DNA from: Prevotella sp.
Lineage (GTDB): Bacteria; Bacteroidota; Bacteroidia; Bacteroidales; Bacteroidaceae
Length of the DNA stretch: 64,000 nt
Reading direction: 5' to 3'
NCBI GenBank assembly: GCA_017623155.1
Contig: JAGAPR010000001.1
Location: 248,001 to 312,000, forward strand
This document shows, one piece after another, positions 1 through 64,000 of the stretch. Each line of letters opens with the position of its first letter. Positions within the stretch are counted from its first letter, which is position 1. Below the pieces are notes generated by a model, which was not told where the DNA came from, made no database searches, and saw only the letters and a list, made by a program, of their open reading frames with translations. Both the position numbers and the translations under genes were made by a program.

Positions 1-2
1 TG

Positions 3-1109
3 TCGGTATTGAACAACAACGGGATATTCCTCTCTTCGGCCTGTGGCGGCAAAGCCTCTTGCGGACAGTGCCGGGTGCAGGTGCTCGAAGGCGGCGGAGA
101 GATACTCGACTCGGAAAAACCGCATTTCACCCGCAAGGAAATCAAAGACCATTGGCGGCTCGGATGCCAGTGTAAGGTGAAAGGCGACTTGAAGATACGG
201 GTGCCCGAGAGCGTCATGGGCGTGAAAGAGTGGGAGTGTACCGTGATATCCAACAAGAACGTTTCCAGTTTTATAAAGGAGTTTATCGTGGCCCTTCCTC
301 CCGGAGAGCACATGGACTTCATTCCCGGCTCGTATGCGCAGATAAAAATACCGGTCTACGACTGCATCGATTACGATAAGGATTTCGACAAGGCCGACAT
401 CGGCGAGGAGTATCTTCCGGCGTGGAACAACTTTAATATATTCTCACTGAAAGCCCACAACCCGGAAGAAACGGTGCGTGCATACTCCATGGCCAACTAT
501 CCGGCAGAGGGCGACCGCATAATGCTCACGGTGAGAATTGCCACCACTCCGTTCAAGCCCCGCCCGCAGGTGGGCTTCCAAGACGTGCCCACAGGCATCG
601 CTTCATCATATATTTTCAGCCGCAAGCCCGGCGACAAGGTGATAATGAGCGGCCCGTATGGCGATTTCCATCCGATATTCGACTCCGAGAAAGAGATGAT
701 ATGGGTGGGCGGCGGTGCCGGCATGGCTCCGTTGCGCGCGCAGATAATGCACATGACAAAGACACTGCATGTGCGCGACCGGGAGATGCACTACTTCTAT
801 GGCGCGCGTTCGTTGAGCGAAGTGTTCTATCTCGAAGACTTCCTCGGGCTGGAAAAGGAATATCCCAACTTCCATTTCCACCTCGCTCTCGACCGCCCCG
901 ACCCCGCGGCAGATGCGGCCGGGGTGAAATACACGGCGGGATTTGTGCATCAGGTGATGTACGATACATATTTGAAAGACCATGAAGCCCCGGAAGACAT
1001 AGAGTATTACATGTGCGGTCCCGGACCGATGTCGAACGCCGTCGTCTGTATGCTCGACTCTCTCGGAGTAGACAGTGAGGCCATCATGTATGATAATTTC
1101 GGCGGATGA
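3..1109 (+). CDS. nqrF: Na+-translocating NADH:quinone reductase subunit F, 5'-truncated by window edge
   Basis: This is the 3' part of the gene for the NADH-oxidising subunit of the Na+-pumping NADH:quinone reductase of the inner membrane. The frame is open through the first bases, so the start and the N-terminal membrane anchor (about 50 residues) lie outside the window; the TTG at 9 is an internal Leu codon. Visible domains are a 2Fe-2S ferredoxin domain (SACGGKASCGQC, with the fourth cysteine in GCQC) and a ferredoxin-reductase module with RAYSMANYP (FAD), GGGAGMAPLR and CGPGPM (NADH), ending in YDNFGG. By family knowledge it passes electrons from NADH through FAD and the 2Fe-2S centre to the other Nqr subunits. 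nqrA-E would be expected directly upstream. A hairpin at 1158-1190 may end the operon. Confidence 0.97.
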   Translation, partial: SVLNNNGIFLSSACGGKASCGQCRVQVLEGGGEILDSEKPHFTRKEIKDHWRLGCQCKVKGDLKIRVPESVMGVKEWECTVISNKNVSSFIKEFIVALPPGEHMDFIPGSYAQIKIPVYDCIDYDKDFDKADIGEEYLPAWNNFNIFSLKAHNPEETVRAYSMANYPAEGDRIMLTVRIATTPFKPRPQVGFQDVPTGIASSYIFSRKPGDKVIMSGPYGDFHPIFDSEKEMIWVGGGAGMAPLRAQIMHMTKTLHVRDREMHYFYGARSLSEVFYLEDFLGLEKEYPNFHFHLALDRPDPAADAAGVKYTAGFVHQVMYDTYLKDHEAPEDIEYYMCGPGPMSNAVVCMLDSLGVDSEAIMYDNFGG

Positions 1110-1157
1110 TTTTTAATATAAAAGTAATCATAACTCACCATTCACCACTCACCATTT

Positions 1158-1190
1158 AAATGTTAATGCGTATTAAACGCATTAACATTT
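1158..1190. terminator. Perfect 13-bp hairpin after nqrF
   Basis: AAATGTTAATGCG pairs perfectly with CGCATTAACATTT across a 7-base loop. There is no long T run, so it may be a weak terminator for the nqr operon or a structural part of the adjoining repeat. The matching place near 37577 in the second repeat copy does not keep the hairpin. Confidence 0.45.
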
Positions 1191-1578
1191 CTGATATTAT
1201 ATTTACAAAATAAGGCCTCATATTTGCGTTCTTTTCAAAAAATAATTTCCTCGGCGAAAAAAACGCATTTTTAGAGCATTTTACGTAAAATACTGTCAGT
1301 CAGTCTCTTATCTGCAAAATCTACAATCCTTACTACCCATACAACCCCTACCATTTTCCAATTAGGCCGTAATTGCATTCCAATTAGGCCGTAATTGGAA
1401 CGCAATAAGGCCGTAAATGCAATGCAATTACGGCCTTATTGCAAGGCAAAAACACCCGAAAATCATGTCAAACCCCGAATAATTGCATCTCAACCCTGAA
1501 ATAATGATACGGAAATGTCAATTTAAATTCTTGCCAATTTCTAAACGGTGACTTCAAGTCGCACTTTTTGTGTTTAAC
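1178..1578 (-). repeat. Dispersed intergenic repeat of about 400 bp, copy 1
   Basis: The reverse complement of this stretch matches 37176-37577 over almost its full length with scattered substitutions. Shared blocks include GTGCGACTTGAAG, GAATTTAAATTGACATTT, AAAATGCTCTAAAAATGCG and GGCCTTATTTTGTAAATATA. The four-unit palindromic array at 1358-1442 lies in the centre. No transposase gene or coding capacity is visible. The two copies are in opposite orientation and flank about 36 kb. Confidence 0.9.
1358..1442. repeat. Four-unit palindromic array, type A, copy 1
   Basis: Four 19-bp units start at 1358, 1380, 1402 and 1424, each separated by 3 bp (att, aac, aat). The units are CCAATTAGGCCGTAATTGC, CCAATTAGGCCGTAATTGG, GCAATAAGGCCGTAAATGC and GCAATTACGGCCTTATTGC. 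Each has 7-bp inverted arms around a GGCCG core (CGGCC in the fourth unit). Units 3 and 4 are reverse complements of each other at 18 of 19 positions. The 22-bp period is exact, and four other arrays in this window have the same layout. Confidence 0.95.
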
Positions 1579-1627
1579 AATTACCTTTCGATTTTTATAT
1601 TTTTAAACATAAATGTTACCGTTTGTT

Positions 1628-1635
1628 TATCTTTG
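1628..1635 (+). promoter_or_regulatory. Probable -7 promoter element, TATCTTTG
   Basis: TATCTTTG fits the Bacteroidota -7 consensus TAnnTTTG and lies about 90 bases upstream of the decayed surface-protein gene at 1725. No clear TTTG is seen at the -33 position. Confidence 0.5.
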
Positions 1636-1724
1636 CAGGCAATACTAACCGACATGTATAGGTATTGTGTTGCCACGCTTATGAATTAATAAACAAATAA
1701 AAAACAAATAACACAAAAGAAAAA

Positions 1725-2308
1725 ATGAAAATCAAAACATTATTTATCACAGCCCTGTTGCTCGTTACGGCAATGGCGGCACAGACGGCCTCGGGTCGCG
1801 GAAGAGTCTGCATCTATTATGAAATCGATTGCAATAGCCCCACACATCTTTTTTTCTCTTATGATGTCGATGATATGGAGTACAATATTACCTACGGCGG
1901 GAAAACCTGACACGCGTCAACTGGTGGTATGTTGACGCCCCCAACGCCCCTCTGTGGTGGCATAAAGAAAGATATAATATTTCAAAAATCACGTGTGTAG
2001 TGTTTAATGATTTTTTTTAACAAGTGAAGCCTACGACCTGCAAACAGAGGTTTAAAGGATGCGAAAATCTGACAACGATAGTCGGAATAGAGAACTTGAA
2101 TACCTCGGAAGTGACGGACATTACCACTGCCAAGGAAGGCAACTATGTGGTAAAGCCGGAAGAAGCAAGCACTTCATTTGCCCGCACGTTCACAAGCGGA
2201 AACATATGCCAAAGCACGTGGGAAGACGAACCGACGGAAGATGACGCATGGTTTGAACCGGCTACAATAGAAGAGACAAACAAAAGTTTTAAAGGCGTTC
2301 TCGACTAA
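1725..2308 (+). pseudogene. Decayed BspA/DUF285-like secreted leucine-rich-repeat protein
   Basis: The 5' part encodes a signal peptide (MKIKTLFITALLLVTAMA) and about 60 residues, then stops at 1908. Reading on from about 1904 in another frame gives NWWYVDAPN and SKITCVVFNDFF, then an in-frame TAA at 2018-2020. The same frame continues as FKGCENLTTIVGIENLNTSE, the signature of BspA-type (DUF285) surface proteins, to a stop at 2306. One frameshift and one internal stop therefore break what was a single gene, and only one repeat is left. Intact members of this family are long surface proteins with many repeats. It could instead be read as two small ORFs, but the continuous homology across the breaks argues for decay. 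Confidence 0.75.
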
Positions 2309-2330
2309 GCCGTAGAAGAATATAGGGAAA

Positions 2331-2376
2331 AGAAAGCGCGACTGTTTCATAAAGGAGCAGTTGCGCTTTCTTTTTA
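2331..2376 (+). terminator. Rho-independent terminator after the decayed surface-protein gene
   Basis: AGAAAGCGCGACTG pairs with CAGTTGCGCTTTCT (one mismatch) across a 13-base loop and is followed by a run of T. Confidence 0.8.
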
Positions 2377-2442
2377 TAAGATACTTGTGCATTCCTCATT
2401 ATACCCAAAAAGGGAAAACTGATTAAAGTTTATTAAAATAAT

Positions 2443-2473
2443 ATTGTCTTTTAAATAAAGATTAGTATCTTTG
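2443..2473 (+). promoter_or_regulatory. Promoter of the antiporter-pfkA transcript
   Basis: TATCTTTG at 2466-2473 fits TAnnTTTG. An ATTG at 2443 is 19 bases upstream, one base off the -33 TTTG. The start codon is 22 bases downstream. Confidence 0.65.
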
Positions 2474-2495
2474 TATGTTTTAAAATGCGCATTGT

Positions 2496-3911
2496 ATGAC
2501 GTTGATTATAGTGATAATACTATTGATGGGCTATTTCCTTATAGCCACGGGACACCTGACAAACATAAACAAGGCGGCCATTGCAATGTTTGTATGCACG
2601 GTAGGGTGGATATTGTATATCTCTTATGGCACCGATTTTGTCATGGGGCGTCATCAGCATGAGTACATGGAATTTCTCGACGGCAGGCAACCGTCGAGTG
2701 CCATGGTGAAGTACTATATCTCAGACCACATTTTTCTGAAATACCTTGGCAATACGGCATCCATAGTTTTGTTCCTGCTTGCCACCATGTCCATAATAGA
2801 GATATTGAACAACAACGGCTGTTTCGACTTCATAAGCGAATGGGTGCGTACGAGAAGCTCGCGCCGTTTTGTATGGACGATAACACTGTTCACATTCGTG
2901 ATATCGGCAAATCTCGACAATCTTACTACGGCAACGATGATGCTCACGATAATGCACAATATAGTGCAAAGCAGGCGTCAGCGTCTCGTTATCGGCTGCG
3001 CCATTGTGCTCGCGGCAAATACCGGAGGATGCTTCACCGTAATCGGCGACCCGGCCGGTGTGGCACTGTGGACAAACGGGGCGGTGACGGCAAGCAACTT
3101 CTCGGCCTATCTTTTTCTTCCCGCAGTGATAGCGTGGGTAGTGCCCACGTATCTGCTGAGCCGCAATCTTCCCGATCGTCTTGACGTGGAATGGCCCGCG
3201 GCGCGGTATCGCGGCGACGACACGAACCTCAGCCGCTGGCAGCGACTCGTGATGCTGGTGGTGGGTATCGGCGGACTGTGGTTTATTCCCACATTTCATA
3301 ATATCACAAAGCTCGGCCCTTTCCTCGGAGCACTGTGCGTATTGTCAGTGTTGTGGGTGGTAGACGAGGTTGTAAACCGCAAGTTGATTAATTCCGGCAG
3401 AATGATACAGCGTCGCATGCCTCAGGCGTTGCAATACGGCAACATACAGTCGATGCTGTTTATAATAGGTATAATGCTCGGAATGGGTGCCGTTTCGGAA
3501 ACCGGTATTTTCAGTATAATATCCGAATGGTTGGATTATAATGTGCACAACGTGTGGATTTACGGCGTAGTGGCCGGACTTCTGAGCGGAATTGTGGACA
3601 TGTTCACGATAGCAATGACCGGTATATCGATGTATCCGGTGCTCGATAGCGGTAATATCGCTATATGGAGCGATGCCGCATACATGTCGGGATTTGTGGC
3701 CAACGGCGCATATTGGAAGATAATAGCCTACTCGACAGCCGTCGGCGGTAGCTTGGTATGCTTTGCCAATGTCAGCGGACTGGCTCTGATGAAGATGGAA
3801 AGCATGCGGATAGGATGGTATGTGAAGCATTGCACATCCAAAATACTCTTGGGATGGCTCGTGGGGCTTGCCGTGCTTTGGATGGAAATAAACTTTATGA
3901 ATATTATGTGA
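2496..3911 (+). CDS. NhaD-type Na+/H+ antiporter family protein
   Basis: This 471-residue protein is almost wholly hydrophobic with about eleven membrane segments and belongs to the ion-transporter superfamily (NhaD/ArsB/citrate-transporter like). Typical parts are the polar break SANLDNLTTATMMLTIMH in the first half, AANTGGCFTVIGDPAGVALW, and a second-half re-entrant segment LSGIVDMFTIAMTGISMYP. NhaD proteins exchange cytoplasmic Na+ (or Li+) for external H+. That would fit a cell which also runs Na+-NQR (nqrF at the window start), though the ion has not been shown here. The gene lies 29 bases upstream of pfkA and probably shares its transcript. It could also be another member of the superfamily with a different substrate. 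Confidence 0.8.
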   Translation: MTLIIVIILLMGYFLIATGHLTNINKAAIAMFVCTVGWILYISYGTDFVMGRHQHEYMEFLDGRQPSSAMVKYYISDHIFLKYLGNTASIVLFLLATMSIIEILNNNGCFDFISEWVRTRSSRRFVWTITLFTFVISANLDNLTTATMMLTIMHNIVQSRRQRLVIGCAIVLAANTGGCFTVIGDPAGVALWTNGAVTASNFSAYLFLPAVIAWVVPTYLLSRNLPDRLDVEWPAARYRGDDTNLSRWQRLVMLVVGIGGLWFIPTFHNITKLGPFLGALCVLSVLWVVDEVVNRKLINSGRMIQRRMPQALQYGNIQSMLFIIGIMLGMGAVSETGIFSIISEWLDYNVHNVWIYGVVAGLLSGIVDMFTIAMTGISMYPVLDSGNIAIWSDAAYMSGFVANGAYWKIIAYSTAVGGSLVCFANVSGLALMKMESMRIGWYVKHCTSKILLGWLVGLAVLWMEINFMNIM

Positions 3912-3940
3912 TTGACATTCACGAATAAAAAAATAAAAAT

Positions 3941-4918
3941 ATGGCAAAGATAAAGACGATAGGAGTGCTCACTTCCGGAGGCGACGCTCCGGGAATGAAT
4001 GCCGCAATCAGAGCCGTCACACGTGCCGGTATATGCAACGGATTTAACATAAAAGGCATATATCGCGGATTTGAGGGACTGATAAACGGAGAGATAAAAC
4101 CGTTTACGACCGAGAATGTGAGCGGAATAATAATGCATGGCGGCACGATATTGAAAACAGCCCGCAGCAAGGAATTTACGACTCCCGAAGGCATGGCAAA
4201 GGCTTACGAGACACTGAAAAAAGAAGAGATAGACGCGCTGGTGGTTATCGGTGGCAACGGTTCGCTTACCGGAGCCAAGATATTCGCCGCAGAGTATGAC
4301 GTGTGTTGCATCGGATTGCCGGGCACGATAGACAACGACCTGTACGGCACCGACTCAACGATAGGATACGACACGACGATGAACACGATTGTGGAGTGTG
4401 TAGACAGAATACGCGATACGGCACAAAGCCATGAACGAATATTCTTTGTAGAGGTTATGGGGCGCGATGCCGGTTTTCTCGCTCAGAACAGTGCCATCGC
4501 CTGTGGAGCCGAAGCCGCCATCATACCGGAAGACTCGACAGACGTGGACCAGTTGGTGAGGTTTATGGAAAGAGGCATACGCAAATCCAAAAAAAGCTGT
4601 ATCGTCATCGTTTCCGAAAGCCCCAAGTGCGGAGCACTGTATTATGCCGAGCGCGTGAGAAACGAATATCCGGATTATGATGTGCGCGTGTCTATCCTCG
4701 GGCATTTGCAACGCGGTGGCCGCCCTACGGCTCACGACCGGATATTGGCAAGCCGGACAGGAGTGGGAGCCATAGAAGCCATACTGCAAGGACAGCGCAA
4801 CATTATGGTGGGAGTGCGCAACAACGAAGTGGTATACGTTCCTTTCAGCGACGCTATCAGAACCGACAAGCCGCTTGACATGAAACTGATAAAAGTTCTT
4901 GACGAGCTGAGTATATGA
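3941..4918 (+). CDS. pfkA: ATP-dependent 6-phosphofructokinase
   Basis: PfkA phosphorylates fructose 6-phosphate to fructose 1,6-bisphosphate, the committed step of glycolysis in the cytoplasm. The 325-residue length is that of short bacterial PFK. Visible motifs are [14 protein letters not shown] (phosphate binding), GGNGSLTGA and PGTIDND with the catalytic Asp, [11 protein letters not shown], and [15 protein letters not shown]. Gly in GGNGS and in PGTIDND, where pyrophosphate enzymes have Asp and Lys, points to ATP as phosphoryl donor. It follows the antiporter gene by 29 bases. No terminator was seen before the atp promoter at 5031-5064. Confidence 0.97.
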
Positions 4919-5030
4919 TGACATAAATCATGAACCGCGCGAGGACCGGCGGGGCGTGATTGCTCGTTTTTCGTATTAAATGGTCGAAAAGTAATATTTG
5001 CATGCCGTGAATTTATAAAAAAAAATAATA

Positions 5031-5064
5031 TTTGCACGGTTTTGAAAATAAATAATTACCTTTG
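5031..5064 (+). promoter_or_regulatory. Promoter of the ATP synthase operon
   Basis: TACCTTTG at 5057-5064 fits TAnnTTTG, with TTTG at 5031-5034 (gap of 22, slightly long). A similar block, TAATATTTGCATG, at 4993-5005 partly repeats TAATATTTGCACG at 5026-5038, so a second upstream start is possible. The leader to atpD is about 40 bases. Confidence 0.65.
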
Positions 5065-5105
5065 CCATAGTATTACTAACAAGAAATAATTATTAATATA
5101 AATAG

Positions 5106-6635
<1,530 letters not shown>

Positions 6636-6653
6636 ATTAAATCGCATAAGGGT

Positions 6654-6911
6654 ATGGGATTGAAACTGAGAATAGTATCACCGGAGAAAGTGGAGTTTAA
6701 CGGAGACGTGGTGAGCGTTACCGTGCCGGGGCAGCTCGGACGGTTTGAAGTGCTGCAAAATCATGCTCCGATAATATCGTCACTTTTGAACGGAGTGGTG
6801 GAATATAAAACCATTTCGGGTGCTTATCAACTGAATATATCCGGAGGATTTATAGAAGTTCAAAAGAACAATGTGAATATCTGCGTGGAAATCGCGGCAA
6901 ATGAAGCATAA
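6654..6911 (+). CDS. atpC: F-type ATP synthase subunit epsilon, short form
   Basis: Epsilon joins gamma to the c-ring in the central stalk. The 85 residues cover only the N-terminal beta-sandwich (LRIVSPEKVEFNGDVVSVTV, then GRFEVLQNHAPIIS). The C-terminal helical hairpin, which in E. coli epsilon (about 139 residues) can inhibit ATP hydrolysis, is absent. This is a direct reading of the length; the loss of that type of regulation is inference. The gene lies 18 bases after atpD, and start and stop are unambiguous. Confidence 0.95.
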   Translation: MGLKLRIVSPEKVEFNGDVVSVTVPGQLGRFEVLQNHAPIISSLLNGVVEYKTISGAYQLNISGGFIEVQKNNVNICVEIAANEA

Positions 6912-6935
6912 ACAGGCGATGATATTCGACGTGTG

Positions 6936-7334
6936 ATGATTGAAGAAGTAGACAAATTAAGTAAGAAGTATGCCATTGGAAGCGCATGCATATTCTGTGT
7001 GTTGTTCCTATTTGGGTTGTTGGCAATCGAGATTTGGAACATATCCGAAATAATGACGCCATTAATAGTCAGTGCGATATTTGCTGTTGCAGTTGATATG
7101 GCAGATGTGATTATTTGGCGGAATGTGGCAAAAAAGGCGCAGTCATACCTCACGACATTCTATACGGCGGTATCTGCTTTTAGGATGTTATTGGCATTAG
7201 CTACGATGTTTGTATATTACTTGATAGAAGGGCAGGGCGCGATGCTCGTATTCTTTTTGGTGTTCATGGTGTTTTACATGGCATCGTTGGCTCATCATAC
7301 GTTCTTCTTTGCGAAATTGTCAAATAAGTCTTAG
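6936..7334 (+). CDS. Small membrane protein of the atp operon, AtpI-like
   Basis: This 132-residue protein has four predicted membrane segments (near GSACIFCVLFLFGLLA, IVSAIFAVAVDMADVII, FRMLLALATMFVYYLI and MLVFFLVFMVFYMASLA) and a charged N-terminus. Its place between atpC and atpB is where Bacteroidota carry an AtpI-like gene. AtpI helps c-ring assembly or Mg2+ handling in other bacteria. I do not see a diagnostic motif, so the role is inferred from position and topology. The GTG at 6933 just before the ATG at 6936 is an unlikely start. Confidence 0.7.
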   Translation: MIEEVDKLSKKYAIGSACIFCVLFLFGLLAIEIWNISEIMTPLIVSAIFAVAVDMADVIIWRNVAKKAQSYLTTFYTAVSAFRMLLALATMFVYYLIEGQGAMLVFFLVFMVFYMASLAHHTFFFAKLSNKS

Positions 7335-7370
7335 TATCAATGAGATACAGGGTAAAATTTAAATAAGAAA

Positions 7371-8420
7371 ATGAAGCAGTTAAAGGTAAATATACTCTTG
7401 GTTCTATTTATGCTGTTCCCCGTGTTATCACATGCGGAAACGGCGCATGATGAGGGCGGAACGATAGATATTCCGGCTATCGTACTTGAACACCTTTCTG
7501 ACTCTTACGAATGGCACATAGCCACTTATGAGGGTAAGCATATAAGCATTCCGTTGCCTGTAATCGTGCGTAGCGATAATACGGGAGAGTGGTATTGCGG
7601 CAGTGCTCATAATCTTCCGGACAAATTCTTCTTCAATAAGGAGGCTCACGGCAAGATTTATGAAAAAATGGAAGATGGCAGTATTGTCAGACCGATAGAT
7701 TTGAGTATAACCAAGGCTGTAGCCCAAATTTGGATTGTCGTAGCCGTACTTATCATGGTTTTTGTGTCATGTGCCCGTTGGTATAAGAAGAGAGACGAGA
7801 AGAGTGCGGCTCCGTCGGGCTTCGTCGGCATGATGGAGATGCTCGTCATGACAATCAACAACGATGTTATAAAGGCTTCGATAGGTGAGAAGCATTATAA
7901 ACCGTATGCACCTTATTTGTTGACGGTGTTCTTTTTTATATTTACATCCAACTTGATAGGGCTTATACCTGTATTTCCGGGTGGGGCCAACGTAACCGGT
8001 AATATTAATGTAACGTTCTTTTTGGCTTTATGTACAATGCTTGTTGTCAATTTGTTTGGTAACAAAGAATATTGGAAAGAGGTTTTCTGGCCGGATGTAC
8101 CGTTATTCTTGAAAGCATATCCGGTGCCATTAATTCCTGTAATCGAATTTTTCGGACTGTTCACCAAGCCTTTCGCGCTTATGGTTCGTCTTTTTGCCAA
8201 CATGATGGCCGGGCATGCGGTGATATTGAGTTTCACGTGTGTTATATTCCTCGGATGGTCAATGGGAGTGGGATACGGTATAGGATTGAACACATTTAGT
8301 GTAATAATGCTTCTGTTCATGAACTGTCTTGAATTGTTGGTGGCTTTTGTGCAGGCTTATGTCTTCACGTTGCTCAGTGCTGTATTCATCGGATTGGCAC
8401 ATCAGGAACACAGTCATTGA
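7371..8420 (+). CDS. atpB: F-type ATP synthase subunit a, long N-terminus
   Basis: Subunit a is the stator part of the membrane ion channel. The 349-residue protein is about 80 residues longer than E. coli AtpB. The extra part is N-terminal: a signal-peptide-like start (LLVLFMLFPVLSHA) and a polar, probably periplasmic, domain, followed by the usual membrane helices. The essential Arg is in the helix KPFALMVRLFANMMAGH, and the last helix keeps the Gln in ELLVAFVQAYVFTLL. The long N-terminus is known in Bacteroidota AtpB. It follows the AtpI-like gene by 36 bases and precedes atpE by 91 bases, the longest gap in the operon. Confidence 0.97.
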   Translation: MKQLKVNILLVLFMLFPVLSHAETAHDEGGTIDIPAIVLEHLSDSYEWHIATYEGKHISIPLPVIVRSDNTGEWYCGSAHNLPDKFFFNKEAHGKIYEKMEDGSIVRPIDLSITKAVAQIWIVVAVLIMVFVSCARWYKKRDEKSAAPSGFVGMMEMLVMTINNDVIKASIGEKHYKPYAPYLLTVFFFIFTSNLIGLIPVFPGGANVTGNINVTFFLALCTMLVVNLFGNKEYWKEVFWPDVPLFLKAYPVPLIPVIEFFGLFTKPFALMVRLFANMMAGHAVILSFTCVIFLGWSMGVGYGIGLNTFSVIMLLFMNCLELLVAFVQAYVFTLLSAVFIGLAHQEHSH

Positions 8421-8508
8421 TAATACGGGTAAGGAGATTTTTATACTTTAAATAATTTGTAAATAAAGAGAATTAAAAACAAATAGATTAATAAACAAAA
8501 AAGATTAG

Positions 8509-8754
<246 letters not shown>

Positions 8755-8783
8755 CATTACCATAATAAATATAAAAGTAACAA

Positions 8784-9308
8784 ATGGGATCACTTAATTT
8801 GCCATCAATACTAACACCTGATATAGGGTTGTTGTTTTGGATGTTTGCAGCGTTTTTAGTGGTCTTTATAGTGCTTGCAAGATTTGGATTTCCTGCCATT
8901 GTAAATATGGTGGAAAGTCGAAAGATGTATATAGACGAAAGTCTTCAGAAAGCACATGAGGCGAACGAGAAATTAGCTAATATTCAAAAAGAAGCCGAAT
9001 CAATATTGCGTGAGGCTCGAGAAAAGCAAGCGCAAATATTGAAAGAAGCTGCTGAGACGCGTGATAATATCGTGGCGACAGCCAAAGACAAAGCACGTGA
9101 GGAGGGTGTGCGCCTTATTAATGATGCAAAACTTGAAATTGAGAATGAGAAACAAGCTGCAATAAGCGATATTCGTAATCAAGTGGCAATCCTCAGTGTC
9201 GAAGTGGCCGAGAAGGTGTTGCGTGAAAAACTTGCTGATGAAAAGGCACAGATGAATTTGATAGATCGCATGTTGGATGATGTTTCTTTTTCCGGTTCCG
9301 TTAATTAA
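8784..9308 (+). CDS. atpF: F-type ATP synthase subunit b
   Basis: Subunit b is the peripheral stalk that holds F1 to subunit a. The 174-residue protein has one N-terminal membrane helix (IGLLFWMFAAFLVVFIVLA) followed by a long charged coiled coil (for example KAHEANEKLANIQKEAESI) and a delta-binding end. It is encoded between atpE and atpH with gaps of 29 and 16 bases. There is a single b gene, so the stalk is probably a homodimer. Confidence 0.97.
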   Translation: MGSLNLPSILTPDIGLLFWMFAAFLVVFIVLARFGFPAIVNMVESRKMYIDESLQKAHEANEKLANIQKEAESILREAREKQAQILKEAAETRDNIVATAKDKAREEGVRLINDAKLEIENEKQAAISDIRNQVAILSVEVAEKVLREKLADEKAQMNLIDRMLDDVSFSGSVN

Positions 9309-9324
9309 GTAAATAGTTTTATTT

Positions 9325-9855
9325 ATGGGAGTAGTATCAGTAAGATATGCGCGTGCACTGCTCAAGAGTGCCACAGATGCCAAACAGGAAGATAAGGTAT
9401 ATGCGGAAATGCTTACTTTGTCTGACTGTTATGTAAAGGTACCTGAGCTGAGACTTACGATTGATAATCCAATGCTTTCGTATGAGACAAAGGAAGCGTT
9501 GCTTGTTGCGGCCGTAGGTGAAAATCCGACATCATTGACAAAGTCGTTTATCAGTATGGTATTGAAGAATGACCGTGAGAATGTGATGCAGTTCATGGCG
9601 AACTCCTATATAACTCTTTATAGGAAACAGAAGAATATCATTCGTGGAAAACTTACAACTGCCGTACCGGTTTCTTCGGAAATAGAGCATAAGATGCGTG
9701 GTATGGTAGAGAGTAAGACTGATGGGGCTGTGGAGTTTGAGACAGAGGTAAATCCGGATATAATAGGTGGGTTTATTTTGGAATATGATACATTCATGAT
9801 GGATGCAAGTATTAAGTCAAAACTTGTCACAATTCTTACAGCATTAAAGAAATAA
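9325..9855 (+). CDS. atpH: F-type ATP synthase subunit delta
   Basis: Delta (OSCP equivalent) links the b stalk to the top of F1. The 176 residues start with the typical [13 protein letters not shown] helix and end with the conserved DPDIIGG-type segment, here [20 protein letters not shown], followed by [13 protein letters not shown]. The gene lies 16 bases downstream of atpF. Confidence 0.96.
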
Positions 9856-9913
9856 GAACAAGCCATGGCGTGTGTTATATGCGCGTCATGAGTGTAATAA
9901 AGATTTTAAGTTT

Positions 9914-11500
9914 ATGTCAGATAAAATTAAACCAAGTGAAGTATCCCAAGTATTGCTTGAGCAACTTAATGGTGTCAGCAGTAGCGAAAAGTTTGACGAG
10001 GTAGGAACTGTGCTTCAAGTAAGTGACGGTGTGGCTCGTATTTATGGACTGCGCAACGCCGAGGCCAACGAGCTTCTTGAGTTTGAGAATGGCACTATGG
10101 CAATCGTGATGAACCTTGAAGAAGATAATGTCGGTTGTGTCCTTCTTGGAACGACATCGGGTATTAAGGAGGGAATGGTTGTCAAGCGTACAAAGCGCAT
10201 TGCCTCAATACGTGTGAATAACAATATGCTTGGGCGTGTTATCAATCCTTTGGGTGAGGCGATAGACGGGAAAGGTGATATAGATCTGACCGAGTCTTTT
10301 GAAATGCCGCTTGACCGCAAGGCTCCGGGTGTTATTTACCGTCAGCCGGTAAAGGAGCCGCTTCAGACCGGATTGAAAGCCGTTGACTCGATGATTCCTA
10401 TCGGTCGCGGACAGCGTGAGCTTATTATTGGCGACCGACAGACGGGAAAGACCGCTATTGCCGTAGACACGATAATCAATCAAAAGAATTTTTATGATGC
10501 CGGTAAGCCCGTGTATTGTATATATGTGGCAATAGGACAAAAGGCCAGTACGGTTGCAGCTCTTGTGTCTACGCTTAAAGAGCACGGTGCCCTGCCATAC
10601 ACAATAATCGTTGCGGCAACAGCTGCGGATCCGGCGGCGATGCAATATTATGCGCCATTTGCCGGTGCGGCTATTGGTGAATATTTCCGTGACAGAGGAT
10701 ATTCGGCACTTGTTGTATATGACGATTTGTCTAAACAGGCTGTCGCTTATCGTGAGGTTTCGTTGATTTTGCGTCGTCCTTCCGGTCGTGAGGCATATCC
10801 CGGTGATGTGTTCTACCTGCACAGTCGCCTTTTGGAGCGCGCCGCACGTATTAACGACCAACAGGAAGTGGCTGAGAAGATGAACGATTTACCGGATTGC
10901 ATGAAAGGACATGTAAGAGGAGGCGGTTCACTAACGGCTTTGCCTATCATTGAGACACAGGCCGGTGACGTGTCAGCTTATATACCTACGAATGTCATCT
11001 CAATTACCGACGGACAGATATATTTGGAGACAGACTTGTTCAATCAAGGCTTCCGCCCTGCTATCAATGTGGGTATATCAGTGTCTCGTGTAGGTGGTTC
11101 GGCACAGATAAAGAGTATGAAAAAGGTTGCCGGAACATTGAAGATTGATCAAGCACAGTATCGTGAGCTTGAAAGTTTCTCGAAGTTCTCGAGCGACATG
11201 GATGCAGTGACAGCAATGACACTCGACCGTGGACGTAAGAATAACCAACTTTTGATACAGCAGCAATATAGTCCGATGCCTGTAGGCGAGCAAGTCGCGA
11301 TAATCTATTGCGGAACGAAAGGACTTATGCACGATGTTCCTGTGGAGAAAGTACGCGAGTGTCAGGATGCGTTCCTTGACAAGTTGCGTTCCTCTCATCC
11401 CGACACGATAGAGGCATTGGCGTCAGGAAAAATTGATGATGATATTACCGCAGTGATAAAAGCGGTTATGGCAGATATTGCCGGACAGTATAAAAGCTAA
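9914..11500 (+). CDS. atpA: F-type ATP synthase subunit alpha
   Basis: Alpha is the non-catalytic nucleotide-binding subunit of F1. The ATG at 9914 ([15 protein letters not shown]) gives 528 residues. An in-frame GTG at 9872 would add 14 residues that do not resemble AtpA, so it was not used. Motifs are the P-loop [29 protein letters not shown], the arginine-finger region [15 protein letters not shown] and a complete C-terminal helical domain. It follows atpH by 58 bases and precedes atpG by 6 bases. Confidence 0.98.
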
Positions 11501-11506
11501 CAGCCT

Positions 11507-12472
11507 ATGCCGTCATTAAAGGAAATAAAAACTCGCATAGCCAGTGTTAATAGTACCCGTAAGATTACGAGTGCCATGAAGATGGTAGCCTCTTCAAAGT
11601 TGCATCATGCTCAAATGATGATAGAGAACATGCTTCCTTATGAGACAATGCTTGAGCATATTTTAAAGACATTTCTCGCGTCAGAAGCAGACGCAACAAA
11701 TGTGTTCAGCACAGAGAGGCCTGTCAAGCGTGTGGCTTTGATTGTATATGCTTCAAACAGTAGCTTGTGTGGTGGATTTAATGCCAACATATTGAAACTG
11801 ATGCAGCAGGCAATTGACGAGTATTCCGATTTAGGAAACGATAATATCGTTATTTATCCGATTGGTCGTAAGGTTGCAGAGCGCGTGGCTAAGATTGGTT
11901 TTAAGGCTGCCGGAGACTTCTCTGAAATGGCTGATAATCCTAATGTGGCTCAATGTATAGAATTGGCGAGAGAATTAGGACGTAAGTTTATGAACGGCGA
12001 TATAGACCGTGTAGAGATGATATACCATCATTTCAAGAGTGCGGGCTCGCAAATTCTCACTCGCAAGCCTTTCTTACCGATAGATTTGACAAGCGAGTTG
12101 GCTCGCAATCATGAACGTGACTTGTCTGTAAATATCGTGACACGCAAGACTCAGGAGTATCTCCGTAAAAAGCAGCAAGACACTGTTCACAATGGGGAAC
12201 AGGCGAAACCGCTTAACGACAACTTTATAGTAGAGCCGGATATGAATACTGTGCTTGGGCTGTTGATACCGAAGTTGGCACATTTGATGCTCTATACAGC
12301 TTTGCTCGACAGTAACGCGAGTGAGCATGCAGCCCGGATGGTGGCCATGCAGACTGCTACGGACAATGCGGATGAGTTGCTGCGTGAGTTGAATTTGCAG
12401 TACAACAAGAGCAGGCAGCAGGCTATTACGAGTGAGCTTCTTGACATAGTCGGAGGTACAGTCAACAAATAA
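11507..12472 (+). CDS. atpG: F-type ATP synthase subunit gamma
   Basis: Gamma is the rotating central shaft. At 321 residues it is about 30 longer than E. coli gamma; the extra length is in the middle part. The two ends that form the coiled coil are conserved: SLKEIKTRIASVNSTRKITS at the start and MQTATDNADELLRELNLQYN followed by SRQQAITSELLDIVGG at the end. It is the last gene of the operon, with a terminator 60 bases downstream. Confidence 0.97.
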   Translation: MPSLKEIKTRIASVNSTRKITSAMKMVASSKLHHAQMMIENMLPYETMLEHILKTFLASEADATNVFSTERPVKRVALIVYASNSSLCGGFNANILKLMQQAIDEYSDLGNDNIVIYPIGRKVAERVAKIGFKAAGDFSEMADNPNVAQCIELARELGRKFMNGDIDRVEMIYHHFKSAGSQILTRKPFLPIDLTSELARNHERDLSVNIVTRKTQEYLRKKQQDTVHNGEQAKPLNDNFIVEPDMNTVLGLLIPKLAHLMLYTALLDSNASEHAARMVAMQTATDNADELLRELNLQYNKSRQQAITSELLDIVGGTVNK

Positions 12473-12532
12473 TAGAATGTCGGATTGATTTTCCTACGGT
12501 AATCAAAATTATTTTAGGATAAAATATTGATT

Positions 12533-12573
12533 AAGAGAGAGACGCTTTATGGTGAGTCTCTCTCTTTTTATTT
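12533..12573 (+). terminator. Terminator of the ATP synthase operon
   Basis: AAGAGAGAGAC pairs perfectly with GTCTCTCTCTT across a 12-base loop, followed by TTTTATTT. Confidence 0.9.
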
Positions 12574-12640
12574 GGTTTTAATATTCGTTTATACCAAATA
12601 AATGTGCTAAATTTGTATCTTTAAAATGTAAAGAACAGAG

Positions 12641-14941
12641 ATGACAGAAGATACTTTATTAGAGCAGTTGAATGAGGGGCAGCGTGCGGCTGTCGAGTAT
12701 TGTGACGGTGCTTCGCTCGTTATTGCAGGTGCCGGCTCGGGCAAAACACGTGTTCTGACATATAAGATAGCCTATCTTTTGAAAAAGGGAATGTTGCCGT
12801 GGAATATATTGGCACTTACTTTCACCAACAAAGCTGCGCGTGAGATGAAAGAACGTATAGGTAAACTTGTCGGTGTTGACGATGCCCGACGACTTAATAT
12901 GGGAACATTCCACTCCGTTTTTTCGCGGATTTTGAGGGCAGAGGCCGAAAACATCTCTTATACCGGCAATTTTACCATATACGATCAGAGCGATTCTCGT
13001 TCCATGATTAAGGCAATAATCAAGGAAATGGGACTGGATGAAAAGACTTATAAGGCATCGGCCGTGGCAGACAGGATAAGTATGCTGAAGAACAAATTAC
13101 TCCTTCCCGCGGCTTATGCGGCCAATGCCTTGGAAGTAGCCGCCGACCGAAATAGAAAGATACCGGCTTTTAAAGATATATACATGCGCTATGTAGGACG
13201 GTGCCGGCAGGCCAATGTCATGGATTTTGACGATTTGCTTGTCAATACTTATATACTGTTTGATACCAATGAAGATGTGCGAAAGAAGTATGTCGACCGC
13301 TTTTTATATGTTCTTGTAGATGAGTATCAGGATACGAACTATGCCCAGCAGGCCATTGTCGCACAGCTTACAAGAGACCGCCGTCATATATGTGTTGTCG
13401 GAGACGATGCTCAAAGTATATATGGTTTTCGCGGAGCTAATATCGACAATATACTTAATTTCACAAGTTTATACGATGGAGCCAAATTGTTTAAGCTCGA
13501 ACAGAACTATCGTTCCACGCAGATGATAGTGGAGGCGGCCAACAGTTTGATAAAGAAGAATTCGCGCCAGATACCGAAAACCGTGTTCAGTGAGAATGCG
13601 CAAGGCGAACGTCTTGTTTTCAAACAGGCTTACAGCGACAAAGAGGAGGCAATCATCGTATGCAACGACATTCGGCGTATAAAGACTCTGACCCAATGTG
13701 ATTACAAAAATTTCGCCATACTTTACCGCACCAATGCCCAAAGCCGTAGCTTTGAGGAAAGCATGCGAAAGATGAACATCCCGTATCGGATATACGGCGG
13801 ACTTAGTTTTTATCAGCGAAAAGAGATAAAAGATATCGTGGCATATTTCCGTGTGGTTGTCAATCCGGACGATGAGGAAGCCGTGCGCAGGATAATCAAT
13901 TATCCGGCACGTGGCATAGGCGATGCAACGATAAAGAGAATACGGGATAAGGCAAATGAGGCCGGAGTCAGCATGTGGAGGGTTATTTGCGAGCCGGAAG
14001 TTTATCCAGCAGGATTATCTGCCGGCACTCTGAAAAAACTTGCCGGTTTCCATGCTTTGATATGCGGCTGGATGGAGCGTGTGACAACGGACGATGCGTA
14101 TCATCTCGGACACGACATAATCCAAGCAAGTGGCATAGCTAAAGAAGTTTATGGCGGGCATGAGCCGGAAGACAGGTCGCGACAGGAAAATATCGATGAA
14201 TTTCTTTCCGGTATGCAAGACTTCGTTGACAGCAGGACCGAGGAGGGAATGATGGAATATATATCTTTAGGTGATTTCTTGCAGGAGATAGCTTTGCTTA
14301 CAGACCTTGACAGTGACGATGATGATACCGACGATAAGGTGTCGCTGATGACTATTCACAGTGCCAAGGGACTTGAGTTTTCCAATGTCTTTATCGTTGG
14401 GTTGGAGGAAAATATATTTCCGTCTCCCGCATGTTGTGACAATCCGAGAGAGCTCGAAGAAGAGCGGAGATTACTATATGTCGCTGTTACGAGAGCAGAG
14501 AAAAGGTGTATAATGACATGTGCGAAAAGCCGTTTCAGATACGGACACATGGAGTTCAGTTCTCCGTCACGCTTCATTCGCGATTTCGCCCCCGGTCTGA
14601 TTAGAGTAGAGAGTGGCGGATACTCAGCCGATGAGCAATCGTCGGCACCTCAATATCATCGCCGAACGGAAAGTGCACCAAATAAAGTTCAGCGGCAAAT
14701 TCAGCCTGTATCTACTCCTGTGTCGCCGAGGTTGAAACCAATTGCGGCCGTAGCCACAGTTGCCGCAAAACCTTTCGGACAGGTGGGGGAGGGTTCTGTC
14801 ATCGAGCATCAGCGTTTTGGTGTTGGGCGTGTAATAAAGATAGAGGGCACGGGTGAAAACACAAAAGCCACCGTTGAGTTTAAAAATGCCGGAACAAAAC
14901 AATTGCTTTTGAAGTTTGCCCGATACAATATCATAGGGTGA
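12641..14941 (+). CDS. UvrD/PcrA/Rep-type superfamily 1 DNA helicase
   Basis: This is an ATP-driven 3'-5' DNA helicase of DNA repair and replication. The 766 residues carry the full motif set: QRAAVEYCDGASLVIAGAGS (Q motif leading into Walker A), AGAGSGKTRVLTYKIA, LTFTNKAAREMKER, VDEYQDTN (Walker B), VVGDDAQSIYGFRGA, LEQNYRST, VSLMTIHSAKGLEF and LLYVAVTRAEKR. The low-complexity linker near residue 680 and the C-terminal Tudor-like end (VGEGSVIEHQRFGVGRVIKI) are typical of PcrA/UvrD. These families cannot be separated safely by motif alone. It stands alone: a terminator lies upstream and a transposase remnant downstream. A possible -7 element, TATCTTTA, lies at 12616-12623. Confidence 0.95.
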   Translation: MTEDTLLEQLNEGQRAAVEYCDGASLVIAGAGSGKTRVLTYKIAYLLKKGMLPWNILALTFTNKAAREMKERIGKLVGVDDARRLNMGTFHSVFSRILRAEAENISYTGNFTIYDQSDSRSMIKAIIKEMGLDEKTYKASAVADRISMLKNKLLLPAAYAANALEVAADRNRKIPAFKDIYMRYVGRCRQANVMDFDDLLVNTYILFDTNEDVRKKYVDRFLYVLVDEYQDTNYAQQAIVAQLTRDRRHICVVGDDAQSIYGFRGANIDNILNFTSLYDGAKLFKLEQNYRSTQMIVEAANSLIKKNSRQIPKTVFSENAQGERLVFKQAYSDKEEAIIVCNDIRRIKTLTQCDYKNFAILYRTNAQSRSFEESMRKMNIPYRIYGGLSFYQRKEIKDIVAYFRVVVNPDDEEAVRRIINYPARGIGDATIKRIRDKANEAGVSMWRVICEPEVYPAGLSAGTLKKLAGFHALICGWMERVTTDDAYHLGHDIIQASGIAKEVYGGHEPEDRSRQENIDEFLSGMQDFVDSRTEEGMMEYISLGDFLQEIALLTDLDSDDDDTDDKVSLMTIHSAKGLEFSNVFIVGLEENIFPSPACCDNPRELEEERRLLYVAVTRAEKRCIMTCAKSRFRYGHMEFSSPSRFIRDFAPGLIRVESGGYSADEQSSAPQYHRRTESAPNKVQRQIQPVSTPVSPRLKPIAAVATVAAKPFGQVGEGSVIEHQRFGVGRVIKIEGTGENTKATVEFKNAGTKQLLLKFARYNIIG

Positions 14942-14948
14942 CGAGGTG

Positions 14949-15226
14949 GTGAAGACTACTCTGATAAAATGCAGGGATTACATCTTCAATTTTCTTGAAA
15001 ACCGATGATATCGGCGGACAACAACGCAAGTGAACGGGGAATACGAAAACTGAAAATCAAGCTGAAAAACTCTTGCACGTTCCTCTTGGATTTCGGGGCA
15101 GACGCTGTTCTTGAACTACATTCTGTTGTTGAGACGGCAAGGAAATACAACAAGACGCCTTTTAATGCTATTCTATTCAAGCCTTATTTGAGGTTTGAAG
15201 CATTGGTGTGCCCACCATATCGCTGA
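14949..15226 (+). pseudogene. Remnant of an IS66-like transposase, C-terminal end
   Basis: Two frames together give a continuous match to the C-terminal region of IS66-type transposases. The first frame (LIKCRDYIFNFLENR) stops at about 15006. The second, from 15005, continues as ISADNNASERGIRKLKIKLK, then FGADAVLELHSVVETARKYN and TPFNAI. The DNNASER motif holds the last acidic residue of the DDE-type catalytic set. A frameshift near 15000 and the missing N-terminal 80 percent show that it is dead. No terminal inverted repeats were found. The name rests on motif memory; a search would settle the family. Confidence 0.6.
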
Positions 15227-15251
15227 ATAGTTACAATGTGCGCTGTATAAA

Positions 15252-15289
15252 AACGAGGCTGTGCCGCGGCACAGCCTCGTTATATTATA
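15252..15289. terminator. 30-bp perfect palindrome, terminator of recA operon
   Basis: A perfect 30-bp palindrome (15252-15281) built from AACGAGGCTGTGCC and its complement lies 64 bases after the recA stop. It has T-rich flanks on both sides and can act from either direction. Confidence 0.85.
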
Positions 15290-15344
15290 CTCTTATTTTT
15301 GGTGAGCTATAAGCTGGTAAGCATATTTGTCAAACGCATTGCGC

Positions 15345-16379
15345 TTATAGTTCATTTTTCTCCGATATTGCTTGCATTATCAGGCTCTCAAGCTCCTCGC
15401 ACAGTTCGGGATTATCTTTGAGCAGTGCCTTTGTCGCGTCTCTGCCTTGGCCGAGTTTGGAGTTGTTGTATGAGAACCAGCTGCCGCTTTTTTGGATAAT
15501 GCCGTATTCAACGCCGAGATCGAGTATCTCTCCGATTTTGGAAATGCCCTCTCCGAATGTTATCTCAAACTCCGCTTTACGGAACGGGGGGGCCACTTTG
15601 TTCTTCACAACCTTTACGCGCACTTGGTTGCCGATAATATTATCGCCGTCTTTAATACTCGTTACGCGACGTATATCGAGGCGCACGCTTGAGTAGAATT
15701 TAAGGGCATTACCGCCGGTTGTGGTCTCCGGGTTGCCGAACATCACTCCGATTTTTTCTCGCAATTGGTTGATGAATATGCAGGTGGTGTTTGTTTTGCT
15801 GATTGTGCTTGTCAGTTTACGGAGAGCCTGACTCATCAGTCGGGCTTGCAGACCAACCACATTGTCGCCCATATCGCCCTCGATCTCTTTCTTGGGAGTA
15901 AGTGCGGCCACAGAGTCGACAACGAGAATGTCTATCGCGGAGGAGCGAATGAGCTGGTCGGCGATTTCGAGTGCCTGCTCGCCATTGTCCGGTTGCGATA
16001 TCCAGAGATTGTCTACATCTACTCCGAGTTTGGCAGCATAAAAACGGTCGAAAGCGTGCTCTGCATCAATGAATGCCGCAATGCCTCCGGCTTTCTGTGC
16101 TTCGGCGATGGCATGTATTGCCAATGTCGTCTTTCCCGATGATTCGGGACCGTATATTTCTATTATTCGGCCTCGCGGATAACCGCCCACGCCGAGTGCC
16201 ACATTAAGGCCGATGCTTCCTGACGGGATAACTTCCACGTTTTCTATTTGCTCGTCGCCCATGCGCATTATGCTTCCTTTTCCGAAGTCTTTTTCTATTT
16301 TGGACATGGCTGCCTGCAATGCCTTAAGCTTTTCTTCATTGCCGGTCATGCCAGTTCCTGTCTCTTCTTTCTTTGCCAT
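15345..16379 (-). CDS. recA: Recombinase RecA
   Basis: RecA forms filaments on single-stranded DNA, catalyses strand exchange and triggers LexA-type cleavage. The 344-residue length is standard. Motifs are the P-loop [34 protein letters not shown] (Walker B and loop L1) and [20 protein letters not shown] (loop L2). A short [18 protein letters not shown] tail precedes the core. It is the last gene of a minus-strand group, 24 bases after the dehydrogenase gene. No LexA-like box was recognised directly upstream. Confidence 0.99.
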
Positions 16380-16403
16380 ATTGTTTTTTTTTGAATTATA
16401 ATT

Positions 16404-17642
16404 TTACAGTTCAAGGTCGCCTCCGAATACTTCATGCCATGGAAGACCTTGCTTGTTGAGCTGTTCCATGAATGGGTCCGGATCGAATTCTTCCACGTTC
16501 CATACTCCCGGTTTGCGCCATAATCCTTTGAAGAACATCATTGCGCCAATCATGGCGGGTACTCCCGTGGTGTAGCTTACGCCCTGCATGCCTGTTTCTT
16601 TGTAGGCTTCTTGGTGCTTGCAGTTGTTGTATACGTAGTAAGTGAGTTCTTTCCCGTCTTTTATTCCGCGTATGCGGCAACCGATGCTTGTCTCGCCTTC
16701 ATAGTTCTCGCCGAGATCTTGCGGGTTGGGTAGCACGGCTTTGAGGAATTGCAGCGGCACAATTTTCACTTTGGCGGTCTTTCCCGAGCCGTCGGCAAGC
16801 GGTGCTTCGTATTCCATTTCATCGATGCGGCTCATGCCGATGTTCTGTATTACGTCGAGATATGTGAGATACTGTTGGCCGAATGTCATCCAGAAACGGG
16901 CCTGTTTGATTGTTGGATAGTTCTTTACCAAACTCTCCAATTCCTCGTGATGCATCAGATAACTCTCTCTCGGACCGATGTTCGGGTATGTAAGTGCCTT
17001 GTGAATTTCGAGCGGTTCGGTTTCAATCCATTGCCCGTCCTTGTAATAAAGTCCTTTCTGTGTAATCTCGCGGATGTTAATCTCGGGGTTGAAATTTGTC
17101 GCGAATGCTTTGTGATGATTACCTGCGTTGCAGTCAACGATGTCAAGATAGTGCATCTCGTCGAAGTAGTGTTTTGCTGCGTATGCCGTATATATTCCGC
17201 TTACACCCGGGTCAAATCCGCATCCGAGAATGGCTGTAAGTCCAGCTTTCTCGAATTTCTCTTTGTAAGCCCATTGCCATGAGTATTCGAAGTGAGCTTC
17301 GTCTTTCGGCTCATAGTTGGCCGTGTCGAGATAATGACATCCGCATGCGAGGCAGGCATCCATTATCGTGAGGTCTTGATAGGGCAGGGCAAGGTTTATG
17401 ACCAACTCCGGCTTGTAGTCGTTGAATAATGCTTTTAGTTGCTCTACATCGTCGGCATCCACTTGTGCCGTCTTTATGTCCATTGTCATTCCGGCTTTGT
17501 GGATAGCCTCTACGATAGCGTCACACTTCTCTTTGCGTCTGCTCGCAATCATGAAATCTGTGAAAATGTCAGCATTCTGAGCTATTTTGAATGCCGCTAC
17601 GGTGGCAACGCCACCGGCACCGATCATTAATACTTTTCCCAT
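16404..17642 (-). CDS. Saccharopine dehydrogenase family protein, probably carboxynorspermidine/carboxyspermidine synthase
   Basis: The 412-residue protein starts with a Rossmann fold, VLMIGAGGVATVAAFKIAQN, and has ASRRKEKCDAIVE and ILGCGFDPGVSGIYTAYAA in the positions usual for carboxy(nor)spermidine dehydrogenases. In gut Bacteroidales this family makes carboxyspermidine or carboxynorspermidine from aspartate semialdehyde and a diamine using NADPH, a step of polyamine synthesis. The partner decarboxylase (NspC type) is not in this window. Lysine-pathway saccharopine dehydrogenase is the alternative and is less likely. It lies between a conserved protein gene (75 bases upstream) and recA (24 bases downstream), probably on one transcript. 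Confidence 0.85.
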   Translation of the reverse strand: MGKVLMIGAGGVATVAAFKIAQNADIFTDFMIASRRKEKCDAIVEAIHKAGMTMDIKTAQVDADDVEQLKALFNDYKPELVINLALPYQDLTIMDACLACGCHYLDTANYEPKDEAHFEYSWQWAYKEKFEKAGLTAILGCGFDPGVSGIYTAYAAKHYFDEMHYLDIVDCNAGNHHKAFATNFNPEINIREITQKGLYYKDGQWIETEPLEIHKALTYPNIGPRESYLMHHEELESLVKNYPTIKQARFWMTFGQQYLTYLDVIQNIGMSRIDEMEYEAPLADGSGKTAKVKIVPLQFLKAVLPNPQDLGENYEGETSIGCRIRGIKDGKELTYYVYNNCKHQEAYKETGMQGVSYTTGVPAMIGAMMFFKGLWRKPGVWNVEEFDPDPFMEQLNKQGLPWHEVFGGDLEL

Positions 17643-17717
17643 TTATTTGTTTTTTTGTTTTATATCTTTATTGTTGTATATTATACTGAGGTATATCGGA
17701 ATGTTGCAAGCTGTGAA

Positions 17718-18323
17718 TTATTCTGTTTTAAGTTCGTCAGACCTTATGCCAAGTGCCTGCATGAGTGAATATCCGAGTATTTCCTGTCTGAAATTGCCGC
17801 CTGCAAGCGGTTGCATGGCGAATACGGTGGCTCGTTTGTTGTCATCGTCAAGATAACGTTTCAGCGTTTCCCTCACCGTATCATATATTCTTTCGGCATT
17901 CGGTATGATCATTATCCGCTTCACATTCTTATTGTTGCAGATTACTTTGAGAGATTCTATAAACAGGTCTTCGCCTGTTGCCACATCGTCTTCTATCGGT
18001 AACGAACTTATCAGAAATTCTCCGAGATTGTCGGAGAAAGCTTTACCGTCAAGCTCATCGGCATAGTTTCCCGGTATGAAATTATTCATTTCATGATGTG
18101 ATTTGTCATGTATGAAAATCACTTGTGTCTTATTTTCTCCTTCCCGCAGACCGCCGTCAAGTGCCACACAGTCAATCCATCGTGCGGTATCGGCCTTTGG
18201 TATGCGCCGGCCTATCATTCTTTCAAAATTGACGATGAGGTCAAACGCAACCTTGTCGATGTAATTTCCGTCTGCCAAAATCACGTTTTCGTACAAATCT
18301 TCGTTATGGAATTTATTGTTCAT
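17718..18323 (-). CDS. Conserved Bacteroidales protein of unknown function
   Basis: I do not recognise a characterised family for this 201-residue protein. It has no signal peptide or membrane segment and looks like a soluble cytoplasmic alpha/beta protein: alternating hydrophobic strands (TQVIFIHDKS, KRIMIIPNAE, ATVFAMQPL) and acidic helices. Histidines cluster in FIHDKSHHEMNNF. It may belong to one of the Bacteroidales-only DUF families (possibly DUF6621), but that is from memory and unchecked. It is the first gene of the transcript that goes on to the polyamine-type dehydrogenase and recA, with a textbook promoter directly upstream. Confidence 0.75.
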   Translation of the reverse strand: MNNKFHNEDLYENVILADGNYIDKVAFDLIVNFERMIGRRIPKADTARWIDCVALDGGLREGENKTQVIFIHDKSHHEMNNFIPGNYADELDGKAFSDNLGEFLISSLPIEDDVATGEDLFIESLKVICNNKNVKRIMIIPNAERIYDTVRETLKRYLDDDNKRATVFAMQPLAGGNFRQEILGYSLMQALGIRSDELKTE

Positions 18324-18328
18324 AGATG

Positions 18329-18359
18329 CAAAAATACAATATTTCCATTGACTGACAAA
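18329..18359 (-). promoter_or_regulatory. Promoter of the minus-strand recA group
   Basis: On the minus strand TTTG (18356-18359) is followed after exactly 19 bases by TATTTTTG (18329-18336), a perfect fit to TTTG-N19-TAnnTTTG. The start codon is 6 bases downstream of the -7 element, so the leader would be almost absent, unless translation starts at a later codon. Confidence 0.75.
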
Positions 18360-18482
18360 ATAAATAAGGCTGTTTTGTAAATTAAGTAATTAATAAGTCA
18401 ATAAAGGTTTTATGCTTGTTAAACTATATTGATTTAAGTCAAAATTATATCAATTATTATGGGTTATATGTCAAATAGTGGT

Positions 18483-18512
18483 ATTGCGTGCTGATATTAA
18501 AGTATACCTTTG
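18483..18512 (+). promoter_or_regulatory. Promoter of rhaD
   Basis: TACCTTTG at 18505-18512 fits TAnnTTTG, with ATTG at 18483-18486, 18 bases upstream. The leader is about 25 bases. The AT-rich 120 bases upstream could hold an activator site, but no clear repeat was seen. Confidence 0.7.
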
Positions 18513-18541
18513 CATATAATTTTAACACAGCGTAATAGATT

Positions 18542-19351
18542 ATGAGAAGTATATTGGAAACACGTCCGGCTTTAAAAGCCGAGATTGACAAGATTGCAGA
18601 AGTGGCCGGATACCTTTGGCAGAATGGATGGGCCGAGCGTAACGGTGGTAATATAACTGTTAATGTGACGGAGTATGTCGACTATGAAATTCGCAACATG
18701 CCGGCTATCAGCGACGTAAAGCAGATAGGCGTTACATTGCCACAGCTTAAAGGATGCTATTTCTATTGCAAGGGAACTGGCAAGCGCATGCGTGATTTGG
18801 CTCGTTGGCCGATGGATAACGGCTCGGTTATCCGTATTCTTGATGATTGCGCAAGCTATGTCATCATTGCCGACAATGCGGTAATGCCCACAAGTGAGTT
18901 GCCTTCTCATCTTACAGTGCACGCTCACCTCATTGAGAGTGGCTCGGCTTACAAGGCAACCGTGCACACTCACCCGATAGAACTTGTTGCCATGAGCCAT
19001 AATCCGAAGTTCCTTGGTAAGGACGTTCTTACCAAAATACTTTGGAGCATGATACCGGAGACAAAGGCTTTCTGCCCGTTAGGTCTCGGAATAGTGCCCT
19101 ACACTTTGCCGGGCTCGAACGAATTGGCCGATGCTACATTGAAAGAACTGGAAGATTATGATGTCGTTATGTGGGAGAAGCATGGCGTATTTGCCAAAGG
19201 TCTTGACGTAATGGATGCTTTCGACCAGATTGATGTGCTCTCGAAGAGTGCCAAGATATACATCAATTCCCGGTGTATGGGCTTTGAGCCTGAGGGTATG
19301 AGCGATGCTCAGATGGCTGAAATGACAAAGGCTTTCAACCTTCCCAAATGA
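18542..19351 (+). CDS. rhaD: L-rhamnulose-1-phosphate aldolase
   Basis: RhaD splits L-rhamnulose 1-phosphate into dihydroxyacetone phosphate and L-lactaldehyde, the last step of the rhamnose pathway in the cytoplasm. The 269 residues fit the class II aldolase family. Visible are WAERNGGNITVNV near the start, the catalytic Glu in PTSELPSHLTVHAHL, the Zn-binding histidines of TVHTHPIELVAM and the third histidine in WEKHGVFAKG. It is transcribed toward rhaT on the opposite strand, so the rha genes form two convergent transcripts ending at a shared terminator (19478-19511). Confidence 0.97.
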   Translation: MRSILETRPALKAEIDKIAEVAGYLWQNGWAERNGGNITVNVTEYVDYEIRNMPAISDVKQIGVTLPQLKGCYFYCKGTGKRMRDLARWPMDNGSVIRILDDCASYVIIADNAVMPTSELPSHLTVHAHLIESGSAYKATVHTHPIELVAMSHNPKFLGKDVLTKILWSMIPETKAFCPLGLGIVPYTLPGSNELADATLKELEDYDVVMWEKHGVFAKGLDVMDAFDQIDVLSKSAKIYINSRCMGFEPEGMSDAQMAEMTKAFNLPK

Positions 19352-19477
19352 TTGCTGCCGTCTTATTGGGTATGGATATTTCGCCGGACAGGTGGCCAAC
19401 TCAGTTTGATGTCAATATAAAGAACAACTACTGACTACATATTATAATCATTATTACTTACTATTTTTAGTAAAATA

Positions 19478-19511
19478 AAAGTCCCCGATGCTGTGAAGCA
19501 TCGGGGACTTT
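19478..19511. terminator. Two-way terminator between rhaD and rhaT
   Basis: AAAGTCCCCGATGCT pairs perfectly (15 bp) with AGCATCGGGGACTTT across a GTGA loop. T-rich tracts follow on both strands, so it can end both rhaD and the rhaBAT transcript. Confidence 0.93.
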
Positions 19512-19587
19512 ATTGTTTCTTTAAAGCCTTTTCCCGGCAAACCGGAATGGTATATGCGGGAAATGGACTTTCAGAATGTCTTGATTA

Positions 19588-20622
19588 TCATATCAGTTGC
19601 GGGAGGAAAGACGATATTATCAGCACGATAATGCCGGTGACAAGCACGACGATTGTCTTCGGCGAGCAGCCTTTCCACTCTTTGAGGATGATGCCCCACA
19701 CGTTGGAGAATACCACGTTGAGCGCCATGAGGATGCAGAACGATAGTGTCATCAGTGTGGGCGACTCGGTGAGGAAGCCTTTGCCGAGTGACAGCCCGAA
19801 GAACTGGCTGTACCACAGAGCACCTGCCAAGGCGCAGAAAATCACGTTGTTCAGCCATACGTTACCTTTTTTATAATCGCCCCACGTACCGTTCTTGCTG
19901 TTCTGATAGAAGCAGTAGACGGCGTTTGTGGCAAATCCGCCGAGTGTTACGAGGAATGTGGCCGGCAATGTCTTATACATATCCGGTGTGAGATCGCCGA
20001 AGTTGATGCCTTTTCCAAATTCAAGGCCCACGTTGAAGCATCCGCTCATGAAGCCGGCGAGCAATGCTATGGCAAGTCCTTTCGGGAAGTTGAAGTCCTT
20101 AACGGCGGCTTTTTTCTCTTCCTCAGACAGCGAAGCGGCTTTCATCGAGCCTGCAACACCGATGATTGCGATACCGAGCAACGTCACAACCACGCCGAGA
20201 ATGACAGCGAATGTGAGCGATTCGAGTGCGTTAAGTTCGGGGAAGAAGATGTTGAGCAGTACCGGACCCATTATTGTTCCGAGGCCGGCGCATGTTCCGA
20301 GGGCGATAGACTGTCCGAGAGCGACGCCGAGATAGCGCATCGAAAGACCGAAAGTGAGTCCACCTACGCCCCATAGCACGCCGAAGAGTATGGTCATCCA
20401 GATGTTAAAAGAGCTCACCGTTCCAAACAGTTCACAGAAACTGTGTCCTTCGGGGACGGCAAGCATTGCACCGAGAAACGGCAGAATGAGCCATGCGAAC
20501 ACGCCCTGCACAATCCAGTAGCTTTCCCAGCTCCAATCCTTAATCTTGTTTATCGGCACGTAGCAGCTCGACTGACAGAATGCGCCGATGGCAATTATGA
20601 GTAATCCTATTATTATTTCCAT
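19588..20622 (-). CDS. rhaT: L-rhamnose/H+ symporter
   Basis: RhaT brings L-rhamnose across the inner membrane with H+. The 344-residue protein has ten hydrophobic segments. Its start, MEIIIGLLIIAIGAFCQSSC followed by YVPINKIKDWSWESYW, and GALWYSQFFGLSLGKGFL are characteristic of the RhaT family in the DMT superfamily. It is the third gene of rhaB-rhaA-rhaT and is separated from rhaA by 278 bases that contain a large inverted repeat. Periplasmic rhamnose release and outer-membrane uptake genes are not in this window. Confidence 0.96.
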   Translation of the reverse strand: MEIIIGLLIIAIGAFCQSSCYVPINKIKDWSWESYWIVQGVFAWLILPFLGAMLAVPEGHSFCELFGTVSSFNIWMTILFGVLWGVGGLTFGLSMRYLGVALGQSIALGTCAGLGTIMGPVLLNIFFPELNALESLTFAVILGVVVTLLGIAIIGVAGSMKAASLSEEEKKAAVKDFNFPKGLAIALLAGFMSGCFNVGLEFGKGINFGDLTPDMYKTLPATFLVTLGGFATNAVYCFYQNSKNGTWGDYKKGNVWLNNVIFCALAGALWYSQFFGLSLGKGFLTESPTLMTLSFCILMALNVVFSNVWGIILKEWKGCSPKTIVVLVTGIIVLIISSFLPQLI

Positions 20623-20660
20623 TTTTTTTGAGGAGTTATCGCGGGCGGAGCCCGCTAAGG

Positions 20661-20879
20661 AGTTAAAGGAGTTATCGCTCTCTGCGGTCGTTCGGGAGTT
20701 AAAGCCAATAGCAAACGTAAAGGCTTCAAATGCGAACGAGCGTACGGGCGTCGATAAATCGGTTTGCTCCTTGATTAATTAATTAGGAGTAAAAAGAATT
20801 AAAGGAGTTATGGTTCCCTTTATGTCTGCTATTGTCTTTAACTTCTTAGCGACTGCAGGGAGCGATAACTCCTCTAACT
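20661..20879. repeat. Large inverted repeat between rhaA and rhaT
   Basis: Arms of about 62 bp (20661-20722 and 20818-20879) are inverted copies. The outer 30 bases match at 27 positions, and the inner part, around GTTAAAGCCAATAGCAAACG versus GTTAAAGACAATAGCAGACA, is a little weaker. The 95-base centre also holds AATTAAAGGAGTTA. GGAGTTA-type motifs recur inside the arms. In the rhaA-rhaT transcript this would form a long hairpin. It may be a small non-autonomous mobile element or a control of rhaT expression. Confidence 0.85.
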
Positions 20880-20900
20880 CATTTGCTCCGGAGAAAAGAA

Positions 20901-22157
20901 TTATGCTCTCTTAGAAGTCACGTCAGCCTCGTATTTCTCCACGGCAGTGATGAACTCTTCGCCTACGGGCACGTTGTTGCGTACGCAGAACTCGTCGTAA
21001 ACGGCGTTCCAAGGCAGGTTCTTGCACTCTTCGAGCAGTGCCAGACGCTGGAACTTCTTGTCGTCAAGCTCATACTTGCGCAGTGTTGCGATAGGCTCGA
21101 GTAGGGCGCGGAGCATGCATTTCTGTGCGGCACGGCTACCGATGACGTAAGCACCGATACGGTTGAGCGTGCCGTCGAAGTAGTCGAGACCGTAGTGAAC
21201 GCGGTCGAGAGCGCCGGCGCGAACGATTTCGCTGAACAAATCCTGTGTCGGGTCGTCCATGATGGTAACGTGGTCTGAGTCCCAACGTATCGGGCGGGAA
21301 ACGTGCAACATCAGCTCGGGAACGAACAGCAACATTGCAGAAACCTTGTCGGCAACGCTTTCCGTCGGGTGGAAGTGACCGGTGTCGAGAGTTATCATCA
21401 TGTTGTTCTTGGCTGCGTATGATGTGTAGAAGTCGTTTGATCCGACGGTGTAGCTTTCCAGACCGATACCGAATACCTTAGACTCCACGCAGTCTTTCAT
21501 GTTGTCATACTTCTGAGCGAAGATCTGATCGAGCGAGTCCTTCAGCAGTTCGCGATACATCAGGCGGTTTACAGTGAGGTCCTTGCTTCCGTCATGCACC
21601 CATGTGTTCATGATACAGGGGTCGCCCTGAGCCTTACCGATGGCCTCTGAGATGGCGCGGCAGCGCTTTGAGTGCTCGATCCAGAAGTCGCGGATGCCCT
21701 TGTCGGGGTTGGCGAGGCTGAGGTCGCCGCTCTTCGGGTGAGAGAATGATGTAGAGTTGAAGTCGAGCAGGGTGTTGTTCTCCTTACCCCAGTCGATCCA
21801 GCTCTGGAAGTGAGTTACGTCGCACTGGTCGCGGTCAACGTATTTGCCGCCGAAGTCGCCGTAAATCTCATGCAGGTTCAGACGGTGTGTACCGGGGATG
21901 AGACTCTTTGCGTAGAGGATGTCTGCGCGCAATTCATCAATGTTGCGTGCTTTTCCGGGATAGTTTCCGTTTACTTGGATACCGCCGGTGAGGCTTCCGC
22001 CCTGATTTTCAAAACCTGCCACGTCGTCAGCCTGCCAGCAGTGCATGCTGAGGTGGAAGTTTTGCATTTGCTCCAATACCTTTTCTGTGTCAACTCCGAT
22101 GGCAGCGTAGCGCTCTTTGGCCACTTCGTATGCCTTTTTTACCAATTCTTCTTTCAT
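20901..22157 (-). CDS. rhaA: L-rhamnose isomerase
   Basis: RhaA converts L-rhamnose to L-rhamnulose using Mn2+ or another divalent metal in a TIM barrel. The 418 residues match the family length. Motifs are FHLSMHCWQADDVAGFE near the N-terminus, YGDFGGKYVDRDQ, WVHDGSKDLTVNRL, LDTGHFHPTESVADK and RWDSDHVTIMDD, which hold the metal-binding His, Asp and Glu residues. It lies between rhaB (65 bases upstream) and rhaT. Confidence 0.97.
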   Translation of the reverse strand: MKEELVKKAYEVAKERYAAIGVDTEKVLEQMQNFHLSMHCWQADDVAGFENQGGSLTGGIQVNGNYPGKARNIDELRADILYAKSLIPGTHRLNLHEIYGDFGGKYVDRDQCDVTHFQSWIDWGKENNTLLDFNSTSFSHPKSGDLSLANPDKGIRDFWIEHSKRCRAISEAIGKAQGDPCIMNTWVHDGSKDLTVNRLMYRELLKDSLDQIFAQKYDNMKDCVESKVFGIGLESYTVGSNDFYTSYAAKNNMMITLDTGHFHPTESVADKVSAMLLFVPELMLHVSRPIRWDSDHVTIMDDPTQDLFSEIVRAGALDRVHYGLDYFDGTLNRIGAYVIGSRAAQKCMLRALLEPIATLRKYELDDKKFQRLALLEECKNLPWNAVYDEFCVRNNVPVGEEFITAVEKYEADVTSKRA

Positions 22158-22222
22158 TTTGTCTTAGGTTTTATTCTTGTTAAAATTGTTTGTTTTTTCT
22201 TTTTTTGGGGGCGAGAGTCCGG

Positions 22223-23707
22223 TTATCCGGCCTTGTCTACAATCTCGAGAAATTTCTCGTAGGCCTTGTCCCAAATCTCTTTATCTTTCGGTTCAAAGCG
22301 TTTCAGCTCGAGACTGTTTGCGATGATGCGGCGCATGTGCCATATATCGCTCACATCGCCCGATGCTTTGGCTTGCAGCATAATGTTGCCTATGGCCGTG
22401 CCTTCCTGCGGACCTGCGAGAACTTCCACGCCGAGCGAGTCGGATGTAAACTGGTTCAGATAGTTGTTCAGGCTGCCGCCGCCGATTATGTGGAGTACCT
22501 CTATCGGGAAAGAAGCCATCTCTTTGAGGTAGCCGAACACCTGACGGTAGCGCAGTGCAAGCGACTCGAATATGCAACGGCAAATCTGGGCGTATCCTTC
22601 CGGTACGTGTTGTCCTGTTTTGCGGCAGTATTCCTGTATTGCGTCTACCATCGATGCGGGGTTGGCAAACATCGCATCGTCGGGATTGATGATGCTTTGG
22701 AATGCCGGTTGCTTCATGGCCTCGGCCTGCAGCTCGGCGTGCGATTTCGGTGCGTCAGTCCATTCCTTGCGGCAACGCTCGTATAGCCACATGCCGCAGA
22801 TGTTTTTCAGGAAGCGTGTTGTTCCTTCTATGCCGCCCTCGTTGGTGAAGTTGCGCTCGTAGCTCAGGTCGTCGATGATGGCGTCTTTGGTCTCAATGCC
22901 CATGAGGCTCCATGTGCCGCTGCTCAAGTATGCGAATTTTTCGTCTTTTGCCGGCACGGCTGCCACGGCACTTCCCGTATCGTGTCCTGCCACGGCAATT
23001 ACGGGCAGAGCTCCGAGTCCGGTCATTTTCTGCACCTCTTCCGTCAGGTTGCCTATCTTCACGGCGGGATTAATCATCTCGCCGAAGTGATTTTGCGTGA
23101 GTCCGATGCTCTCGAGGAGTTTCGGGTCGAGTTGCTTGGTCTTCGGGTCGAGCATCTGGCTTGTTGAGGCGATAGTATATTCGCATACCATCTTACCCGT
23201 GAGCATATAACTCAGAGCGTCGGGCACGAATAAAATCTTCTCTGCTCCGGCCAGTGCGGAGTCGTTGTTCTTGCGCATGGCGTGCAGTTGGAAGAGCGAA
23301 TTGAAGTTCATAAATTGTATGCCGGTGATGCTGTAAACAGTCTTTTTGTCAACAGCCGTCTCGAAGTAGTCTTCCATCATGCCGAAAGTATGCGGGTCGC
23401 GGTATGCCAGCGGGTTGCGCAGCAACGCTCCGTCTTTGCCTACGCAAACGAAATCCACGCCCCATGTGTCGATACCAATCGAGCATATCGGTATCTGTCG
23501 TTGTGCGGCAAGTTTCAACCCTTTGATTATTTCGTTGTACAGAGCGTATATATCCCAATAGAAATGTCCGCCTGTCTCAATCAGGTTATTGTCAAATCGT
23601 GTGAGCTCTTCGAGTGTTATGTGCTCGTCTCCAAGTGTACCGATGATTGTTCTGCCGCTTGTTGCTCCCAAGTCGACAGCGAAAAAATACTTTTTGTTAT
23701 TTTCCAT
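22223..23707 (-). CDS. rhaB: Rhamnulokinase
   Basis: RhaB phosphorylates L-rhamnulose at C1 with ATP. The 494-residue protein is a FGGY-family sugar kinase: AVDLGATSGRTIIG (first phosphate loop), IGIDTWGVDFVCVGKDG, VAGHDTGSAVAAVPA, SSGTWSLMGIE and HIIGGGSLNNYLNQFT (adenosine site). It is the first gene of the minus-strand rha transcript, with TATCTTTG 45 bases upstream. Confidence 0.97.
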   Translation of the reverse strand: MENNKKYFFAVDLGATSGRTIIGTLGDEHITLEELTRFDNNLIETGGHFYWDIYALYNEIIKGLKLAAQRQIPICSIGIDTWGVDFVCVGKDGALLRNPLAYRDPHTFGMMEDYFETAVDKKTVYSITGIQFMNFNSLFQLHAMRKNNDSALAGAEKILFVPDALSYMLTGKMVCEYTIASTSQMLDPKTKQLDPKLLESIGLTQNHFGEMINPAVKIGNLTEEVQKMTGLGALPVIAVAGHDTGSAVAAVPAKDEKFAYLSSGTWSLMGIETKDAIIDDLSYERNFTNEGGIEGTTRFLKNICGMWLYERCRKEWTDAPKSHAELQAEAMKQPAFQSIINPDDAMFANPASMVDAIQEYCRKTGQHVPEGYAQICRCIFESLALRYRQVFGYLKEMASFPIEVLHIIGGGSLNNYLNQFTSDSLGVEVLAGPQEGTAIGNIMLQAKASGDVSDIWHMRRIIANSLELKRFEPKDKEIWDKAYEKFLEIVDKAG

Positions 23708-23751
23708 TATAAATTGTTGTTAGCAGTAGTTTTTTATTATGCTTTCACTTG

Positions 23752-23759
23752 CAAAGATA
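23752..23759 (-). promoter_or_regulatory. Probable -7 element of the rhaBAT transcript
   Basis: TATCTTTG on the minus strand fits TAnnTTTG. The -33 region has no TTTG, as often seen in promoters that need an activator; that would suit control by a rhamnose-responsive AraC-type protein, but no operator was identified. Confidence 0.6.
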
Positions 23760-23925
23760 AAAATAAATATTGATATTAAGAAAAATATGTTGATGTATTT
23801 CCTGTGTCTGATGTTAAGAATTGAAAATTAATCGTGTCTTTGAGTATTGGCTGTCGGTTTAATCTGTAATTCGGTAGAAATATGATTACAGAAACAAGTA
23901 AAAAAAACGGTCATACCATGCAATA

Positions 23926-24022
23926 TGAAATGTTACACGGCCGTAGTAACGATGTTATGTAAACGTTGTGACAATGTTACGTGGCCGTAGTAACGATGTT
24001 ACGTGGACCAAGTAACATTTCA
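23926..24022. repeat. Four-unit palindromic array, type B, copy 1
   Basis: Four 19-bp units start at 23932, 23954, 23976 and 23998: GTTACACGGCCGTAGTAAC, GTTATGTAAACGTTGTGAC, GTTACGTGGCCGTAGTAAC and GTTACGTGGACCAAGTAAC. Spacers of 3 bp (gat, aat, gat) give an exact 22-bp period. The whole is bounded by TGAAAT and ATTTCA, which makes 11-bp terminal inverted repeats TGAAATGTTAC/GTAACATTTCA. It begins 12 bases after the rsgA stop codon. Confidence 0.95.
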
Positions 24023-24034
24023 AAAAACATACAT

Positions 24035-24967
24035 TCAGAACGCTTCCCGATATTTTTTTTCGTCTTTGTCATCGAGCATGCTCAAGTAAGAGCGGTATCT
24101 GCTTTCGGCGATGTAGTGGTCTTTCACGGCACGTTTCACGGCACATCCCGGTTCATGACGGTGGGTGCAGTCGCTGAAACGGCAGTCGTGCGAGAATTGG
24201 AATATCTCTTTGAAATAGCTTGTCAGTTCTTCCGGCTCGATGTCAAACGTGCCGAAACCTTTTATGCCCGGGGTGTCTACGATGTATCCGCCGCCCGGCA
24301 GTTCAATCATTTCGCTGAAAGTTGTTGTATGCATGCCCGTGTTGTGTGCGTCGCTGATTTCCGATGTGCGCAGGTTTACTCCCGGCAGGATGCTGTTTAT
24401 CAGTGTCGACTTGCCCACGCCACTGTTTCCGCTGAGCGCGGTAATCTTGTCTTTGAGCAAATGGCGCAACTCATCTATGCCATTTCCTGTTACGGCCGAT
24501 ACCGTGCGACATTCATATCCGATGTTTTCGTAGAGCGTGATCATCATCTCCTGATAGTGTGCTTCGTCGTCGGTGAGGATGTCGCTTTTATTAAAAATCA
24601 GTGTAACAGGTATACGGTAGGCCTCTGCCGAGGCAAGAAATCTGTCGATGAAAGTGGTGGATGTTTGCGGCTTGTTCACCGTTACCACAAGAAAGGCCAT
24701 GTCGACGTTGGCGGCAATGATGTGACTTTGCTTCGACAGGTTTGGCGATTTGCGTATTATATAGTTGCGACGGTCGTCGATTGCCGTGATGAATGCCGTG
24801 CCCTCGGAGTTTTCCACGATGCTGACCCTGTCGCCAACGGCCACGGGATTTGTGCTGCGAATGCCTTTCAACCGAAAGTTTCCCTTTATCTTGCTGTCTA
24901 CCATCCGCCCGTCGTCGGTCTTGACGGTGTACCAGCTGCCTGTGTTCTTGACTACTAAACCTTTCAT
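24035..24967 (-). CDS. rsgA: Ribosome small-subunit-dependent GTPase A
   Basis: RsgA is a late 30S ribosome assembly GTPase. The ATG at 24967 ([17 protein letters not shown]) was chosen because it begins the OB domain. The longer upstream frame adds 70 residues of unlikely composition that overlap the frr terminator. The 310-residue protein shows the circularly permuted GTPase order: NKSD (G4), [15 protein letters not shown] (G1), then [10 protein letters not shown] (G3). A C-terminal zinc knuckle follows with [14 protein letters not shown]. Its gene ends next to the type B array and follows frr on the same strand after a terminator. Confidence 0.96.
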
Positions 24968-25136
24968 CTGATTAAATGAAGAATGAAGAATGGAGAATGT
25001 ATTGTGACGCATTATTTTGTCATACGATGTATACAATACATTATTATTGAAACACGCTTTTTCCGTGAACATCATATTTTTTTTATTTCTTAAATATCGT
25101 TTTAGAATGGAGCAAAATGGTTTGGCTATATGTATA

Positions 25137-25198
25137 AACAAAAAAAATGAAGAACAGACAGCACAATGTTTTTGCATCCATTGCGCAGCCTGTTCTTC
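25137..25198 (-). terminator. Terminator of frr
   Basis: On the minus strand, arms of 20 bases (GAAGAACAGGCTGCGCAATG and its partner, 17 of 20 paired) close a 10-11-base loop and are followed by ATTTTTTTTG. It separates frr from rsgA. Confidence 0.85.
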
Positions 25199-25227
25199 AA
25201 TACTTATTCTTCGTTCTTCATTTAATT

Positions 25228-25788
25228 TTAAACCGTCATTATCTCTTTGTTCTTCTCTGCGAGCAGGTCATCAATTTTCTTTATGTACTTGTCGTGTATC
25301 TTTTGAAGTTCGCCTTCGGCGTCTTTCTCGAGGTCTTCCGACAAGCCGTCTTTGATGGCTTTCTTCAGTTTGTCTTTCACGTCGGCGCGTGTGTTGCGCA
25401 CTTGGACCTTGGAGCCCTCGCCGATTTTGCTGCATTGTTTCATCAGTTCCTTGCGGCGTTCCTCAGTGGGCTGGGGTATTCCGAGGCGGATAATCTCGCC
25501 GTTGTTTTCGGGGGTGATGCCCACATCGCTGTCCATGATGGCCTTTTCGATGTCTCTAATCATTTTTCTGTCCCACGGCTTGATGGCAATCGAGCGTGCA
25601 TCGGGGGTAGAAACGGTGGCAACCTGATTTAGGGGCACTTTGGAACCGTATGATTCCACTCTCACTCCGTCGAGTATAGCCACGTTGGCGCGGCCGGCGC
25701 GTACGCGCGACAATTGCTCGTCGAGATACATTACGGCCATCTCCATTTTCTCTTCGGCCGTGTTCAATGTTTCTTTTACGTCTATCAT
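25228..25788 (-). CDS. frr: Ribosome recycling factor
   Basis: RRF splits post-termination ribosomes together with EF-G. The 186 residues fit the family: two-domain layout with the long helices around [20 protein letters not shown] and [18 protein letters not shown], then [20 protein letters not shown] and [19 protein letters not shown]. Start and stop are clear. A consensus promoter lies 30-60 bases upstream and a strong terminator directly downstream, so it is probably a single-gene transcript. Confidence 0.98.
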
Positions 25789-25817
25789 AAATATTGTTTT
25801 ATTTGTTTTCTAAGTTA

Positions 25818-25849
25818 CAAATATAGTCAATAAAATTTATATTCACAAA
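25818..25849 (-). promoter_or_regulatory. Promoter of frr
   Basis: Minus-strand TTTG (25846-25849), 20 bases, then TATATTTG (25818-25825) matches the Bacteroidota consensus. Confidence 0.8.
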
Positions 25850-25900
25850 AAAAATGTGTTTTTTATGCGATGTGTCGGCTTATCACTCGATATTTTGTTA

Positions 25901-25908
25901 TATCTTTG
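25901..25908 (+). promoter_or_regulatory. Promoter -7 element of cysK
   Basis: TATCTTTG fits TAnnTTTG and lies 49 bases upstream of the chosen cysK start. A clear -33 TTTG is lacking. Its place rules out any cysK start upstream of about 25915. Confidence 0.65.
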
Positions 25909-25957
25909 TATTGGTAGACAGTTTATAGTCTATATTTATAATAAGGTAAAAACAAAT

Positions 25958-26932
25958 ATGAAAGGAAATTCCGATATGGAGAAAAAAATGAAAATGGCAA
26001 CACGTCTGACGGAACTTATAGGCAACACACCGTTGCTCCAAATGAACGCTTTTTCAAAGAAACACGGACTGTGCAATACGGTGATAGCGAAAATAGAATA
26101 TTTCAACCCGGGCGGAAGCGTGAAAGACCGTATCGCCTTGGCTATGATTGAAGATGCCGAGAGGCGCGGAACGTTGCGTCCCGGAGCTACGATAATAGAG
26201 CCTACGAGTGGAAATACCGGCGTGGGATTGGCCATGGTGGCAGCCGTGAAAGGCTATCGGCTTATACTTACCATGCCCGAAACGATGAGTGTGGAGCGTC
26301 GAAATCTCGTGAAAGCATTTGGGGCAGAGGTCGTTCTCACGGCCGGGAGTGAGGGAATGGCCGGTTCAATACGTGAAGCCGAGCGGTTGCGTGACAGAAT
26401 AGAGGGAGCCGTGATACTGCAACAGTTTGAGAACAAGGCCAACCCGGACAAGCATTATCATACCACCGCAGAAGAAATATGGACCGATACCGACGGTAAA
26501 GTGGATATATTCGTGGCCGGTGTGGGCACGGGCGGTACGATATCCGGAATAGGCAGGCGGCTGAAAGAGCATAAGCCGGGCGTGAAAATCATTGCCGTGG
26601 AACCGTCGGATTCAGCCGTGCTCAACGGTGGTGCTCCCGGGTCGCACAAAATTCAGGGTATCGGAGCCGGCTTCATTCCGGCTGCATACGATGCAAGTGT
26701 GGTGGATGAAATATTCGATGTGAATGGAGACGATGCCATAAAGACAAGTCGTGAACTTGCCGCTACCGAGGGCCTGCTTGTCGGAATATCTTCGGGAGCG
26801 GCTGTTTTTGCCGCAGCCGAGGTAGCAGCGCGACCGGAAAACGCGGGAAAAACCATCGTCGCGCTACTCCCCGATACCGGCGAGAGATATCTGTCTACCG
26901 TGTTATATGATTTTGACAGTTATCCGCTTTAA
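25958..26932 (+). CDS. cysK: Cysteine synthase A (O-acetylserine sulfhydrylase)
   Basis: CysK makes L-cysteine from O-acetylserine and sulfide with pyridoxal phosphate. The ATG at 25958 gives 324 residues; the frame is open further upstream but that part contains the promoter. Motifs are TELIGNTPLLQM, the PLP-binding Lys in NPGGSVKDRIA, the substrate loop PTSGNTGVGLAM, the phosphate-binding GVGTGGTISGIG and a C-terminal SSGAAVFAA. Some family members prefer other beta-substitution reactions, but the motif set is that of CysK/CysM. It is encoded divergently from frr. Confidence 0.95.
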   Translation: MKGNSDMEKKMKMATRLTELIGNTPLLQMNAFSKKHGLCNTVIAKIEYFNPGGSVKDRIALAMIEDAERRGTLRPGATIIEPTSGNTGVGLAMVAAVKGYRLILTMPETMSVERRNLVKAFGAEVVLTAGSEGMAGSIREAERLRDRIEGAVILQQFENKANPDKHYHTTAEEIWTDTDGKVDIFVAGVGTGGTISGIGRRLKEHKPGVKIIAVEPSDSAVLNGGAPGSHKIQGIGAGFIPAAYDASVVDEIFDVNGDDAIKTSRELAATEGLLVGISSGAAVFAAAEVAARPENAGKTIVALLPDTGERYLSTVLYDFDSYPL

Positions 26933-26985
26933 ATGGTGTATGTTAGTATTGTGACGGCATGGCAGTTAAAATAAATGACTATTTA

Positions 26986-27017
26986 TTTGGCTTTTTAATC
27001 ATTTTTTATTAGTTTTG
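26986..27017 (+). promoter_or_regulatory. Promoter of the tandem sensor-kinase genes
   Basis: TTTG (26986-26989), 20 bases, TAGTTTTG (27010-27017) matches the consensus exactly. It lies 33 bases upstream of the ATG at 27051. Confidence 0.8.
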
Positions 27018-27050
27018 TTGCCAATATGTAAAAATAACGATATAATTTTA

Positions 27051-29876
27051 ATGTACAAGAGTTTTCTTATCCCATTCTTGGTGTTTGTCATGATTATGCT
27101 GCCTGTAAAGGCGGCAGGGCATAAAACTAAGGATAATATAGAAGCAAAGTACACAGTAAAACACCCATTGGTGTATGAAGACATCTGGGATTTGCCGCCT
27201 TATACATTTCTTAATAATGATGGTGAGCCAATGGGGTTCAATATAGATTTGGTCAAGATAATATTGAAACGGCTCAATATACCTTATATAATAAAGTTAA
27301 GAAATACAAGCGAGGCATATAATGATTTGAAAAACGGTAAATCCGATTTAATGCTCGGCATGAGAACGAAGTATCACTCTCAGTTTGGCAAGTACGGAAA
27401 TTCTGTTGTCGTGCTTTTCACACATGGAGTGGCACATTCGAAAAGAGACACAGTAGACATCAGCGAGCTTGCCAAGTTGAAATCGCATAAAGTTATAATG
27501 CAAAACAACAGCGTGAGTCATCGTATGGTGGTTGAAGCCGGACTGGAAAAAAACGCGATACCGCATGATGATATAGAAAACGCAATTATACAGACTGCTG
27601 CGAAAGATAGTGGTCAGGTTCTTTGGAACTCGTTGTCGTTGAAGTTTGTTCTCGGTCGTAATAACATTGATAATTTCACGATAACGCCAATCATTATGCC
27701 AAACGGAGAGTATCGTTTTATGTCAAACGATGAGGATTTGTTGAGGCAGGTAGACAGCGTATTCGAGGTGATGGAGCATGAAGAGGAGTTGTGGCCGATA
27801 CGAAACAAGTGGTTTTATCCGGAAGTGCAATCCTCCGGCATCCCGTCTTTCGTATGGTATACGGCATTGGGTCTTTGTGTATTGATAATGTTGCTGTTGA
27901 TATACAACAGGATATATCATCATCGTTTGTCTAAAATAAAGCGTATAAGTGACATGCAGAGCAAGCGATTGGCTTTGTATCTGAGTTCCGGAAAAATATA
28001 TTTTTGGACTTATGATATAGAGCGTGACTTGTTTATAACATTCTCAAACGACGGCGAAAAGAAAGATGAATACAGTAAATTCTCATTTTCCGTATTCTTC
28101 AATGAAAAGGATTACAAGAAAATTTGTGGCGCAATAGAAGAACTGAAGAATGGTAATGACAACGTGGCATCTTTCCTTATTAGAAGTCATAGACCCGGTG
28201 CCGTCGATGATGAACATTATTTTTACATAAAGATATCCGTGCTTCAAAGAAAAGGTAATGTACCGACAATCTTGCTCGGCACGCAACAAAATGTCAACGC
28301 TGAGCAAGAACGACAAATAAGCATGAAGAACCTGTTGATGAGAAATAATGCCGTGTTCAATGCTTTAAGCATGGATGTGGCTTATTTCGACAGTAATGGA
28401 ATGCTTACGGATATCAATGATTGTATTTGTTCTACGTTTGGAATAACAGACAAGAAAGCTTTTATCGCTCAAAAAATACATCTGACTTTTATTCCGGCTT
28501 ATGCAGATATAGATATCAATGACATAGAACGCTTCCATGCAGTATTGATAGTAAAGAACGGGAAGAAGAATGTTTATAACGATAATAATGTGTTTGACAT
28601 AATACCCCATAAAGTAGAATACTATGAGCACATGCTTATACCGGTATTCAATAAAGAGCACATGCTCACGGGAATAATGTTCATCGGCAATGACATAACA
28701 GCGCAGGTACGAAACATTCAGAATGAGCATAAGAATGAGAACTATATCATCAATCAAACAAAAAAGCGAAACGAATACATCAAGAATATAAACAATGCGC
28801 TTGAAGTAAGTCGTATATGGCTGATAAACTACAGCCCGAAAACCAAGACAATGGATATAATGTATAATCTTGATGAGCCGCCGATGAGGTTGTCGCAAAT
28901 CAAGTGCGTGATGTTTACGGCCGTTTGCGACAGGCAACGTGTGATAAACATGATCAACAAGATGGATAAATGCTCGACCGACAAATTTGACATAAAGTTG
29001 AAAACGGTGTTACTTGATAAGAATGGAAAAGACATTTATCTGCAATTCAACGGTATCTCGATATATGACGAGAATGGTAATGTTGATTATTATTTTGGTT
29101 TGGGACGTGACGTCAGCATAATAGAAGAAACCGACAGACTGTTAAAGCAGGAGATGGATAAGGCCCATGAGGCCGAGACCGTAAAAACCGCGTTCATGAA
29201 GAATATCAGTTATGAGGTGCGCACTCCGTTGAATTCCGTGGTAGGTTTTGCCGAAATGTTCAGCATGGAGCATTCAAAGGAAGATGAAGAAGTTTTCATG
29301 AAAGAGATAAGAAACAACTCGTCGGCGTTGCTTAAACTTATTAACGATATACTGTTTCTGTCAAAACTTGATGCCAATATGGTGGAGATAACCAAAACTC
29401 CAACGGATTTTGCCTGTGAATTCATCACTTATTGCATTACCGGATGGAGTCATGACCTTAAAGAGGGGATAGAGATGGATGTGGACAGTCCGTATGAGCA
29501 GTTGGTGGTTGACATAGATGCTGTTCATGTGGGGCAGGTTATCGAGATGTTGGCAACAAACAGTGCACATTTCACAAACACCGGAGTGCTTCGGGGTAGA
29601 TACGGATACTATCATGGAAACCTTGAAATATGTCTTGAAGATACCGGCATAGGCATAGAGAAAAAGAATCTCGACACGTTATTCAGTAGTATAAATGTTG
29701 CGGGAAATACAGATCAAAGCGCGGTAAGACTGAGGATGCAGATATGCAAAAAACTTGTCGAGAAAATGGGAGGAAGCATGGATGTAAGTTCAGAATTCGG
29801 CAAAGGTGTGACTGTATGGGTCAGAATACCGTGCGAGGCGACTGTAATTGTCAAAAAAGATATACGCAAAGAATAA
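27051..29876 (+). CDS. Membrane sensor histidine kinase homologue with SBP domain; catalytic residues lost
   Basis: This 941-residue protein (start ATG 27051; an upstream TTG is unlikely) has a signal sequence, a periplasmic solute-binding domain of the SBP_bac_3 type (about residues 35-260), a membrane helix (about 270-287), PAS-like regions, and a HisKA-HATPase pair. In the H box the sequence is NISYEVRTPLNSVVGF: Tyr721 stands where the phospho-accepting His should be. The N box (TNSAHFT) and G1 box (EDTGIGIE) remain, but the G2 box reads AVRLRMQICKK without its glycines. It is therefore probably a pseudokinase or partner subunit. The intact paralogue follows 7 bases downstream. No receiver domain is present. 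Confidence 0.9.
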   Translation: MYKSFLIPFLVFVMIMLPVKAAGHKTKDNIEAKYTVKHPLVYEDIWDLPPYTFLNNDGEPMGFNIDLVKIILKRLNIPYIIKLRNTSEAYNDLKNGKSDLMLGMRTKYHSQFGKYGNSVVVLFTHGVAHSKRDTVDISELAKLKSHKVIMQNNSVSHRMVVEAGLEKNAIPHDDIENAIIQTAAKDSGQVLWNSLSLKFVLGRNNIDNFTITPIIMPNGEYRFMSNDEDLLRQVDSVFEVMEHEEELWPIRNKWFYPEVQSSGIPSFVWYTALGLCVLIMLLLIYNRIYHHRLSKIKRISDMQSKRLALYLSSGKIYFWTYDIERDLFITFSNDGEKKDEYSKFSFSVFFNEKDYKKICGAIEELKNGNDNVASFLIRSHRPGAVDDEHYFYIKISVLQRKGNVPTILLGTQQNVNAEQERQISMKNLLMRNNAVFNALSMDVAYFDSNGMLTDINDCICSTFGITDKKAFIAQKIHLTFIPAYADIDINDIERFHAVLIVKNGKKNVYNDNNVFDIIPHKVEYYEHMLIPVFNKEHMLTGIMFIGNDITAQVRNIQNEHKNENYIINQTKKRNEYIKNINNALEVSRIWLINYSPKTKTMDIMYNLDEPPMRLSQIKCVMFTAVCDRQRVINMINKMDKCSTDKFDIKLKTVLLDKNGKDIYLQFNGISIYDENGNVDYYFGLGRDVSIIEETDRLLKQEMDKAHEAETVKTAFMKNISYEVRTPLNSVVGFAEMFSMEHSKEDEEVFMKEIRNNSSALLKLINDILFLSKLDANMVEITKTPTDFACEFITYCITGWSHDLKEGIEMDVDSPYEQLVVDIDAVHVGQVIEMLATNSAHFTNTGVLRGRYGYYHGNLEICLEDTGIGIEKKNLDTLFSSINVAGNTDQSAVRLRMQICKKLVEKMGGSMDVSSEFGKGVTVWVRIPCEATVIVKKDIRKE

Positions 29877-29883
29877 ATCGCTT

Positions 29884-32685
29884 ATGGCAGGATTATCTTT
29901 AAATAGAATTGCAACTTTTGTCACGGCATTAATAATGTTGATGACCGTAGGTTACATAAATGCGGCCAAGGCGGGTGATGCCGGTAATATGCCATACACA
30001 GAAAACCGGCCGTTAAAAGTTGTTATCGATTGGGATTTTGCTCCGTATGAGTATATTGATGATATCGGAAAGCCGGCAGGATATAACGTTGAAGTATACA
30101 AAAATGTGCTCAAAGGATTGAAAATACCGTATGTTTTCATTGTAAGAGAGAGGAAACTTGCCATTGAGATGTTTGAACGGGGCGATGCCGACCTTATAAT
30201 TGAGCCGCTTAACAGCAGGAGTTTACATTCAGATAGTATGTATTACAGCCGTAAGACAGTATATCCTTATAAAATAAAAATAGCCTATAAGCGGGGCACT
30301 CCGCCGTTGAAGAGTCTCAAACAACTCGGCGAGGGCAGCTTGTTGGCGGTGAAACGATATGATTATGCGGCTTTCAGAGTATTGGAACGTAAGGATATCA
30401 ACAAGGAACAGTTGCGTGTAAACTCTCCGAGAACGTGTATGGCTAATATTGATAACGGCCGGTATCAATATTTTATTTATAGCGAGGCGGCAATAAAGAA
30501 CATGCTGAAAAAACTGAATGTCAATGATATTGAAGTTGCTGATATAGACATTCCAATCGGTGATATGCGTTTTGTTGCCCGCAGCCAATGGCTGATAAAT
30601 ATGCTTGATGACCAGTTCGCACGTTTTGAACAGTCGGGCATGAAGAAGCAGTTGGTAACAAAATGGTTTCATCCTGAGGATGAGACGAAAAGCATCCCGA
30701 AGATAGTTTTCCTTATACTTTTGGCGGTATTGGTGCTGTTGTTTGTCCTTATTGCGGCAAACAGGCTAATTACCAAGCAAATAAGATTTGCCGTGCGTCG
30801 CATGTCTGAAAAGAATAATTTGATGGAAGAGGCTCTGAAAATGAGTGGGAACAGCGTTGTGCGGCTTAATATGACAGCCGAGCGTGTAGACTATGTTTAT
30901 GGAAATCATCTTTCAACAGAAGGTATGACGGCTCAGCAGTATTATGATTTGATACATCCTGACTATCAAAAGAAGATGTTTGATTATACGAATAGCATAA
31001 TCGCAGGTGACAAAGAAGCCGAAAAAGGGTGTGCTTATAAGTGGAATGCCGGTACACCCGACAATCCGAAATGGATAGAAATGTTTAACCGCTCCATAGT
31101 AGAACAGAGAGAAAACGATGCGCCATTTACCATTATAAGTACATTGACGGATATCACCGATGACAGAAAAAAAGATATATTATATCAGAATTTGGCAGAC
31201 AAATACATAAGTATATTTGACCTTTCTGTATTGGGAATGTTGCTGTACAACAATAAAGGCGGGCTTATAAATACCAACGAGCGAGTGCGTCAGATATTAA
31301 AATTCCGATCTCCGGATGATGGATTTTATTATAGGAGAAATATCCAGACCATGTTTTTTGACGGCATGGATGTTTCAGAGTTTTATATGGAAAGCCGTAC
31401 GGCATGTACAAAGATATTCATTCCGGAGCGGGGTGTGTCTGAATATGTCGAGTTCAATGTCTGTCCGATAAAGAATGACGATGGTGAATTGCAGTATATT
31501 CTCGTCGTTTTGCGGCTTATGACAAATGAGCGGGAATTATATTTGCGGCGTAAAGCATCAAAAGACGATTTGCATCGTGTGAATGAGGAAACAGCCAAGT
31601 ACGAGCGAGACCTGCGTTATTTGCTCACGGAGAGCAAGACAATGATTTGGCGCATATCGTTTGAGAATTCTCGGGTGACGTATTTTAGAAATCTGTATAC
31701 TATTGATACGGAGTTGAGCAGAGAAGAATGTATTGCATCCGTGGTTGGAGATGACAATAAGAAAATTGCCGAGAATTTTCTTAGCATGCCCGGTGACGGC
31801 GTACAGCCGAAAACAATAGTTTTGCCTACATTAAATCTTATATGCAAAGATAATAAAGTACATTGGTATTCGATAAACAGATTGCTTGACTATGACGATA
31901 ATGACAATATAGTGGGATTATTCGGACTAATCCGTGACATCACGGAACAGGAAGAAGCTCAAGAACGATTGCGCTCGGAGATAATACGGGCAAATGAGAG
32001 TGAAGTGCAGAAAAGCACGTTCCTCGCCAACATGAGTCATGAGATACGTACGCCGTTGAATGCCATTGTAGGTTTCTGTGACTTGCTCCCTTCAATGGAC
32101 GGACCGGAAGAAAAGGCCGAGTTGGCAAGTATAATACGCAAGAACTGTAATCTTCTGATACATTTGATAGATGATATTCTGATGATTTCGACAATGGATA
32201 CCGGTGGACCGAAGATTAATCCGAGAAAGATTGATTTCGCACATGAATTTGAGGAAATATGCGCCACGCTTGAACAGCATGCAGCAGACTCTCCGGCACA
32301 GTTTATAAAGGATAATCCCTACACGTTGTTTGTCACTGAATTGGATATCGAACGTATGCAGCAGATTATCATAAACTTTACTACAAATGCCGTTAAGTTT
32401 ACAACAAAAGGGCACATCAAGGTAGGATACAGGCAGCAAGAAAACGGAATATATATATATTGTGAGGATACAGGAAAAGGAATACCCGAGGAAAAATGCA
32501 AAGATGTATTTCGCCGGTTTGTCAAACTGAATGACTATGTGCAGGGTACCGGTCTTGGTTTGAGTATTTGCAAGGCCATTGCCGATGCTTGCGGTGGAAA
32601 GATAGGAGTGGAGTCAGAAGTAGGAAAAGGATCTACGTTTTGGGTGTGGATACCTTGCGATATAGAGAAAGCAGAGTTACGATAG
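29884..32685 (+). CDS. Membrane sensor histidine kinase with periplasmic SBP domain
   Basis: The ATG at 29884, 7 bases after the previous stop, gives 933 residues; a TTG at 29848 overlapping the upstream gene is less likely. Layout: signal sequence, SBP_bac_3-type domain (RPLKVVIDWDFAPYEYIDD to about residue 265), membrane helix (about 273-293), PAS-like segments, then HisKA with the H box ANMSHEIRTPLNAIVGF (His719), N box TTNAVKFTTKG, G1 DTGKGIPEE, F box VFRRFVKLND and G2 GTGLGLSICKA. All catalytic boxes are intact. There is no receiver or output domain, and no response regulator gene is next to it. The partner is likely encoded elsewhere. The ligand is unknown. Confidence 0.92.
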   Translation: MAGLSLNRIATFVTALIMLMTVGYINAAKAGDAGNMPYTENRPLKVVIDWDFAPYEYIDDIGKPAGYNVEVYKNVLKGLKIPYVFIVRERKLAIEMFERGDADLIIEPLNSRSLHSDSMYYSRKTVYPYKIKIAYKRGTPPLKSLKQLGEGSLLAVKRYDYAAFRVLERKDINKEQLRVNSPRTCMANIDNGRYQYFIYSEAAIKNMLKKLNVNDIEVADIDIPIGDMRFVARSQWLINMLDDQFARFEQSGMKKQLVTKWFHPEDETKSIPKIVFLILLAVLVLLFVLIAANRLITKQIRFAVRRMSEKNNLMEEALKMSGNSVVRLNMTAERVDYVYGNHLSTEGMTAQQYYDLIHPDYQKKMFDYTNSIIAGDKEAEKGCAYKWNAGTPDNPKWIEMFNRSIVEQRENDAPFTIISTLTDITDDRKKDILYQNLADKYISIFDLSVLGMLLYNNKGGLINTNERVRQILKFRSPDDGFYYRRNIQTMFFDGMDVSEFYMESRTACTKIFIPERGVSEYVEFNVCPIKNDDGELQYILVVLRLMTNERELYLRRKASKDDLHRVNEETAKYERDLRYLLTESKTMIWRISFENSRVTYFRNLYTIDTELSREECIASVVGDDNKKIAENFLSMPGDGVQPKTIVLPTLNLICKDNKVHWYSINRLLDYDDNDNIVGLFGLIRDITEQEEAQERLRSEIIRANESEVQKSTFLANMSHEIRTPLNAIVGFCDLLPSMDGPEEKAELASIIRKNCNLLIHLIDDILMISTMDTGGPKINPRKIDFAHEFEEICATLEQHAADSPAQFIKDNPYTLFVTELDIERMQQIIINFTTNAVKFTTKGHIKVGYRQQENGIYIYCEDTGKGIPEEKCKDVFRRFVKLNDYVQGTGLGLSICKAIADACGGKIGVESEVGKGSTFWVWIPCDIEKAELR

Positions 32686-32739
32686 ACCGAAAGGTGTTAA
32701 TATACATTGATAATAAAAAACTAAAAACAAATCAAAAAT

Positions 32740-33612
32740 ATGCAGAGAAGTAAATATGTATTAGCCAATGATAGAGATAAGCAGTGGGGTCTGACAGTCA
32801 GCACTGTCGGCTACGAGGAAATACATCCCGGTGCCGCTTATCCGACACACGGCCATGCCGACGGATATTATTTTAAAGTAGAAGACGGACGCAGGCTTAA
32901 CGAGTATCAGTTGCTATATGTTATGGAGGGTGGGGGTACCTTTTGTAGCGACCATATTGCCGAGATGGAATTGAAAGAAGGAGATATGTTCTTGCTTTTC
33001 CCCGGTGAGTGGCATACCTACTGTCCTAAGAGTGAGCGCGGTTGGAAGAATTATTGGATAGGATTTATGGGCCGAAACGTTGACGATAGGGTTGCTGCCG
33101 GTTTCCTCAGTCCGGAAAAACCAATATATCATGTCGGTTTTTCAGCGGAGATAGTGCAGTTGTATAAGTCGGCGTATGATATAGCCGAAGAGGAGCCGGC
33201 CAACTCTCAGCAGATACTTGCAGGCATTGTAAACCACCTGATAGGAATGATGTATTCTCTTGAGCGCAATATAGAGTTGAACAAGATACCTAAACGTGTC
33301 AATTTAATCAATCGCGGGCGTCTTCGCATCCGTGAATCTCTCGAGACACCGCTTACCATTCAAGATATTGCCGATGAGTTGGGAATGAGTTATTCCAACT
33401 TCAGAAAGCTCTTTAAAGAGTATACCGGCATCAGTCCGGCCAACTATCAGCAGAGTCTGAAATTGCAGCGTGCAAAGGAGTTGCTCACGACAACCGACAT
33501 GAGTGTGAAAGAAATAGCTTACCGCCTTAGCTTCGATTCGCCGGATTATTTCTCGTCTAAGTTCAGAATAAAAACAGGACGCAAGCCAAGTGATTTCAGG
33601 GATACACTGTAA
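32740..33612 (+). CDS. AraC-family transcriptional regulator
   Basis: The 290-residue protein has an N-terminal cupin-type sensing domain (YPTHGHADGYYF, then EYQLLYVMEGGGTF and GDMFLLFPGEWHTY) and two C-terminal helix-turn-helix motifs (TIQDIADELGMSYSNFRKLF and SVKEIAYRLSFDSPDYFSSK). Proteins of this type bind a small molecule, often a sugar, and activate catabolic genes. It lies 54 bases after the intact sensor kinase, with no promoter seen between, so it may share that transcript, though it has no receiver domain. It is the only AraC-type regulator in the window and about 9 kb from the rha genes, so it could be a RhaR-like protein. That is unproven. Confidence 0.93.
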   Translation: MQRSKYVLANDRDKQWGLTVSTVGYEEIHPGAAYPTHGHADGYYFKVEDGRRLNEYQLLYVMEGGGTFCSDHIAEMELKEGDMFLLFPGEWHTYCPKSERGWKNYWIGFMGRNVDDRVAAGFLSPEKPIYHVGFSAEIVQLYKSAYDIAEEEPANSQQILAGIVNHLIGMMYSLERNIELNKIPKRVNLINRGRLRIRESLETPLTIQDIADELGMSYSNFRKLFKEYTGISPANYQQSLKLQRAKELLTTTDMSVKEIAYRLSFDSPDYFSSKFRIKTGRKPSDFRDTL

Positions 33613-33680
33613 AATATAGCAGATATATAGTCAATCATCTGTCTATATGCTTATCACTACAGATATTGTATGGATATACA

Positions 33681-33716
33681 AACATGGCTGACCTCCGATA
33701 CGAGGTCAGCCATGTT
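33681..33716. terminator. Two-way terminator between the AraC gene and proS
   Basis: AACATGGCTGACCTC pairs perfectly (15 bp) with GAGGTCAGCCATGTT across a 6-base loop between two convergent genes. Confidence 0.88.
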
Positions 33717-33770
33717 TATATTCATGCGTTGATAAATTTCAACAGACGATAATTAATGTCATAAACAGTG

Positions 33771-35252
33771 TTAGTAACTTCTGGCTATTATGACACGGCA
33801 TTTGGCGGGCTTGCCGCTCACCATGTCCACGCCGGGAGTCTGCTCGTATGCGAATGGCACGCAGCGTATTGTAGCTTGGGTGTCTTCTTTAATCTTAGCC
33901 TCGGTCTCGGCTGTTCCGTCCCAGTGGCAAAGGAAGAATCCACCGTCTTTAATCTTCTCCTTGAACTCTTCGTAGTTATCACATTCATATACGCGCTCGT
34001 CGCGGTATTTGCGAGCTTTTTCAAGAATGTTCTTTTGTATATCGTTGAGCAACTTCTCTGTGTATTCCACGATGCCATCGAGTGAAACGGTCTCTTTTTC
34101 AAGCGTGTCGCGGCGCATTACTTCCACAGTGTTGTTCTCAAGGTCGCGTCCACCCATGACCAAACGCACCGGAACACCTTTCAACTCATAGTCTGCAAAC
34201 TTAAATCCGGGGCGTTTGTTGTCAGCGTCATCATACTTGACGCTGATGCCTGCGGCTTTAAGAGCGTTTATTACGGGAGTGAGTTTTTCCGTTATGGCCT
34301 GTAACTGCTCGGCTCCCTTGGTTATAGGTACGATAACAACCTGTATCGGAGCGAGTTTCGGAGGCAGCACGAGGCCGTTATCGTCAGAGTGTGTCATGAT
34401 AAGTGCACCGATGAGACGTGTCGAAACGCCCCATGATGTGGCCCAGACATATTCCGGCCTGTTGTCTTTGTTGAGGTATGTAACATCGAAAGCCTTTGCG
34501 AAGTTCTGTCCGAGGAAGTGGCTTGTGCCGCTTTGAAGGGCCTTTCCGTCTTGCATCATGGCCTCGATTGTGTATGTGTCGAGTGCTCCCGCAAAGCGTT
34601 CTGTTTCGCTTTTCACTCCCTGTAACACCGGTACGGCCATCCATTGCTCGGCAAACTCGGCATACACATGGAGCATTCTCTTTGCTTCCTCTTCGGCTTC
34701 CTCGCGCGTGGCATGTGCCGTGTGTCCTTCCTGCCACAGGAATTCGCTTGTGCGGAGGAACGGGCGTGTGCGCATTTCCCATCTCATGACGTTACACCAT
34801 TGGTTGCATATCAATGGCAGGTCGCGCCAAGAGTGAATCCAATTCTTATATGTGTTCCAAATAATTGTTTCAGACGTGGGGCGGATGATGAGTTCTTCAT
34901 CGAGACGTGCGGCGGGGTCTACTTCCACTCCGCTCTTATCCTCTTTTGCGCGGAGACGATAGTGTGTGACAACGGCACATTCTTTTGCGAAGCCTTCTAC
35001 GTGCTCGGCTTCTTTAGAAAGGAATGATTTTGGTATGAGAAGCGGGAAATAAGCGTTCTGTGCGCCGGTTTCCTTAAACATGCTGTCAAGTTGATGTTGC
35101 ATCTTTTCCCATATAGCATATCCGTATGGCTTGATAACCATACATCCTCTGACAGCCGATTGCTCGGCGAGTTCGGCCTTAACAATAAGATCATTGTACC
35201 ACTGACTGTAATTGTCGGCTCTTTTTGTTAGTTCTTTTAGTTCCTTAGCCAT
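33771..35252 (-). CDS. proS: Prolyl-tRNA synthetase, archaeal/eukaryotic type
   Basis: ProS charges tRNA-Pro. The 493-residue protein is the short type without an editing insertion: [19 protein letters not shown] near the start, class II motif 2 in [20 protein letters not shown] followed by [11 protein letters not shown], an anticodon-binding domain ([13 protein letters not shown]) and a C-terminal zinc-type end ([20 protein letters not shown]) finishing in the family-typical VIIARSY. This type is usual in Bacteroidota and some Firmicutes. It is encoded alone, divergent from the OmpA-type lipoprotein. Confidence 0.97.
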
Positions 35253-35281
35253 TTTGATTTATTTTTATCATAATTTGGATG

Positions 35282-35339
35282 CAAAAGTACAAAAAAAACT
35301 TGTAAACTGTTCAATATTGAGATAAATAGCTTATCTTTG
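35282..35339. promoter_or_regulatory. Divergent promoters of proS and the OmpA-type lipoprotein gene
   Basis: On the minus strand TACTTTTG (35282-35289) faces proS. On the plus strand TATCTTTG (35332-35339) faces the lipoprotein gene. Both fit TAnnTTTG, and neither has a clear TTTG at -33. Confidence 0.65.
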
Positions 35340-35377
35340 CATAAAGATTTGAACAATTAATTATAAGTTTATAGCAA

Positions 35378-36052
35378 ATGAAAAAAATTAGAATTATTAG
35401 TTTGGTTCTCTGCCTCGGTATTGTCTTGGCAGGATGTAACAACACTCAGAAAGGTGCCGCAATAGGCACAGGCGGTGGTGCCTTGTTGGGTGCCATAGTA
35501 GGTAAAATCGCAGGAAACACAGGTGTCGGAGCCGCACTCGGAGCTGCCGTAGGTGCAGGAACGGGAGCCATCATCGGCAACAGAATGGACAAGGCAAAGC
35601 AGAAGGCTGAGGCCATACAGAATGCTCAGGTTCAGAGCGTTCAAGACAAGAACGGACTTCCTGCCGTTAAAGTGACATTTGATTCCGGTATTCTGTTTGC
35701 CACGAACAAGGCCGACCTTAACACCGCAGCAAAGAACTCTTTGGCAAGCTTCGCAAAGGTGCTCAACGAGTACAAGGATTGTGATGTCGCCATTTACGGA
35801 CATACAGACAATACCGGTACAGACGCAATCAACCAGCCGCTTTCTGTAAATCGTGCCAACAGCGTATCCAACTACTTGAAGAGTTGCGGCGTTTCCGCTA
35901 CTCAAATCAAGTCTGTCGAGGGACAAGGCTCATCAAATCCTGTTGCCGACAACTCTACTGTTGAGGGTCGCAAGCAGAACCGTCGTGTAGAGGTTTACAT
36001 GTACGCAAGCAAGGAGATGATTCAGGCTGCCGAGAACGGAACACTTCAATAA
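35378..36052 (+). CDS. OmpA-family lipoprotein with glycine zipper
   Basis: The 224-residue protein starts with a lipoprotein signal (LCLGIVLAGCNN), so it should be lipidated at the Cys and placed in the outer membrane. A glycine-zipper stretch follows (GAAIGTGGGALLGAIVGKIA and GAALGAAVGAGTGAIIG). The C-terminal half is an OmpA peptidoglycan-binding domain: VTFDSGILFATNKADLN, then YGHTDNTGTDAINQPLSVNR with the conserved Asp and Arg, and GRKQNRRVEVYM. This layout is that of YiaD-like proteins, which tie the outer membrane to peptidoglycan. It is one base apart from mtgA, so envelope functions are grouped. Confidence 0.93.
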   Translation: MKKIRIISLVLCLGIVLAGCNNTQKGAAIGTGGGALLGAIVGKIAGNTGVGAALGAAVGAGTGAIIGNRMDKAKQKAEAIQNAQVQSVQDKNGLPAVKVTFDSGILFATNKADLNTAAKNSLASFAKVLNEYKDCDVAIYGHTDNTGTDAINQPLSVNRANSVSNYLKSCGVSATQIKSVEGQGSSNPVADNSTVEGRKQNRRVEVYMYASKEMIQAAENGTLQ

Positions 36053-36053
36053 T

Positions 36054-36767
36054 ATGCCTTTATTGAAGAAAATAAAAAAAGTTTTAAGATGGATGGTGGT
36101 TGCCTTTTTGGGCACCACCATTCTTTCTGTTGTGGCTTTGCGCTTTTTGCCGGTTTATTTCACTCCTCTCATGTTTATAAGAGTGGGGCAACAGATTGCC
36201 GACGGCAGGGAAATACGCCTGCGCCACACATGGGTATCGCTTGAAGATATGTCTCCCGACATGTCGAGAGCAGTCATGGCAAGCGAGGACGCGCATTTTC
36301 TGTCTCACCACGGATTTGATTTTAAAGCGATAGAAAATGCCGCGAAACGAAACATGGCGAATGGGGGCAAGCGCAAATTAGGTGCGAGTACCATATCTCA
36401 ACAAACGGCAAAGAACGTTTTTTTATGGCCCGGTCGCACATGGACGCGAAAAGCTTTTGAGGTTTATTTCACGGCTCTTATCGAACTGATGTGGAGTAAA
36501 CAGCGCATAATGGAAGTTTATCTTAATTCCATTGAGATGGGCGACGGAATATATGGAACTGAGGCCGTGGCCCGATATCATTTCGGATGTAGCGCAAAAG
36601 AGCTTACGGACAAGCAATGTGCGCTTATCGCCGCCACTCTTCCAAATCCCATTCGTTTCGATTCTTCACATCCCGATGCTTATGTGAAAAAGCGTCAGAA
36701 TAAAATTCTTCATGAGATGAAATTTGTGAAACGCCTGCCTCGCGAAGGTGAAGATGTAGATAAGTAG
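36054..36767 (+). CDS. mtgA: Monofunctional peptidoglycan glycosyltransferase
   Basis: MtgA polymerises lipid II into glycan strands at the inner membrane. The 237-residue protein has one N-terminal membrane helix (WMVVAFLGTTILSVVALRF) and a GT51 domain: the catalytic Glu in MASEDAHFLSHHGFD, then GASTISQQTAKNVFLW, RKAFEVYFTALIELMWSK and EVYLNSIEMGDGIYGTEAVA. There is no transpeptidase domain. The start codon follows the lipoprotein stop by one base, which suggests translational coupling. Confidence 0.95.
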   Translation: MPLLKKIKKVLRWMVVAFLGTTILSVVALRFLPVYFTPLMFIRVGQQIADGREIRLRHTWVSLEDMSPDMSRAVMASEDAHFLSHHGFDFKAIENAAKRNMANGGKRKLGASTISQQTAKNVFLWPGRTWTRKAFEVYFTALIELMWSKQRIMEVYLNSIEMGDGIYGTEAVARYHFGCSAKELTDKQCALIAATLPNPIRFDSSHPDAYVKKRQNKILHEMKFVKRLPREGEDVDK

Positions 36768-36787
36768 AGTCTTTTTTTGTTTTCATA

Positions 36788-37078
36788 ATGGATATATTAC
36801 ATCGTATTTCACTTTATTACCTGCTTGCCGTCAATGTCATGGCGTGTCTTGTGTATGGCATTGACAAATGGAAAGCGAAAAGAAACAAGTGGCGTATATC
36901 CGAAACAACCCTTCTCATGCTGGCTGTAATTGGTGGCAGTATCGGGGCTTTGACCGGAATGAAGCTGTGGCATCATAAGACGATGCACAAAAAATTCAAA
37001 TATGGAGTGCCTTTGATATTGATTGCGCAGATTGTTTTGGCGATATATCTGCATATATCTTTCAGTCTGCATCATTAA
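36788..37078 (+). CDS. DUF1294 family small membrane protein
   Basis: The 96-residue protein has the DUF1294 pattern: a first membrane helix ending in MACLVYGIDKWKAKRNKWRI, then SETTLLMLAVIGGSIGALTG, HHKTMHKKFKYGVPLIL and a last helix. The function of the family is unknown. It follows mtgA by 20 bases and is probably the last gene of that transcript. No terminator was recognised, but the repeat element starts about 100 bases downstream. Confidence 0.85.
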   Translation: MDILHRISLYYLLAVNVMACLVYGIDKWKAKRNKWRISETTLLMLAVIGGSIGALTGMKLWHHKTMHKKFKYGVPLILIAQIVLAIYLHISFSLHH

Positions 37079-37175
37079 TAGAACCATCGCAACGAAATCA
37101 TATTGATGACAATTTGCTGTACGGTAAATAATTTCGGAGACCGGGAGGTTCTTAATAAATGTAAAAACCGAGGGG

Positions 37176-37577
37176 TGATTGTTAAAAGCGGAAAGTGCGA
37201 CTTGAAGCCACCGTTTAGAAAAAGCTGAGAATTTAAATTGACATTTTTGTGTCATTATTTGAGGGTTGGGATGCAATTATTCGGGGGTTGACATGATTTT
37301 CGGGTGTTTTTGCGTTGCAATAAGGCCGTAATTGCATTGCATTTACGGCCTTATTGCGTTCCAATTACGGCCTAATTGGAATGCAATTACGGCCTAATTG
37401 GAAAACGAGAAGGGGTGTAGGGGTCGTAATGATTGTAGATTTTGCAGGTAAGAGGTTGACAGACAGTGTTTTACGCAAAATGCTCTAAAAATGCGTTTTT
37501 TTCGCCGAGGAAATTATTTTTTGAAAAGAACGCAATTATGAGGCCTTATTTTGTAAATATAATATCAGAGATGTTAA
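37176..37577 (+). repeat. Dispersed intergenic repeat of about 400 bp, copy 2
   Basis: This is the inverted partner of 1178-1578, alike over nearly the full length. It contains the type A array at 37317-37401. Differences between copies are spread evenly and include changes at all codon positions of the one open frame it contains, which argues against a coding role. Confidence 0.9.
37317..37401. repeat. Four-unit palindromic array, type A, copy 2
   Basis: Units start at 37317, 37339, 37361 and 37383: GCAATAAGGCCGTAATTGC, GCATTTACGGCCTTATTGC, CCAATTACGGCCTAATTGG and GCAATTACGGCCTAATTGG, with spacers att, gtt and aat. The order is that of copy 1 read on the other strand. Period 22 bp, total 85 bp. 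Confidence 0.95.
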
Positions 37578-37711
37578 CGGCATTAAGATATATTAAGAAG
37601 CGCATGATGAGTGCAGAGTTAATATTCGTCCGGACGCACGACCCCGTGCATCCCTACTTTTTCCATAAACCATCATCCGCGGCGTGGAAATTATTTACCG
37701 GAGAGCAATGT

Positions 37712-37730
37712 GTTGCTTGGGCCGCGTAAC
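37712..37730. repeat. Single type B palindromic unit
   Basis: GTTGCTTGGGCCGCGTAAC is followed by ATTTCAAAAAATCG, the same flank as the right end of the array at 23926-24022. The 19 bases one period upstream (37690-37708) resemble a unit only weakly, so this looks like the end of a decayed array. Confidence 0.8.
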
Positions 37731-37786
37731 ATTTCAAAAAATCGAAATATTTATTGTCGTTTTACCATATTCTCGTTATATTTACG

Positions 37787-37794
37787 TATCTTTG
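37787..37794 (+). promoter_or_regulatory. Promoter -7 element of the DUF4375-smpB transcript
   Basis: TATCTTTG fits TAnnTTTG. The start codon at 37803 is only 8 bases downstream, so the transcript would be nearly leaderless at this gene. Confidence 0.65.
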
Positions 37795-37802
37795 CGGAAG
37801 TT

Positions 37803-38312
37803 ATGAAAGAAGTAATAGTGAAAGACTCCGACCTGTGCCGTGCCGCGGGAGAGGGAATGGACGCTTTTCTGAAAGTGTTTTATGACGGGATAATGTGTTC
37901 TGTCGGAGGCGAACTTACCGCCGAGACCATGCAGGAGTTGAATACCGACCAGATAACATTGCTCGCATACCATATACTAAGGGATGAAGTGATGGACGGC
38001 GGGTTTGTCCAGTTGATACACAACGGATATGGCGGTTTCATATTCCTCAATCCGTTTGCCAAAGTTTTGAAATTGTGGGGCATGAGAGATTTGTCGCGCT
38101 TGATATATGATGCTCACACGTTGTATAATCTTCATAAGGGCGACATAGAGCGCGACTGCACCGACGAGGAGTTTATGGCAATGTTTGAGGCTCATCCGGA
38201 GTTTGACGACATGGACGATAAATTTGTCGAGAACGAAGAGCTATATACCGCCGCAGTGGCTCGCTACGTGGATGAACACATAGAGCAATTCGCAAAAATC
38301 AGCAATGAATAA
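37803..38312 (+). CDS. DUF4375 (DMP19-like) family protein
   Basis: The ATG at 37803 ([20 protein letters not shown]) gives 169 residues; the longer frame would run through the promoter and the repeat. The core [20 protein letters not shown], followed by [21 protein letters not shown], is the DUF4375 pattern in which one helix ends in GGF-Q and an aromatic loop. The name DMP19 comes from a neisserial DNA mimic with the same fold, but a mimic role here is not shown. The gene overlaps smpB by 8 bases, so the two are translationally coupled. Confidence 0.75.
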
Positions 38313-38784
38313 GGAAGAAGAACAGATAAGAAAGAAAAGTCCTGTAAACATAAGAAACAAAAAGGCCGCGTTTGAATACTTTTTTATAGAGACATATACG
38401 GCCGGCATAGTGCTTACCGGAACGGAAATAAAGTCCATCAGAATGGGAAAGGCCAGTCTGGTGGATACGTTTTGTTTCATACACAATGGTGAAATTTGGG
38501 TTAAGGGCATGAGCGTAAGTCCTTATTTTTATGGCTCATACAATAATCATGAGATGAAGCGAGACCGCAAGTTGTTGCTTAACCGCAAGGAAATACAGAA
38601 ATTGCAAAACGCCACGAAGCAAACAGGATTTACCATAATACCGCTACTTGTGTTTATAGACGAGCACGGCCGTGCAAAGGTCGATATAGCTCTCTGCAAG
38701 GGAAAGAAAGAGTTTGACAAGCGTCAGACATTGAAAGAGAAGGAAGACAGACGTGACATGGACCGTGCAATGAAGCACTATTGA
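38305..38784 (+). CDS. smpB: SsrA-binding protein
   Basis: SmpB brings tmRNA to stalled ribosomes for trans-translation. The 159 residues show the OB-fold core: [59 protein letters not shown], and the basic tail [20 protein letters not shown]. The ssrA gene for tmRNA was not seen in this window. It overlaps the DUF4375 gene and precedes metH by 22 bases. Confidence 0.97.
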
Positions 38785-38806
38785 CCGGAGGAAAGCGGGC
38801 GTTAAA

Positions 38807-41572
38807 ATGAGCAAGATAGAGGAAATAATAAAAGAAAGGATACTTGTGCTGGATGGTGCCATGGGCACGATGATTCAGCAATACGGTCTTGTGGAAGAAG
38901 ATTTCCGGCGCGGAAGGTTTGACACCGCGGAAGTCATGTTGAAAGGCAATAACGATGTGCTCAATATCACCCGGCCGGATATAGTGGAAGACATACATCG
39001 CAAGTATCTTTTGGCGGGCGCGGACATAATAACCACCAACACTTTCAGCAGCCAGAGAATATCTCAAGCCGATTATAAACTCGAAAACCATTGTCACGAG
39101 ATGGCTTTCGAGGGAGCGAGAATAGCCCGGCGCATGGCCGATGAGTATACTACCGCAGAGAAACCAAGGTTTGTTGCCGGGTCGGTAGGGCCGACGACAA
39201 AGACCTGCTCAATGAGTCCCGATGTCAGCAATCCCGCTGCCCGTGAACTTACTTACGACGAGCTTTTCGATGCTTATGCCGAGCAGGCGGACGCAATGAT
39301 TGCAGGCGGCGTGGACATAATACTCATTGAGACTATTTTCGACACTCTTAATGCCAAGGCCGCGACAGATGCCGCCGTTACGGTCATGAGACGACGGGGA
39401 GTGACTTTGCCTGTGATGCTGTCTGTTACAATCAGCGATTTGGCCGGCCGTACACTCAGCGGACAGACTCTTGATGCTTTTTTGGTAAGCATAAGCTCAT
39501 ATCCTGTGTTCTCGGTGGGCCTTAACTGCTCGTTCGGAGCACGCCAGATGATGCCATACCTGCGCGAACTCGCGCGCAAGGCACCTTACTATATAAGTGC
39601 GCATCCCAATGCCGGATTGCCGGACAACATGGGACTTTACGATGAGACTCCGGAGAGTATGGCTTCCAATATTGCCGTGCTGATAGACGAGGGACTCGTG
39701 AATATCGTGGGAGGATGCTGCGGAACGACAGAGAAATTCATAGAACTTTATCCGGCTTTGGTGGCCGGAAAGGTGCCGCATACACCCGTCGCTGCTCCAA
39801 AGACGATGCTTTTGAGCGGTCTTGATGCGCTTGACGTCACCCCGGAAGTGAGATTTGTGAATGTCGGTGAGCGGTGTAATGTAGCCGGTTCTCGCAAATT
39901 CCTGCGCCTGATAAAAGAGAAAAAATATGATGAGGCGATATCCATTGCACGCAAGCAAGTGGCTGACGGGGCGCAAATTATAGACATAAACATGGACGAC
40001 GGGTTGTTGGACGCGAGCCAAGAAATGACCGTTTTCCTCAATCTTATAGCCTCGGAGCCGGATATCGCGCGCGTGCCGGTGATGATAGACTCTTCGGATT
40101 GGAATGTGATACAGGCCGGATTGAAATGTGTTCAGGGCAAGTGCATCGTAAATTCCATATCTCTGAAAGAAGGAGAAGATGTGTTTATGGAACATGCGCG
40201 GGATGTAATACGTTTTGGCGCGGCTGTTGTCGTGATGTGTTTCGATGAACAAGGGCAGGCAACAACTTACGAGCGACGCATAGAAATAGCAGCGCGGGCA
40301 TACAAGATACTGACGGAAAAAGTGGGGATGAACCCTCTCGACATCATATTCGATCCCAATGTGCTTGCCATTGCCACCGGTATGCCCGAGCATGCAGACT
40401 ATGCGAGAGATTTTATTCGTGCCACGCGGTGGATTAAAGAAAACCTGCCGGGAGCACATGTCAGCGGCGGGGTGAGCAATCTTTCTTTTTCGTTCCGGGG
40501 CAATAACTATATACGCGAAGCCATGCACGCGGTGTTCCTGTATCATGCTATTGGCGCGGGAATGGATTTCGGCATAGTAAATCCGGCTACAAAAGTGCTT
40601 TATGGCGACCTGCCGGCTGGTCACCTTGAAGTGATAGAAGACGTTGTGCTTAACCGTAAAGACGATGCTGCCGAACGGTTGATAGAGCTTGCGGAACATA
40701 TAAAGGAAAGCATCGATGCAGGTGGAGACACCGGATTGAAAGCTATGAGCGACGTTAAAACGCCCGAAGATGCAGAGTGGCGGGCTCAACCGGTTGACGT
40801 TCGTCTCGCGATGTCGCTGGTAAAGGGTATCGGCGAGTATCTCGAAGAAGATTTGAAAGAGGCTCTCTCTGTATACGACACTACTGTGAGCATAATCGAA
40901 GGTCCTCTCATGGATGGAATGAATACGGTAGGAGAATTGTTCGGATGCGGCAAGATGTTTCTTCCGCAGGTTGTGAAAACCGCCCGGACAATGAAGCAGG
41001 CCGTGGCAATATTGCAGCCATATATCGAGCAAGAGAGGTCTGCCGGTTGCGTGAAAGCCGGTAAAGTGTTGCTTGCCACGGTAAAAGGCGATGTACATGA
41101 TATTGGCAAAAACATCGTAGGGGTGATAATGGCATGCAATAATTACGAAGTAATAGACATGGGAGTGATGGTGCCTGCCGAGCAAATCGTGGCGAAAGCG
41201 AAAGAAGAGCATGTCGATATTATCGGATTGAGCGGTTTGATAACACCAAGTTTGGAGGAGATGGTGAATGTCGTAAGTGAGCTGAAAAGAGCTGGACTTG
41301 ACATCCCCGTAATGATAGGTGGCGCGACAACGAGCGAATTGCATGTGGCACTTAGAATTGCCCCGGTATACAATGGTCCTGTCGTATGGATGAAAGACGC
41401 ATCTCAAAATGCTATTGTTGCGGCTAAACTTGTCAACAGGGATGAAGTGAAGATGCTGAAACAAAATATTAACGACAGGTATGAACGTCTGCGTGCGGAT
41501 TACGACAAGAAGCAAAATGACATTATCGCGCTTGACAATGCACGCAAGAATAAGTTGAATTTGTTTGACTAA
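38807..41572 (+). CDS. metH: Cobalamin-dependent methionine synthase without reactivation domain
   Basis: MetH transfers a methyl group from methyltetrahydrofolate through cobalamin to homocysteine. The 921 residues contain the homocysteine domain ([13 protein letters not shown], Zn cysteines in GLNCSFGA and [10 protein letters not shown]), the pterin domain ([26 protein letters not shown]), the cobalamin cap and the cobalamin-binding domain with [11 protein letters not shown], His at about residue 764. The protein ends about 40 residues after that domain. The C-terminal AdoMet-binding activation domain of E. coli MetH (about 1227 residues) is missing. There is no cobalamin riboswitch in the 22-base gap upstream. 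Confidence 0.97.
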
Positions 41573-41603
41573 AAGAAAATAAAAGCAGAATAATTCATTG
41601 ATT

Positions 41604-42233
41604 ATGAATAAAATAAAGAACTTGTTGTTCGACCTTGGCGGAGTAATAATAACACTCGATCAGCCACAAGCCGTGAGGCGATTTAAGGAAATCGGATTGG
41701 TTGATGCCGAGGAACGGCTTGACCCTTATACACAATCGGGACTCTTTGGCGCGTTGGAAAAGGGGGAAATAGACGCGGAGCAGTTTCGTGCCGGTCTGAG
41801 CGACATCATCGGTCATGAGGTGACAATGGAACAATGTCTGTATGGCTGGAAGGGATATGTGGCCGATTTGCCGGCTCGTAATCTTGTGACATTGCGTAGC
41901 TTGAGAGACGAGGGTTACCGTATTGTGTTGGTTTCAAACACCAATCCTTTTTTAATGAGTTGGGCACTTAGTGATGAATTCGATGGTAACGGACACTCAT
42001 TGGCTGATTATATGGATGCAATGTATATGAGCTATAAATGCGGAGTGATGAAGCCGGAAGAGAGCTTCTTTCGTCATGTACTTGAAAAAGAGAATTTACG
42101 GCCGGAAGAAACGCTTCTTATTGACGACGGACCGCGCAATATCGAGTCGGCGGCACGGCTTGGGTTGAATACGTTTTGTCCTGAAAACGGTGCGGATTGG
42201 ACATCTGAAATATATAAATATCTGAATAAATGA
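41604..42233 (+). CDS. HAD-superfamily phosphatase, YihX-like
   Basis: The 209-residue protein (ATG 41604; a TTG six bases earlier is possible) has the HAD motifs: nucleophile Asp in NLLFDLGGVIITLD, motif II in RIVLVSNTN, the Lys in CGVMKPEESFF and the acidic motif TLLIDDGPRNIESAARLG. The start FDLGGVI and the overall order resemble YihX-type phosphatases, which act on hexose phosphates. The true substrate cannot be read from sequence. It overlaps the downstream gene by 4 bases (ATGA). Confidence 0.85.
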   Translation: MNKIKNLLFDLGGVIITLDQPQAVRRFKEIGLVDAEERLDPYTQSGLFGALEKGEIDAEQFRAGLSDIIGHEVTMEQCLYGWKGYVADLPARNLVTLRSLRDEGYRIVLVSNTNPFLMSWALSDEFDGNGHSLADYMDAMYMSYKCGVMKPEESFFRHVLEKENLRPEETLLIDDGPRNIESAARLGLNTFCPENGADWTSEIYKYLNK

Positions 42234-43717
42234 AAAGAATATATCTATCTGTTATATACTTGTTTGTTGCTGTTTGTTTTGTATTCGGACAGCAAAAACG
42301 TGAGTTCCGTGGAGCATGGATACAGTGTGTCAACGGACAATTTCTCGGCATGCCAACCGAAACGATGAAAAAAACACTTTCATATCAACTCGATGAGTTG
42401 CTGAAAGATGGAGTCAACGCCATAATATTTCAAGTGCGTCCGGAGTGCGACGCCCTTTATGAAAGCCCTTACGAACCGTGGAGCAGGTTTCTGACCGGTA
42501 CTCAGGGCAAGGCTCCACAGCCGTATTGGGACCCGTTGGAGTGGATGATAGAGCAATGCCACAACCGCGGAATGGAGTTGCACGCATGGATAAATCCTTA
42601 CAGGGCCAAGACAAAGACGACCACGGCTCTTGCCGCCAATCATATTGCAGTGACAGAACCACGACGTGTTTTCGCTTATGACGGGCAGTTCATAATGAAT
42701 CCCGGCATGGCAGAGAACCGAGATTATATATGCAAGGTAGTGGGCGATATCGTGCGGAGATATGATGTCGACGGTCTTCACATGGACGATTATTTCTATC
42801 CTTATCCGGCTGCCGGCGAGAAAATACCGGACGAGAAGTTGTTTCGTGAGACTTCTAACGGAATAAACAATATCGGCGATTGGCGCAGGTATAATGTAAA
42901 TTTGTTTGTCAAACAATTGCATGACACCATCGCGAGTATAAAACCATGGGTAAAATTCGGCGTCTCTCCGTTTGGTATATATCGCAATAAGGCCAATGAT
43001 GTAAACGGTAGCGATACGAAAGGACTGCAAAACTACGACGATTTGTATGCTGATGTGTTGCTATGGGTTAATAACGGATGGGTGGATTACTGTGTTCCGC
43101 AACTTTATTGGCAGATAGGACACCCGACGGCAGATTACGAAACATTGCTGAAATGGTGGAACAAACATGCAGGAAACCGCCCGTTGTATATCGGAGAAGA
43201 TGTGGAACGCACTGCGAAATATCCGGATATAAATGATAAACGCCGTAATCAGATGCCCGCAAAATACGCTTTGCGCAACCGGATGCACAATGTTGACGGT
43301 ACTGTTTTATGGTATGCCAAGGCTGCGGTGGATAATGTTGGTAATTATGGTACAATGCTTCGCAATGTATATTGGAAGTATCCGGCACTTCAACCGCGGA
43401 TGCCTTTCATCGACGGTAAGGCTCCAAAGAAAGTGAAAAAGCTCAAATCGATATGGACAAAAGACGGATATATGCTTTTCTGGACGGCACCAAAAGGTAA
43501 GACGTGGAAAGATAAAGCCGTGAGATATGTCGTTTACAGATTTGGACGTAAAGAAAAAGAAAATACCGATGATGTGACGAAAATAGTGACAATAACGACC
43601 GATACTTATTGTAAATTGCCGTATGACGATGGAAAAACGCAATATACTTATGTTGTAACAGCGTTGGATCGCATGCAGAATGAAAGCAAGGGAGTAAAGA
43701 AGAAAGTGAAGTTATAG
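42230..43717 (+). CDS. Secreted glycosyl-hydrolase-like protein, GHL10/DUF187 family
   Basis: The 495-residue protein has a signal peptide (LSVIYLFVAVCFVFG) followed by a GHL10 domain (old name DUF187): EFRGAWIQCVNGQFL, DGVNAIIFQVRPECDALYES, ELHAWINPYRAKT, DGLHMDDYFYPYP and FGVSPFGIYRN, then YCVPQLYWQIGHP. About 90 residues at the C-terminus look like a fibronectin-type domain (FWTAPKGK, VVTALDRMQNES). The Asp-Asp in MDDYFYP is a possible catalytic site. Members are envelope or surface proteins of gut Bacteroidota with unknown glycan targets. It overlaps the HAD gene by 4 bases. Confidence 0.88.
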   Translation: MKRIYLSVIYLFVAVCFVFGQQKREFRGAWIQCVNGQFLGMPTETMKKTLSYQLDELLKDGVNAIIFQVRPECDALYESPYEPWSRFLTGTQGKAPQPYWDPLEWMIEQCHNRGMELHAWINPYRAKTKTTTALAANHIAVTEPRRVFAYDGQFIMNPGMAENRDYICKVVGDIVRRYDVDGLHMDDYFYPYPAAGEKIPDEKLFRETSNGINNIGDWRRYNVNLFVKQLHDTIASIKPWVKFGVSPFGIYRNKANDVNGSDTKGLQNYDDLYADVLLWVNNGWVDYCVPQLYWQIGHPTADYETLLKWWNKHAGNRPLYIGEDVERTAKYPDINDKRRNQMPAKYALRNRMHNVDGTVLWYAKAAVDNVGNYGTMLRNVYWKYPALQPRMPFIDGKAPKKVKKLKSIWTKDGYMLFWTAPKGKTWKDKAVRYVVYRFGRKEKENTDDVTKIVTITTDTYCKLPYDDGKTQYTYVVTALDRMQNESKGVKKKVKL

Positions 43718-43721
43718 CGTG

Positions 43722-43794
43722 AGCGGTAAACGGGACTCGAACCCGCGACCCTCGGCTTGGGAAGCCAATGCTCTACCAACTGAGCTATTACCGC
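43722..43794 (-). tRNA. tRNA-Gly, anticodon CCC
   Basis: The 73-base minus-strand gene begins GCGGTAATAGCTCAGTTGG and folds into a cloverleaf. The anticodon loop is TTCCCAA on stem TTGGC/GCCGA. The T arm contains GGTTCGAGTCC. CCA is not encoded. It shares a transcript with tRNA-Thr, which is upstream of it. Confidence 0.96.
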
Positions 43795-43841
43795 ATCAAA
43801 TAAAGTACTTATGAAATAAAAATCAGTGTAAAAAGAAAAAG

Positions 43842-43914
43842 AGCCGATACCCGGACTCGAACCGGGGACCTATTCATTACGAATGAATTGCTCTACCAAC
43901 TGAGCCATATCGGC
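43842..43914 (-). tRNA. tRNA-Thr, anticodon CGT
   Basis: The 73-base minus-strand gene begins GCCGATATGGCTCAGTTGG. The anticodon loop is TTCGTAA on stem ATTCA/TGAAT, and the T arm is intact. CCA is not encoded. The promoter is directly upstream at 43946-43976. Confidence 0.96.
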
Positions 43915-43945
43915 TTTTCAATGATCTCTTTTTCGTTTGCGATTG

Positions 43946-43976
43946 CAAAGGTAATATATTTTTTCTTTGCTGCAAA
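43946..43976 (-). promoter_or_regulatory. Promoter of the tRNA-Thr/tRNA-Gly transcript
   Basis: Minus-strand TTTG (43973-43976), 19 bases, TACCTTTG (43946-43953): exact consensus match. Confidence 0.85.
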
Positions 43977-43980
43977 ATTT

Positions 43981-46800
43981 TTATAGGGAAAGTTTGTCTT
44001 TTAAGTATTTTCCTGTTATACTTTTGCTATTTCCGCAGATATCTTCGGGAGTTCCAGCAGCAACGAGCATGCCTCCCCGGTCTCCGCCATCCGGTCCCAT
44101 GTCGATGATATAATCCGCGCATTTGATTACATCAAGATTATGTTCGATAACCAAGACCGTATGTCCGCGTTCTATAAGGGCGTCAAATGTTTTAAGGAGG
44201 CGCTTGATATCATGAAAATGCAATCCGGTTGTCGGCTCATCGAATATAAACAGGGTCGGTTCTTGATTTTCATGTCCGATGAAATAGGCTAATTTTACGC
44301 GCTGGTTTTCTCCTCCCGACAGTGTAGACGAGTTCTGTCCTAATTTTATATACCCCAAACCTACACTTTCAAGCGGTTTTAAGCGTTTTACTATTGCGTT
44401 CTGATTGTTATCCTCAAAAAAGTTTATGGCTTCACTTATTGTCATGTTAAGCACATCGTCAATGTTCTTTCCGGCAAAAGTTACATCGAGTATATCTTTC
44501 TTGAAGCGATGACCGTGGCAACTTTCGCAGGTTAAAACAAGGTCTGCCATAAACTGCATCTCTACCGTTATGACTCCGGCTCCTTTACATTCGTCGCATC
44601 GTCCGCCATCGGTGTTAAATGAAAAATACTGGGAAGTAAATCCCATTTGCTGCGATAAAGGCTGTTGTGCAAATAAATCTCTAATGGCGTCATACGCTTT
44701 TACGTATGTTGCCGGATTGGAACGTGTACTTTTCCCTATCGGATTTTGATCTACAAATTCAATGTGTTTGATTGCTTTTATATCTCCGTCGATACTTGAA
44801 TGTTCTCCCGGAGCATCGCATACGTCTCCCAACAACCGCTTTATGGCAGGATAAAGTATACCTTTTATCAAGCTCGATTTACCGGAACCGCTGACCCCCG
44901 TGACGGCGGTGAATACATTTAAAGGGATAGTGACATCGACTCCACGCAGATTATTCATTCTGGCACCATGTATGTTGATGCATCTATTCCATGTTCTTCT
45001 TCCTGCGGGCACCGGTATCGTTTCCTTACCGGTGAGATATTTTACCGTGTAACTATCCGGATATTTATCAGAAGCGTTATTATTTGTAATATCGTTGATA
45101 TCACCTTCAAATACAATACGACCGCCGAGACGTCCGGCATCGGGGCCGACATCTATCAGATAGTCTGCCTCCCGGATGATTTCTTCGTCATGTTCCACTA
45201 CAATTACCGTATTGCCCAATTCTTGAAGAGCTTTCAATGTTTTTATCAGCCGTTCGGTATCTCTGCTGTGCAATCCGATACTTGGTTCGTCGAGAATGTA
45301 TAATGAGCCTACAAGACTGCTTCCGAGTGATGTCGTGAGATTTATTCTCTGACTCTCTCCGCCGCTAAGTGTGTTTGACATGCGATTTAATGTGAGATAT
45401 CCCAAACCCACATCAAGAAGAAATTGCAACCTGTTGTTTATTTCAAGAAGCAGTCTTTTGCCTATTCTTTCTTCCTGTTCGGTGAGTTGGATATTGTCAA
45501 ACCATTCTTTCAATCTGTTTACAGGCATTTCCACGAGATTTGAAATGCTTTTTCCGCATATCTTGACATAATCGGCTTCTTTTTTTAATCTCGTTCCGTG
45601 GCATGACGGGCAGACGGTCTTTCCGCGATAGCGATTCATCATTACAAGATATTGTATCTTATATTGATTTTCTTTCACCATCATAAAGAACGCGTCAATG
45701 CAAGCTCTGTCTTTTATGTTTTTTTTGTTTTCACTCGGTAATCCGTGCCATAACCAATCCTTTTGTTTTTGTGTCAGGTTATAATATGGCTCAAAAATGG
45801 GAAAATTATCTTTTGCGGCTCTGCGGCAGAACTCGGTTTTCCATGCGCTCATTTTTTCTCCTTTCCAGCACACCACGCATCCGTCGTATACGCTAAGTGA
45901 TGTATTTGGAATGACGAGTTTCTCGTCGATACCGGTTATATTGCCAAATCCTTGACATTCAGGACAGGCTCCGGCCGGTGAGTTGAATGAGAACATGTTG
46001 TCGTTTGGTTCTTCGAATACTATGCCGTCAGCCTCGAACTTCGTTGAGAAATCGTAGCAAATCATTGACGGAAGAAACATTATGCGACATATTCCGTTTC
46101 CCTCAAAGAGTGCTGTCTCCGACGAGTCTACAAGGCGTGATATGCTGTCTTTGCTATTGTCAACCGACATTCTGTCTATAACAAGGAATATGTCTTCCGT
46201 TTTTGTGTTGTTGATGTCAGGTTCGTTTATGGCTTCTTCGATACGTTTGAACTCGCCATCAAGGAATAATCGGGAGTATCCCTGCTTGATATACATTTGT
46301 AGCTGTGAGCAAATATCACGTTCGTTATGTATGTGCAACGGTGTCATAACCACGAATTTCGTACCGATAGAGTAGGAGAGTACGCAGTTTATGATGTCTT
46401 CTGTGGAGTGTTTCTTTACTTCCTGACCGCTTATGGGCGAAAAAGTCTTTCCAATGCGGGTGAATAGAAGCCGCAGATACTCATATATTTCTGTTGTTGT
46501 GCCTACTGTTGAGCGTGGGTTTCTGCTCACAACTTTCTGTTCGATGGCTATTGCCGGCGGAATACCTTTGATAAAATCGCATTCCGGTTTGTTTTTTCGT
46601 CCGAGAAATTGTCTTGCATAAGAGGACAGACTTTCTACGTATCGTCGTTGCCCTTCGGCATACAGTGTGTCAAAAGCCAATGACGATTTACCTGACCCAC
46701 TAACTCCGGCCATTACAATAAATTTGTTACGTGGTATTTTGATGTCAATGTTTTTAAGGTTATTGACACGCGCTCCCTTTATCTCTATATATCCGTCCAT
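43981..46800 (-). CDS. uvrA: Excinuclease ABC subunit A
   Basis: UvrA finds DNA damage and loads UvrB in nucleotide excision repair. The ATG at 46800 ([20 protein letters not shown]) gives 939 residues; 13 more upstream residues are possible but unlikely because the promoter follows at 46826. Two ABC ATPase modules are visible with [20 protein letters not shown] and [15 protein letters not shown], signatures LSGGESQRI and LSGGENQRV, and zinc modules CPSCHGTR and CDECKGAGV with CESCHGH. Bacteroidota often have two UvrA paralogues; which one this is cannot be told here. Confidence 0.96.
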
Positions 46801-46825
46801 AATTATTGCTAAACCTTTTAAACAA

Positions 46826-46856
46826 CAAAGATAATGCAAATCAATCAGAAAACAAA
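46826..46856 (-). promoter_or_regulatory. Promoter of uvrA
   Basis: Minus-strand TTTG (46853-46856), 19 bases, TATCTTTG (46826-46833): exact consensus match. No LexA-like palindrome was recognised around it. Confidence 0.85.
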
Positions 46857-46926
46857 GCGGAATAGTGAATTTTTCAGCTTTGTTCCCATACTGTAATATA
46901 TAATAATGTCACGATATACCGATGTC

Positions 46927-47649
46927 TTATTGATGCTCTTGAGTCGCCTTTATAAGGTCTTTGACTACTTCTCCGCCAATAATAAGTCCTGCAGCAGCTG
47001 GAACAAAGGCGTTGCTTGCCGGTGGTGTGCCGTCCGATTTACATGAAAGAAGGCATGGTTCTTCTTCACTGTATACAACTTTCAAGTGTGTTATATCTGC
47101 TTTTTTAAGTCGTTTCCTTACTACTTTTGCAAGCGGATCTATTTTTGTTTTGCTGATATCCGTGACTTTAAATGCTGTAGCGTCGAGTTTGTTTGCCGCT
47201 CCCATGCTGCTTATTATCGGAATATTTTGTTCGTGACAGCGCACAGCCAACTCCACTTTGGCGACAACAGTATCAATACAGTCAATCACATAATCATATG
47301 CAGACAAGTCTGTTTCATCTGCATTTGCCGGCAAATAAAAAACTTTATGTGTGCAGACATGACAATCGGGATTTATGTCTTCAATTCTTTTTTTTGCCAC
47401 ATCCACCTTATACTGTCCGATAGTACTTGTCAAGGCGTATATTTGTCTGTTTATATTAGTGACATCCACCTTGTCATTATCAAATATGTCGATATTGCCG
47501 ATGCCGCTGCGTGCCAATACTTCCGCAGCATAACCTCCGACACCTCCGACACCGAAAATGGCAACCTTGCTGTTATATAGCCTTTCCATTGCTTCTTTGC
47601 CGAAAAGTTCTTCCGTTCTGTTAAATCTTTCTTTTGTACTATCTTCCAT
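46927..47649 (-). CDS. tcdA: tRNA threonylcarbamoyladenosine dehydratase
   Basis: TcdA (CsdL) cyclises the t6A base at position 37 of ANN-decoding tRNAs using ATP. The 240-residue protein is an E1-like enzyme: RFNRTEELFGKEAMERLYNS, then the nucleotide site VAIFGVGGVGGYAAEVLARS, FDNDKVDVTNINRQIYA, DYVIDCIDTVVAKVEL and SSMGAANKLDATAFKVTDI. It lies between uvrA and a tRNA cluster. The terminator at 47673-47704 separates it from the tRNA transcript, so its promoter is not obvious. Confidence 0.93.
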   Translation of the reverse strand: MEDSTKERFNRTEELFGKEAMERLYNSKVAIFGVGGVGGYAAEVLARSGIGNIDIFDNDKVDVTNINRQIYALTSTIGQYKVDVAKKRIEDINPDCHVCTHKVFYLPANADETDLSAYDYVIDCIDTVVAKVELAVRCHEQNIPIISSMGAANKLDATAFKVTDISKTKIDPLAKVVRKRLKKADITHLKVVYSEEEPCLLSCKSDGTPPASNAFVPAAAGLIIGGEVVKDLIKATQEHQ

Positions 47650-47672
47650 ATTCCTTAGTTGTAAAAAACAAA

Positions 47673-47704
47673 AAAGAGTTTCAAATTATCTTGAAACTCT
47701 TTTT
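47673..47704 (-). terminator. Terminator of the tRNA-Ser/Glu/Glu transcript
   Basis: On the minus strand AAAGAGTTTCAA pairs with TTTGAAACTCTT across a short loop, followed by a T run. It lies just after the first-listed tRNA-Glu. Confidence 0.85.
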
Positions 47705-47705
47705 G

Positions 47706-47777
47706 TAGTGGATAGGGGAATCGAACCCCTATGCCAAGATTGAGAATCTTGTATCCTAACCATTAGATGAATCCACC
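47706..47777 (-). tRNA. tRNA-Glu, anticodon CTC, copy 1
   Basis: The 72-base minus-strand gene begins GGTGGATTCATCTAATGG. The anticodon loop is TTCTCAA on stem CAAGA/TCTTG. It is identical to the copy at 47831-47902. CCA is not encoded. Confidence 0.96.
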
Positions 47778-47791
47778 GTAGCTTTCTAAAT

Positions 47792-47830
47792 TCAAAAAAA
47801 GAGCCTCATTTTATTCTGAAACTCTTTTTG
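47792..47830 (-). terminator. Terminator-like hairpin between the two tRNA-Glu genes
   Basis: On the minus strand AAAGAGTTTCA pairs with TGAGGCTCTTT (two mismatches), followed by a T run. It resembles the terminator at 47673-47704 and was probably duplicated with the tRNA gene, then drifted. Confidence 0.6.
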
Positions 47831-47902
47831 TAGTGGATAGGGGAATCGAACCCCTATGCCAAGATTGAGAATCTTGTATCCTAACCATTAGATGAATCCA
47901 CC
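47831..47902 (-). tRNA. tRNA-Glu, anticodon CTC, copy 2
   Basis: This copy is identical over 72 bases to the one at 47706-47777, exactly 125 bases away. It is the nearer of the two to the promoter. Confidence 0.96.
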
Positions 47903-47923
47903 ATTGAATTTTCTTGTTTTCTG

Positions 47924-48010
47924 CGGAAGCTGGGGGATTCGAACCCCCGGTACGAGAACTCGTACGGCAGTTTAGCAAACTGCTGGTTTCAGCCACTCAC
48001 CCAAACTTCC
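47924..48010 (-). tRNA. tRNA-Ser, anticodon GCT
   Basis: The 87-base minus-strand gene begins GGAAGTTTGGGTGAGTGGC. The anticodon loop is TTGCTAA on stem GCAGT/ACTGC. A long variable arm (CGTACGAG/CTCGTACC) is typical of class II tRNA-Ser. It is the first gene of the transcript. Confidence 0.96.
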
Positions 48011-48053
48011 TTCCCAGAAATCGTTTCTGTAACATTTTCGCTTAAATGCGGTG

Positions 48054-48085
48054 CAAAGGTAGGTATTTTATTTTATATCTGCAAA
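48054..48085 (-). promoter_or_regulatory. Promoter of the tRNA-Ser/Glu/Glu transcript
   Basis: Minus-strand TTTG (48082-48085), 20 bases, TACCTTTG (48054-48061): consensus match. Confidence 0.85.
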
Positions 48086-48147
48086 TTTTATATTGAAAAA
48101 ATTTAGCGATTGGTAAAATCGCTTTATTTTGCTGCTTTGAAAACAAC

Positions 48148-48522
48148 TCATTGGTTGCTTTTAAGCGAGATAACGCGTGTTATATCATTATCCATATAAT
48201 AACTGTCGGAGCAGTTCTTTCCGTTGGATTTATACTCAACTCGGATAACTTTCAGATTACGTTCTATATTTCCCGGTACATATGCAATGTCTTTTTTGTA
48301 TCTGTCGGATTGTTTCAGAATATCGCGCATTACATAAACCAAGGAGTCGGTTATATATCTGGTCGAATCAATGTCGTGAAAAACGATATCTGTTGGCTTT
48401 TTGCCGTTCAACATGTTGACTTCCATGAAGTCTTTTACTATCGATTCCGCTTTATGTTGTTGTCCGCAGGAGAATGCGGACAACAACACTACGGTCATTA
48501 ATACGTGGTATATGGATTTCAT
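48148..48522 (-). CDS. Small lipoprotein of unknown function
   Basis: The 124-residue protein has a lipoprotein signal (HVLMTVVLLSAFSCGQQ), so it is probably lipid-anchored at the Cys. The rest is a small mixed alpha/beta domain (DSLVYVMRDILKQSDRYKKD, then KVIRVEYKSNGKNCSDSYYM) that I do not recognise. Proteins of this size and layout are common in Bacteroidales and have no known function. Its start codon directly abuts the pepD stop, so it is co-transcribed and probably translationally coupled. Confidence 0.75.
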   Translation of the reverse strand: MKSIYHVLMTVVLLSAFSCGQQHKAESIVKDFMEVNMLNGKKPTDIVFHDIDSTRYITDSLVYVMRDILKQSDRYKKDIAYVPGNIERNLKVIRVEYKSNGKNCSDSYYMDNDITRVISLKSNQ

Positions 48523-49980
48523 TTATTTCAAGGGTATGTTTTTGAGTATCTCTATCAGATGGTCCCATACTTTCTGTACTGATGGTATATAAAGCCTTTC
48601 ATCGGGCGTGTGTACGTAGCGCAGGGTTGGACCGAATGACACCATATCCAAGTTGGGATATCTCTCGGAGAACAGTCCGCATTCAAGTCCGGCGTGAATG
48701 CCTTTCACTATCGGTTCGTTGCCAAACAATTTCTTGTATGTCTCAACAGCGATTTTGGTCAGTTCGCTGTTGGGATTCATCTTCCATGCGGGATACCCGT
48801 CGTTTTGTATCACTTTGGCTCCGGCCAGTTCGAATATGGCTTTCACTGTGTTGCATTGGTTGTCAAGATTACTCATCACGTTGCTGCGTTGTGACGATAC
48901 TATTGTCATTGTGCTGTCGCCTGTCACCACGCTTGCTATATTGCTTGACGTTTCAACCATGTATGACAGAGCTTCATCCTGACACATTGCAAAAACACCG
49001 TTGTCAACACCCTGCAATGCGCGTATTATATTGTCGGAAATGTTCTTTGGAAGTACTTTCTCCGCTTCGATGCTTTCCATCTTGAAAATCATTTCCGTAT
49101 CGGATACGTGGAATTCGTCTTCCACTTCGTTGGTAAATATGTTCCAGTCAATCCGTATGTTCTCTTTCGCTTCGTTTGGAACGGCTATTATGAATTTGCC
49201 GTCTCTCGGTATGGCGTTGTGCATTTTGCCCGAGTTGAACTGCGCAAGACGAACGTCATACTTCTCCATCTCCTTGTAAAGGAAGCGACCGAGAATTTTT
49301 ATCGCGTTTGCTCTTTTCTTGTTAATGTCATCTCCCGAGTGTCCTCCGGTAAGCCCTTTTAGCGAGCCTTGGATGAAGAAGTATCCGTTCGGAGCGTCTT
49401 CTCTGGCAAATTCAAATGTTGCTGTTGTGCTTCTTCCGCCGGCACAAGACACAAAGAACTGTCCTTCATCCTCACTGTCAAGGTTTATAAGCATGTCGCC
49501 GGTCATAAATCCGGCTTCCATTCCGCTTGCTCCGGTTAATTGTGTTTCTTCGTCTCTTGTGAACACACATTCTATCGGGCCGTGCTCTATGTCGTTGGCT
49601 TCCAATAGAGCCAATTCGATAGCCACTCCGATACCGTCGTCGGCTCCCAGAGTAGTGCCTTCTGCCGTAAGCCATTCGCCGTCGATATATGTCCGAATGG
49701 GGGCTTTGTCGAAATCGAAATCAACATCGACGAGCTTGTCGCACACCATATCCATGTGGCTTTGCAGTATCACAGTCTTCCTGTTCTCATATCCGGGAGT
49801 TGCCGCTTTTCTTATTATCACGTTTCCGGTAGCGTCTACCGAAGTATCCAATCCATGTTTCTCGCCCCAAAGTTTGAGATATTCTATCATTTTCTCTTCA
49901 CGCTTCGAGGGACGCGGAATGTTGTTTATTTGTGCAAATTGTTCAAAAACGCCGGTCGGCTTTAAATCACTTTTATTCAT
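48523..49980 (-). CDS. pepD: Aminoacyl-histidine dipeptidase
   Basis: PepD is a cytoplasmic M20C metallopeptidase that hydrolyses Xaa-His and other dipeptides. The 485 residues match the family. Zn ligands and catalytic residues lie in VILQSHMDMVCDK, LGADDGIGVAIEL, CVFTRDEETQLTGASGM and the late His in KGIHAGLECGLFSERYP. The start ATG at 49980 (MNKSDLKPTGVFEQFAQINN) is standard for the family. A TAACTTTG on the minus strand at 50046-50053 is a likely -7 element. The small lipoprotein gene follows directly. Confidence 0.95.
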   Translation of the reverse strand: MNKSDLKPTGVFEQFAQINNIPRPSKREEKMIEYLKLWGEKHGLDTSVDATGNVIIRKAATPGYENRKTVILQSHMDMVCDKLVDVDFDFDKAPIRTYIDGEWLTAEGTTLGADDGIGVAIELALLEANDIEHGPIECVFTRDEETQLTGASGMEAGFMTGDMLINLDSEDEGQFFVSCAGGRSTTATFEFAREDAPNGYFFIQGSLKGLTGGHSGDDINKKRANAIKILGRFLYKEMEKYDVRLAQFNSGKMHNAIPRDGKFIIAVPNEAKENIRIDWNIFTNEVEDEFHVSDTEMIFKMESIEAEKVLPKNISDNIIRALQGVDNGVFAMCQDEALSYMVETSSNIASVVTGDSTMTIVSSQRSNVMSNLDNQCNTVKAIFELAGAKVIQNDGYPAWKMNPNSELTKIAVETYKKLFGNEPIVKGIHAGLECGLFSERYPNLDMVSFGPTLRYVHTPDERLYIPSVQKVWDHLIEILKNIPLK

Positions 49981-50031
49981 TATTTTTTTCTTTTTTATTA
50001 TTGTTTTAATTAATAATTGATTAATTTACAT

Positions 50032-50053
50032 TACCTTTGTAACCGCAAAGTTA
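50032..50053. promoter_or_regulatory. Overlapping divergent -7 elements
   Basis: TACCTTTG (plus, 50032-50039) and TAACTTTG (minus, 50046-50053) face each other 6 bases apart, forming an interrupted palindrome between pepD and the small membrane-protein gene. No -33 TTTG was found for either. Confidence 0.55.
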
Positions 50054-50059
50054 CGGATT

Positions 50060-50269
50060 ATGATTGAGATAATGCTATTAAGCACGTTAATTATTGCTAT
50101 ATCAATGGCATTTTTATGTGTGAAATTATTTCTGCGCAGAGATGGCAAATTCTCGTCGCAGCATATCCATGACAATCCCGGAATGAAAGAACGTGGCATC
50201 CATTGTGTGATGGATCAAGACCGCGAGGCGCGCAGCCGGTCACCTTATGCCGTTTCGGAAAATGAATAG
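50060..50269 (+). CDS. Small membrane protein of unknown function
   Basis: The 69-residue protein has one N-terminal membrane helix (MLLSTLIIAISMAFLCVKLF) and a polar tail with NPGMKERGIHCVMDQDREAR. The tail is too ordered to be random and I believe similar short proteins occur across Bacteroidales, but I cannot name a function. It lies 22 bases upstream of the OmpH-like gene, with a -7 element 20 bases before its start. The single Cys in the tail (GIHCV) is worth noting. Confidence 0.7.
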   Translation: MIEIMLLSTLIIAISMAFLCVKLFLRRDGKFSSQHIHDNPGMKERGIHCVMDQDREARSRSPYAVSENE

Positions 50270-50291
50270 AAAAAACAATTAAACAATAAAA

Positions 50292-50903
50292 ATGATGAAT
50301 AAGAAAAACATTTTTCAGGTATTCTGTGCCGCAGCGGTTGCCGGTTTGGCGCTTACCGCATGCAATAAGTCTGCTCCAAAGATGGACGAGACCCCCGCAC
50401 AGACAGCGACAGCCGTTACTGGCGAAATGAGAATTGCATATATTGAGGTCGATTCGTTGATGTCTCAGTATAAGTTCTGCAAGGATTTTACAGCCATTTT
50501 GCAGAAAAAGAGCAACAATGCCCGTAACACTCTCAATCAAAAGGGGCAGAAGTTGCAGGCCGCGGCTGCCAATTTCCAGCAGAAGTTGAGCAATAACGGA
50601 TTTACAAGTCGCGAGCAGGCGGAAAGCGTTCAGGCTGCTTTACAGCGTCAACAGCAAGATTTGCAGGAGTTGCAAAACCGTCTCGGCTCTGAATTGGATG
50701 CAGAGACGGCAAAGTACAATGCCGCGTTGCGCGATTCGTTGCAAAACTTCTTGAAAGTCTATAACAAGACAAAAAAGTATGATTTGATATTGTCAAAGGC
50801 CGGAGATAATATTTTGCTTGCCGATAAGAAGCTCGATATTACGGTGGATGTGATAAACGGTTTGAACAAGAGATATAAGCCGGCGAAAGCAGACAAGAAA
50901 TAA
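50292..50903 (+). CDS. OmpH/Skp-like lipoprotein
   Basis: The 203-residue protein has a lipoprotein signal (AAAVAGLALTACNKS). A short linker is followed by MRIAYIEVDSLMSQYKFCKD, the typical start of the OmpH/Skp domain, and a long coiled coil rich in Gln (LQRQQQDLQELQNRLGSEL). Skp proteins chaperone outer-membrane proteins in the periplasm; this one would be tethered by its lipid. The domain end DKKLDITVDVINGLNKRY is also family-like. Two terminators in tandem follow it. Confidence 0.85.
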   Translation: MMNKKNIFQVFCAAAVAGLALTACNKSAPKMDETPAQTATAVTGEMRIAYIEVDSLMSQYKFCKDFTAILQKKSNNARNTLNQKGQKLQAAAANFQQKLSNNGFTSREQAESVQAALQRQQQDLQELQNRLGSELDAETAKYNAALRDSLQNFLKVYNKTKKYDLILSKAGDNILLADKKLDITVDVINGLNKRYKPAKADKK

Positions 50904-50961
50904 TTTTCCTGCTTGCGAATGTCTGTTGTGTACGGCATTCAGCGGTATTGGGATGATGATT

Positions 50962-51004
50962 AAAGAATGCGACAATTCCGAATATGCAGATTGTCGCATT
51001 CTTT
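50962..51004. terminator. Terminator after the OmpH-like gene
   Basis: AAAGAATGCGACAA pairs perfectly (14 bp) with TTGTCGCATTCTTT. Confidence 0.8.
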
Positions 51005-51013
51005 ATATAAAAG

Positions 51014-51049
51014 AAGACAGCCACATTATGATATGCGGCTGTCTTTTTT
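51014..51049. terminator. Second terminator, shared with carB
   Basis: AAGACAGCCACAT pairs with ATGCGGCTGTCTT (one mismatch) and is followed by a run of T on the plus strand. It lies 18 bases from the carB stop codon and probably works for both strands. Confidence 0.82.
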
Positions 51050-51066
51050 GTTTGATGAAATAAAAC

Positions 51067-54000
51067 TTATGCGTTGTATTCCTGCCAGCTCTTTATCTTT
51101 ATGTCTTGTTGCTTTATTGCGCAGAAAGCTTCAATAAAGGCCTTTGCCAATCTCACGTTTGTCATCAGAGGGATGTTATGGTCTATTGCCCCGCGGCGTA
51201 TTCTATAACCGTTTGTGAGTTCGCGCCTTGTGCGGTTCTTGGGAACATTGATTATCAAATCGAATTTATGCTCGGCAATCATGTCCATCACGTTGTTGTC
51301 GCAGTTCTCGTCGGGCCACCCCACGGCAATTGCCGGCACATCGTTCTCGTTCAGGAATTTGGCTGTTCCGGCCGTGGCATATACTTCGAAGCCTTTTTTC
51401 ACTAACTGATGGGCGGGCTCCAGTAGCGACACTTTGCCTTTCGCGCCTCCCGAGGACATGAGTATACGCTTTTCCGGGATGCGGTAGCCTGTTGCGATAA
51501 GCGCATTGAGAAGTGCCTCGTTCATATCGTCACCGAGACATCCCACCTCACCTGTGGAAGACATGTCGACGCCAAGCACAGGGTCGGCATTCTGCAGGCG
51601 GGCAAACGAGAACTGTGATGCCTTAACGCCAATCCTGTCTATGTCGAACTCGCTCTTGTCAGGCTTTGCGTATGGCGCATCGAGCATAATCTTTGTTGCC
51701 GTCTCTATGAAGTTGCGTTTCAGTATCTTGCTTACGAACGGGAACGAGCGCGAAGCGCGCAAGTTACATTCGATAACCTTTATCTCACGGTTCTTGGCAA
51801 GGAACTGTATGTTGAAAGGTCCGCTTATATTCAGTTCTTCCGCTATCTTGCAAGCTGTTTTCTTTATCTGTCTTACGGTAGAGAAGTAGATGTTCTGCGC
51901 GGGGAACACCATTGTCGCGTCGCCGGAGTGTACACCGGCATACTCTATATGCTCGGAGATGGCATATTCCACGATTTGTCCCTTGTCGGCCACAGCGTCA
52001 AATTCAATCTCTTTTGTCTCCTGCATAAACTGCGATACAACAACCGGATACTCCTTGCTTACTTCCGTTGCCATTTTCAGGAAGCGTTCCAGTTCTTCCG
52101 AGCTGTAACATACATTCATTGCCGCTCCGGACAACACGTATGACGGACGTACCAGAACCGGGAAACCAACTGTGTCCACAAACTCCTTGATGTCGTCGAA
52201 TGATGTCAGCGCGCGCCATGCCGGCTGGTCTATTCCCAATTTGTCGAGCATGGCCGAGAACTTGTCACGGTTTTCAGCACGGTCAATGTCGATAGGCGAG
52301 GTGCCGAGCACAGGCACGCCGCGGCGATGCAGTTTCATTGCAAGGTTGTTCGGAATCTGACCTCCCACACTCACTATGACACCTTTCGGCGTTTCAAGGT
52401 CTATAACATCGAGTACACGCTCAAGCGACAACTCATCGAAATACAGCCTGTCGCACATGTCATAGTCGGTGGATACGGTCTCAGGGTTATAGTTTATCAT
52501 TATAGACTTATACCCGAGCTTGCGTGCCGTATTGATGGCATTCACCGAACACCAGTCGAACTCTACGGAAGAACCGATACGGTAAGCGCCCGAGCCGAGA
52601 ACAACAACCGACTTCTCGTTTTTATAGTAGTCGATGTCATGCCCATCTGAACCATACGTGAAATAGAGATAGTTTGTAAGCTCCGGATGCTCGCTTGCCA
52701 CGGTATTGATGCGCTTCACTGCCGGCAGAATACCCTTCTGTATACGGTATTTGCGCACTTCGAGGTTCTCCTTCTCCATATTTCCCGATGTAGGCTTCAG
52801 TACAAAGCGCGCTATCTGGAAGTCGGAGAATCCTGCCGCCTTCACTTCTTTGAGCAGTTCTGCGGGTATCTCCTCCAATGCGTTGTATTGCTGCAACTTA
52901 TGCTTTAAGTCTACAATGTTTTTCAACCTTTGCAGGAACCACGGGTCAATCTTCGTGAGTTCTTCTATACGCTCTATGCTGTAGCCATCTTCAAACGCCT
53001 GTGCGATGGCGAAGATACGCAAGTCTGTAGGGTTAGCCAATTCCTCATCAAGATTGTCGAAGCGTGTGTGGTCGTTTCCTACAAATCCGTGCATACCTTG
53101 TCCTATCATTCGCAGACCCTTCTGAATCATCTCCTCAAACGAGCGTCCGATAGACATTATCTCGCCGACCGACTTCATCGACGAGCCGATAAGACGGCTC
53201 ACGCCGGCAAACTTTGTAAGGTCCCAACGAGGAATCTTGCATATCATATAGTCGAGCTGCGGCGCGGTGTAAGCCGAATTTGGCGTACCCATCTCTCCGA
53301 TTTGGTCAAGAGTGTAGCCAAGGGCAATCTTCGCAGCCACGAAAGCCAGCGGATAGCCGGTGGCCTTGGATGCCAGAGCCGACGAACGGCTCAGACGCGC
53401 GTTGACCTCGATTATGCGGTAGTCATTTGTCTCGGCGTTGAAGGCAAACTGAATGTTGCATTCTCCGACAATGCCGAGATGGCGCACGCAGCGGATGGAA
53501 ATATCTTGAAGCATCTTCACCTGCTCGTCTGTAAGCGAACATGTGGGAGCCACAACGATTGACTCGCCTGTATGTATGCCGAGCGGGTCGAAGTTTTCCA
53601 TCGAAGCAACGGTGAAGCAATGGTCGTTAGCATCGCGGATAACCTCGAACTCAATCTCTTTCCAGCCTTTGAGCGACTCCTCCACGAGCACCTGCGGAGC
53701 GAAAGTGAATGCGCTGCCTGCCAGTTCCTTGAACACTTCCTCATCCTTGCAGATGCCCGAACCGAGCCCGCCGAGCGCGTATGCCGAGCGTATCATCACC
53801 GGGTAGCCTATTTTGCGGGCCGCATTGAGAGCGTCATCCATGTTTTCCACGGCCTCGCTTATCGGGGTTTTAAGTTCTATCTCATCGAGCTTCTTCACGA
53901 ATAAATCTCTGTCTTCGGTATACATTATGGCATCGACAGATGTTCCCAAAACCTCAACGCCATATTCCTTGAGCACGCCGTTGGTGTAAAGTTCGGTTCC

Positions 54001-54288
54001 GCAGTTGAGTGCCGTCTGTCCGCCAAAAGCGAGAAGAATGCCGTCGGGGCGTTCTTTCTTTATAATCTCGGTGACAAAATAGGGAGTAACAGGTTGAAAA
54101 TAAACCTTGTCCGCGATACCTTCCGATGTCTGTATCGTAGCGATATTAGGATTGACAAGCACAGACGATATTCCTTCTTCGCGCAATGCTTTCAATGCTT
54201 GCGAACCTGAATAGTCAAACTCACCGGCTTGTCCGATTTTCAAGGCACCTGAGCCGAGCACAAGAACCTTCTCTAATTTTTTCTTCAT
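51067..54288 (-). CDS. carB: Carbamoyl-phosphate synthase large subunit
   Basis: CarB makes carbamoyl phosphate from bicarbonate, ammonia and two ATP for pyrimidine and arginine synthesis. The 1073 residues hold two ATP-grasp halves: LVLGSGALKIGQAGEFDYSG and VVLGSGAYRIGSSVEFDWCS at their starts, with NARLSRSSALASKATGYPLA and CNLRASRSFPFVSKILKRNF further on. A C-terminal MGS-like allosteric domain (VSLLEPAHQLVKKGFEVYAT) is present. It stands alone: carA is not adjacent and not in the window. A TATCTTTG lies on the minus strand at 54330-54337. Confidence 0.98.
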   Translation of the reverse strand: MKKKLEKVLVLGSGALKIGQAGEFDYSGSQALKALREEGISSVLVNPNIATIQTSEGIADKVYFQPVTPYFVTEIIKKERPDGILLAFGGQTALNCGTELYTNGVLKEYGVEVLGTSVDAIMYTEDRDLFVKKLDEIELKTPISEAVENMDDALNAARKIGYPVMIRSAYALGGLGSGICKDEEVFKELAGSAFTFAPQVLVEESLKGWKEIEFEVIRDANDHCFTVASMENFDPLGIHTGESIVVAPTCSLTDEQVKMLQDISIRCVRHLGIVGECNIQFAFNAETNDYRIIEVNARLSRSSALASKATGYPLAFVAAKIALGYTLDQIGEMGTPNSAYTAPQLDYMICKIPRWDLTKFAGVSRLIGSSMKSVGEIMSIGRSFEEMIQKGLRMIGQGMHGFVGNDHTRFDNLDEELANPTDLRIFAIAQAFEDGYSIERIEELTKIDPWFLQRLKNIVDLKHKLQQYNALEEIPAELLKEVKAAGFSDFQIARFVLKPTSGNMEKENLEVRKYRIQKGILPAVKRINTVASEHPELTNYLYFTYGSDGHDIDYYKNEKSVVVLGSGAYRIGSSVEFDWCSVNAINTARKLGYKSIMINYNPETVSTDYDMCDRLYFDELSLERVLDVIDLETPKGVIVSVGGQIPNNLAMKLHRRGVPVLGTSPIDIDRAENRDKFSAMLDKLGIDQPAWRALTSFDDIKEFVDTVGFPVLVRPSYVLSGAAMNVCYSSEELERFLKMATEVSKEYPVVVSQFMQETKEIEFDAVADKGQIVEYAISEHIEYAGVHSGDATMVFPAQNIYFSTVRQIKKTACKIAEELNISGPFNIQFLAKNREIKVIECNLRASRSFPFVSKILKRNFIETATKIMLDAPYAKPDKSEFDIDRIGVKASQFSFARLQNADPVLGVDMSSTGEVGCLGDDMNEALLNALIATGYRIPEKRILMSSGGAKGKVSLLEPAHQLVKKGFEVYATAGTAKFLNENDVPAIAVGWPDENCDNNVMDMIAEHKFDLIINVPKNRTRRELTNGYRIRRGAIDHNIPLMTNVRLAKAFIEAFCAIKQQDIKIKSWQEYNA

Positions 54289-54329
54289 ATCTTTGGTGTT
54301 TCAATAAATTATCCGTGTCTTTTCGGGTG

Positions 54330-54337
54330 CAAAGATA
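54330..54337 (-). promoter_or_regulatory. Promoter -7 element of carB
   Basis: TATCTTTG on the minus strand fits TAnnTTTG, 41 bases before the start codon. A clear -33 TTTG is lacking. Confidence 0.65.
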
Positions 54338-54437
54338 CGTTTTTTATTTTTTTTTCTTTCATAAACAATAACCTTTTTGAATGTTTTCTATAATCTTTAT
54401 TATAGTAAGGTAAATATGAAAATCGTTTTCTTGAAAT

Positions 54438-54522
54438 GTTACGCGGCCGAAGTAACAGTGTTACTTGACTCGGGTAATATCGTGATTTGGCCCGAGTCGC
54501 ACTGTTACTCGGGCCGCGTAAC
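54438..54522. repeat. Four-unit palindromic array, type B, copy 2
   Basis: Units start at 54438, 54460, 54482 and 54504: GTTACGCGGCCGAAGTAAC, GTTACTTGACTCGGGTAAT, GTGATTTGGCCCGAGTCGC and GTTACTCGGGCCGCGTAAC, with spacers agt, atc and act. The outer units are clean palindromes and the inner two are degenerate, but GACTCGGG in unit 2 pairs with CCCGAGTC in unit 3. The left flank is TTGAAAT, as in the other type B copies. It lies between carB and the AlkD-like gene. Confidence 0.93.
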
Positions 54523-54566
54523 AAAATCGGTCGTTTCCTAACGGGAGGAAGAAATGGTGGCCGCAA

Positions 54567-55271
54567 TCATTCTTTCCGCATCAGTTTCGTTCTTTCTTCT
54601 TTCGAAAACTTCTCTATCGCATACCTCAGCATTGTCCGCGGCATGGCTTTTCTGTGTTGTTCGATGAAAGTGTAAAGCCGCCTCGGGTCTCGTTTTCCGG
54701 CCTCGCGCAGCATCCAGCCGGAGGCTTTGTGGATTAAGTCGCGAGGATGACTCATCATTTTTACGGCGAGACGATACGTGTCTTCGAGGTCGTTTTTGCG
54801 TATGAAAGCGAGGGTCGACACAATGGATATTCTGTTGTCCCATAATAAATCGCTTTCGGCCAAGCGGTAAAGAATGTCGCGCGGCTTGTCGATTAGAAAA
54901 TTGCCAATGACAGCCGGTGCCGATAAATCCACAAGATCCCAATTGTTTATTCGTTTTGTGTTTTCAAGATATAATTCAAACATATTTTGTTTTGTGCTTT
55001 CGTCGCCTTTCAGGCATTTTCTTACCATGATGAGTAAAGCGCACAGGCGGGCTTCGTGAAATTCGGAATGTAGCAGTGTTTTTATTTCTTCTTCTTCGAT
55101 GTCATAATGTCTGTGAGCCACAATTCGCGTGTGTGGAACCACCACTCCGAGAAAGACGTCGCCCTCTCCGTATTCACCTTTGGCGGTTTTGAAAAATCGT
55201 TGCAGAATGATGCGCTTCTCTTCTGTTGCCAGTTCTTTTAATTCCGATATTATATTATCTGTTGTTGTCAT
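54567..55271 (-). CDS. DNA alkylation repair protein, AlkD-like
   Basis: The 234-residue protein is made of helical HEAT-like repeats. The start of the domain reads FKTAKGEYGEGDVFLGVVVP, the typical AlkD segment, followed by HEARLCALLIMVRKC, NNWDLVDLSAPAVIGNFL and HPRDLIHKASGWMLREAGKR. AlkD removes bulky or cationic alkylated bases such as 3-methyladenine. The key Trp, Asp and Arg residues (NWDLVD, WDNR) are present. It is encoded alone on the minus strand; no consensus promoter was found upstream. Confidence 0.9.
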   Translation of the reverse strand: MTTTDNIISELKELATEEKRIILQRFFKTAKGEYGEGDVFLGVVVPHTRIVAHRHYDIEEEEIKTLLHSEFHEARLCALLIMVRKCLKGDESTKQNMFELYLENTKRINNWDLVDLSAPAVIGNFLIDKPRDILYRLAESDLLWDNRISIVSTLAFIRKNDLEDTYRLAVKMMSHPRDLIHKASGWMLREAGKRDPRRLYTFIEQHRKAMPRTMLRYAIEKFSKEERTKLMRKE

Positions 55272-55354
55272 TGCTCTGTCGTTTGTTGTAATAACGATAT
55301 GACATATATTTTATTATATTCGCGTGACCTGCGCGCTTAAAAATACTTTATAAT

Positions 55355-55385
55355 TTTGCCGTTTCAATATTTTGCCTTACTTTTG
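55355..55385 (+). promoter_or_regulatory. Promoter of rnpB
   Basis: TTTG (55355-55358), 19 bases, TACTTTTG (55378-55385): exact consensus match, with the likely RNA start 7 bases downstream. Confidence 0.88.
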
Positions 55386-55391
55386 CAGAAT

Positions 55392-55762
55392 GAAAGCAGT
55401 GCTCCGGTCTGTCGCCGGCATCGTTGTGATGCGGGAGGAAAGTCCGGGCAGCATAGGGTACCCGGCTTCCGAAAATAGAAGCCATTGGTGACAGTGGGAT
55501 ATGACAGAAGAGAATGACCGCCGGGTTGAAAGACTCGGTAAGGGTGAGAAGGTGGTGTAAGAGACCACCGGCCGGCGGGTGATCGTCGGGCCGTGTCATC
55601 CCGGGGCTGCAAGTTCGCGTATACCGTCGTTTGAGGGTTGCCCGCCCGAAGATATCCGACGGAGGGTAGAACGCTTGAACCGTGTGGTGACATACGGGTT
55701 AGATAAATGACAGACACCATGTTTTCATGGTACAGAACCCGGCTTATAGGTGCAGTGCTTTC
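55392..55762 (+). ncRNA. rnpB: RNase P RNA
   Basis: This is the catalytic RNA that trims tRNA 5' ends. Universal RNase P blocks are visible: GAGGAAAGTCCGGGC near 55434, GGTAAGGGTGAGAAGGTGG and TAAGAGACCACCGG in the middle, and ACAGAACCCGGCTTATAG near the 3' end. The ends pair as helix P1: GAAAGCA (from 55392) with TGCTTTC (to 55762), with further pairs inside. A T-rich tract follows. The promoter is an exact consensus. The start of the YihY gene lies 27 bases after the 3' end, and a longer form of that frame would overlap the RNA. Confidence 0.96.
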
Positions 55763-55788
55763 TTTTTCTTTTGATTTTGTTTTGGGGT

Positions 55789-57108
55789 ATGAAAAAGAAA
55801 CTGTTGCATTTGGTGAGATTTCTAAAAGTTGGTATTTGGCAGATATCGGCAGAAGATGTGTCGCCTCTGAGATTTGTTTTTTACAGTATCATAAAGAAAT
55901 TGATAATTACCATTCGCTTCTTTACCACGAAGCGAGTGATGAGTCACGCTTCCGCTCTCACTTACTCAACACTGTTGGCCATTGTTCCCATATTGGCGGT
56001 AGTGTTTGCCATTGCCCGCGGTTTCGGTTATAATAAATATATCGAAACATGGTTTCGCGGCACGTTTGAGTCGCAGCCGCAGGCCGCCGATGTGATTGTG
56101 GGCTTTGTCAACAGCTACCTCGTGCATACAAAAAGCGGGATATTTTTTGGCGTGGGACTTCTATTTATGCTCTATACAGTCTTAATGCTGGTGAGCAATA
56201 TAGAAGTGACATTTAATGAGATATGGCAGGTTAAAAAGCAGCGTAGCATATTTCGGACATTCACCGACTATCTCGCCATGCTCCTTCTCTTCCCGATAAT
56301 AATAGTGTTTACATCCGGATTGTCTATTTTCATTGCTGCCATAGCCGATAACATGCCGGATGTTTTGCTGCTCGGGCCGATGATGCGCTTTATAATATCG
56401 CTGTTGCCGTACGTGCTTATGTCGGCCATGTTTATCGGACTTTACATATTCATGCCGAACACGCACGTTAAGTTGAAATCTGTGATAGTGCCCGGAATAC
56501 TGGCAGGTGTGGCCATGCAGTGGCTGCAGTTGTTTTACATACACTCCCAGATGTGGGTAAGCAGTTATAATGCCATTTACGGTTCGTTCGCCGCGTTGCC
56601 TCTTTTCATGTTGTGGTTGCAGATTTCTTGGACGATATGTCTGTTCGGGGCGACGCTGTGTTATGCAAATCAGAATTTGAGCTACTATGACTACAATACC
56701 AAAACTTCCGATATCAGTCATCGTTATCGTATTATGCTTTGTGCGTTGTTGGCCGCTCGTATATGTCATAACTTTGATAGCGGACATCGTCCGTATACTG
56801 CTTTGGAGTTACGAACGGAGACCGGAATACCTATAAGGGTGGTAAATGACTTGCTTTATGAAATGATAGATGCCAAACTGTTGATAGAAATAACCTCGGA
56901 TGAGAAAGGTGAGGCATCGCAATTCATGCCGGCGGAAAGTATAAACAACCTGAGTTTCGGAGTGCTTATAGACCGGTTGGAATCGCATGGGCGCTGGAAA
57001 ATAGATTTGCCTTTGGAACAATTCTATAATGATAATTGGCATCGGGCATTGGACATTCGCCGAGTATATTTGAAGAATTCGAGGGAAATATTATTGAAAG
57101 ACTTATAA
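55789..57108 (+). CDS. YihY/BrkB-family membrane protein
   Basis: The ATG at 55789 gives 439 residues; an upstream frame to 55750 would run into rnpB and is not preferred. The protein has a cytoplasmic N-terminus, six membrane helices of the YihY (UPF0761, once called RNase BN) type (MSHASALTYSTLLAIVPILA and SYNAIYGSFAALPLFMLWLQ are typical), and about 130 extra C-terminal residues that look like a winged-helix domain (TALELRTETGIPIRVVNDLL). The RNase BN name is a historical error. Function is unknown; a transport role is often assumed. It is probably transcribed by readthrough from the rnpB promoter. Confidence 0.9.
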   Translation: MKKKLLHLVRFLKVGIWQISAEDVSPLRFVFYSIIKKLIITIRFFTTKRVMSHASALTYSTLLAIVPILAVVFAIARGFGYNKYIETWFRGTFESQPQAADVIVGFVNSYLVHTKSGIFFGVGLLFMLYTVLMLVSNIEVTFNEIWQVKKQRSIFRTFTDYLAMLLLFPIIIVFTSGLSIFIAAIADNMPDVLLLGPMMRFIISLLPYVLMSAMFIGLYIFMPNTHVKLKSVIVPGILAGVAMQWLQLFYIHSQMWVSSYNAIYGSFAALPLFMLWLQISWTICLFGATLCYANQNLSYYDYNTKTSDISHRYRIMLCALLAARICHNFDSGHRPYTALELRTETGIPIRVVNDLLYEMIDAKLLIEITSDEKGEASQFMPAESINNLSFGVLIDRLESHGRWKIDLPLEQFYNDNWHRALDIRRVYLKNSREILLKDL

Positions 57109-57129
57109 GTAAAGGCTTGTTAAAAGAAA

Positions 57130-57174
57130 TGTGGTGCCTGACAAGTTTCACGACAAACTCCGTCAAGCACCACA
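57130..57174. terminator. Terminator between yihY-like gene and the PqqD-like gene
   Basis: TGTGGTGCCTGAC pairs with GTCAAGCACCACA (one mismatch) between two convergent genes. T-rich sequence follows on the plus side. Confidence 0.75.
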
Positions 57175-57218
57175 ATAAGTTTTATTGGCAGTACATATCC
57201 CGCCGGCTTCTTATCGTC

Positions 57219-57485
57219 TCATTCTATAATTCCTGCGTCATACCATGTCTTTATCATGTCTTGAATGTCTTTTTCGGCCGTTTCATTGTCCACGTCATAT
57301 TCTTGTGTGAGCAGTTCGATAAGCTCTTCAGCCGTGAAATCCCGTCCTTGAACTTGTTGCCAGAGGTATGCGGCCGACTCGTTCATGCTTATAATCTTGC
57401 TGAAATCGATATTCTCTACTCCTTCGGCTACGATGATTTGTTCACCGCAAATGGTGCGCAGGTTAAATCCTTTCTTTGTTATCAT
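57219..57485 (-). CDS. PqqD-like peptide-binding (RRE) protein
   Basis: The 88-residue protein has the PqqD-type winged-helix layout: strands GFNLRTICGEQIIVAEG, a helix with MNESAAYLWQQVQGRDFTAE, then ELLTQEYDVDNETAEKDIQD and a final helix. Such domains bind the leader of a ribosomally made peptide and present it to modifying enzymes. It is the last gene after an S24/S26-type peptidase and an HPr-kinase-like protein. No precursor peptide gene, radical-SAM enzyme or cyclase lies next to it, so the client is unknown. Confidence 0.85.
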   Translation of the reverse strand: MITKKGFNLRTICGEQIIVAEGVENIDFSKIISMNESAAYLWQQVQGRDFTAEELIELLTQEYDVDNETAEKDIQDMIKTWYDAGIIE

Positions 57486-57497
57486 GATGCTATTGGG

Positions 57498-57953
57498 TTA
57501 TTGTTGTTTTATGAATAAATGCCTATATATATATAGAAGATATCGTCGTATGGGGAAAAGCCGGGTCCATAACCATGAATATACAATCCATTTCCTCTCG
57601 TTTGTATAATCGGCCGTACTTCTGTTTTTGCGATAAAACCCGGTGGCTATGGCTTTTACATCTTTCAGACAACAGTGCTCCACACCGATATTGCCGTCGC
57701 CCCGTAGGATAATTGTGTCATCGCAAATGCTTATTATGCGGTGAAGAACAAAATGCCCCTCGCTTATTTCGGCCAAGACCACATCCCCGACATTTATGTC
57801 AATGGGCTTCACGAGAATGGCTTTATCCCGTCCGTCTTCGAGAAAAGGGCGCATGCTGTATCCCCGCAGTGGCAATGTGACCGTATGCCCGGCATCTGTC
57901 AATCTGATGACTTCGGGCAGAAATGTCGCGTTTGGCATTTGCTTTATTGTCAT
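57498..57953 (-). CDS. S24/S26-type peptidase-like protein
   Basis: The 151-residue protein has the core of signal-peptidase-like Ser proteases: VTLPLRGYSMRPFLEDGRDK holds the Ser of the GxSMxP box, followed by VGDVVLAEISEGHFVLHRII and TIILRGDGNIGVE. A His (VLHR) stands where bacterial signal peptidase I has the catalytic Lys, as in the archaeal/eukaryotic type. A basic, aromatic C-terminus may sit on the membrane. Its place beside a PqqD-like protein and an HPr-kinase-like protein suggests peptide maturation, which is inference. The PqqD-like gene follows after 12 bases. Confidence 0.8.
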   Translation of the reverse strand: MTIKQMPNATFLPEVIRLTDAGHTVTLPLRGYSMRPFLEDGRDKAILVKPIDINVGDVVLAEISEGHFVLHRIISICDDTIILRGDGNIGVEHCCLKDVKAIATGFYRKNRSTADYTNERKWIVYSWLWTRLFPIRRYLLYIYRHLFIKQQ

Positions 57954-58017
57954 ATCTCGGACTTGTTAAATGATAATCCTGTTTTATTCACAATGATATA
58001 ATTCCTCTTTGTTGCGA

Positions 58018-58905
58018 TTATCTCGCTATTCCGTCATGGCAAACAACGGCCGCTTCCTTGTCGGGAAGGCAGTGTATGGTGAATACCGGCACTGTTTCTA
58101 TAAGTCGGGTGATGATGTTGCAGATGTTGTTGTATATCGTGTTGTCCCACTTCATGGATGAGCAAGAGGGTAGGATAGAGGCAAATGCCTGAACGGGGCG
58201 CAGCCTTTCAATGCTGTTTGCCGGTGCCCTGTCAATCCTTGTGACGGCTCCCAACGGTGCTTTTATGTCTTTATAGCATGGCGTCTTGCCGCTCCATGGC
58301 GAGCCGTAAAGGTATGGTATCCCGTCGATAATCCTTATAATGGGATTGTCATCGTTCATTAACTCCGTATCTTCGATGTGTTCCAGCCATAAACTTGAAT
58401 GAGTGCTTTTCCCGGTTCCGCTTTTGGCTATAAACGGATAGGCATATCCGTTATGGCAAACACATGACGCATGTACCAAAAGAGCATCGTAGTAACATCC
58501 CCGGAATGCGAATGTCAGCATCAGCGCATCGTTCAATCCGAATGCCCGCATGCCTTTCGTACCGTTCAACGCACATGTGCATTGACTGAAATCCTTATTG
58601 GAGCGGAGCAGGCAACAAGGCTGGTCGTATATGTTTTTTATGATATACTGATACCCGCCGTCCGGCAGCCGATATACCAAAGTATCGCCGTTGCCGGTGT
58701 CAAACTTCCTTATCAGTTCCTTTTCTTTTGCCGGTTGCAGGTTGTCGTCTACCGTAAGGGTAAACAAGGGGTTGCCTGTTGCAGTCTCGTTCCTTTCAAA
58801 AACGCTGAAAGATGGTAATAAAGATATGTCGTTTATCTTTGACTCTTCAAAAACAATGGTAATATCTAAATCGGCAATACGGAAATAATGGCTTTTTCTC
58901 ATCAT
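58018..58905 (-). CDS. HPr-kinase-like protein
   Basis: The 295-residue protein has an N-terminal beta-rich half and a C-terminal domain like HPr kinase/phosphorylase: LLVHASCVCHNGYAYPFIAK, the P-loop AKSGTGKSTHSSLW, MNDDNPIIRIIDG and YGSPWSGKT. It lacks the rest of true HprK, and no HPr partner is nearby. Related proteins in lasso-peptide clusters phosphorylate the peptide, so a peptide kinase is possible. The start overlaps the upstream stop (TGATG). The S24/S26-type gene follows after 64 bases. Confidence 0.8.
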   Translation of the reverse strand: MMRKSHYFRIADLDITIVFEESKINDISLLPSFSVFERNETATGNPLFTLTVDDNLQPAKEKELIRKFDTGNGDTLVYRLPDGGYQYIIKNIYDQPCCLLRSNKDFSQCTCALNGTKGMRAFGLNDALMLTFAFRGCYYDALLVHASCVCHNGYAYPFIAKSGTGKSTHSSLWLEHIEDTELMNDDNPIIRIIDGIPYLYGSPWSGKTPCYKDIKAPLGAVTRIDRAPANSIERLRPVQAFASILPSCSSMKWDNTIYNNICNIITRLIETVPVFTIHCLPDKEAAVVCHDGIAR

Positions 58906-59333
58906 TCTTCTTCAGTGTTCATGTCAATACCTTTGAACTTAAATTCATCGGCGCTTAGGAAGCGAATATCATACGGCACCTTTGATTTTGTGGTGTATTT
59001 TTTTCGCATTTTTAGCAGTTTCTTCTCAACGTCTTTCTTCTCTTTTCCGAAAAATACGACGCATGTCCTTGACGGCATGTTTTTTTGTTGAGTGAAATAG
59101 TCTTTCAACTGGTAAGAATAATTGTCGCGACCGAGCAGGAATTTGCTCTTTGTGTCAATCCAGACACTGTCTACCGCCTGTATGTCTGTAAAGTAAACGA
59201 CAGAGTCGGTAAATGCGGCCGAAAATCCGAACATGTATCCTTTGGGCAACATTTTCTTTTTGGCCGATACTTCGCCGATGGCAAACAGCGATACAAGCAT
59301 TGCCGCGATAGTGATGTATTTAATTGGTTTCAT
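58902..59333 (-). CDS. Small secreted protein of unknown function
   Basis: The 143-residue protein has a signal peptide (ITIAAMLVSLFAIGEVSAKK), no lipobox, and a mature part with FGFSAAFTDSVVYFTDIQAV and SRTCVVFFGKEKKDVEKKLL. The strong TDIQ and VVFF strands suggest a small alpha/beta domain, but I do not recognise the family. It starts 7 bases after the sigma-factor stop and overlaps the HPr-kinase-like gene, so all five genes from rpoD to the PqqD-like gene may be one transcript. Confidence 0.72.
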   Translation of the reverse strand: MKPIKYITIAAMLVSLFAIGEVSAKKKMLPKGYMFGFSAAFTDSVVYFTDIQAVDSVWIDTKSKFLLGRDNYSYQLKDYFTQQKNMPSRTCVVFFGKEKKDVEKKLLKMRKKYTTKSKVPYDIRFLSADEFKFKGIDMNTEEE

Positions 59334-59340
59334 TCTTTTT

Positions 59341-60204
59341 TTATTGTCCTAAATATGATTTTAATATTTTTTTATTCGTATTAATCCTTAATTGTCTGAT
59401 GGCTTTTTCTTTTATCTGACGCACTCGTTCGCGGGTAAGTCCGTATTTGATGCCTATCTCGTCGAGAGTCATTTCCTGCATGTTGATACCGAAGAACGCT
59501 TTTATGATGTTTCGTTCTTTCTCGCTCAAGCATTTCAGGATATTGTCTATTTCTGTTCTTAGCGATTCTATTACGAGGGCGTTGTCTGTCGTAGCAGAGT
59601 CGTTCGAGGCCATCACATCGAGCAGGGTGTTTTCCTCTCCATCCGTGAAAGGTGCGTCTACTGACACATGCCTGTTGCCCGCGGTGAGAACTTCATTGAT
59701 TTTGTCTTGCGGCAAGTCTGTCAGTTCCGATATCTCTTCGGGCGACGGTCGTCGTTCGTTCTCCTGTTCAAACTTGTTCAACTCACGGTTTATCTTGTTC
59801 ACCGAGCCTATTTGGTTTAGTGGCAATCGCACCATGCGGCTTTGTTCGGCAATGGCTTGCAGAATGCTTTGCCTTATCCACCATACGGCGTATGATATGA
59901 ATTTAAATCCTCTTGTCTCGTCAAACTTCTCGGCGGCTTTTATCAACCCCACGTTGCCTTCGTTTATCAGGTCCGGAAGACTCAACCCTTGGTTCTGATA
60001 CTGCTTGGCAACAGACACGACAAACCTCAGATTGGCCTTGACCAGTCTTTCGAGAGCCTTTCTGTCGCCGTTGTGTATTCGTCTCGCGAGCTCCACTTCC
60101 TCATCAACAGAGACGAGTTCTTCGTGTCCTATCTCTTGGAGATACTTGTCGAGAGTGACATTATCTCTGTTTGTGATAGACTTGTTTATTTTTAGTTGTC
60201 TCAT
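59341..60204 (-). CDS. rpoD: Primary-type sigma factor (RpoD/SigA, Bacteroidota short form)
   Basis: The 287-residue protein lacks the long N-terminal region of E. coli RpoD and has region 1.2 (TLDKYLQEIGHEELVSVDEE), region 2 (LVKANLRFVVSVAKQYQNQG, FDETRGFKFISYAVWWIRQS), region 3 and region 4 (MTLDEIGIKYGLTRERVRQI). This is the layout of the Bacteroidota housekeeping sigma factor, which reads TTTG/TAnnTTTG promoters. Its own promoter at 60228-60258 fits that consensus exactly. A secreted protein and a peptide-maturation-like gene set follow without a terminator. Confidence 0.95.
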   Translation of the reverse strand: MRQLKINKSITNRDNVTLDKYLQEIGHEELVSVDEEVELARRIHNGDRKALERLVKANLRFVVSVAKQYQNQGLSLPDLINEGNVGLIKAAEKFDETRGFKFISYAVWWIRQSILQAIAEQSRMVRLPLNQIGSVNKINRELNKFEQENERRPSPEEISELTDLPQDKINEVLTAGNRHVSVDAPFTDGEENTLLDVMASNDSATTDNALVIESLRTEIDNILKCLSEKERNIIKAFFGINMQEMTLDEIGIKYGLTRERVRQIKEKAIRQLRINTNKKILKSYLGQ

Positions 60205-60227
60205 AGATGTGCGGAATATAATTGATG

Positions 60228-60258
60228 CAAAGTTAAAGTTTTTTTCCGAAATGCCAAA
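60228..60258 (-). promoter_or_regulatory. Promoter of rpoD
   Basis: Minus-strand TTTG (60255-60258), 19 bases, TAACTTTG (60228-60235): exact consensus match. Confidence 0.88.
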
Positions 60259-60284
60259 TTAATGCGGCCAAAAAGAAAAAGTAA

Positions 60285-60338
60285 AAAGGCGAAAAGTAAG
60301 TAAACGGTATGTATTTGCCTTCCTTGCTTTTCGCCTCT
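60285..60338 (-). terminator. Terminator of htrA
   Basis: On the minus strand GGCGAAAAGCAAG pairs with CTTACTTTTCGCC (one mismatch) across a 22-base loop, followed by TTTTTACTTTTTC. Confidence 0.8.
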
Positions 60339-60362
60339 TTCATTCTGTTTGGATATTTGTTG

Positions 60363-61814
60363 TTATTCGCTCTGTAACGGAACGGCGAAGTAGGCTTTCT
60401 TGCCTGTCGGGTAAATACCTTGTATATATAATACCGGGTCTTTGCTCGTCGAAGCGTCTTTGACTACCTTTTGCATGTCGTCTATTGTCTTGATTGTTTC
60501 ATCGTTGACTTTCTGTATGATAAATCCGCGTGCAATACCGGATTCTTTCAACTTTCCGTTGTTTACCTTTATCACCTCGACGCCATAGCTTATACTGAGT
60601 TGTTTTTTCTGCGCGTCGGTTATTTCGCGGAAGTTGGCACCCAATACGTCAAGGTCGGCATTCTTTACCACGTTGGTGTTGCCCTGCTCGTTTTTGAGTG
60701 TTACTGTTTCTGTTATTTTCTTCTTGTTGTGCAAATAGGTGATGGTAAGTTTGTCGCCGGGACGTTTTTTGCTTATTATCTCTTGCAGTTCGGCCATTTT
60801 CGTAACTTTTTGTCCGTCGGCAGATATAATCACGTCACCATTCTTTATGCCTGCGTCGGCTGCCGCACCGTCGTCCATAACCTCATCCACATAGATGCCT
60901 TCCATTGTTCCGAGGTCTACTTCCTTGCCTTGTTCTTTCTGTGCATCAACATAGTTCTTCACGTCTCCACCCTTGATGCCGATCCATGCGCGTTGTACAA
61001 CGCCGAATTTTTTGAGGTCTTCCACAATTTTGTTCATTATCGTTGTGGGTATGGCAAATCCATAACCGCTGTATGAGCCGGTGGGAGAGTAGAGCATGGC
61101 GTTGATGCCTACAAGTTCGCCACGTGTGTTCACGAGTGCGCCACCGGAGTTTCCGGCGTTGATGGCTGCGTCTGTCTGAATGAACGACTCAACGTTGTTT
61201 GCTCCGAGCGAGCGTGCTTTCGCGCTCACAATACCAGCGGTGACGGTATTGTTCAGTCCGAGCGGATTGCCTACGGCGAGTACCCATTCGCCTATTTTGA
61301 GGTCTTCGCTGTTTGCGATGGTTATTGCCGGCAGGTTCTTGCCGTCTATTTTTATAAGCGCGAGGTCAGTAGTCTTGTCTGTTCCTATTATTCTTGCCGA
61401 GTGCTCCTGATTGTCGTTGAGCGTCACAGTAAGTTCGTCGGCACCTTCAACCACGTGGTTGTTGGTCACGATATAGCCGTCGGTCGAGATGATGACTCCC
61501 GAACCGGTAGCTGTCTTTTTCGGGGTTTGAACCTGACGTTTCTGTGTTCCGCCGTTGCCCCGGCCGAAAAAGCCTCCGAACGGGTCTGAGAAGAAGTCGC
61601 TGAACGGGTCGCTCTGCACCTCAACGGTTTTTATTTTGCTGTTTTGCACATACTTGATGTGTACTACTGATGGCAGAGCTTTCTCTGCCGCATAAGTGAG
61701 GTCCACCGGTTGTCCTGCCGGAGTGGCTGCACCGGCTTTGTTGAAGGCGGCAACAGAGAATATTATTGCCACCATACATATTGCCGGAAGTAAATAGTTT
61801 ACAATCTTTTTCAT
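60363..61814 (-). CDS. htrA: Periplasmic Do/DegP-family serine protease
   Basis: HtrA degrades or refolds damaged envelope proteins. The ATG at 61814 (MKKIVNYLLPAICMVAIIFS) begins a normal signal or anchor sequence and gives 483 residues; an ATG three codons earlier is equally possible. The catalytic triad is His in VTNNHVVEGADELT, Asp in KTTDLALIKIDG and Ser in DAAINAGNSGGALVNTRGEL. A Gly/Phe-rich segment (DFFSDPFGGFFGRGNGG) precedes the protease. Two PDZ domains follow (from GIKGGDVKNYV and from GVEVIKVNNGKL). It is a single-gene transcript with its own terminator. Confidence 0.97.
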   Translation of the reverse strand: MKKIVNYLLPAICMVAIIFSVAAFNKAGAATPAGQPVDLTYAAEKALPSVVHIKYVQNSKIKTVEVQSDPFSDFFSDPFGGFFGRGNGGTQKRQVQTPKKTATGSGVIISTDGYIVTNNHVVEGADELTVTLNDNQEHSARIIGTDKTTDLALIKIDGKNLPAITIANSEDLKIGEWVLAVGNPLGLNNTVTAGIVSAKARSLGANNVESFIQTDAAINAGNSGGALVNTRGELVGINAMLYSPTGSYSGYGFAIPTTIMNKIVEDLKKFGVVQRAWIGIKGGDVKNYVDAQKEQGKEVDLGTMEGIYVDEVMDDGAAADAGIKNGDVIISADGQKVTKMAELQEIISKKRPGDKLTITYLHNKKKITETVTLKNEQGNTNVVKNADLDVLGANFREITDAQKKQLSISYGVEVIKVNNGKLKESGIARGFIIQKVNDETIKTIDDMQKVVKDASTSKDPVLYIQGIYPTGKKAYFAVPLQSE

Positions 61815-61874
61815 CCTAAACATGTTTTTATGTTACATTAATTATTAAACTTGTTTTTTCTTGTTTCAGTGTTG

Positions 61875-61882
61875 CAAATATA
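61875..61882 (-). promoter_or_regulatory. Promoter -7 element of htrA
   Basis: TATATTTG on the minus strand fits TAnnTTTG, 60 bases before the start codon. The -33 TTTG is lacking, which would suit stress-dependent control, but no regulator site was seen. Confidence 0.6.
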
Positions 61883-61992
61883 TCAGCATTTTTTGTTTTT
61901 ATGCCATTTTGGCATTTTAATTTGTCGCAATTTAACAGTTACAAAACCACTGTTAACGGCTGTTTGCTTTGAATGCTGTTAATTTTACAAAT

Positions 61993-62176
61993 CTTAAACC
62001 TGCATTATTCATACTCGTTCCTACAGCAAGAAATAACCGCCGGCACCTCAGCACAATGCTTGCTCTTTCTCCTTAAAGTAGATTTACCACATTCTGCATC
62101 GTCATCGCTGTGCTCGCGCTGATGCACGCCGGTTAACCCTTTCGTGACGGAACAGTGTGAATAATGCAGGTTAAAG
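61993..62176. repeat. Large imperfect inverted repeat of about 185 bp
   Basis: CTTAAACCTGCATTATTCAT at 61993 returns inverted at 62153-62176 (21 of 24 positions). The inner parts also pair loosely: GTTCC, TAACCG and CAGC blocks recur in inverted order. The whole can fold into one long hairpin. It may be a small mobile element or a structured RNA; no transposase is present. Confidence 0.75.
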
Positions 62177-62409
62177 TAACATATTGTTACATGGCATACC
62201 GGCACGACTTCGCCGGCGATGAGGGTTCTTTTTAAGATTTCAATCTCACATTTAACTAAAAACATGTAAACGGAAAGTAAAAAGTCGATACAAAATATTT
62301 TCGCGAAGTAGGTTTTGTTAACTTAAAATATTTAACTTGCAAGGTGATTATTTAATATTTGTAAACAATTGCATGTCGGCCTTTTCTCCTTTTTGTACAT
62401 TTTTGCCTT

Positions 62410-62494
62410 GCAATAAGGCCGTAATTGCACTGCGTTTACGGCCTAACGGGAGTGTAATTAGGCCGTAATTGGAATGCAATTACGGCCTAATTGG
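62410..62494. repeat. Four-unit palindromic array, type A, copy 3
   Basis: Units start at 62410, 62432, 62454 and 62476: GCAATAAGGCCGTAATTGC, GCGTTTACGGCCTAACGGG, GTAATTAGGCCGTAATTGG and GCAATTACGGCCTAATTGG, with spacers act, agt and aat. The second unit has lost much of its palindrome. Outside the array only a few bases (TTTTGCCTT on the left, AAAA on the right) match the other type A copies, so the 85-bp array is the conserved part. Confidence 0.95.
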
Positions 62495-62801
62495 AAAACA
62501 AGATGATTTTCGAGGCATTCAAAAATGGCTTTAATACTCGTATCTTTCTGATATACAATTGTTTACGTGATGTGTTCTGTAATTCGCTTATTTGCGAGCT
62601 CGAGAACTTTTTTTTAGACGAATGGCCTTAATTTTGACGTTAACATAATAAATTATTACAATTTATTTATGCTTGTTTAACAAAAAGGCATGGAAATGTT
62701 AAATGATAGACGCCGGATGTGATTATGTCGTCCGAAATGTAGGATGAACAATGAAAATCACATTATATTATGCGAATATGTAAAAATATATATTGTTTTA
62801 T

Positions 62802-62832
62802 TTTGATTTTTGCATGAATTGCAGTAACTTTG
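62802..62832 (+). promoter_or_regulatory. Promoter of lepA
   Basis: TTTG (62802-62805), 19 bases, TAACTTTG (62825-62832): exact consensus match. The start codon is 24 bases downstream. Confidence 0.85.
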
Positions 62833-62856
62833 CGTTTTAATAAAAGCAATAAATAG

Positions 62857-64000
62857 ATGAATAACATAAGAAATTTCTGCATAATAGCCCACATTGACCA
62901 CGGAAAGTCTACTCTTGCCGACCGCATGCTCGAATATACAAAGACCATACAGGTGACAGAAGGGCAGATGCTCGACAACATGGACTTGGAGCGTGAGCGT
63001 GGAATAACGATAAAGAGTCATGCCATACAGATGGAGTATACCCATGAGGGTGAGAATTTTATACTCAACTTGATAGACACTCCGGGGCATGTGGATTTTT
63101 CTTATGAAGTGTCGCGCAGCATAGCGGCATGCGAGGGCGCATTGCTTGTGGTGGATGCCACGCAGGGAGTGCAGGCACAGACAATTTCCAACCTGTATAT
63201 GGCGATAGACCATAATCTGGAGATAATACCGGTAATCAACAAGATTGACATGCCGAGTGCCATGCCCGACGAGGTGGAAGACGAGATAATAGACCTCATC
63301 GGTTGCGACCGTTCGGATATAATCAGAGCCAGCGGCAAGACAGGAGAGGGTGTAGAGGAAATCTTAAATGCCGTGGTGGAGCGTGTGCCGCATCCCGTAG
63401 GCGACACCGAGGCGCCGCTTCAAGCATTGATATTTGACTCGGTGTTCAATTCTTTTCGCGGTATAATAGCCTACTTCAAGATAGAGAACGGTACGATAAA
63501 GCAAGGCGACAAAGTCAAGTTTTTCAATACCGGCATGGAATATGTGGCCGATGAGATAGGCGTGTTGAAGATGGATATGCACCCGAGAAAGCAGTTGGGT
63601 ACAGGCGATGTGGGATACATAATAAGCGGAATAAAGGACAGCAAGGAGGTGAAAGTGGGCGACACGATAACTCATGTGTCCCGTCCCTGCGACAAAGCCA
63701 TCGACGGATTTCAAGAAGTGAAGCCGATGGTGTTTGCCGGAGTATATCCCATCGACCCTTCAGACTATGAGAACCTGCGTGCATCGCTTGAAAAACTGAA
63801 GTTGAACGATGCGTCACTGACGTTCTCGCCGGAGTCTTCTATCGCTCTCGGATTTGGATTCAGATGCGGTTTTCTCGGATTGCTGCACATGGAGATTATT
63901 CAGGAACGGCTCGACCGCGAGTTCAACATGGACGTGATAACCACCGTTCCCAATGTGTCGTACATGTGTTATGACAAGCATGGAGAGGTGAAAGAAGTGC
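62857..64000 (+). CDS. lepA: Elongation factor 4, 3'-truncated by window edge
   Basis: LepA is a translational GTPase that helps stalled or badly placed ribosomes. The frame is open from the ATG at 62857 to the window end, giving 381 codons of about 595. Motifs are the G1 loop [33 protein letters not shown] (switch I), [16 protein letters not shown] (G3), INKIDMPSA (G4), and domain II. The domain III part [20 protein letters not shown] is highly characteristic of LepA and excludes EF-G. The promoter is an exact consensus. Confidence 0.97.

Follow-up and report, generated by a model that had tools for sequence, protein, structure and literature searches.

Prevotella genomes contain arrays of 19 bp palindromes separated by 3 bp spacers, in which the arm sequences differ between species and the 22 bp pitch is retained. 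With a probability of roughly 0.5, we read these arrays as sites bound by a protein that is dimeric and probably associates with itself; they would have spread as repeats with a changing, species-specific code. The window analysed is a stretch of 64 kb (G000:C89:248001-312000) from a MAG of 2.74 Mb in 104 contigs with 84% completeness. The closest named homologues of one window protein belong to Prevotella and close kin (identity at most 74%).

The five arrays listed for the window in the original prediction are all present, each with four 19 bp units, 3 bp spacers and a 22 bp period (Table 1). Palindromic pairs per unit (9 possible, 36 per four-unit array) amount to 7, 8, 6 and 7 in array 1358 (sum 28), 7, 6, 8 and 7 in array 37317 (28), 6, 6, 6 and 8 in array 54438 (26), 7, 5, 6 and 7 in array 62410 (25) and 6, 3, 6 and 8 in array 23932 (23), of which the second unit is barely palindromic. 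Among 200 control sequences of 64 kb (first-order Markov), the top four-unit sum at pitch 22 ranges from 19 to 25, with 25 reached once, 24 twice and 23 eleven times. Array 23932 is therefore not exceptional by palindromicity alone; it is credible through the type-B motif GTTACNNNGNCNNNGTAAC, which three of its four units match exactly. Both predicted arm types were recovered: allowing 3 mismatches, the window has 11 matches to type A where 0.05 are expected, and allowing 2, it has 8 matches to type B where 1.6 are expected. Window sites scoring at least 25 number seven at pitch 22 (four arrays, half-step duplicates counted), one at pitch 19 and none at pitches 20, 21 and 23-30.

The GGCC core is likewise present. 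It had been placed in the centre of the units, but lies half a base off the palindrome centre, so that units possess an orientation. Sampled four-unit type-A arrays have a first unit in plus and a last unit in minus orientation, with variable inner units. DNA makes one helical turn per 10.5 bp, and a step of 22 bp corresponds to 2.1 turns. The four sites consequently drift by about 100 degrees and do not lie exactly on one face of the helix, contrary to what had been supposed.

Table 1. Arrays and elements in the window (window coordinates) and type D and E arrays elsewhere in the source genome (contig coordinates)
Feature	Position	Strand	Basis or remark
Type-A array, four units, orientation +++-	1358..1442	+	palindrome scoring
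Type-A element of subtype 1 with leader, array and tail	1160..1608 (ends approximate)	+	flank alignment, sequence
Type-B array, four units, unit 2 degenerate	23932..24016	.	motif and palindrome scoring
Type-A array, four units, orientation +--- read on + strand	37317..37401	-	
Type-A element, subtype 1, 451 bp	37149..37599	-	flank alignment
Lone type-B unit, then ATTTCAAAA (usual type-B right-hand sequence)	37712..37730	.	adjoins type-A element
Type-B array, four units	54438..54522	.	palindrome scoring
Type-A array, four units, orientation +-+-	62410..62494	-	
Type-A element of subtype 2 (about 471 bp; termini TTAAGATTTC ... GGAAATGTTAA)	62232..62702 (ends approximate)	-	
Type D arrays	G000:C89:43718, C2:109, C20:14499, C17:45928		outside window
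Type E arrays	G000:C89:108612, C11:10662, C20:30509		outside window

The source genome (G000) contains 438 matches to the type-A unit motif, with none in the reversed control. The motif is absent from 79 relatives, 47 congeners among them, and a two-unit type-A pattern has no match in the genome contig collection, from which the window's own genome is possibly missing. A 0.785 Mb sample including the window holds 40 type-A arrays with 151 motif matches; by extrapolation, the whole genome has about 116 such arrays. Of the 40 sampled, 39 consist of exactly four units with a 22 bp period, the exception being a 2+2 arrangement with one extra base. Four-unit runs in the same sample, counted at one score threshold, number 52 at pitch 22 and between 0 and 6 at every other pitch in the range 19-33; in the source genome no pitch but 22 is enriched, as the predicted period would have it. 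The type-B motif is present in 63 exact units genome-wide. Types D (TTAATTG...CAGTTAA) and E (ATTACAA...TTGTAAT) share the 22 bp pitch in longer runs of variable length, and the type E array of contig C11 continues from type-B-like units. Several contigs begin or end at arrays (beginnings at or near type-A arrays occur e.g. in C3, C8, C11, C21, C23 and C26), a pattern to be expected if a high-copy repeat breaks the assembly.

Flank alignments place type A within a MITE-like element of approximately 450-470 bp. Around most type-A arrays, BLAST similarity extends for about 176-211 bp in one direction and 157-179 bp in the opposite one before it ends. There are two main subtypes, differing in flanks and in inner-unit orientation, to which tail motifs assign 20 and 17 of the 40 copies (three unassigned). 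The ends are TTAA-containing imperfect inverted repeats when read by eye, e.g. the imperfect terminal inverted repeat TTCTTAATAAAT / ATATATTAAGAA of element 37149..37599, and no target-site duplication was seen by eye next to them. No leader or tail match was found more than 260 bp from any type-A array (nine copies as queries, 0.785 Mb sample). Type A, and type A only, is thus a short non-coding repeat (50-1000 bp) with discrete ends, as MITEs are; arrays of type B and of the G092, G093 and G094 families described below are apparently without shared flanks, leader or tail. The type-A leader (e.g. window 37480-37550) contains an imperfect long inverted repeat. A CTCCCCAAGGGGAG-like repeat, perhaps a separate repeat family, recurs just beyond the end of several subtype-1 elements. 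The lone type-B unit adjoining element 37149..37599 is perhaps the remnant of a truncated type-B array.

Neither Y1_Tnp (PF01797) nor DDE_Tnp_1 (PF01609) has a match in the MAG (84% complete). An IS4/IS5-type parent in the MAG was accordingly discarded on the zero matches to PF01609, though MAGs lose insertion sequences. A phage or plasmid origin is not supported either, as window 37117-37590 is unmatched in plasmid and phage collections. Viral contigs contain 32 stretches with one type-A 14-mer each and none with the TGTGCA array pattern of genome G094.

Arrays of 19 bp palindromes with 3 bp spacers, mostly of four units, recur outside the source genome: 11 further Prevotella genomes have arrays of three units or more, and their arm sequences differ from those of the source genome. 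The 80 named loci of the Prevotella group (1.44 Mb) yield nine four-unit runs at pitch 22 versus 0-4 at any other pitch, with different arms among the pitch-22 runs. The family of G092 (CAAAANGGCCNNTTTTG) has 76 matches versus 8 in the reversed control, that of G093 (CAAAATCGCCGATTTTG type) 25 versus 1, and that of G094 (TGTGCA-N7-TGCACA) 157 versus 4; G094 is, by coordinates, the same assembly as G301. Four units are present in 10 of 10 fetched loci of G093 and in 8 of 10 of G092 (in register in L249), the other two (L251, L254) having about three. If up to 4 of 12 positions may mismatch, all 15 loci of G094 contain a chain of four or more units (seven with four, seven with five, one with six), and their flanks have only three short matches in common. 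One 330 kb contig of G301 possesses six arrays with four good units, two of these with a degenerate fifth, besides two lone units; 41 units were counted at up to 2 mismatches versus 7 in the reversed control. Units beyond the four are near background in types A and B and in the G092 and G093 families.

In 200 kb of G016 there are about six arrays, with 3-5 units each, some with a leader resembling, by eye, that of type A (shared words TTCCTCG and AAATACGCG). G024 has one array, G252 has arrays in all four loci, and G209 and G027 have four units each. About four weaker units occur in 4 of 5 loci of G096; of the four G011 loci, three have three units, and two to three units occur in G045 and G042. 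G004 and G017 have one four-unit array each, that of G004 being seen in locus L340 and absent from L403. The predicted constancy of unit number thus holds for type A and most arrays of other species, but not for G011 or for types D and E. In a further fetched set an array was present in 16 of 20 loci, the weakest being L394 (sum 20) and L405 and L406 (19), versus 16-17 in the four array-less loci L391, L403, L408 and L409. Of 299 congeners, only 3 have the TGTGCA arm type in large numbers, and 10 further congeners have one to five matches. Contig-1 samples show no pitch-22 excess in 20 genomes from elsewhere in the order (261 kb) or in 20 congeners (240 kb, with several of the samples very short), and the congener samples argue for an array density that varies widely and against one uniform in the genus.

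Close relatives can carry different arms. The ProRS proteins of G301 and G096 share 97% identity, the second flanking protein compared (L105 versus L106) shares 83%, and each genome has a pitch-22 array between the same two genes, with different arms. TGTGCA units number 157 in G094/G301 versus 10 in G096 (control 2), and TTATCAGNCTGATAA has 56 matches in G096 (control 7). The latter family appears to be real but less sharp, since nine other genomes give 5-25 matches (control 4-13). Arrays lean to few gene-end sites, so the site common to G301 and G096 may be a coincidence. Thirty genomes were searched at the ProRS 3' site, 28 with a usable locus (that of G011 ends shortly past the gene): arrays occur in G301, G096, G017 and G004, a two-unit run in G028, and none was recognised in the remaining 23 loci. 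G045 and G042, two other congeners, share one orthologous site where each has an array, with the same arms in both; the few internal differences are located by eye in spacer and core positions. A common transglycosylase-adjacent site for array 37317 and the G092 array was rejected, as a small reading frame (about 36789-37079) intervenes in the window.

Conservation is higher in arms than in spacers for three of four families. Information per column in arms, core and spacers is 1.23, 1.53 and 0.32 in G093, 1.17, 1.11 and 0.14 in G092, and 1.19, 1.06 and 0.74 in type B; type A reaches 1.74, 1.77 and 1.47, its spacers nearly matching its arms, as in young copies. Arms are nearly invariant in G094 and cores variable, and the spacers are largely ACT, CTT, AGT or AAG and thus not free to vary there. 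Covariation of the arms, a check proposed with the original prediction, is not evident: complementarity between left and right arms within a unit is not clearly above the between-array level (16 tests, uncorrected; lowest P 0.034 for unit 1 of G092 and 0.046 for unit 3 of type A). These small samples comprised 39 of 40 type-A arrays, 17 hand-listed type-B arrays, 7 of 10 G092 loci (L249, L251 and L254 left out) and 10 of 10 G093 loci, and low variation in type A limits power; information content was computed on the same sets, except for 16 arrays in type B.

In some comparisons the units within an array are more alike than expected by chance, and local duplication therefore also acts. Among 64 uncorrected tests of unit-to-unit similarity, type B gave P 0.0075 for units 1-4 inverted, and 0.001, 0.014 and 0.013 for units 2-4, 2-3 and 3-4 direct; type A gave 0.003 (3-4) and 0.010 (1-4), both direct. 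A fixed pairing between units 1 and 4 was dismissed, since direct similarities are equally strong, and the resemblance is read as local homogenisation and not as structure. Based on these sequence comparisons, we regard the units as probably independent, constrained half-sites that have undergone some local homogenisation.

For 28 type-A arrays both neighbours were called: the two genes are tandem in 16 cases, divergent in 11 and convergent in one; background gaps of at least 150 bp comprise 85 tandem, 56 divergent and 32 convergent. These counts derive from crude ORF calls, with nine arrays at stretch ends and two inside crude ORFs set aside. Outside the source genome, 29 of 35 array loci had both neighbours called, of which 13 are convergent, 11 tandem and 5 divergent, versus 60 convergent, 100 tandem and 58 divergent background gaps of at least 180 bp in the named loci. 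G094 arrays are 6 convergent, 9 tandem and 0 divergent, the L105/L274 array being counted in both tallies. Arrays in other species thus lean to gene ends and most type-A arrays precede at least one gene, a difference that no single regulatory role fits. Type-B array 23932 lies between an RsgA-like gene (18 bp off its 3' end) and an FGGY-kinase-like gene, and array 54438 is 44 bp from the 3' end of a DNA-alkylation-repair-like gene, with a CPSase-large-chain-like gene starting 149 bp away. A common neighbour or regulon is not supported, as the 20 flanking proteins scanned (of 62 listed ORFs) have no shared theme; none matches a DNA-binding regulator family, and four are without Pfam match.

A literature search that covered few subscription papers found no description of 22 bp palindrome arrays in Prevotella. 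Similar arrays are not described in the accessible portions of PMC3733652 (on REPs), PMC12306157 (RepRanger), PMC5771137, PMC4060949 or the MITE review PMC10969869. The original prediction that no described element has such a layout holds to this extent, but BrickBuilt, a MITE of Porphyromonas gingivalis and the nearest element, shares the overall plan. According to the accessible text of PMC4596501, BrickBuilt is likewise intergenic, limited to a species of Bacteroidales, and composed of a leader, a tandem repeat of near-equal length and a tail, with small inverted-repeat ends; it has 19 elements per genome, IS5-like ends and spacer-free 23 nt direct repeats in 1 to 22.8 copies. The Prevotella units are, in contrast, palindromic, 19 bp plus 3 bp spacers and mostly four in number (39 of 40 type-A arrays), with about 116 type-A copies.

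REPs are outlined in the accessible parts of PMC3733652 as 20-40 bp hairpins with a GTAG or CGTC tag (see also PMC2817692, PMC3116915 and PMC8049555). As far as these excerpts go, REPs, BIMEs and REPINs resemble the Prevotella arrays as species-specific extragenic palindromes of high copy number, often arrayed. The Prevotella arrays differ in their fixed 22 bp pitch, in lacking a tag and clear stem covariation, and in that RAYT does not track with them. Bases beside type-A units, read by eye, are mostly ATT, AAC, AAT, AAG or their complements, with no GTAG or CGTC tag. At E<=0.001, PF01797 has no match in G000, G093, G094 and G096, three in G016 (C1: 610881, 624154, 669038) and one in G092 (C9: 28271), one of the four genes having an internal stop. 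A REP/RAYT system is not supported, since the Y1 transposase is absent from four of six array-bearing genomes (G000 MAG 84% complete). Tandem ARG boxes, read by the oligomeric repressor ArgR, consist of two 18 bp boxes of conserved sequence at a pitch of about 21 bp, located at few operators. The Prevotella arrays resemble these as tandem palindromic boxes with a fixed short gap, and differ in their number (tens to more than 100), changing arms and no regulon seen.

Both original suggestions, binding array and non-autonomous element, are compatible with half-site-like units and the repeated type-A element; no cognate protein was found. On the favoured protein-binding reading, the half-sites of an array, eight in all, would alternate in orientation at intervals of about 11 bp on a fixed 22 bp ruler, and a dimeric, probably self-associating and cooperative protein would usually occupy four sites per array, the row of dimers winding slowly round the helix at 2.1 turns per step. 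Arrays would be dispersed between genes as short repeats that are, or formerly were, mobile, presumably by transposition, type A being carried by its MITE-like element. That half-site sequences change between species on a constant ruler would follow if protein specificity and site population changed together. A host benefit (chromosome organisation, transcription barrier) and selfish arrays are alternatives under this binding model; a genus-wide docking system of Prevotella chromosomes, with tens to more than 100 intergenic four-dimer arrays, an invariant ruler and a code rewritten between close relatives along with all of its sites, is possible but rather unlikely. Protein half-sites fit better than hairpins, given arms more conserved than spacers and no clear covariation. 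Hairpins in RNA or single-stranded DNA, for instance tandem stem-loops at 3' ends with a role in transcript stability or termination, or substrates of the REP kind, would agree with the 6-7 bp stem possible per unit and with the gene-end lean outside the source species, but G094 arm letters are nearly invariant beyond what stems need, Rfam has no match at the arrays (window scan at gathering threshold; one RNase P and five tRNAs elsewhere) and type A is nearly absent between convergent genes, which renders hairpins quite improbable.

Selfish non-autonomous repeats, with palindromes as internal transposase sites, an own family per lineage and nothing for the host, rank close behind protein binding as a possible, if tentative, explanation. 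The leader, tail, imperfect inverted-repeat ends and copy number of type A, the confinement of leader and tail to array vicinity and the contigs that start or stop at arrays all accord with such repeats, but the two transposase domains are unmatched in the MAG, neither target-site duplications nor empty sites came to light (no conspecific genome was found for the latter), the B, G092, G093 and G094 arrays are without leader or tail, and one ruler across unrelated families is unexpected for independent invaders. Ordinary minisatellite slippage, with a 22 bp unit palindromic by chance, is very improbable: Tandem Repeats Finder does report period 22 with about four copies, types D and E form longer, variable runs and units show some similarity inside arrays, but core and orientation differ among units of one array while arms hold, type A is nearly fixed at four units and one pitch is common to many arm families. 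Dispersed bacterial palindromes are mostly regarded as REP-type hairpins; here the ruler is conserved and the sequence turns over even among close relatives. Should a protein read the arrays, it would have to change in specificity jointly with dozens of sites, and Prevotella would offer a bacterial system for the rapid co-evolution of a DNA-binding protein and its site population. Palindromes at pitch 22 are a sequence-independent signature that can be scanned in any genome.

Two further repetitive features were noticed in the window. Four palindromic 19-mers at pitch 19 (position 18019, score 29) lie within a long reading frame and are probably due to chance, and a 125 bp tandem duplication carrying two tRNA genes is located at 47670-47902.
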